Part shown: one piece after another, positions 1-25,751 of the stretch | Position numbering within the stretch: the stretch's first letter is position 1 | Layout: every line of letters begins with the position of its first letter | DNA from: a virus | Length of the DNA stretch: 25,751 nt | Virus record (IMG/VR): IMGVR_UViG_3300035698_017088 | Coordinates: 1 to 25,751 of that record | Reading direction: 5' to 3' (one strand) | The notes under the pieces: model-generated | Told to the model about the DNA's origin: nothing | Seen by the model: the letters and a program-made list of their open reading frames with translations, nothing else | Databases searched by the model: none | Program-made: the position numbers and the translations under genes

Positions 1-166
1 AACACGATGTCAAATTTCATGACGCGACGTTCAATCAAAACGATCATGACGCGCTCGAAGGGTCGCAACGGAGGACCTCAATCATGATCAATATTGATGC
101 GATTTTGATTGAACACAGAACGGAGATTGAACGATGAAAATAAATGAGGGGCCCGACACATAATAA

Positions 167-192
167 AATGTGACAATCAAATGTGACAATCA
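167..192. repeat. 13-bp tandem direct repeat
   Basis: The unit AATGTGACAATCA occurs twice back to back (167-179 and 180-192). It lies in the non-coding leader. Role unknown; it could be a protein-binding site. Confidence 0.8.
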
Positions 193-254
193 AAGGCCGT
201 CATTTGTCGTGTGGGTTGCATGGATATTTGACGGTTTTTTTGATGTCATTGTAA

Positions 255-270
255 TTGCAATTAATTATCA
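255..270. promoter_or_regulatory. Isolated copy of the terS repeat motif, possible operator
   Basis: TTGCAATTAATTATCA here matches 15 of 16 bases with 696-711, inside the third repeat of the following gene. It also closely matches 624-639 in the first repeat. It sits four bases before a TTGACA hexamer, so a protein bound here could affect transcription of the packaging genes. The match is visible in the sequence; the regulatory role is inferred. Confidence 0.4.
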
Positions 271-273
271 GTA

Positions 274-304
274 TTGACATGAGTTTGCATCGTCGTGTTA
301 CGAT
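274..304 (+). promoter_or_regulatory. Candidate sigma70-type promoter for the late operon
   Basis: TTGACA at 274-279 is a perfect -35 hexamer. The best -10 partner is TACGAT at 299-304 (4 of 6), with a long 19-bp spacer, so the match is weak overall. Its position about 30 bases before the first late gene is suitable. A phage-specific promoter is equally possible. Confidence 0.3.
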
Positions 305-331
305 TGAGCATCAACAGATTGAGCGAGATTG

Positions 332-955
332 ATGGCGGCAGTTCGACATAACGCGATGAGATTGCAACGCACGAGGGATGCAATCAGGGTCACGCGGCTC
401 GTAAAACGTTTGCAATCGCATGTGTTTGCGGGTACGCCTTTGTCACGATCACAGATTGCGTCAATCAAATTGTTGCTCGATAAATCGTTGCCCAATCTTG
501 AGAGCGTGACAATCGACGCACATGTGGGGGTGCAATACGTCAATCCCGCCCCCCCCCGTCCGTCGTCATTCGATGAGTGGATCGAACGTAAAAACATATT
601 GATCGACGTGACGGGGCCCAGTCTTGCAATTGATAATCATTCGCAGTTGGGCCCCTCAACTGAAACTGATAATCATTCGCAGTTGGGGCCCGGCCTTGCA
701 ATTAATAATCATTCGCAGTTGGGGGGCCCGTGTGAGAATGAGAATCATTCGCAAGTGGGCCGGGGGGCCTCAACTGCAACTGATAATCATTCGCAAGCCC
801 CTACCCCCACTGCAACTGATTCTCATTCGCAGGAGATCGACCCGGCACTAGGGGGGTACTGGACGCGTACTACGTACTCACAGAATTTTTGGGGCTTAAC
901 TCCTCAATCTCGTAACCGACTGAAAAGGCTCGCTAACCAAAGGAGAAACCCGTGA
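332..955 (+). CDS. terS: Probable terminase small subunit with internal 12-residue repeats
   Basis: The small terminase recognises phage DNA and recruits the large subunit to start packaging. Residues about 15-65 show the compact pattern I associate with podovirus small subunits: basic helix, then LSRSQIASIKLLLDKSLPNLESV. The gene lies just upstream of the large terminase, where a small subunit is expected. From about residue 98 to 170 the protein is six copies of a 12-residue unit (one stretched to 14) built on DNHSQ, followed by a basic C-terminus. The repeats are unusual for this family. I chose ATG 332 over the TTG just before it; no strong ribosome site is visible for either. The stop overlaps the next start by 4 bases (GTGA). 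Alternative: an unrelated DNA-binding protein at the pac site. Confidence 0.6.
   Translation: MAAVRHNAMRLQRTRDAIRVTRLVKRLQSHVFAGTPLSRSQIASIKLLLDKSLPNLESVTIDAHVGVQYVNPAPPRPSSFDEWIERKNILIDVTGPSLAIDNHSQLGPSTETDNHSQLGPGLAINNHSQLGGPCENENHSQVGRGASTATDNHSQAPTPTATDSHSQEIDPALGGYWTRTTYSQNFWGLTPQSRNRLKRLANQRRNP
622..840. repeat. Six-copy 36-bp repeat array with dyad core
   Basis: The core TGATAATCATTCGCAGTTGG begins at 631, 667, 703, 739, 781 and 817. Spacings are 36, 36, 36, 42 and 36, so the terS frame is kept. Copies 1 and 2 match the core fully; copies 3 to 6 differ at a few bases. TGATAATCA is itself a dyad, and with flanking TGCAA/TTCGCA it forms a 21-bp near-palindrome in copies 1 and 5. Copies 1 to 4 are each followed by a G-rich or GGGCCC block. 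The His and Ser codons of the encoded NHSQ motif (or its SHSQ variant) are CAT TCG in every copy. Confidence 0.9.
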
Positions 956-1242
956 ACGACCAAAGCCGCCAGGACTTTTCCCGAACCCAGGCCTATGAGC
1001 TGGCCAAGGGATTTCTCCATGGGTTTAATATGCAGCCCGTGCAGCTGCAGCCCCTATCTACCAATGCGGCCTCCAGAAACGAAAACGAAAACGAAAACGA
1101 ACCCGTTGATAATACTTTCCTGTCTGCTTCCCGTGTAGCCGACAGTATCACGACTCAGGAGCTAAAGAATATCTCCCGGGTACAGTTTTACATACTTGTC
1201 CTAACCAGGACTTCCCGTGCACTTGAAAAGGAACTATTATGA
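952..1242 (+). CDS. Small hypothetical protein with (Asn-Glu)4 tract
   Basis: A 96-residue protein that I do not recognise. It starts at GTG 952, six bases after a clear AGGAG (941-945), and overlaps the terS stop by 4 bases. The reading is soluble, without a signal peptide or membrane span. Residues 43-50 are four Asn-Glu pairs encoded by four perfect AACGAA hexamers (1078-1101). These are followed by a PVDNTF motif that recurs as PTDNTF in the next gene. The C-terminal third is likely helical. Lying between the two terminase genes, it may be a packaging accessory, but nothing in the sequence proves this. Confidence 0.65.
   Translation: MNDQSRQDFSRTQAYELAKGFLHGFNMQPVQLQPLSTNAASRNENENENEPVDNTFLSASRVADSITTQELKNISRVQFYILVLTRTSRALEKELL
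1078..1101. repeat. AACGAA hexanucleotide repeat, four copies
   Basis: Four perfect in-frame copies of AACGAA encode alternating Asn-Glu inside the 96-residue protein. A tract like this can change copy number by slippage without breaking the frame. Confidence 0.9.
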
Positions 1243-1478
1243 CCAACGAGGAAGCCAGATCTATCCGTCCCTGCCTGAAGTCTTTCCCAAAGGAACTGGC
1301 CGTGAACCAGCTCTGGGTCCATAGGAAGACCGGGGGATTATATATTATTTCCGAATTGGCCTATCTCGAAGCTGATGCTACCCGGGTCGTTATATATACC
1401 CAGTACCCCGCCCACAACCAGCCAACTGATAATACTTTCCCAAACTGGACTCCCAAGCTATCGGAGGTAACTGACTAG
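1239..1478 (+). CDS. Small protein, DUF1653-like
   Basis: A 79-residue protein starting at ATG 1239, which overlaps the previous stop as ATGA. AAAAGGA just upstream serves as ribosome site. Residues about 23-75 read as a short beta-rich domain (QLWVHRKTGGLYIISELAYL, then VVIYTQYP and a late Trp-Thr-Pro). This resembles the DUF1653 pattern of HyKGglY, vvY and a terminal W-x-R-P. I rate that match as suggestive only. The function of DUF1653 is not established. Its place directly before the large terminase suggests co-expression with packaging genes. The segment around PTDNTF is encoded by DNA that repeats 14 bases of the previous gene exactly. Confidence 0.6.
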   Translation: MTNEEARSIRPCLKSFPKELAVNQLWVHRKTGGLYIISELAYLEADATRVVIYTQYPAHNQPTDNTFPNWTPKLSEVTD

Positions 1479-1480
1479 TC

Positions 1481-2977
1481 ATGGCAATGTGGGCTCCCCA
1501 ACCCGGACCTCAATCATTAGCGATTGATACTGCGGGCTTTGTAGATGAACTGCTGTATGGCGGGGCTCGGGGTGGGGGCAAGTCTGATTATCTCCTGGGT
1601 GACTATCAACAAGAAGTGGGTGAAGGCTATGGCGATGCTTGGCGTGGAATACTGTTCCGGAAATCATATCCGGAGCTTGAAGAAATCATTATTAGGGCCA
1701 AACAGCTCTTTCCTGAAATCGGTGGTGTGTACGGTGAGTCTTCCAAGACCTGGACATTTCCTAAAGGTGAAACTCTCCGACTCCGTCAGTTGGAAAGAGA
1801 CTCCGACGCCGACAAGTACATGGGACACCAGTACTCCTGGATCGGATGGGACGAGCTCGGCAATTGGTCCAGTCTCTATGCATATAACAAACTGCGTGCC
1901 TGTCTGCGAAGCGCTGCTGGTATCCCAACCCTTAGGATCAGAAGTTCAGCAAATCCTGGCGGACCGGGTCACACGTCAGTTAAAGAAGAGTTTATCTCGG
2001 CTAACCCTGGAGGCTACGAGCGTGTTCTTGACGAAGAAACCGGGATGTACCGGATGTACATACCCTCCAAGGTCACAGACAATAAGATCTTGCTTGATAA
2101 CGACCCCAACTACGTAAAGCGGCTGAGGGGTGTTGGCTCAGAGGCACTTGTTAAAGCTTGGCTCGATGGTGACTGGGATGTAGTCGAAGGTGCCTTCTTC
2201 GATTGCTGGAACCACAATATGGTACTTCGGCCGTTCCCCATACCTGAGCACTGGCCCCGTATTCGATCACTTGACTGGGGCTCTGCTGCACCTTTCAGTG
2301 TGGGCTGGTGGGCCGTTGCCACAGAAGACTACATCATCACCGAGGATGGCGGCTTTGGTCGATACATACCGAAGGGCGCCATGGTCCGATACCGGGAATG
2401 GTACGGCGTAAGGATCAGCAGAGCTAGGAGGCCCGTACCTAACCAAGGTCTACGACTTGATGCAAGCCAAGTAGCCAAGGGTATTAAGCGACTCGAGAAA
2501 GAGGATCGTAAGCGTCACAATACATTCGGGGCCGCTGATTACGCGGTGGCTGACCCTGCAATATTTAGTAACCATAACGGCCCGAGTATTGGTGAGGTCT
2601 TTGCGACTAACGGCGTACTATTCGCACCGGCCGATAATGACCGAATGCCCGGCTGGAACCAGATGAGAAGCCGGATGATGGGTGACGATGCAGGTGTTCC
2701 CATGATCTACTGCTTCAGTACCTGCGCCCATTCAATTAGAACCATACCATCACTTCAGCATGATAAGACAAAAGCCGAGGACCTAGATACAGACGGCGAG
2801 GATCACGCTGGCGATGAGTGGCGGTATGCTTGCATGTCTCGACCTTGGTCAAGGGGCACTGCCATCAAGAAGGCCACTTACCACAGCGGTACAACTAATA
2901 CCTCGACTAACACCACCGGTGAAACTTGGAACCAGATGATGGCCCGCATTGGCCGAAGAAGGAAACGTCGTAGATGA
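1481..2977 (+). CDS. terL: Terminase large subunit (packaging ATPase-nuclease)
   Basis: This is the motor that pumps DNA through the portal and cuts concatemers. The Walker A loop is GGARGGGKS at residues 27-35. The Walker B strand is YSWIGWDEL with catalytic D124-E125. The C-terminal RNase H-like nuclease shows its acidic cluster: D265 in LDWG, D358 in ADPAIF, and D441/D445 in EDHAGDEWRY. The length of 498 residues is normal. ATG 1481 lies 13 bases after a GGAGG; a second ATG at 1487 is an alternative start. The stop overlaps the portal start by four bases. I infer a headful-type enzyme from the family resemblance, not from a visible cut site. Confidence 0.95.
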   Translation: MAMWAPQPGPQSLAIDTAGFVDELLYGGARGGGKSDYLLGDYQQEVGEGYGDAWRGILFRKSYPELEEIIIRAKQLFPEIGGVYGESSKTWTFPKGETLRLRQLERDSDADKYMGHQYSWIGWDELGNWSSLYAYNKLRACLRSAAGIPTLRIRSSANPGGPGHTSVKEEFISANPGGYERVLDEETGMYRMYIPSKVTDNKILLDNDPNYVKRLRGVGSEALVKAWLDGDWDVVEGAFFDCWNHNMVLRPFPIPEHWPRIRSLDWGSAAPFSVGWWAVATEDYIITEDGGFGRYIPKGAMVRYREWYGVRISRARRPVPNQGLRLDASQVAKGIKRLEKEDRKRHNTFGAADYAVADPAIFSNHNGPSIGEVFATNGVLFAPADNDRMPGWNQMRSRMMGDDAGVPMIYCFSTCAHSIRTIPSLQHDKTKAEDLDTDGEDHAGDEWRYACMSRPWSRGTAIKKATYHSGTTNTSTNTTGETWNQMMARIGRRRKRRR

Positions 2978-5121
2978 CTGACATCTCAACAGATAGTAGC
3001 TTTGATGACACCGACGACCTCGGCACAGGCGGATCAGCACTTGCCCAGCAATGGAGAATGGCACTGGAGCTGGCTAACAAGGCCGAGAAGAGTTGGCGCA
3101 AGAGTGCTCGTGATATCGTCAGGGTCTTTGAAGGCTACTCGGCCAGTATCGACCAGGGCGACACAGAGCTGAATGAGTTTAGTCTTGATTTCAACATCCT
3201 GTGGTCTAACACTAACATCCTAAGCCCCGCGCTGTTCCAAGGCGAACCCCGACCCGACGTTCGGCGCCGGTTTAGGGATGAAGACCCCCTTGCTTCAGAA
3301 GTTGCAGAAGTATTGGAACGAGCATTAGGCTATACGTTGGATGCCTATGATTATGAGGAGGAAATTAGGGCAGCTATCCATGACTATCTGCTGACAGGTC
3401 GAGGTGTCTACCGTATGCGGTTTAAGGAGACCGTAGATACAGACCCTATCACCGTCGAAGTATATAAGACCGATGACGGCCAATTTGAAGATGATATGGG
3501 TGCAATGGTTGACCCTGAAGATGTAGAGGAGACCAATGGTCGCTTCTACTTTGATACAGGCGAAGACCGCGAGGAGCTGATTGAGCAATGTGCTTACATC
3601 GAGCACGTTAACTGGGATTATTATCGACAGAGCCCAGCCCGCAAGTGGTCTAAGGTAAGATGGGTAGCATACCGACATGACTTCTCCAAGTCTGACTTCA
3701 TCGAAGAATTCACGGAGTCGTTAGCTGACCTTGTTAACTTTACCGACAGCCTGTCAGAAGATGATGAACAGGATATGTTTACTGCTGAAGAGCGAGGCGC
3801 CCTATCCAGTGAGTTTAATCAAACGATTGTTTGGGAGATATGGGATAAGGCCACTAAGACCGTGATCTGGTACTCTGGCCACCTGAACGACCGAGTGCTA
3901 CGTGTGGATGATGATCCGATGGAGCTGGAGGGTTTCTTTCCCCAGCCGCCTCCGATCATGGCAGTCCGTAGTAGTACGGGTGTACCAATCCCCGAGTACC
4001 TGCTCTATAGAAACCAAGCAGAAGAGCTTGATCTGGTAACTCAGCGTATTCGACGGATAACGGATCAGATGAGGGTTAGAGGTATATATGACTCGACCAT
4101 ATCTGAGCTGGAAGGTCTGCTAGACGCTGAGGACGGTACTCTTGTCCCCTCAACCAGTTTCCAGATGTTAGTAGAGAAAGGCGGTCTAAAGAATGCGCTA
4201 CAGCTTATGCCATTGGAAGAATTCGGCAAGGCACTGGTGGTTCTATACAGTAATCGTGAGCAGATTAAGCAGACCATTTTCGAGATTACGGGAATGGCGG
4301 ATATCATGCGAGGAGCAAGCAAGGCAACTGAAACTGCCACTGCCCAGAACATCAAGACGCAATTTGGCACCCTTCGTCTTGGGGATCGTCAGCGCACTAT
4401 TAATCGCTGGCTTCGTGATGGCATCAGGTTAAAGGCCGAGATTATTGCTGAGCAGTTTGATTATGACATACTCAGTAAGATTACTGGTAAGCCTATCTCA
4501 GGTGAGATGGAGTCACTGCTAAACTCAGATAGCCTTCGACTTTATAAGCTCGATATCGAGACCGACAGCACCTTGATGGCTGATGAACAGGCCGAGCAGA
4601 AAGCTGTGACACAACTACTTAAGACTGTCATGGAATTTGTGACCGGCATGGTGCCGCTTATCCAAAGTGGGTTGTTTGATAAGGATACCGCAATCAGCCT
4701 ATTGCTCATGACCGTTAGGAGGTTCCGAGGTGCCCGGGAGGTAGAGGATGCTATCAATAAGCTTCAGGCTACTGAGCAGGGCGGTGCTGAAGGCCAGGCA
4801 CAAGAACAGCTGCAACAAGCGAGCCAGCAGATTGAACAGCTTACCATGCAGCTGCAACAAGCGAGCCAGCAGCTTGAGGATATGCAAGCCGCACTGGAAG
4901 ACAAGGGTAATGAAGAAGCTCGAGCTGAGCGAAAAATTAAGTTTGAGGAAGCTGAGTCTCGGGCTAAGATAAGTCGGGACAACAGGTCGGCTGATGAGGA
5001 AATCCGCCGAAAGAATGAAGAGCATTCAGCCAAGATGGCATTAGCTAGCAAGAAGACTAATGCGGAGATTAATAGGAAAGATAAGGAGAGTGAGGATGAT
5101 GATGACACCACTGATGAATGA
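2974..5121 (+). CDS. Portal protein
   Basis: The portal is the dodecameric ring at one capsid vertex through which DNA enters and leaves. The protein has 715 residues, in range for podovirus portals. It directly follows terL with an ATGA overlap and precedes the scaffold and coat genes. The N-terminal half carries helical segments and the pattern LSPALFQGEPRPDVRRRFRD, familiar from portals of this type (tentative family match). The central RNQAEELDLVTQRIRRITDQ helix resembles the portal stem region. Residues about 590-715 are a long Gln/Glu-rich coiled coil, like the barrel of P22-type portals, containing a 24-bp direct duplication. The C-terminus is very acidic (ESEDDDDTTDE). Confidence 0.9.
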   Translation: MTDISTDSSFDDTDDLGTGGSALAQQWRMALELANKAEKSWRKSARDIVRVFEGYSASIDQGDTELNEFSLDFNILWSNTNILSPALFQGEPRPDVRRRFRDEDPLASEVAEVLERALGYTLDAYDYEEEIRAAIHDYLLTGRGVYRMRFKETVDTDPITVEVYKTDDGQFEDDMGAMVDPEDVEETNGRFYFDTGEDREELIEQCAYIEHVNWDYYRQSPARKWSKVRWVAYRHDFSKSDFIEEFTESLADLVNFTDSLSEDDEQDMFTAEERGALSSEFNQTIVWEIWDKATKTVIWYSGHLNDRVLRVDDDPMELEGFFPQPPPIMAVRSSTGVPIPEYLLYRNQAEELDLVTQRIRRITDQMRVRGIYDSTISELEGLLDAEDGTLVPSTSFQMLVEKGGLKNALQLMPLEEFGKALVVLYSNREQIKQTIFEITGMADIMRGASKATETATAQNIKTQFGTLRLGDRQRTINRWLRDGIRLKAEIIAEQFDYDILSKITGKPISGEMESLLNSDSLRLYKLDIETDSTLMADEQAEQKAVTQLLKTVMEFVTGMVPLIQSGLFDKDTAISLLLMTVRRFRGAREVEDAINKLQATEQGGAEGQAQEQLQQASQQIEQLTMQLQQASQQLEDMQAALEDKGNEEARAERKIKFEEAESRAKISRDNRSADEEIRRKNEEHSAKMALASKKTNAEINRKDKESEDDDDTTDE
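4807..4872. repeat. 24-bp direct repeat inside portal coiled coil
   Basis: The same 24 bases, encoding QLQQASQQ, occur at 4807-4830 and 4849-4872 with a 42-bp period (14 residues, two heptads). This suggests a recent in-frame duplication in the portal coiled coil. Confidence 0.9.
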
Positions 5122-5377
5122 AGCTGAGTGGGATGCGCTGCCCACCAAAGCCGACGTATCACGACAGTCGTTGGATCAGTTAAGCCTTGAGCTTGACCCC
5201 GACAGGCTTACCAGGAAGCAGATGATGGCAGAGATTATGGAGGCAATGGCACTGCCGAAAGCCCCCTCCATACCTGATGCTCGTGAGCCATTGCCTGGCT
5301 ATCCCGATCAGCTGTCAGCCGGCGGTCGAGTGATGAGAGGCAACCTTCATTCAAGTCAATCCGGTCGACGCGGATAG
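5096..5377 (+). CDS. Small hypothetical protein after portal
   Basis: A 93-residue protein that I do not recognise. I chose ATG 5096, the first of three consecutive ATG codons, because AAGGAG (5083-5088) lies seven bases upstream. This start overlaps the portal end by 26 bases in another frame. The open frame extends further upstream, but only inside the portal gene. The sequence is polar, with a helical stretch rich in Met and Leu (LTRKQMMAEIMEAMALPKAP) and a loose C-terminus. There is no membrane span. Translational coupling with the portal suggests a head-assembly role, but this is position-based only. Confidence 0.6.
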   Translation: MMMTPLMNEAEWDALPTKADVSRQSLDQLSLELDPDRLTRKQMMAEIMEAMALPKAPSIPDAREPLPGYPDQLSAGGRVMRGNLHSSQSGRRG

Positions 5378-5434
5378 GTTGGGTTTTCACGGGACCCAAC
5401 CTGGGGCTGGTGAGCGCGAGCTGTCTCACCCCAG
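5377..5434 (+). terminator. Tandem stem-loops between head genes, terminator-like
   Basis: The first hairpin pairs GGTTGGGT (5377-5384) with ACCCAACC (5394-5401) around a 9-base loop. The second pairs GGTGAG (5409-5414) with CTCACC (5425-5430), extended by CTGG/CCAG across a bulge. Neither is followed by a T-run. They may be a weak terminator, an mRNA processing site or a stabiliser ahead of the scaffold and coat messages. Confidence 0.45.
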
Positions 5435-5474
5435 CATTGCTGCTCCCAGCCCTAAATTATAAGGAGAACATAAT

Positions 5475-5759
5475 ATGGCTACTCGAAGAAGATGGGTTAT
5501 GAGAAAAGGCGAATTGGTAGAGGTAGACTTGGATGCTCCTCGCCCTGCCCCTGTGTCACCCATGATTATGAAGGACACCCAGGATTACCTATCCCCGGTA
5601 ACCAATCAACTTGTAAGCGGTCGGTATCAGCGACGAGAAGACCTGGCGCGAACCGGTTGTCGAGAAGTTGACCCATCCGAGTCTGGCACCATAGGTCAAA
5701 TGAAGAACCCTGAGTTTGACAAGGTGCTGGACAAAATCATAGAGGTGAAGCATGACTGA
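5475..5759 (+). CDS. Conserved small head-region protein
   Basis: A 94-residue soluble protein with a strong ribosome site (AAGGAG, 5461-5466) eight bases before ATG 5475. It begins with a basic strand (TRRRWVMRKGELVEVDLD). A loop then leads into the motif QLVSGRYQRREDLARTGCREVDPSE. I recall similar CREVDP-type small proteins between portal and scaffold genes of other podoviruses, but no function is established. One Cys only, so it is not a zinc ribbon. It overlaps the scaffold start by 8 bases, so the two are probably co-translated. A role in capsid assembly is a guess from position. Confidence 0.75.
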   Translation: MATRRRWVMRKGELVEVDLDAPRPAPVSPMIMKDTQDYLSPVTNQLVSGRYQRREDLARTGCREVDPSESGTIGQMKNPEFDKVLDKIIEVKHD

Positions 5760-6846
5760 TACAACCCAAGAAGACACCGACCCGTTAAGCAATGAGTCGC
5801 TTACGGCTATCTTTGATGAGATTGAGTCGGATGAGATTACCGATGAAACTGATATTCAAGGCAGCGACGACGATGGCGAAGAAGCCGACGATGAAGCTGG
5901 CGAGGATGACGACGAGGACCTCGAAGACGACGACAGTCAAGATGATGACCTAGACGACGACGACGAGGATGATGAAACCGACGAGGAGGAAGACGACGAG
6001 GGCAGTCAAGATGATGATGTAGCCCAAGGTAAAGCCTACTGGTCGAAGGAAGCTAAGGCCGCCTATGACAAGCTCGATGACGCAGGTAAGGCTGCTGTTG
6101 ATCTGGTCAATAAGGCTGCTCAAGCCGACTACACCAAGAAGACCCAGGCACTTGCAGAGGAAAGGGTTAGCATCCAGCCCTACGTCCAGGTTCGCACTGC
6201 GTGGGGCGAGTACCTGAAGCAGTTAGGTCCGAACGTCACATTTGAGGCGGCGGCGGATACCCTGCTACGTGCAGAGTACGTGCTCCGAACAGGCACCGAG
6301 GAACAGAAGGTCAATGCTATCCAAAGCCTGTGCAAGGACTACAAGATTTCGATGCCCAGTAACTCTGAAGCAGACTCTGAGGAGGATGACGAGTACGCGG
6401 ACCCCGAAGTCAAAGCGCTGAAAGCCCAGCTCAACACTGTTACAAAAAAGCTGGATGACCTTACAAAGCAACAATCTGATGATCCTGCAGCCCAGCAACG
6501 GGCACAGGTGGCTCAGATTGTTGCTACCTTCCGGAATGCTGAGGTAGATGGAAAACCTGAGCACCCACATTTCGACAAGGTGTGGCCGGCAATGGTCAAA
6601 TTCATCAATGAGGGCAAAGTCGCAAGAGGCGACCTGAAAGGCGCATATAAAATGGCAGTGAAATCAGATACCAGTATCGAGAAGCCGGCGAGAAAGTCTG
6701 ATCGTCGGAAGAAGTCCAAGAAGGCCTCAGGTAATAATGTCAGGAGTAACCAGCGGCCGGGCAAGCTCGATGGTGGTGCACCGCCAGTTGACCCACTCAG
6801 TGATGACGCTCTCGGCAAACTCTATGACCTGGCTAACAAGAGCTAA
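5752..6846 (+). CDS. Scaffold protein with long acidic N-terminus
   Basis: A 364-residue protein directly before the coat gene, the normal place for the internal scaffold that shapes the procapsid. Residues about 25-92 are almost entirely Asp and Glu. The middle is helical and charged (KAAYDKLDDAGKAAVDLVNK and on), with probable coiled coil at about 219-250. The end has a basic patch (KSDRRKKSKK). Scaffolds of this type commonly have an acidic start, a helical middle and a basic coat-binding end. There are no catalytic motifs or membrane spans. I infer the function from position and composition, since scaffolds diverge too far for motif recognition. Confidence 0.8.
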   Translation: MTDTTQEDTDPLSNESLTAIFDEIESDEITDETDIQGSDDDGEEADDEAGEDDDEDLEDDDSQDDDLDDDDEDDETDEEEDDEGSQDDDVAQGKAYWSKEAKAAYDKLDDAGKAAVDLVNKAAQADYTKKTQALAEERVSIQPYVQVRTAWGEYLKQLGPNVTFEAAADTLLRAEYVLRTGTEEQKVNAIQSLCKDYKISMPSNSEADSEEDDEYADPEVKALKAQLNTVTKKLDDLTKQQSDDPAAQQRAQVAQIVATFRNAEVDGKPEHPHFDKVWPAMVKFINEGKVARGDLKGAYKMAVKSDTSIEKPARKSDRRKKSKKASGNNVRSNQRPGKLDGGAPPVDPLSDDALGKLYDLANKS

Positions 6847-6881
6847 ATCTTAACCCAAACATCATCAGGAGAAATGGCTAA

Positions 6882-7841
6882 ATGCCTAGCCCCAATTCAA
6901 CCTTTACGCAGATCGTATCCTCGACTCTGCGTCATCACCCAAACATGGTGTCGGACAATGTCTCTCACCATAATGCACTATGGCGCCGGCTGAAGGACCG
7001 CGGGAACATCAAGCTTGTTTCCGGTGGTTACGAAATTGTCGAGCCGCTCGAATATGCGGAGAACGCCACCTACCAGCGTTACTCTGGCTTCGAGATGCTG
7101 AACATCGGCGAGTCCGATATTCTGACGTCTGCCAAGTTCGACTGGAAGCAGTCGGCGGTGCATATCGTCAGTTCCGGTCTCGAACTTCGTCAGAACGCCG
7201 GCAAGGAACAGATTATCAGTCTGGCCAAGTCGAAGATGAAGAACGCCATGCGTACCATGGCGAACAACCTGTCGGTGGATATGTATTCCGACGGCACAGC
7301 TGACAGCTCCAAGCAGATGGGGGGTTTCCAGCTACTTCTGACCAACGCCGGCAGCGGCGTCGTGGGCGGTATCAACGCGACAACCTTCCCCTTCTGGGCC
7401 AACAGCTTTAAGGATGGGAACGGCGCCGACGCAACCACCATCGGTGATCGTATGCGAGAACTGTGGCTGCTCTGTCAGCGACAGGGGGACGTTACCGACT
7501 TCATCGTATCATCGACTGAGCTCTATACGCTGTACTGGAACGGCTTGACCGACCTCCAGCGTTACACCTCGCGCGATGAGGTAGCCGGGGATGGATTTGC
7601 CAGCGGGCTGAAGTTCAACACCGCCGACATCTTCCATGACAGCTCGGAGTCTGGTATCGCCGCCAACACTATGTACTTCCTTAACACGGAGTACGTCAAG
7701 CTGGTCATCCACAAGGATGCCAACCTGTCGGTGTTGTCGGAGAAGGCGCCGGTCAATCAGGATGGCGTTGCTATTCCGATCATCTTCCAGGGCAATCTTG
7801 CCATCTCGAACCGCGCTCGTCAGGGCGTTTTGTTCGACTAA
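6882..7841 (+). CDS. Major capsid (coat) protein
   Basis: A 319-residue protein following the scaffold, with AGGAG (6867-6871) ten bases before the ATG. Features agree with coat proteins of podoviruses of this kind: an early segment SDNVSHHNALWRRLKDRG, a spine-helix-like stretch with MKNAMRTMANNLSVDMYSDG at about 115-140, then GGFQLLL and a beta-rich C-terminal half ending NRARQGVLFD. The HK97 fold is assumed from family knowledge. Third codon positions are richer in C and G than in neighbouring genes, as expected of a very highly expressed gene. The next gene is likely the capsid decoration protein. Confidence 0.9.
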   Translation: MPSPNSTFTQIVSSTLRHHPNMVSDNVSHHNALWRRLKDRGNIKLVSGGYEIVEPLEYAENATYQRYSGFEMLNIGESDILTSAKFDWKQSAVHIVSSGLELRQNAGKEQIISLAKSKMKNAMRTMANNLSVDMYSDGTADSSKQMGGFQLLLTNAGSGVVGGINATTFPFWANSFKDGNGADATTIGDRMRELWLLCQRQGDVTDFIVSSTELYTLYWNGLTDLQRYTSRDEVAGDGFASGLKFNTADIFHDSSESGIAANTMYFLNTEYVKLVIHKDANLSVLSEKAPVNQDGVAIPIIFQGNLAISNRARQGVLFD

Positions 7842-7872
7842 CATCTGACTTGACGAAAGGAAGACCAATACT

Positions 7873-8334
7873 ATGTTTGTAGCTGGTGCAAGACTTGCTC
7901 AGGTGGACACCACGCCGGCGTTTCGGCTGGGTTCGCTTTTCATGGACTACGACGGCAAAATCTACAAGTATCTGCAGTACAAGGAGGGTACTGCTGCTAC
8001 CGACGGCGTTGCCGGTGAAGTTGCTTACTACCTGGCCGGACTAGCTGATGCCTATCAGTGCACATCCGACCTCTCCGATGGTGATACCACGCCGCTTGGC
8101 GCCGGTGTCCTTCAGAACACTATGTCTGAAGCCGAGTATGGCTGGTTCCAGATCAAGGGCTTGGCTACACTCTCCATCGGACTCACAGCTGGTGCTGACG
8201 GCAACGCCCTGACTCCGACTGGTGCCGCGGATGGTACACTCGACGTGGTGGTTACCACCGTTGCGCTCTGTCACATCTGTGCCTTTGCGGTGGACGCGGA
8301 CGCAAAGGTTATTGCCTGCGATTTCCTGTTCTAG
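7873..8334 (+). CDS. Probable capsid decoration (cement) protein
   Basis: A 153-residue, Gly/Ala/Thr-rich and strongly beta protein placed just after the coat gene. A ribosome site AAAGGAAG lies ahead of ATG 7873. Motifs such as LGSLFMDYDGKIYKYLQY, YGWFQIKGLATLSIG and GADGNALTPTGAADGTLDV resemble the small beta-barrel decoration or head-fibre-base proteins (DUF2190-like in style) of many phages. Codon use resembles the coat gene, which fits a protein made in similar copy number. A stem-loop follows 19 bases after the stop. It could also be another minor virion protein. Confidence 0.7.
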   Translation: MFVAGARLAQVDTTPAFRLGSLFMDYDGKIYKYLQYKEGTAATDGVAGEVAYYLAGLADAYQCTSDLSDGDTTPLGAGVLQNTMSEAEYGWFQIKGLATLSIGLTAGADGNALTPTGAADGTLDVVVTTVALCHICAFAVDADAKVIACDFLF

Positions 8335-8353
8335 CCATCAACTACCAGAGCTA

Positions 8354-8377
8354 GGGGGGCGCCTAATCTCGCCCCCC
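8354..8377 (+). terminator. GC-rich stem-loop after coat/decoration genes
   Basis: GGGGGGCG (8354-8361) pairs perfectly with CGCCCCCC (8370-8377) around an 8-base loop. There is no T-run afterwards, and the next gene starts 20 bases on. It probably acts as a partial terminator or 3' RNA stabiliser, giving more coat/decoration mRNA than downstream tail mRNA. Confidence 0.6.
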
Positions 8378-8396
8378 ACTCTAACTGGAGGATATA

Positions 8397-9218
8397 ATGC
8401 TTATTAAGTTTTTCATGAAGGATGTGAGAGATGAGACCGCATCGGCAAAACAAGGCCACCCTGTTTTTGAGCAACAGGAATGGATCCATATCATCGTCGA
8501 TGACCGGAACGAACTCGAACGTCAAGTTACTGAGAAGGATCGCACCCGTACCGACTTCCTGCCCTACTACCAGGCATTTAAAGCTGGCCTGGAACCGCCG
8601 ACGGTCGGGTTGCCCCTGAAGGAATGGCCACTAATTACCCGGACTGAGATTGAACTGCTCAACCGCCACCACGTTCGATCCGTTGAAGACCTATCATCGG
8701 CGCCGGATAATATCATCCAGCGATGTGGTGCTACCTACAAAGGCCTTAGGGCTAGGGCCCAAAGCTATCTGAAGGAGTCCCAGAATAAAGGCATCACCAT
8801 TGAGGAGATACTCGGGTTAAAGCGTGAGTTGTCACATCTGGAAATCCGTAACCAGTCATTGGTCACCCAGGTAAATTCGCTGGTTCAGCTTCTTCGGCAG
8901 AACAGCATTGATGCCGACCACCTACTGATCGAGGAAGCTTTGCCGGAGGAGGAGAACTTCAGTGAAGTGTCTGATGCCGGGATACCGGGTGCATCAAGTC
9001 TGCTGGCAGACGATGGTGGTGAAATACCGGAAGAAGTATCACCCCGTAAGAGACCGAGAAGTCGAAAGAAACCAAGAGCAGCTCCGCCGAAGAAAGCGAC
9101 GAGTCCGAAAAAGCCGAAAGCAGAAGTCCAAAGTAGTGTACCAATAACTGACACCGAGACTGATGCTGAAGCCAAGGCCCGTCGTGCCCGAGAACGCCGA
9201 CAGAAACGAAAGGCATAA
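8397..9218 (+). CDS. Helix-hairpin-helix-like head protein with basic tail
   Basis: A 273-residue protein. Residues about 50-75 contain YYQAFKAGLEPPTVGLPLKEWP. They lead into a helix-hairpin-helix-like segment at about 80-125 (TRTEIELLNRHHVRSVEDLS, then a second helix pair ending AQSYLKE). Residues about 132-170 are coiled coil. The C-terminal third is Lys/Arg/Pro-rich with acidic interruptions. I recall proteins with this FKAG-x-E-P-P / EWP-LLT layout after the coat gene in other podoviruses; they have no assigned biochemical role. The HhH and basic tail suggest contact with packaged DNA or the capsid interior. GGAG (8387-8390) lies six bases before ATG 8397. Confidence 0.75.
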   Translation: MLIKFFMKDVRDETASAKQGHPVFEQQEWIHIIVDDRNELERQVTEKDRTRTDFLPYYQAFKAGLEPPTVGLPLKEWPLITRTEIELLNRHHVRSVEDLSSAPDNIIQRCGATYKGLRARAQSYLKESQNKGITIEEILGLKRELSHLEIRNQSLVTQVNSLVQLLRQNSIDADHLLIEEALPEEENFSEVSDAGIPGASSLLADDGGEIPEEVSPRKRPRSRKKPRAAPPKKATSPKKPKAEVQSSVPITDTETDAEAKARRARERRQKRKA

Positions 9219-9225
9219 ACTAATT

Positions 9226-9939
9226 ATGGCTACACTCCTATCCATTGTCCAGACGGTCTCTCAGGAAGTGAATGTCCCAGAGCCCTCATTTGTGGTTACC
9301 AACAAAGATCAAATTGCGAAACAGATGCTAGCGATGGTCAACAGGATGGGGGTGGCTTTAACGGATAGGTATCAGTGGCAGATACTTACCGAAGAATGCA
9401 ACCACACCAGCATTGCTGCTGAGTCCCAAGGCGTTATCACGACTATAGCAAGCGGGGGGTTTTTGGAGATACTCAATGAAACCTTTTGGAACCGAAGTCA
9501 GAGCTCTAAAATAAAGGGTCCGTTAAATGCAGAAGCCTGGCAGGCTGAGAAGGGCCGTAGGATTTCGAGTGGTATTAATAGCTTTTATCGCATTAGAGGT
9601 AACAACCTTCTTATTACTCCCACGATGGCTGCAGGTGATGAGTTGTACTTTGAGTATCTCTCAGAAAATTGGGCCCAGAGCTCAGATGGACTTACCAATA
9701 AGTCATCGTTTACGGCAGATACTGACGTGCCTCGACTCGATACTGCCTTAATCGAATTAGGTGCAAAATGGCTATACCTTAAAGCTAAGGGGTTGCCCTA
9801 TGCTGAAGACTTTAGGCTGTTTGAAACCCGATTAGCCAAACGGATGGCTGCCGACGGCGGTAAGCCAAGACTTTCAATGGGCGGTAGAGGTCGACGACGA
9901 CCTGCCGCAAACCTACCTGATGGGAGCTGGGTCCTCTAA
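9226..9939 (+). CDS. Head-tail connector / adaptor (P22 gp4-like candidate)
   Basis: A 237-residue protein starting at ATG 9226, seven bases after the preceding stop. The open frame extends upstream to 9163, but only inside the previous gene. The N-terminal half is helical (TVSQEVNVPEPSFVVTNKDQ, then IAKQMLAMVNRMGVAL). It is followed by a central beta region with YRIRGNNLLITPTMAAGDEL and a helix with LIELGAKWLYLKAKGLPYAE. This helix-beta-helix order and its place between head and tail genes match adaptor proteins that dock under the portal. The basic C-terminus (GGRGRRRPAANL) is notable. Its stop overlaps the next start by one base (TAATG). Confidence 0.7.
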   Translation: MATLLSIVQTVSQEVNVPEPSFVVTNKDQIAKQMLAMVNRMGVALTDRYQWQILTEECNHTSIAAESQGVITTIASGGFLEILNETFWNRSQSSKIKGPLNAEAWQAEKGRRISSGINSFYRIRGNNLLITPTMAAGDELYFEYLSENWAQSSDGLTNKSSFTADTDVPRLDTALIELGAKWLYLKAKGLPYAEDFRLFETRLAKRMAADGGKPRLSMGGRGRRRPAANLPDGSWVL

Positions 9940-11537
9940 TGAGAAAAGAAGACGAAAGTGATCTTGAGTGGTTAGCCCGGGAGCCTCAGTATTTTGATGC
10001 ACAGGCTTACCTGGATGCCAACCCCGATGTTAAGAAGGGCTTTCTGGATAATCGGTCTGAAGAGGGGAAGCGATGGTCACTAACTTGGGGTAGTATGAAG
10101 AGCGACGGTAAGGAGGTGGGTCATGCCCTCACCCACTATATCCGTAACGGTAACAAAGAGGGCCGTCAAGCTTATTTTAGGGAGACACCAGATGACAGTT
10201 TTACAGATATGTATGGGGGTGAGTATCTTAGCGATGTTCCTGGGGATGGCAGGGCTGGCGATGCTCTAACCCAGGCCCGTATGCACGACCTGGGGATACT
10301 TGACGTTGATGGCCGTAAGCTCAATCTAAGCTATGGCCAATCAGACTTTGGTAAAGCCAACAAAGACGTATGGGAAACCGCGGTTGGGTTCTATCCAGAG
10401 AGTGGTCATAACCCCACGATAGGGACTTTCCAGGCATTGCCCAATGTGGGTAAGCTTAGAGGTTTCTACGACGACCCTGAAGGTGGGAAGGCCTTCAGGG
10501 ACTTTGTTGAGGAGGGTATAAGTCGATATACTGACCCCACCAAAGTCCAAGACAACACTAAGTCCATCCAGGCTTCTGCACAGAACAAGGCCAACGCGGA
10601 CAGGAAGCGAACTTCCTCCGATGCCGTTACACTCTCTCTAATGGGCGCTAAGGGTGTGGGTTTTGAGGGCGGCGGTTTTGATTACACGCTGCCTGATAGC
10701 GTTCAACAATTTATTGCCCGGGCTAACTTACCCGACATTGTAGACCCCTTTGAAGGCATTGACCCAGCTACTGGTCTAACCTTTGACGAGATACAGGCCA
10801 GAAAGCAGGGTAGTGTTGCTACAGGAACTGGCATGGTTTCTGGTGCACTTAACCACGGTAATATCAGCGATGCCGCTCAAGCCGCAGCGGTAGGCATACC
10901 ATTTACCCCAGGTGATTTCTCAAACCCATTGGGCATTGGGGACAACCATACTAACTTTGCAGCCACCGGCTTGGGTATGGGTGCCTCACTAATTGGTGCA
11001 CCCACCGGGATTGGTACGCTGGCTTCACTGGCAAGCCAGGGATATAACGCAAATAGGAACGCTGATCTAGTTACTGAGGTCTTACAAGGCGCCGGATTAG
11101 ATGCCTCAGGTATCTCGGCATTTGATGACTTTATGAGCCAAGGTATCACTGGGGCTTTCGGTGCTGGTAATTCCGCGGGCACTCAAGGTGGTAGCGTTAT
11201 ACTAGATGCCATGAATGGTGGTGTACCTAAGGGTTCGACCAGCAATGGGCTAATGGCTGCCTTTAATATGCTGGGCGACGATGACCAGATAGGCGCATTG
11301 AAAGCACTCGGGGTAGAACCCATACCACAATCGCTATTTGACGACCCTGTGCGCACCGGCGTGTCTGGAGGTTACCATGTCGCACCAACGACCGGGGGTT
11401 TCAATGCTGCACTCTCCTCAGGCATCTATGGCCCCAACAATTTTGTTAATGGGACTCAAGGTGCACCCCTGAGGCCCATTACCTCAATGGCACTTCCGCC
11501 CCCACCGGCACAGACTGCACCAGTGAGTTTTAAATGA
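9939..11537 (+). CDS. Large virion-associated protein with NPDV-type N-terminal domain
   Basis: A 532-residue protein with no catalytic motif that I recognise. Residues about 18-80 (FDAQAYLDANPDV, then HALTHYIRNGNKEGRQAYF) follow the pattern YLaaNPDV, HYxxxGxxEGR. I know that pattern as a repeat in S-layer/RTX-type secreted proteins. The middle has charged loops. Residues about 300-400 are Gly/Ala-rich and weakly hydrophobic (FAATGLGMGASLIGAPTGIG), as in ejected virion proteins. The C-terminus is Pro-rich. It lies between the connector and the propeller-like tail protein, with overlaps of one base before and four after. A tail or ejection role is likely, the exact one unknown. Confidence 0.6.
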   Translation: MRKEDESDLEWLAREPQYFDAQAYLDANPDVKKGFLDNRSEEGKRWSLTWGSMKSDGKEVGHALTHYIRNGNKEGRQAYFRETPDDSFTDMYGGEYLSDVPGDGRAGDALTQARMHDLGILDVDGRKLNLSYGQSDFGKANKDVWETAVGFYPESGHNPTIGTFQALPNVGKLRGFYDDPEGGKAFRDFVEEGISRYTDPTKVQDNTKSIQASAQNKANADRKRTSSDAVTLSLMGAKGVGFEGGGFDYTLPDSVQQFIARANLPDIVDPFEGIDPATGLTFDEIQARKQGSVATGTGMVSGALNHGNISDAAQAAAVGIPFTPGDFSNPLGIGDNHTNFAATGLGMGASLIGAPTGIGTLASLASQGYNANRNADLVTEVLQGAGLDASGISAFDDFMSQGITGAFGAGNSAGTQGGSVILDAMNGGVPKGSTSNGLMAAFNMLGDDDQIGALKALGVEPIPQSLFDDPVRTGVSGGYHVAPTTGGFNAALSSGIYGPNNFVNGTQGAPLRPITSMALPPPPAQTAPVSFK

Positions 11538-13087
11538 TGCTTCAAGCCTTACAGAAAATAAATCGTGGTCAAGTATCGACGGCTAAGTCAGTGCCGCCGC
11601 CCATTGGGGGCTTGAATAGCCGTGATGCCCTTGACCTTATGAGCCCCTATGAAGCTTGGTATTTCGAAAATTTCTTTCCAAGAACTAGTGATGTTCGGGT
11701 TCGTAAGGGCAAATTAATCCAGAACCCCGACGACGTGCTAGCCTCTGGTGGTGCTGTTAATATGATGGCCTCATTTAAGGTGGGGGCCGTCGAGAAGCTC
11801 ATTGCAGGCGCAGGGTCGGGTGTTTTTGATATGACAGACCCCACTACACCAGTTACCTTGAGTACTACTTCCTACACCAGCTCAAAGTGGTATACCCACC
11901 TATTCAATGGCTATCTATTTGGAGTGAATGCCACCGACACGCCTTGGCGATATAGTGGCGCTGGTAACTTGTTGGTTACCGGATTTACAGGTCCGACACT
12001 CACAAGCCTATCTTTCATCACCAGCCATGGCCAACGACTATACGTAGTTGAGAAGGACTCGCTTAGCTTCTGGTATGGTGGCGTGGGTAGTGTAACGGGG
12101 GCGTTAACTGAGTTTGACCTTTCAGATATTGCCCGTCATGGCGGCACCCTAGTCTCTATCGGTGCCTTACCATCGGACGGTGGCACGAGTTCAGATAATG
12201 TAGTCTGTTTCTTTACCTCCGAAGGTGAAGTTATCCTATATGTGGGTAGTAACCCAGGTGATGCGAGTAACTGGTCCTTTAAGGGTAGCTTTCTAATCGG
12301 AGAGCCCATCGGTAGCCAAAACTTCACCCAGTATGGCTCTGACCTCTTAATTATCACGGAAGACGGCATTGTACCTTTAACCCAGATACTGTCGTTAGGC
12401 CGAGCTCGAGTTGAAGAAGTTGCTCTCTCTGATAAGATCTCTGGTGATATTAATAATGCCATTGATAGTTACTCATCCAATTGGGGCTGGAAGATATTAC
12501 CCTTTCCGACTGGCTCCTTTATCATGTTGAACATCCCCACCAGCGAAAGCCAAGCTTATCAGTTTGTCATGAACACTCACACTAAATCTTGGACCAAGTT
12601 TACTGGTTGGGACATTCGTAGTATGTGTGTCCATAATAAGAAGCTTTATTATGGTGATGCGCTGGGCTTTGTATATGAAGCTTGGACAGGGCTAAGCGAT
12701 GATGGTGAGGCCATTATAGCTCGGGGTAATACCGCTTGGAACTACTTTGAAGATCGAGACCGTAATAAACAGTTTAATCACGTTAGACCCCTGTTTTCAA
12801 GCAATGCTAATCTTACGCTTAGCCTTGCGCTGAGTACTGACTTTAAAATAGTTGATAATACCGCTTCAGTCTCTGCTGGCATTGGTGACGGTGCTATTTG
12901 GGATCAAGCTATTTGGGATCAAGCTTTGTGGTTCGGCGGTAATCAAATCTCACAAGCTTGGCAAGGCGTGGGTAACTTTGGGTTCTGCGCTTCACTACAG
13001 GTTAACGTCTCTGTTGATGACCAGGAAGTATTCTGGAACTCTACCAACTACCACATCACTCCTACTGTGGGGGTTGGAATTGGATAA
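11534..13087 (+). CDS. Tail hub / nozzle protein, beta-propeller-like (P22 gp10 type)
   Basis: A 517-residue beta-rich protein. Its start PPIGGLNSRDALDLMSPYEA followed by FFPRTSDVRVRKG matches the family of podovirus tail proteins related to the P22 gp10 nozzle/DNA-stabilisation protein. Repeated strand motifs fit a propeller: WYTHLFNGYLFGVNATDTPW, FITSHGQRLYVVEKDSLSFW, SDLLIITEDGIVPL, and MCVHNKKLYYGDALGFVYEA. An in-frame 15-bp duplication near the end gives IWDQAIWDQALW. ATG 11534 overlaps the previous stop; ATG 11537 is adjacent in frame. The C-terminal end is overlapped by the acetyltransferase start. Confidence in a tail structural role is high, in the exact P22 counterpart moderate. Confidence 0.8.
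   Translation: MMLQALQKINRGQVSTAKSVPPPIGGLNSRDALDLMSPYEAWYFENFFPRTSDVRVRKGKLIQNPDDVLASGGAVNMMASFKVGAVEKLIAGAGSGVFDMTDPTTPVTLSTTSYTSSKWYTHLFNGYLFGVNATDTPWRYSGAGNLLVTGFTGPTLTSLSFITSHGQRLYVVEKDSLSFWYGGVGSVTGALTEFDLSDIARHGGTLVSIGALPSDGGTSSDNVVCFFTSEGEVILYVGSNPGDASNWSFKGSFLIGEPIGSQNFTQYGSDLLIITEDGIVPLTQILSLGRARVEEVALSDKISGDINNAIDSYSSNWGWKILPFPTGSFIMLNIPTSESQAYQFVMNTHTKSWTKFTGWDIRSMCVHNKKLYYGDALGFVYEAWTGLSDDGEAIIARGNTAWNYFEDRDRNKQFNHVRPLFSSNANLTLSLALSTDFKIVDNTASVSAGIGDGAIWDQAIWDQALWFGGNQISQAWQGVGNFGFCASLQVNVSVDDQEVFWNSTNYHITPTVGVGIG
12893..12922. repeat. 15-bp tandem duplication in tail protein gene
   Basis: GCTATTTGGGATCAA occurs twice in tandem, encoding AIWDQ AIWDQ. It is followed by a divergent third unit, ALW. 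Confidence 0.9.
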
Positions 13088-13514
13088 TCAACTTATATTT
13101 GGCCATGACCGGCTAATAGCCGAATGGGTTGCAGACCAGATTAAATTTGGGGCCAGTGTTCATGATGACTCTACCGCTATTGGCGTAATAAATAACCAGG
13201 GTGACATTCTAGCGGGTGTAGTGTATTATATGCACTCGGAAGTCGATGTTCGCATGGCAGTTGCCGCGTTGCCCAAGGTTCAGTGGGTAACCCGTCAAAC
13301 TCTGAAGGTTTTCTTCGGTCATGTATTCTATGATCCGCCTCTAGGTATGAGCAAACGTCGAGCTACAACTGTGGTCCATAAAAAGAATAAGCATGCTCGA
13401 CAATTTAATGAGTCCGCTGGGTTTAAGCTTGAGGGCGTTCATCCCGAAGCCTTTCCCGACGGTGGTACAGCCATAAGCTATGGCTTGTTGAAACGTAACT
13501 GCAAGTGGATTTAA
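13080..13514 (+). CDS. GNAT-type N-acetyltransferase
   Basis: A 144-residue protein. The open frame begins far upstream, but only as a shadow of the tail gene. I place the start at TTG 13080, overlapping the tail stop by 8 bases, with a G-rich GGGGGTTGGA just before. The pattern reads as a compact GNAT fold: an early LIAEWVADQI helix, AIGVINNQGDILAGVVYY strands, and a central RRATTVVHKKNKHARQFNESAGFKLEG matching motif A/B (R-x-A-x-V, conserved Asn, GF-x-x-EG). The last strand is TAISYGLLK. GNAT enzymes move acetyl from acetyl-CoA to an amine; the substrate is unknown. Similar genes recur among tail genes of other podoviruses, perhaps modifying a host or virion protein. TTG 13074 is an alternative start. 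Confidence 0.8.
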   Translation: MDNQLIFGHDRLIAEWVADQIKFGASVHDDSTAIGVINNQGDILAGVVYYMHSEVDVRMAVAALPKVQWVTRQTLKVFFGHVFYDPPLGMSKRRATTVVHKKNKHARQFNESAGFKLEGVHPEAFPDGGTAISYGLLKRNCKWI

Positions 13515-13517
13515 AAA

Positions 13518-14528
13518 ATGAGCTTTGGTAAAAATGCACAGCCGCCTTCAGCGCCCAATCCGGCATTAGCCATTGCGGCTCAGTCCGCTGCAAATAGCGA
13601 TGCCATCCGAGAAAGCGCCAAAATCAGCTCTATCGATCAGTTCAGCCCATTTGGCTCACTGACATATCAGCGGGACAGTGAAGGGGTACCTACTGCCCAG
13701 ATTTCAAGCCTAACCCCTGGGAGCCAAGAGTTCCTGAATACCACCGAAGATATCGGGAACACCCTGGGCAATACAGCGATGGACCTGTCCCAGTTCTTGC
13801 CCAACAGCAACTTTAACTTGGACGGTATTCAGACAGTATCGCCCAATGAGCTTAGTTTTAATGGGGGCCTGAATATAAACCCCACAATTACTGCAGGCAA
13901 CAATTATGGTGGTGATATATCCGCTGTTGAGCAAGCTACCTTTGATCGAACCAAGGGTCTGATCGACCCTGAGTTTGCTATCAGTCGTGACCAATTGGAA
14001 CAGCGGCTGGCTGATAGGGGTATACCGGTGGGCTCGGAGGCTTATACTAAGGAGCTTGACCGATTTGATCGAAATAAAGGTGAGACCTACTCTCGGCTGG
14101 CTTCTGATGCAGTGCTGGCGGGTCGACAGGAGCAGGGCCGGCTATTTGGTCAGGACCTGACACAGCAAGGTACTTCATTTGCCCAGAACCTTCAGTCGCG
14201 CCAGCAATCAACTGCCGATCAATTGTCGAATATCAACCTGCAGGACTCAGCCAGATCACGCCAGATCAACGAGAGGTTGTTAACCCGATCACAACCCTTC
14301 AATGAGATTGCCGCATTGCTACAGGGAGCTCCAGCCATCAATGCGCAGCAATATGCGCCGCCGCCCCAGTACAATGTAGCGCCGCCTAACGTCATTGATG
14401 CTCAGTTCGGTAGCGCTAACCTAGCCAATCAACAATTCAATCAGCAACAGCAACTCAGCGCCGCTAACCTTGGCGGATTATATGGGCTTGCCGGTACACT
14501 TGGTGCTGGCTACTTATCGGGAAGGTAA
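13518..14528 (+). CDS. Conserved tail/virion-associated protein
   Basis: A 336-residue protein starting four bases after the acetyltransferase stop. The N-terminal GKNAQPPSAPNPALAIAAQ and FSPFGSLTYQRD are familiar, as is the later DPEFAISRDQLEQRLADRGI followed by PVGSEAYTKELDRF. This layout is known to me from proteins encoded between tail and internal virion genes of many podoviruses; their role is unproven. The second half is helical and Gln/Asn-rich, with QPFNEIAALLQGAPAINAQQ and a Gly-rich hydrophobic C-terminus (LGGLYGLAGTLGAGYL). That last feature would suit a protein that contacts membranes during DNA delivery. No catalytic residues are evident. Confidence 0.7.
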   Translation: MSFGKNAQPPSAPNPALAIAAQSAANSDAIRESAKISSIDQFSPFGSLTYQRDSEGVPTAQISSLTPGSQEFLNTTEDIGNTLGNTAMDLSQFLPNSNFNLDGIQTVSPNELSFNGGLNINPTITAGNNYGGDISAVEQATFDRTKGLIDPEFAISRDQLEQRLADRGIPVGSEAYTKELDRFDRNKGETYSRLASDAVLAGRQEQGRLFGQDLTQQGTSFAQNLQSRQQSTADQLSNINLQDSARSRQINERLLTRSQPFNEIAALLQGAPAINAQQYAPPPQYNVAPPNVIDAQFGSANLANQQFNQQQQLSAANLGGLYGLAGTLGAGYLSGR

Positions 14529-14532
14529 TATC

Positions 14533-15915
14533 ATGCCGAATAACATGCCACTAGACCTGTTGGCTAAACTGAGAACTGGCGGTGTACCTCAGCAACCGGG
14601 ACCCGTTGTTCAGCCCCAGCAGTCAGCTGTGCCCCAGCGAGCGGTTATCAACCAGCAGAACCCCGGTGCAACCCAATTGGCTGATGCCTTACTCAAGCAA
14701 GGTATGCAAGCAGGCTCACAGCCTGTCCAAACCCATCTCCAGGGGATCGGCCAAGTTCTTGCTCCCACATTGATGGGCGCATGGATGAAAAAGAAGTCTG
14801 GTGAAGACAGGTCGGATATGTATAAGGCTCTAGCCGGCTTGTCAGGCGATGAGTTAACTACCGCGTTGGTAGAGTCCGGTGACGAAGAACTTGCTAATGT
14901 GGGACTAGCGGGTCGATTGAAGCGGGAGAGTGAACAGCGGGCAATGGATGCTGATGCTGACAAAACCGCACAGACCTTACAGTCTAAGTTAGACCTAAAG
15001 AAATTAGAGCTTGCTTCAGAAAGCGGGCCATTTAAGGGTACGGGTATCAATGCCCAAGACAGCAATATATTGGTTGCGGGTAAGATGGAGCTGTCTAAAA
15101 AAGGCTTCATTGAGAGTGACGTTGACCGAGAAGCCTACAACTTAGCCATGGAGCGAACCTCTAAGGGTACTACCTTTAAGGACCCGCTAACAGGCAATAT
15201 CATTGAACGACCGGGCGTTGATATGGAGTCGCTTGGCTATACACGGGCGTATGGCTCTACGAAGGAAGCTGATGAGGCGAAATCCATCCAATCCCGTACG
15301 GGGGATAATGGCCAGAAGAAAGTGGGCTCAGGGCTTGGACCGCAGTTCAATGAGTTTACGGCCAAGACTGCTGGCTTCGCAAGCAGACTATTAGGCGCAT
15401 TGGAGATTATTGATAGATTAGAGGGTGACCCCACCTTTGATGCAACTGCCGATATTCTTCAGCTTAACGATAAGCTACCCAACATATTTGCTAGCCGTGT
15501 ACTTACTGAAAAACAGCAGATGTATGTGCAGGCAAAATATGATGCCATCATGGCTATTCTTCGACCAGAGTCTGGCGCATTGATTAGTGAGGAGGAAATC
15601 TATCGTCGAGCCCAAATACTGTTCCCCATGCCGGGCGAGAAAGGGGGAGTACTTAGGCAAAAGCAAGAGGGCCGAATGAGGGAGCTAAGGACCCTAGTTG
15701 CCCAGGGCGGTGATGCCTTCAAAATCCTACAGCCCGACTCCTTTGCCGAGTATGAAAAGCGCAAGGCCTATTATGACAGCGGCCAACAGAGATTTACCAG
15801 CGTAATTGGTCGACCCACCGCTGATCTAAAGAAGATAGATGAAACCCGGCTTAAGGGCAATCAATTAAAAGACTTGTTGAAAGCCCTAAAGCATGCTGAG
15901 GAGAATGGATTATGA
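14533..15915 (+). CDS. Internal virion / ejection protein candidate
   Basis: A 460-residue protein. I chose ATG 14533, with GAAGG eight bases upstream and just after the previous stop; the longer open frame from 14470 runs inside the preceding gene. The N-terminus PLDLLAKLRTGG followed by ATQLADALLKQGMQAGSQPV and a LAPTLMGAWMKKKSGE helix is a pattern I associate with podovirus internal virion proteins. Most of the rest is predicted helical and charged, without transmembrane segments. The C-terminal third contains LLGALEIIDRLEGDPTFDAT and a conserved-looking GALISEEEIYRRAQILFPMP. Such proteins are ejected with the DNA to build a channel across the cell wall. ATGA overlap with the next gene. 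Confidence 0.7.
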   Translation: MPNNMPLDLLAKLRTGGVPQQPGPVVQPQQSAVPQRAVINQQNPGATQLADALLKQGMQAGSQPVQTHLQGIGQVLAPTLMGAWMKKKSGEDRSDMYKALAGLSGDELTTALVESGDEELANVGLAGRLKRESEQRAMDADADKTAQTLQSKLDLKKLELASESGPFKGTGINAQDSNILVAGKMELSKKGFIESDVDREAYNLAMERTSKGTTFKDPLTGNIIERPGVDMESLGYTRAYGSTKEADEAKSIQSRTGDNGQKKVGSGLGPQFNEFTAKTAGFASRLLGALEIIDRLEGDPTFDATADILQLNDKLPNIFASRVLTEKQQMYVQAKYDAIMAILRPESGALISEEEIYRRAQILFPMPGEKGGVLRQKQEGRMRELRTLVAQGGDAFKILQPDSFAEYEKRKAYYDSGQQRFTSVIGRPTADLKKIDETRLKGNQLKDLLKALKHAEENGL

Positions 15916-17981
15916 GTGAACTCACCGACGAAGACGTCCGGAACCTGATCAAGGTTAAAAAGCGGGGGTCAGCGGCCGCTGAAGCCGGTGGTACAACCGC
16001 ACCCTCTACTAACAAGGCCGGTGGTACATCTGAGACCTCTGCTAGTAATGAGACAGGCGCACTAGAAACTAACCTGGGCATTGTGAACCGGGTGTTGGTT
16101 GGTGGATTACAACGAGGACTAGAGGGCATACTGGGCCTACCAGGTGACCTTCAAGAGCTTGCTGATCTGGGTGCAATTAAAGTTGCTGACCAGGTAGACC
16201 AGTGGCTTGGGTATACCCCAGGTGAGGTGGCTATTCGTCGGGCTAAGCGTGAGGGCCGCCAGGCCGAGATAGGTATGCTCCCCAGTACAGAACAGATTAG
16301 GGAGCTATCTACATCAATGGGTATTCCCAGGCCGGGAGAGCCCCAAAACAACCCAGAGAAGATTGCTCGATCCACCCTTGAGTTTGGCATCGGGGGTCTG
16401 GCTGGCGCTGGTAAGGGTATGGTGAAAGGTGCATTTACTGCGGGCGCAGGCGGTGGGGCTGCCTCTGAGACTGCCGGCATTATGTTTGAGGGTACACCGC
16501 TTGAAACGCCTGCCCGGTTTATAGCCAGCCTCTTGGGCACGACTGTCTCCGGCCTACCCTTTGCCCTTCGGAATACACCCGACGATCAAATCCGGGCTGC
16601 ACTGAAAGACATCCCGATGGAAGAGCTGGACAACGCTGAAGCTGTCTTAAGGCAAGCCCGTGATCTCAATATGCCTATGCTACCCGCTGAGGCCATTCGT
16701 GGGGATGAGGCCGCATACCTTCGGGGTTTAACCGCCGATGTTGCTGGCGATGTTCGAGGTTCCCGGATTGTGAAGACTATCGCTAATCGGGAAGTCATCG
16801 TCAAGAAGCTCATTAGGGAGACAGCCATTGATACCCTTGAGCAGGGTCTTGACCCGTCGGCCCTAACAGCCCAAGGTGCAAGAGAGTCTATATCCTCCAC
16901 AGCTTCCTCAGCAATCAAGGCCGCTAAGAAACACCGTGAAAAACTGACCAAGCCCCACTTTGATGCTGCTACCCTTGGTAAGAAAATACCCATGCGTGAT
17001 CTCAATGCATTAGTCAGGAACCACCCAATTATTGCTAAGTCCATTCGGGGGGTTCAGGGTAACCCCCTGTATAAACCTCGATTGACCGACCCCGTTAGCA
17101 AGCAGAAACTTGGTGGTACCTCCATGCAGACACTTGATTTGGTCAGAAAGAACCTCAAAGACCAAGCCGAGGTATTATTCCGAACCGGCAAGAATAATGA
17201 GGCTGCTCTCATGGGTGATGCTGAGGACATGCTGAGAAAGGTCATGATCGCCAACCATGAAGAGTATGGCGATGCTATCCAAGCTTATAGAACTATCTCC
17301 CAGAAACTCCTTGACCCCATTGTGAACGGACCGATAGGTCGGATGGCCACCGCTGAACGGGTAAAGCAGCAATTAAAGATATTGGCTGATCCCGAGAATG
17401 TAGACCCAGAGAGCCTTCGTCAAACACTTCGGGGCTTGTCTTCTCTTGACCCAGACGCGCCTCGAATTCTACTCAGGCAGCATATGGTATCAGCACTTGA
17501 CAAAGCCAGTGTGGAAGTATTATCAGGTAATAGCAATGTGGCGGGTAAATTCAGGAAGGCTATTTTTGGGTCTGATCGTCAGAAGGCAAATCTTGAAGCA
17601 ATGATGGAAGAAGCCGCTATTTCGATGGGCAAACCCAAGCGAGAAATTTGGGAGGGCTTTGAAGCCACACTAAGAGTACTTGAGGGTGTAGGCTCCATAA
17701 AGGCTAATCCATCGCGTGGCAGCTTGAAAGGCACACTAACTCCCGGTTATAGCAAATCAGTCGATGTAGCCCGAGGATCATTCCTTGGCATGATTACTGA
17801 TAAGCTTGCTAACTACAAAGCGGGCGGAAACTATAAGCGACTAGCTGAAATGCTTACCGATCCGGAAGCCATTGCTAACTTCCGGGTGTTAAAGAATGCA
17901 AAGCCCAATAGCAATAAGTCAAGACTCCTGGTCATTAACCTACTTGGCCTAAATCGAGTATCACAATCGGAAGAGGAATAA
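15912..17981 (+). CDS. Large internal virion / ejection protein
   Basis: A 689-residue protein. After a Thr/Ser/Gly-rich start come a glycine-rich region at about 156-195 (FGIGGLAGAGKGMVKGAFTA) and a hydrophobic segment at about 202-218 (FIASLLGTTVSGLPFAL). Both would suit membrane insertion after ejection. Residues about 225-600 are long charged helices, including RQARDLNMPMLPAEAIRGDE and repeated Arg/Lys-rich helices. The gene lies between a second ejection candidate and the tail fibre, the usual place of ejection proteins. I see no lysozyme or transglycosylase motif. A GAGGAG ribosome site lies inside the previous gene. The precise counterpart is unknown. Confidence 0.7.
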   Translation: MSELTDEDVRNLIKVKKRGSAAAEAGGTTAPSTNKAGGTSETSASNETGALETNLGIVNRVLVGGLQRGLEGILGLPGDLQELADLGAIKVADQVDQWLGYTPGEVAIRRAKREGRQAEIGMLPSTEQIRELSTSMGIPRPGEPQNNPEKIARSTLEFGIGGLAGAGKGMVKGAFTAGAGGGAASETAGIMFEGTPLETPARFIASLLGTTVSGLPFALRNTPDDQIRAALKDIPMEELDNAEAVLRQARDLNMPMLPAEAIRGDEAAYLRGLTADVAGDVRGSRIVKTIANREVIVKKLIRETAIDTLEQGLDPSALTAQGARESISSTASSAIKAAKKHREKLTKPHFDAATLGKKIPMRDLNALVRNHPIIAKSIRGVQGNPLYKPRLTDPVSKQKLGGTSMQTLDLVRKNLKDQAEVLFRTGKNNEAALMGDAEDMLRKVMIANHEEYGDAIQAYRTISQKLLDPIVNGPIGRMATAERVKQQLKILADPENVDPESLRQTLRGLSSLDPDAPRILLRQHMVSALDKASVEVLSGNSNVAGKFRKAIFGSDRQKANLEAMMEEAAISMGKPKREIWEGFEATLRVLEGVGSIKANPSRGSLKGTLTPGYSKSVDVARGSFLGMITDKLANYKAGGNYKRLAEMLTDPEAIANFRVLKNAKPNSNKSRLLVINLLGLNRVSQSEEE

Positions 17982-17985
17982 TCTA

Positions 17986-19416
17986 ATGGCGTGGAATGGC
18001 TCTGGCGTTTTTGAGCGCCTCTATAATTGGGTTAATGATAAGAACGCCGGTGCACCCAGTCATTTTGTTACCGCATCCAGAATGGACTCTGAGATGGATG
18101 GGTTTGCTACCGGCATCAGCTTAACTGTTAATCGCAATGGCGAGAATGGTGCGCTAGCTAATTTGCCCATGGGGGGCTTTAGGCATACCGATGTGGGTAA
18201 TGCTACAGAAGTCAATGAGTATGCAACCATTGCCCAATTGTCTACCGGCGGGCCCCTATATGGCGTTGCAACCGGCACTGGCGACGCTATCGTAGTTGCT
18301 ATCTCCCCGGGGCCCTCTGCTTATACGACGGGCCTGAGATTGATAGTTCAGGTAAATGGCACTAATGCTACCTCCACCCCAACTATTAATCTTAATAGTA
18401 TTGGGGTTAAAACCATTCAGCAGTTTAAAGCCGGCGTTGCAGTGGGGGCTATACTTAGCGGTCACTATCTAGACCTTATCTATGATGGTACTAACTTTCA
18501 GCTGTTAAATTCCAGCCAAGCTAAACTCACATTGGCCATCGACTCAGCCGGCAGTGCAGCTAGTCCGGCCCTTAAGTTCACTGCTAACTCCAGCAGTACG
18601 GGCTTATATGAGGTTGCCGCTAATGTCTTGGGAGTATCAATCAACGGTACTAAGGTGGTGGATATACGGGCAGGTAAATTTGGCATCAATGGTGTTCCAA
18701 CAGCCCCATTGACGACAGGGACTGGCCGAGCTGTACTAGACAGTAATGAGGCCTTTCAGTTTAATGACCCGAGTGGCTCTGGTGCAGCCTATGGTACTAT
18801 CAGAGATGGTACTCGTACTCTTATTATGGGGACAGTGGGTCCTGCTACTTCCCCCTTCATCGGAGCTCACTCCAACCACCACCTAACGGTTCTTACCAAT
18901 AACCTTGAAGCTTACAGGGTTGATACTGCTGGCGACATAGAAATGAACTCCGGTAATGGCATTTATCTAGGCGGTGCTGGCGCTGGCAGTTCGACTTCTG
19001 CTAACCTGTTAAGTGACTATGAGACGGGGACTAGTACACCTTTAATGCAGGGTCAAACTACACCAGGTAGCCAGACTTATACCACCCAGTTAGGCAGATA
19101 CCGAAAAATAGGCCGCACAGTCCAAGTTTCAATAGACATTCAGTTAGCCACACTGGATGCGGCTTGTGCTGGTATTATCGAAATCACCCTGCCCTTTACA
19201 TCTTCAGCTTCTGGTGGCCTCAAGGCTGCTTGCGTAGGGTTTTTTTCCAGCCTGGGTAGCACAGTCGGCTGGTTAGGCGGGTATGTTAATGCCAATGATG
19301 ATGCCATAGTCCTAACAAAAATTGCGGGCGCCGGCACTTCGGGTACTACCCAGCTACTTCATTCTGATCTAACGGGTAGTACCCGAATTGTCATCGCTGT
19401 CGAATATGAGGTTTAA
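17986..19416 (+). CDS. Tail fibre / receptor-binding protein
   Basis: A 476-residue protein with a short N-terminal anchor-like segment (residues about 1-45, FERLYNWVNDKNAGAPSHFV). A long Gly/Ser/Thr/Asn-rich beta region follows, including GLRLIVQVNGTNATSTPTIN-type strands common in phage fibres. From about residue 342, SDYETGTSTPLM with YTTQLGRYRKIGRTVQVSID and IIEITLPFTSS matches a known fibre head pattern, YExGTWTP, GRYTKIG, GLPF. That C-terminal part most likely contacts the receptor, while the N-terminus would attach to the tail. There is no chaperone autocleavage motif and no pectate-lyase-like catalytic signature. AGAGGA eight bases before ATG 17986 is the ribosome site. Confidence 0.88.
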   Translation: MAWNGSGVFERLYNWVNDKNAGAPSHFVTASRMDSEMDGFATGISLTVNRNGENGALANLPMGGFRHTDVGNATEVNEYATIAQLSTGGPLYGVATGTGDAIVVAISPGPSAYTTGLRLIVQVNGTNATSTPTINLNSIGVKTIQQFKAGVAVGAILSGHYLDLIYDGTNFQLLNSSQAKLTLAIDSAGSAASPALKFTANSSSTGLYEVAANVLGVSINGTKVVDIRAGKFGINGVPTAPLTTGTGRAVLDSNEAFQFNDPSGSGAAYGTIRDGTRTLIMGTVGPATSPFIGAHSNHHLTVLTNNLEAYRVDTAGDIEMNSGNGIYLGGAGAGSSTSANLLSDYETGTSTPLMQGQTTPGSQTYTTQLGRYRKIGRTVQVSIDIQLATLDAACAGIIEITLPFTSSASGGLKAACVGFFSSLGSTVGWLGGYVNANDDAIVLTKIAGAGTSGTTQLLHSDLTGSTRIVIAVEYEV

Positions 19417-19421
19417 ATACC

Positions 19422-19652
19422 ATGACTGACTTAGTATCCTATACCGTAAAGTTAACTACCGGCATGATTGAAGTAAGAGAAGTCTTGCCTGATGGCTCCA
19501 ATCACCGAAGGGTCATCCGACCCGGCGACAAAGTCTCCCAGGAGAAAAAAACCCTCAGAGACGTTTGCGCTTTACATCATACCCCGACTGTGGTATCAAA
19601 ATACCGTAAGAGTATTAACCGACGGGAGCAAGACCATGAAGCTAAAGCTTAA
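19422..19652 (+). CDS. Small hypothetical protein after tail fibre
   Basis: A 76-residue basic, soluble protein starting at ATG 19422, five bases after the fibre stop. The first half looks beta-stranded (SYTVKLTTGMIEVREVLPDG), the second helical and Lys/Arg-rich. I do not recognise it. Its end overlaps the next gene's start by 17 bases. The tight packing suggests it is real; possibilities include a fibre chaperone, but nothing in the sequence supports a specific role. Confidence 0.6.
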   Translation: MTDLVSYTVKLTTGMIEVREVLPDGSNHRRVIRPGDKVSQEKKTLRDVCALHHTPTVVSKYRKSINRREQDHEAKA

Positions 19653-20055
19653 TACAATCGTCCGTGACTTGGCCGGCGTTGATATCTATGAGCAGGATGA
19701 TCCCGGTCAAATCATTATGGCCATGCTAAGGGAGGGAGAGTCCCCAGAAGCCATAATTAATATGGCTGCTAATAACTTCCCCCTCCACAAACCCCAACAC
19801 CTGACGGTGGGCCAACTTCTCATCAATGCTCTACTTGACCCCCCAGACTCTCAAATCACTGAGGAGGCTAAGCTGTCGAGGTTTAAGCTAGCTCAGGAAA
19901 TTAGTCACTTCCTCATCAAAGCCCGGAAATCCAAGAAGTCTGAGCTTGACTTAACTATCGATCAGGTTTCTACCTGCCTTGACGCTGCAGGTCGATTGCC
20001 GCCATTAGCATTGGGCCGAGTATACGAGGTACTTGATCCTTCCAGATTAAAATAG
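19636..20055 (+). CDS. Hypothetical helical protein
   Basis: A 139-residue protein starting at ATG 19636, preceded by the purine-rich GACGGGAGCAAG. The longer open frame from 19492 only shadows the previous gene. The content is mostly helical and amphipathic, e.g. DPGQIIMAMLREGESPEAII, VGQLLINALLDPPDSQITEE, and a Lys-rich KARKSKKSELDL. No membrane span or catalytic motif is evident, and I do not recognise the family. It lies between the tail fibre and the lysis genes. Confidence 0.7.
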   Translation: MKLKLNTIVRDLAGVDIYEQDDPGQIIMAMLREGESPEAIINMAANNFPLHKPQHLTVGQLLINALLDPPDSQITEEAKLSRFKLAQEISHFLIKARKSKKSELDLTIDQVSTCLDAAGRLPPLALGRVYEVLDPSRLK

Positions 20056-20074
20056 CCTAGGAGTAGAGTGGGCA

Positions 20075-20464
20075 ATGATTGATATTATCTATGACTGGAG
20101 ATTCATCCTGTTTCTTGTGGGTGTAATATGTCAGGCAGCCGTTGCCCACTTTATGCTCCATAGGCTTTGGCAATTCCACCTTGACAGTCAAAAGAAAAAG
20201 GCGGAAGGTCAAACTAATCGGGATCAATTCATAAAGGACTACACTGAACATTTGACTGAGTTTCGAGCTACCAAGATAGATAACAAAAGGCTATGGGAGG
20301 CAAACTCTAGTCTTGAGAGTAAACTCGGGGAAGATGTCAAGTCATTATATGTTAAGATATCTGATACCGATAAGGTGATTACTGACCGGATGGAAGTTAA
20401 ATTCGACAACCATCTTAACCGTCATCATCCCGTGAGTAAAGCTGGGCGTGATGAAATACCCTAG
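20075..20464 (+). CDS. One-span membrane protein in lysis region
   Basis: A 129-residue protein. Residues about 9-28 are a single hydrophobic span (FILFLVGVICQAAVAHFML). They are followed by a basic stretch (HRLWQFHLDSQKKK), a helical and partly coiled-coil region, and a histidine-rich end (NHLNRHHP). AGGAG (20059-20063) lies 11 bases before ATG 20075. Its place before a lipoprotein and the endolysin suggests a lysis role such as an inner-membrane spanin or holin-type protein. The positive charges after the span favour an inside C-terminus, which argues against the usual inner spanin topology. The role is therefore open. Confidence 0.7.
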   Translation: MIDIIYDWRFILFLVGVICQAAVAHFMLHRLWQFHLDSQKKKAEGQTNRDQFIKDYTEHLTEFRATKIDNKRLWEANSSLESKLGEDVKSLYVKISDTDKVITDRMEVKFDNHLNRHHPVSKAGRDEIP

Positions 20465-20473
20465 GAGAAAATG

Positions 20474-20659
20474 ATGAAGTATCTTTGGATTGCTATTATT
20501 GCTATCAGCTTGGCCGCCTGTTCGGCCTTCGATCCTATCCTCTCAGAAGCTGAGTGTGACAAGATTGGCGGTACCATGAAGGAGCAAGGCTCAGGCCACC
20601 TCAGTGGTGCGACTCATCGGACCTGCGTTAAGCCAGGAGCCACCGTTCAAAGCTTCTAA
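20474..20659 (+). CDS. Small outer-membrane lipoprotein candidate (possible o-spanin)
   Basis: A 61-residue protein with a lipoprotein signal: MKYLWIAIIAISLAAC, lipobox LAAC with Cys 16. The mature chain would be about 46 residues. It has two further Cys, which could form a disulfide, and no Pro-rich stretch. ATG 20474 lies six bases after AGGAG (20463-20467), a better spacing than the adjacent ATG 20471. Small lipoproteins next to an endolysin are often outer spanins that fuse the envelope membranes at lysis. Here the partner gene has doubtful topology, so a superinfection-exclusion type lipoprotein is another possibility. Confidence 0.75.
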   Translation: MKYLWIAIIAISLAACSAFDPILSEAECDKIGGTMKEQGSGHLSGATHRTCVKPGATVQSF

Positions 20660-20670
20660 TCGGAGTTACC

Positions 20671-21075
20671 ATGATTGAATACTGCCGCTACCAACACTTC
20701 GACCAAGTACCGATTGAGTGGTGGCGGCAGCTCTTCCCCAATTTCTCGCCGTCTGAGATCGCTTGTAATCACTGTGGAGCAATCGAAGCGCATTTACCCT
20801 CAGTGATGATGCTCCAGCGCATGAGGCTCGCTTTAGGTTCGCCCTTTTCGCCATCCTCAGCATATCGATGCCCCATACATAACGCGCTATGCGGGGGCAA
20901 GCCACTCTCACAGCATAAGCTCGGTAGAGCGTTCGATATACCAACCACACGGGAAGAGCGTGCCGCTCACCTTGCCGCGGCCCTTAATAGTGGGTTCACC
21001 GGCATCGGTTTCTACAATACATTCTTACACGTTGATACGGGAAGGAGACGTCGATGGGGTTCTTGGCCACGTTGA
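20671..21075 (+). CDS. Endolysin, M15-type zinc peptidase
   Basis: A 134-residue peptidase of the M15A / D-Ala-D-Ala carboxypeptidase-like type, which cuts peptide bonds in peptidoglycan during lysis. The zinc ligands are visible: H82 and D89 in SQHKLGRAFDI (S-x-H-x6-D pattern) and H120 in FLHVDTGRRRRW. SAYRCPIHNALCGG just before is also typical. The protein is short and lacks a signal peptide, so it needs a holin or another export route. CGGAG five bases before ATG 20671 is the ribosome site. Four further Cys are present (C5, C32, C35, C67) besides C74; C32/C35 form a CNHC pair of unclear role. The 3' end overlaps the next gene by 22 bases. Confidence 0.92.
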   Translation: MIEYCRYQHFDQVPIEWWRQLFPNFSPSEIACNHCGAIEAHLPSVMMLQRMRLALGSPFSPSSAYRCPIHNALCGGKPLSQHKLGRAFDIPTTREERAAHLAAALNSGFTGIGFYNTFLHVDTGRRRRWGSWPR

Positions 21076-21545
21076 TTGCCGGCCCGGCCTTAGGTGTGGT
21101 CGGGTCATTCATATCCTCAATATTGGGTATGATTGAAAAGAAACAAGAGTTGAAGCATGAGGAAATCCGACAGCAACGACGGGATGAGCAGGAAATCCGA
21201 CTTCAAGAGATGAACCTGCAGGCTCGTGGCGAGGAGCGTGAGCATGAAGGTTATATCAATTATACTAATGCTGTCACCGATCAACTCCAGGCGTCATACG
21301 CTCACGACGCGTCTTACGGGTCGGTCTATAAATGGGCGGCTACGTTGCTTCGATTTGTTCGACCGGGGTTAACAGTTTTACTACTGTGGTTGGTGTATTA
21401 TTTTTGGGGCACTGTCCCCAATGACATGGTCCACCTTGACCTAGGACTACCGATGAAGGAAGCAATCATCTCTAAGACTTTAATCATGGCTGAGATGGCT
21501 GTAACTTGGTGGTTCCTTGATCGACGCAAGCAGAATACTAAGTAA
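21054..21545 (+). CDS. Holin candidate with three hydrophobic segments
   Basis: A 163-residue membrane protein. There is an N-terminal hydrophobic segment at residues about 2-25 (FLATLIAGPALGVVGSFISS), then a highly charged helix at about 28-70 (EKKQELKHEEIRQQRRDEQE). Two further hydrophobic segments follow at about 101-118 (RPGLTVLLLWLVYYFWG) and about 137-155. AAGGAG lies six bases before ATG 21054, inside the endolysin gene. Overlap with the endolysin and this layout make it the best holin candidate in the window. I do not match it to a named holin family with certainty. Confidence 0.7.
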   Translation: MGFLATLIAGPALGVVGSFISSILGMIEKKQELKHEEIRQQRRDEQEIRLQEMNLQARGEEREHEGYINYTNAVTDQLQASYAHDASYGSVYKWAATLLRFVRPGLTVLLLWLVYYFWGTVPNDMVHLDLGLPMKEAIISKTLIMAEMAVTWWFLDRRKQNTK

Positions 21546-21553
21546 CCTACCAA

Positions 21554-21586
21554 AAGGGCAGCAAACCAGTTCGGAATGCTGCCCTT
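21554..21586. terminator. Bidirectional terminator between convergent operons
   Basis: AAGGGCAGCA (21554-21563) pairs perfectly with TGCTGCCCTT (21577-21586) around a 13-base loop. It lies 9 bases after the last rightward gene and 20 bases after the stop of the convergent leftward block. The A and T bases at the stem ends give short T-runs on both strands, suitable for terminating both operons. Confidence 0.8.
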
Positions 21587-21605
21587 AAAGTATCATCGAC
21601 TAGCT

Positions 21606-21854
21606 TCAGTCCTTCGACTTCAGCTTCTTCACGACGGCGTCCAGGCCCTTCTTGTTTTTGAAGTCCCAGGCACGACCTTCCTTGGTCATGCCGGCGGCAC
21701 GGAGTTTCTGACGGGCAACTGATGCATCAACGTCGAGTGCTTCGGCCAGTTCGGCAACGCCGTAGTCGGGCTTCTCGATAATCGGGGGCGTCGGCTTCTT
21801 CTTGGCAGCCTTCTCGGTCGCTTCATCCTTCTTCGTCTTGGACCTCTTAGCCAT
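21606..21854 (-). CDS. Lysine-rich small HTH-type DNA-binding protein
   Basis: An 82-residue basic protein. Residues 1-28 are a Lys/Ala-rich disordered tail. Residues about 30-82 look like a small winged-helix or HTH domain: GVAELAEALDVDASVARQKL, then a turn and RAWDFKNKKGLDAVVKKLK. AAAGGAG lies eight bases before the ATG and inside the helicase 3' end; the two genes overlap by 8 bases. The codons are strongly C/G-ending, like the coat gene and unlike the adjoining helicase, suggesting high expression. It may coat or organise phage DNA, or act as a regulator. I do not recognise a named family. Confidence 0.8.
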   Translation of the reverse strand: MAKRSKTKKDEATEKAAKKKPTPPIIEKPDYGVAELAEALDVDASVARQKLRAAGMTKEGRAWDFKNKKGLDAVVKKLKSKD

Positions 21855-23235
21855 TTGAGCTTCTCCTTTGGTGTAGGTTGTGAATGATCTTCTCTGATCG
21901 AGTACGCTTCTTTCTTATACCTAACAGCCTGTCCTCGTCAATAGTGTTTTCGGCAATTATATGAACAATGAGAGTTTTCTTACGTTGACCTGTTCGATGC
22001 AATCGCTTGTAGTTCTGATTGTATAGCCGCCAACCAATTGGCAATGAATAGAATATGCCAAGTGACGACGCAAACAAATCAATGCCAATGCCCTTTTGAA
22101 CCTGGAGAACAACTACCTGTGGATTAGGTGTATCTTGAAAGGCCTCCCATACAGCGCCGGTATCTTTAGTTCGACCATCAATCACCCCGACAGTTCGACC
22201 TTGACTCTCCATCGCTTGTTTAATCTTGTCAATTTCATCTATGAATGCTGCGAAGATCACCACCTTCTTTTTCTTCGGCACGTCCCTCATATAGTCCATC
22301 AAGTAATATAGTTTAGTCTGCTCAAGTTCAAGCGTATGCTCTTCATCATCGAGTGGAAGGTGACCACCCGTAATTTGCTGAAGTCTAAGTAGTCTGGTCA
22401 GGTCTATCTGGGCGGTTGACCCATGGCCTTGCCATTGAGCGTAGAACTCATCCTCCATCTGCCTATAGGCTTTCTTAGCCTTGCCCTCGAGCTTTACATA
22501 CAGGTCAACAAAGGTAACCGGTGGTATACCCAACTCAGATAGTTTCTCATCCCTGATGCGAAAGACCCATGGTCCGAATAGTTCATTGATGAGCCGCTGA
22601 CCCCTCTTCAGTATTACCTTTACATAGCCCTCGTAGCCGGTAGGGATAGTATAACGCTTAAGGAATGACCGATAGTTATTGCCAAGTAATCCCGACTTGA
22701 TAAAGTCTGCCAATGCCCATAAATCTAGCTCATCCCGTTCAATAGGTGTAGCAGTCAGTGCGATGTTAATGTGGGACCTAGTGCCCACCAATCGAATACA
22801 TTCAGACTGATGAGAATAAGGGTTACCTATTCGGTGTGCCTCATCGACTATAACCACGTCCCAGTCAATCGCTGCTATATTGTCATATCGACGCCAGCTT
22901 AGCTCGTGATTGAGCGCTAGGATACGTAAACCCTTAGTATCATGCCATTGCGATAAATCCAGTCGATCCAGCTCATCCTTACCGCACCAGACACGGTGAC
23001 TTTTACTCAAGTGAAGTCGTGCCTGTCGCCGCCAGGTATCAATCACAACCTTGGGGCACCACACTAGTACGTTAATATATTCTGCTTCTTTGCACAGCTC
23101 TAGTATGGCGGCCAGGCTTGTAATTGTCTTTCCAGTCCCCGCTGGCATGAATAAGGCTCCGCCGCCCATTTTTACCAGGTGTCGTACGGCTTTCTTTTGG
23201 AACCGATATAGCTTTGACCTTAATCGAACTGGCAT
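21847..23235 (-). CDS. SNF2-type DEAH helicase/translocase
   Basis: A 462-residue superfamily 2 ATPase of the SNF2/phage helicase kind. Motifs in order: Q-like RFQKKAV near residue 11, Walker A PAGTGKT (31-37, K36), LVWCPKVVIDTW (motif Ia), DEAH (131-134), LTATP (motif III), and the C-terminal RecA lobe with VVIFAAFIDEID and QVQKGIGIDLFASS. RLHRTGQRKK follows as motif VI with the arginine finger. It should translocate on or remodel DNA during replication or recombination. The start at 23235 is supported by AGGAG seven bases upstream (23243-23247) and by the Q-motif. It overlaps the VRR-NUC gene by 164 bases out of frame. Confidence 0.93.
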   Translation of the reverse strand: MPVRLRSKLYRFQKKAVRHLVKMGGGALFMPAGTGKTITSLAAILELCKEAEYINVLVWCPKVVIDTWRRQARLHLSKSHRVWCGKDELDRLDLSQWHDTKGLRILALNHELSWRRYDNIAAIDWDVVIVDEAHRIGNPYSHQSECIRLVGTRSHINIALTATPIERDELDLWALADFIKSGLLGNNYRSFLKRYTIPTGYEGYVKVILKRGQRLINELFGPWVFRIRDEKLSELGIPPVTFVDLYVKLEGKAKKAYRQMEDEFYAQWQGHGSTAQIDLTRLLRLQQITGGHLPLDDEEHTLELEQTKLYYLMDYMRDVPKKKKVVIFAAFIDEIDKIKQAMESQGRTVGVIDGRTKDTGAVWEAFQDTPNPQVVVLQVQKGIGIDLFASSLGIFYSLPIGWRLYNQNYKRLHRTGQRKKTLIVHIIAENTIDEDRLLGIRKKRTRSEKIIHNLHQRRSSNG

Positions 23236-23587
23236 CTGAGTACTCCTGAAATCTTTGGTGAAAACCCGAATAGCTTTTACGGAAAGCCTTCTTCACTCGA
23301 GCTACTGAGTGTTCCGGTGAGGTTGATATGAACGCAATACCACCAGCCTCCCGTATATGGCGCATAGTCCTGAGCTGTAGCGGAGTAGCCCATCGCTTAG
23401 CGTTAGGTGCCTTAACCTCAATGGCTACATAAAGCCCGCCAATACAGAAAAGTAAATCAGGTATGCCGGGTCGCTGGAACTTGCCGCCATGTACTTTAAA
23501 CCCAAAGATACCTAGCTTTTTAAATTCTTGAGTAACCGCTCGGTGGATGCTTCTTTGGACTGCTGTCTCTGGTTGTTTCTTAGCCAT
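23072..23587 (-). CDS. VRR-NUC domain nuclease
   Basis: A 171-residue protein whose first 110 residues form a VRR-NUC (PD-D/E-x-K) nuclease. Early E7 and Q11 precede RPGIPDLL with D44, then YVAIEVK with E57-x-K59, and TPLQLRTMRHIREAGG with Q71. VRR-NUC proteins act on branched DNA, and stand-alone versions are often encoded next to phage SNF2-type helicases, as here. Residues about 118-171 are encoded by the same DNA as the helicase N-terminus in another frame and look like low-complexity basic sequence. A weak AAAGG ribosome site precedes the ATG. The start overlaps the 3' end of the upstream gene by 76 bases. Confidence 0.88.
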   Translation of the reverse strand: MAKKQPETAVQRSIHRAVTQEFKKLGIFGFKVHGGKFQRPGIPDLLFCIGGLYVAIEVKAPNAKRWATPLQLRTMRHIREAGGIAFISTSPEHSVARVKKAFRKSYSGFHQRFQEYSDASSIKVKAISVPKESRTTPGKNGRRSLIHASGDWKDNYKPGRHTRAVQRSRIY

Positions 23588-23958
23588 CGAATGTTTACCT
23601 TTGTGGTATCATACCTGAGATGCTTATCCCTTAGGTATTGGAGGTACTGTTCCTTACCGTCTTCTCGACCCTTAGGGCAGAGCTTGATAGCCTCAGCATA
23701 TAGTACACATAATTGCTCAAACTCTGAAATACTGGGTGAAGAGATATGGCCCGAGGCATAGAGATATTGAGTGATAACCGTATAGCCATGATCGCTATCA
23801 TCAAGTCTTCGGAGTGGCTCAGGCATTTGGTTCTTAGCCGACATGATAACAAACCGAAGCAATGACTCATCTTCTCTGTCTGCTAGCTCCTGTGCAGTAT
23901 ATACATATGATGAGGAGGGTAAAACCTTGGGCATTCTAAATCTATTACGACGTCTCAT
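23512..23958 (-). CDS. Hypothetical protein upstream of VRR-NUC
   Basis: A 148-residue protein of unknown function. I chose the ATG at 23958, which lies just after GGAGGA (complement of 23963-23968). The upstream ATG at 23988 falls in the loop of a terminator hairpin and is unlikely. The sequence is helical and charged (TAQELADREDESLLRFVIMS, EFEQLCVLYAEAIKLCPKGR), with a basic, Gln-rich C-terminus. No catalytic motif or membrane span is seen. Its position between the SSB-like gene and the nuclease suggests a part in DNA metabolism. Confidence 0.75.
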   Translation of the reverse strand: MRRRNRFRMPKVLPSSSYVYTAQELADREDESLLRFVIMSAKNQMPEPLRRLDDSDHGYTVITQYLYASGHISSPSISEFEQLCVLYAEAIKLCPKGREDGKEQYLQYLRDKHLRYDTTKVNIRWLRNNQRQQSKEASTERLLKNLKS

Positions 23959-23969
23959 GGGGTCCTCCA

Positions 23970-24002
23970 AAGAAAAGGGCGGCATCATTACAATGCCGCC
24001 CC
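23970..24002 (-). terminator. Terminator after the SSB-like gene
   Basis: GGGCGGCAT (23977-23985) pairs perfectly with ATGCCGCCC (23993-24001) around a 7-base loop. Read leftward, the stem is followed by TTTTCTTT, a typical intrinsic-terminator tail. It lies about 50 bases after the SSB-like gene and just before the next gene's ribosome site. It would make the SSB-like message more abundant than the helicase message. Confidence 0.8.
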
Positions 24003-24051
24003 GTCTTCACCGGCGATTGTTGGCCAGCCTGGTCATGAACCGATTAAGGCT

Positions 24052-24978
24052 TCAGTCTTCTTCGATCAGCTCTGCTTCTTCCAGTGCCGCCAGAACTTTC
24101 TTGCGGTTGGACTTCAGGGACTTACCCAGCTTCAGCTCGAGTTCAGCCTCTTCCACGACTTCGGCGAGTTTGTCGTTGTCCATCTTCTTGACGTCTGCCG
24201 CCGAATAGGTTTCGTCGTCATCGTCATCGTCGTCATCGTCTTCGTCATCATCGTCATCGTCGTCATCGTCGTCATCTTCGTCATCATCGTCATCATCGTC
24301 ATCATCGTCATCCAGCTCGCTCAGAGCTTCGATGACTGCAGCACGCTTGTCCTTGATGGACTTGAAATCATCAAGGTCGATATCCAGGTCATGATCGTCC
24401 ACGACCACTTCGAGTGCCGGCGCCTTCATCTTCTGGATTTCAGCCTCAGTCGGAACATCTGCTTCATCATCGTCGTCTTCATCATCGTCGTCTTCATCTT
24501 CGTCGTCATCATCTTCGTCATCGTCGTCACCGCCATCATCGTCTTCATCGAGTTCAGAAGCTGGGAACACCGATACTACCTCGGTACGGGGTTCACCGTT
24601 CTGGTTCTCGCCGATGATTGTCACCATGCCGATTTCTTCCTCGGTCGCCATGATACTGTCCAGGTCGATTTCGGTCTTGGCTTTCTTCACCTTCATGCCG
24701 AGTGCAAGCATGAGTTCCATCAGCTTGAACAGGGCTTTGGGCGACAGACTGGTGTTAAAGAAAGTAGTAACACCTCCCTGTTCACCGCCGACAACTTCCA
24801 GGTTCCACTTGACATTGTGGAAACCGCTGGGTCCGGGTTTATCAGAGACTTCGAAACCAGTGAGCTTTGCACGGTATTCATCTGCCGGCAGTACCTTCCG
24901 GATTGTAACGTCACTGAAATCGACTGAGAACTTATTACCGCGTTTGCCTTCTGCGGCTTTTGACTGGGCTTTTGCCAT
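24052..24978 (-). CDS. SSB-like (DUF669-style) protein with acidic tracts and two SAP-like modules
   Basis: A 308-residue protein. Residues 1-141 resemble the DUF669-type single-strand-binding proteins made beside Sak4/AAA_24 ATPases: NKFSVDFSDV, GFHNVKWNLEVVGG, LFKLMELMLALGM, VTIIGENQNGEPRTEVVSVF. Residues 142-173 are nearly all Asp/Glu. Residues 175-222 and 257-305 look like two copies of a SAP/HeH-type helix-loop-helix (IQKMKAPALEVVV and VKKMDNDKLAEVV start them). Between these, 223-256 is almost pure Asp. ATG 24978 follows GAGGA by nine bases; the frame is open back to 25023, but only over the ATPase gene. Codons are biased to C/G endings, suggesting high expression. Start and ATPase end overlap by 44 bases. 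The ssDNA-binding role is inferred. Confidence 0.75.
   Translation of the reverse strand: MAKAQSKAAEGKRGNKFSVDFSDVTIRKVLPADEYRAKLTGFEVSDKPGPSGFHNVKWNLEVVGGEQGGVTTFFNTSLSPKALFKLMELMLALGMKVKKAKTEIDLDSIMATEEEIGMVTIIGENQNGEPRTEVVSVFPASELDEDDDGGDDDDEDDDDEDEDDDDEDDDDEADVPTEAEIQKMKAPALEVVVDDHDLDIDLDDFKSIKDKRAAVIEALSELDDDDDDDDDDDEDDDDDDDDDDDEDDDDDDDDDETYSAADVKKMDNDKLAEVVEEAELELKLGKSLKSNRKKVLAALEEAELIEED
24211..24312. repeat. Trinucleotide-rich poly-Asp coding tract
   Basis: On the minus strand this is a run of GAC/GAT codons, broken by a few GAA/GAG, encoding residues 223-256 of the SSB-like protein. A second such tract lies at 24463-24555. Such simple-sequence DNA is prone to length change in multiples of three. 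Confidence 0.9.
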
Positions 24979-25751
24979 TGGTAGTCTTCCTCTTCGGTTT
25001 TGCCCCAACCTGGGACGTTTCAATCAGAGCCATGATTTTTCCATAGCTCGGTTCCACCAGAACCTCGGGTAACTCAATGTGTTGAGGCTTTCTGATTTTG
25101 GTTTTGTAGTATGCATTAGGGCCAATGCGAAGGCAATACTGAGTTTGCCTCTTTCGCACAGTTTTTTTCCTAACCGTTGATTTAGTTACGGTCTCCCTGA
25201 TGAATGTATTCCCCACAATGCTCACAGCCCCCAACAATGTGGACTCAACTGAGGGCATTAACCGGGGCCCAACCTGGGGTGCAATAACGCCGGTGTTGGT
25301 TTCATCATCCTCGCCGGAGAATGTCCGGTCATGGGCAATGAAAACCACTGTGGCATGGATTTTATCGAAATCGGACATGGGGATAATGAACCGGCGCATT
25401 TCTCCACCAATGACGCCCCAATCGGCCTGGTAGATCTTCCCACGATTAGCCCCCAGATTAAACTCATCATAGGACTTACCCTTCTCCTCCATAACATGCT
25501 TCATGGCAAGGTCTTGAGCTTGGCTGACAGTATCGACTACAATGGTTTTAAACTGAGCCAGTTTCTTGTCGCCGGCAATCAACCCCCACATAACATTGAT
25601 TACATCCTGCCAGGTCTGAGCCCTGATGACGCTGGTGTCTTTTATATCCCGAACTGAGTCAGTACCCCGCTCGTTACAATCAATGAACAGGATGGGTTTA
25701 GGCCAGGTAGCTGCCAGCGTAGTCTTCCCGGAGCCGGCTGTTCCATAGATA
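24935..25751 (-). CDS. RecA-like ATPase, Sak4/AAA_24 type (partial, 5' end outside window)
   Basis: The reading frame continues to the window edge, so the start is missing. The first visible residues are IYGTAGSGKTTLAATWPKPI: a Walker A followed by ILFIDCNERGTDSVRD. FKTIVVDTVSQAQDLAM is the Walker B-like strand. Further on come HATVVFIAHDRTF, then a DETNTGVIAPQVGPRLMPSV segment typical of phage AAA_24/Sak4 recombinases. The C-terminus is basic (KRKTTNGKSPVKSRRR). Such ATPases promote single-strand annealing and work with a cognate SSB (established for Sak4 of phage HK620), which fits the SSB-like gene directly downstream. About 271 residues are visible. The gene ends 44 bases inside the next one. 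Confidence 0.88.
   Translation of the reverse strand, partial: IYGTAGSGKTTLAATWPKPILFIDCNERGTDSVRDIKDTSVIRAQTWQDVINVMWGLIAGDKKLAQFKTIVVDTVSQAQDLAMKHVMEEKGKSYDEFNLGANRGKIYQADWGVIGGEMRRFIIPMSDFDKIHATVVFIAHDRTFSGEDDETNTGVIAPQVGPRLMPSVESTLLGAVSIVGNTFIRETVTKSTVRKKTVRKRQTQYCLRIGPNAYYKTKIRKPQHIELPEVLVEPSYGKIMALIETSQVGAKPKRKTTNGKSPVKSRRRQTR

Follow-up and report, generated by a model that had tools for sequence, protein, structure and literature searches.

Why would a phage gene placed like a small terminase gene carry six near-identical copies of a near-palindromic motif inside its reading frame, and which protein would read them? The DNA that raises this question, called the window below, is a 25,751-bp virus fragment from IMG/VR with a terS-terL-portal-capsid module. 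A preliminary description, made from the letters of this DNA, had proposed that the copies form a packaging (pac) site bound by the small terminase subunit, TerS, and that their uniform codons hint at selection on the DNA or at a very recent duplication. Its account of the repeats themselves held: six cores, TGATAATCATTCGCA and close variants, span 631-831 at steps of 36, 36, 36, 42 and 36 bp (Table 1), and copies 1 and 5 do form the 21-bp near-palindrome that it described, with symmetry at 16 of the 20 positions in the arms. The sites are asymmetric, with TGATAAT as the left arm and ATTCGCA as the right arm, from which copies 3 and 6 deviate. Matches to the 15-mer with up to three mismatches numbered 12 in the window, as compared to 0.56 expected from dinucleotide shuffles, and 0 of 100 shuffles reached this count. 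Eleven of the 12 fell within 256-831 and ten within the array, where six copies can give ten matches because the near-palindromic 15-mer was scored on both strands. A weaker box upstream of terS is identical to copy 3 at 15 of 16 bases.

The linkers of the array have features of their own. Their palindrome GGGGCCC is found again at 148-154 in the non-coding upstream region (145-157 compared with 613-729), and the sequence around it, TGAGGGGCCCGAC, is complementary to 646-658 at 92%. The region upstream of terS also holds a tandem 13-bp repeat of 2.5 copies at 162-194, AATCAAATGTGAC. G-runs adjoining the boxes were seen in other phages as well (L023, L042 and L051).

Table 1. Predicted terminase-region genes and FUR-box-like sites of the window, with matches to the classical 19-bp Fur box.
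Feature	Position	Strand	Remarks
Weaker box, TGCAATTAATTATCA	256..270	+	non-coding region upstream of terS; repeat family D2
terS-like gene, 207-208 aa	332..955	+	ATG at 332 (TTG at 329 possible); ORF list and N-terminal homology
Conserved TerS core, residues 4-84 of P0001	338..580	+	BLASTP to L010 TerS
Six FUR-box-like sites and G+C-rich linkers (repeat block), in a lineage-specific C-terminal extension of TerS	613..834	+	
Box 1, TGATAATCATTCGCA	631..645	+	14/19
Box 2, TGATAATCATTCGCA	667..681	+	15/19
Box 3, TAATAATCATTCGCA	703..717	+	13/19
Box 4, TGAGAATCATTCGCA	739..753	+	15/19
Box 5, TGATAATCATTCGCA	781..795	+	14/19
Box 6, TGATTCTCATTCGCA	817..831	+	12/19; other strand 13/19; left arm degenerate
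Small ORF between terS and terL	952..1242	+	no family; half-box TGATAAT at 1107
Second small ORF between terS and terL	1239..1478	+	no family; half-box TGATAAT at 1427
Large terminase subunit (TerL)	1481..2977	+	phrog_979 1.1e-30, phrog_2 1.2e-29

The gene that holds the array is, by homology and position, a predicted small terminase gene, in agreement with the preliminary description. It matched no PHROG or Pfam model at threshold. Its N-terminus is 31% identical over 81 aa (E 1e-9) to the TerS of L010, and it also matches phiGT1 gp1, annotated as 'putative small terminase' (E 7e-3). The homologues in L010 (68-343), phiGT1 and RHph_Y1_10 each lie upstream of terL, and the annotation of phiGT1 gp1 states that its homologues are found consistently upstream of the large terminase gene. 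The TerS of L010 is 91 aa long, carries no array and ends about where the array of the window begins, which places the array in a C-terminal extension absent from L010. Queries with TerS and MCP and BLAST with the array returned no direct relative with the same in-frame array, and the nearest TerL relatives of the window were about 45% identical or less. By TerL, MW202489 (45%) came closest among phage records. A single box, TGAGAATGATTCGCA, precedes its terL module, at a site where an unnamed and perhaps spurious ORF (249-527) is annotated. The two small ORFs between terS and terL of the window share TGATAATACTTTCC (1107-1120 and 1427-1440), and their TGATAAT half-sites lie in the codon phase of the array (VDNTF and TDNTF).

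In principle, the repeat could be selected as protein. The TerS tail would then be a tandem peptide, (D/E)NHSQ, that arose by recent duplication, with the DNA motif as its by-product. The array is in frame, every spacing in it is a multiple of 3, which is often not so in the non-coding arrays of other phages, and the frame stays open to a stop codon that overlaps the GTG start (952) of the next ORF. The codons speak against a peptide origin. CAT TCG is used in 6 of 6 copies, while in 12 other genes of the window TCG makes up 12% of the Ser codons and CAT 46% of the His codons. With the box in the phase T GAT AAT CAT TCG CA, copies that share a residue at one of the four box codons also share the codon in 46 of 46 pairs. 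At the Gln codon, which has its third base immediately past the box, the codon is shared in 7 of 15 pairs. In box 4, the change of GAT to GAG alters the residue and yet keeps a valid box, since the resulting TGAGAAT is a left arm common in other phages. Together with the mostly non-coding location of the same motif elsewhere (see below), this makes a peptide-level explanation highly improbable. Thus, the array of the window appears to be a DNA element fitted into a reading frame, its codons following the box and not the peptide. Recent duplication adds to the uniformity and could explain part of it; the two contributions are not fully separable given the lack of close relatives. Of the two suggestions originally made for these codons, constraint on the DNA is therefore supported by the comparison of box and Gln codons, and duplication stands as a partial contributor.

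If the DNA is what matters, its resemblance to known operators may indicate the reader. The classical 19-bp Fur box is GATAATGATAATCATTATC (PMC7536154). The six copies match it at 12-15 of 19 positions (Table 1), a comparison to be read with the reservation that the Fur of the actual host may differ in specificity; the best sites upstream of E. coli fhuA, fepA-fes, fepB-entC and cirA reach 13-15 of 19. The weaker box at 256-270 had a score of 11.4 with a position weight matrix (PWM) of the array and matched the Fur box at 13 of 19 positions (at 257). This PWM was built from phage arrays and is partly circular, and the literature consensus for Fur served as the independent test. The resemblance could also be an accident of a lineage-specific repeat, as Fur boxes are degenerate and chance alone would give about 3.5 sites of at least 13/19 over the full window. 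However, the copies are six and clustered, and the motif recurs across collections, with an excess over a control pattern that is given below. We consider a chance likeness very improbable.

The same core is also found in cellular genomes. Across 84,980 bacterial and archaeal genomes, a search for AATCATTCGCA in pairs separated by 20-40 bases yielded 29 loci. Eleven of the 29 adjoin a gene for a TonB-dependent receptor (L069, L082 and L090), znuA (L076, L080, L081, L086, L088 and L092) or a fur-family gene (L089 and L091), all of which are typical targets of FUR-family regulators. At several of the other loci, the copies lie within ORFs or have neighbours without a link to metals; those within ORFs look like unrelated matches. 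On these sequence comparisons, the array motif is likely a FUR box of the 7-1-7 type, TGAKAAT-C-ATTCGCA. It has in common with the bacterial Fur box and its 7-1-7 heptamers the core, the inverted-repeat architecture, the degree of match and the occurrence of tandem copies. It differs from bacterial Fur operators in that it resides in a phage, in six copies, within coding sequence and without an evident promoter. A promoter scan of 1-1500 gave 4 matches in total, a count not clearly above the 2.1 expected by chance, among them a single weak one on the + strand, at 608-637, which ends in box 1. Because the six boxes lie inside terS without clear overlap with a promoter, we limit the claim to FUR-box-like binding sites and do not extend it to a regulated promoter.

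Similar boxes are widespread in phages. Paired ATTCGCA cores were present at 54 loci of IMG/VR, as compared to 1 for the reversed pattern; ATTCTCA cores were present at 120 loci or more, and perfect GATAATCATTATC pairs at 9. Grouping of the loci by the sequence around the array gave 22 clusters in a first set and, among the matches listed, 68 in a second. The array was not wholly inside an ORF of at least 100 aa in 18 of the 22 clusters and in 63 of the 68 (second set, among the matches listed), and at least three boxes were found in 16 of 22 and, again among the matches listed, 32 of 68. Arrays had up to 8 boxes, or 10 at a looser cut-off. Canonical boxes are exemplified by L199, L217, L024, L059 and L038, and read AAATGAGAATGATTCTCATTTG in L199 and AAATGATAATCATTATCA in L024 and L059. 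Coding repeats in L019, L035, L046/L054 and L061 look like unrelated DNA matches. Contig IMGVR_UViG_3300047095_000877 carries two separate arrays, of five and eight boxes (L128 and L184), and contig IMGVR_UViG_3300007965_000002 carries at least two separate box arrays or pairs (L025, L125 and L152). L016, L047 and L066 have a non-coding stretch in which overlapping boxes follow one another every 17 bp (GTGAATCATTCGCATTT...). A primase-helicase gene lies downstream in L016, L017 and L026.

Among isolated phages, BLAST with the whole array returned mostly single-box matches; a three-box consensus query worked better and returned 347 records, a number that includes weak matches and of which few were inspected. 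Arrays of near-perfect boxes are present in gene-free stretches of phi92 and of the T5-like phages DT57C, phiR2-01 and Erwinia KEY. The repeat stretches of these T5-like and phi92-like phages have the same boxes as the window but are non-coding, and their arms are of E. coli type, with ATTCTCA and ATTATCA besides ATTCGCA. The T5-like arrays adjoin DnaA-box-like repeats and TCGGATTTGCACA repeats. In the T5-like L096 (1400-1900), L097 and L099, the order is TCGGATTTGCACA repeats, Fur-box array and then DnaA-box-like TTATCCACA, in the terminal-repeat region. No array was present in Pam5 or in ICBM1, P12053L and CRP-4, which are isolated relatives of the L055-type phages.

In many of these phages the arrays are linked to the terminase genes, so that this part of the preliminary description was borne out beyond the window. 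A TerL gene was found in 17 of the 22 clusters and, among the matches listed, in 33 of the 68 of the second set, for which TerL was called with HMMs that we built and not with PHROGs. It lay within 3.2 kb of the array in 17 and 25 clusters, respectively (second set among the matches listed). The array was upstream of TerL in 14 of 17 (binomial p 0.013) and in 29 of 33 (1e-5; second set among the matches listed). The exceptions come mainly from one T7-like TerL lineage, in which the array follows TerL. In L042 and L013, the array is directly before terL, at about 200-250 bp; some other arrays stand between divergent modules, and those of the T5-like phages and phi92 are not directly before terminase genes. 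The array-linked TerLs, including that of the window, fall into at least seven groups at less than 30% identity.

These results bear on the proposal that the array is a pac site at which the TerS of the phage itself would initiate packaging. Packaging sites of terminase systems include P22 pac in gene 3, P1 pac in pacA and the R sites of lambda cosB. The array of the window, like these, consists of repeats in or beside the small terminase gene; it lies within terS and upstream of terL, and the arrays of other phages are likewise terminase-proximal. In contrast to those sites, its motif is common to at least seven dissimilar TerL lineages, to T5-like and phi92-like phages and to bacterial metal-uptake genes. 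The homologous TerS of L010 has no array, and L011, L012 and Pam5, whose TerLs are related, have no boxes in the sequence examined. A reader that serves unrelated terminases, T5-like and phi92-like phages and bacterial metal genes alike is expected to be a host protein that is itself conserved, either Fur or a near relative in the FUR family, and not TerS. Thus, TerS was rejected as first choice for the reader, and the proposed TerS-binding pac site, for which the Fur-box match also leaves little room, is improbable.

A related explanation gives host Fur, bound to an array at the packaging end, an architectural function comparable to that of IHF at lambda cosB, serving DNA packaging, protection of the end or entry. 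We know of no case in which Fur assists packaging. In the cobavirus lineage (L024, L052, L055 and L059), the gene near the array encodes 177-179 aa and belongs to phrog_8035. It is homologous to the ICBM1 gene at 39249-39740, the last leftward gene before the terminal repeat at 39992-40163, in a phage whose ends were mapped with PacBio reads (PMC6775973). From this synteny, we infer that the array of the cobavirus lineage lies at or near a genome end, which would suit an architectural role and a pac site alike. The array of phiR2-01 (9312-9391) is inside the annotated terminal repeat (1-9901), near its inner edge, as would be consistent with such a role in T5-like phages, and so would the array after TerL in the T7-like lineage. 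Yet it is only through the T5-like annotation that an array and mapped ends are seen together, and we regard an architectural function as very unlikely.

The boxes might instead be operators in the usual sense, at which host Fur would act as repressor or roadblock, so that iron status controls the terminase and late operon or divergent early genes. The upstream position of the arrays (14 of 17 clusters and, among the matches listed, 29 of 33), at times directly before TerL or between divergent modules, is in line with this, as is the weak box in the non-coding region before terS of the window. A precedent is CtrA, a host regulator known to control phage genes (PMC9437464). In the window, however, the six good boxes are some 300-500 bp inside the coding region, where no convincing + strand promoter was found, and neither the T5-like and phi92 arrays nor that of the T7-like lineage have the position expected of a terminase operator. 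Transcriptional control by Fur is thus an unlikely explanation, and it is, with the architectural one, kept alive by the strong positional bias of the arrays.

We tentatively favour a different use of the same operators, suggested by the sequence and arrangement of the boxes: six FUR-family operators fitted into the frame of the TerS tail may constitute a sink for Fur on the multiplying DNA of the phage. Host Fur loaded with ferrous iron would bind the sites, and as phage DNA replicates, the array would pull Fur off host promoters. Late in infection, the loss of Fur from these promoters would derepress iron uptake and those surface receptors that Fur regulates, from which we infer a benefit to the phage. 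The sink is favoured because the boxes are several, their spacing is irregular, they have no constant relation to promoters, and those of the window are in a gene. If the motif is indeed a FUR box, the chances that a sink is its main function are about even. A fixed position on the terminase side exceeds what a pure sink needs, yet this region is also one of the main stretches that compact phage genomes keep free of genes. In the Fur titration assay (FURTA), a Fur-controlled promoter is relieved of repression when a Fur box is supplied on a multicopy plasmid (PMC3145626). The sink would likewise place many extra Fur-box copies in the cell, with derepression of Fur promoters as the expected result; unlike the plasmid of this laboratory assay, the array would do so as a natural function of a phage.

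Bacterial physiology depends centrally on iron regulation, and the receptors of many phages are themselves under iron control. If arrays of Fur sites are carried by phages of unrelated lineages, infection may rewire the iron response of the host, and phage growth may be iron-dependent by way of the DNA only, with no phage protein involved. This would also suggest a function for stretches whose sole annotation in well-known phages, T5-like and phi92-like, is 'repeat_region'. The recurrence of Fur-site arrays at the packaging end points to routine capture or exploitation of the host's iron regulator by phages. A still broader generalization, which we consider unlikely, would make host-Fur arrays at this end of the genome a device of phages in general. 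Besides depleting Fur, the arrays would mark or gate the genome end, tying terminase expression, packaging or DNA entry to the iron status of the host across many unrelated lineages.

Fur boxes are known, as is the use of the host regulator CtrA by phages (PMC9437464). In a limited search of open-licence PMC literature, we found no report of Fur boxes in phage genomes, as decoys or beside terminase genes, of phage Fur-box arrays and their terminase-proximal position, or of an in-frame version in terS. The CtrA sites of alphaproteobacterial phages are similar in being sites on phage DNA for a conserved host regulator (PMC9437464). The arrays described here differ from them in the regulator and in having up to 8-10 boxes at one place, often close to the terminase genes.

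Near the opposite end of the window, three predicted genes were recorded in passing. An SNF2-type helicase (21847-23235; Pfam SNF2-rel_dom, 2e-27) is adjoined by what by eye is a VRR-NUC-like nuclease (23072-23587, - strand). The predicted protein of 24052-25023 (- strand) contains very long Asp/Glu runs, with repeats at 24212-24312 and 24462-24550.
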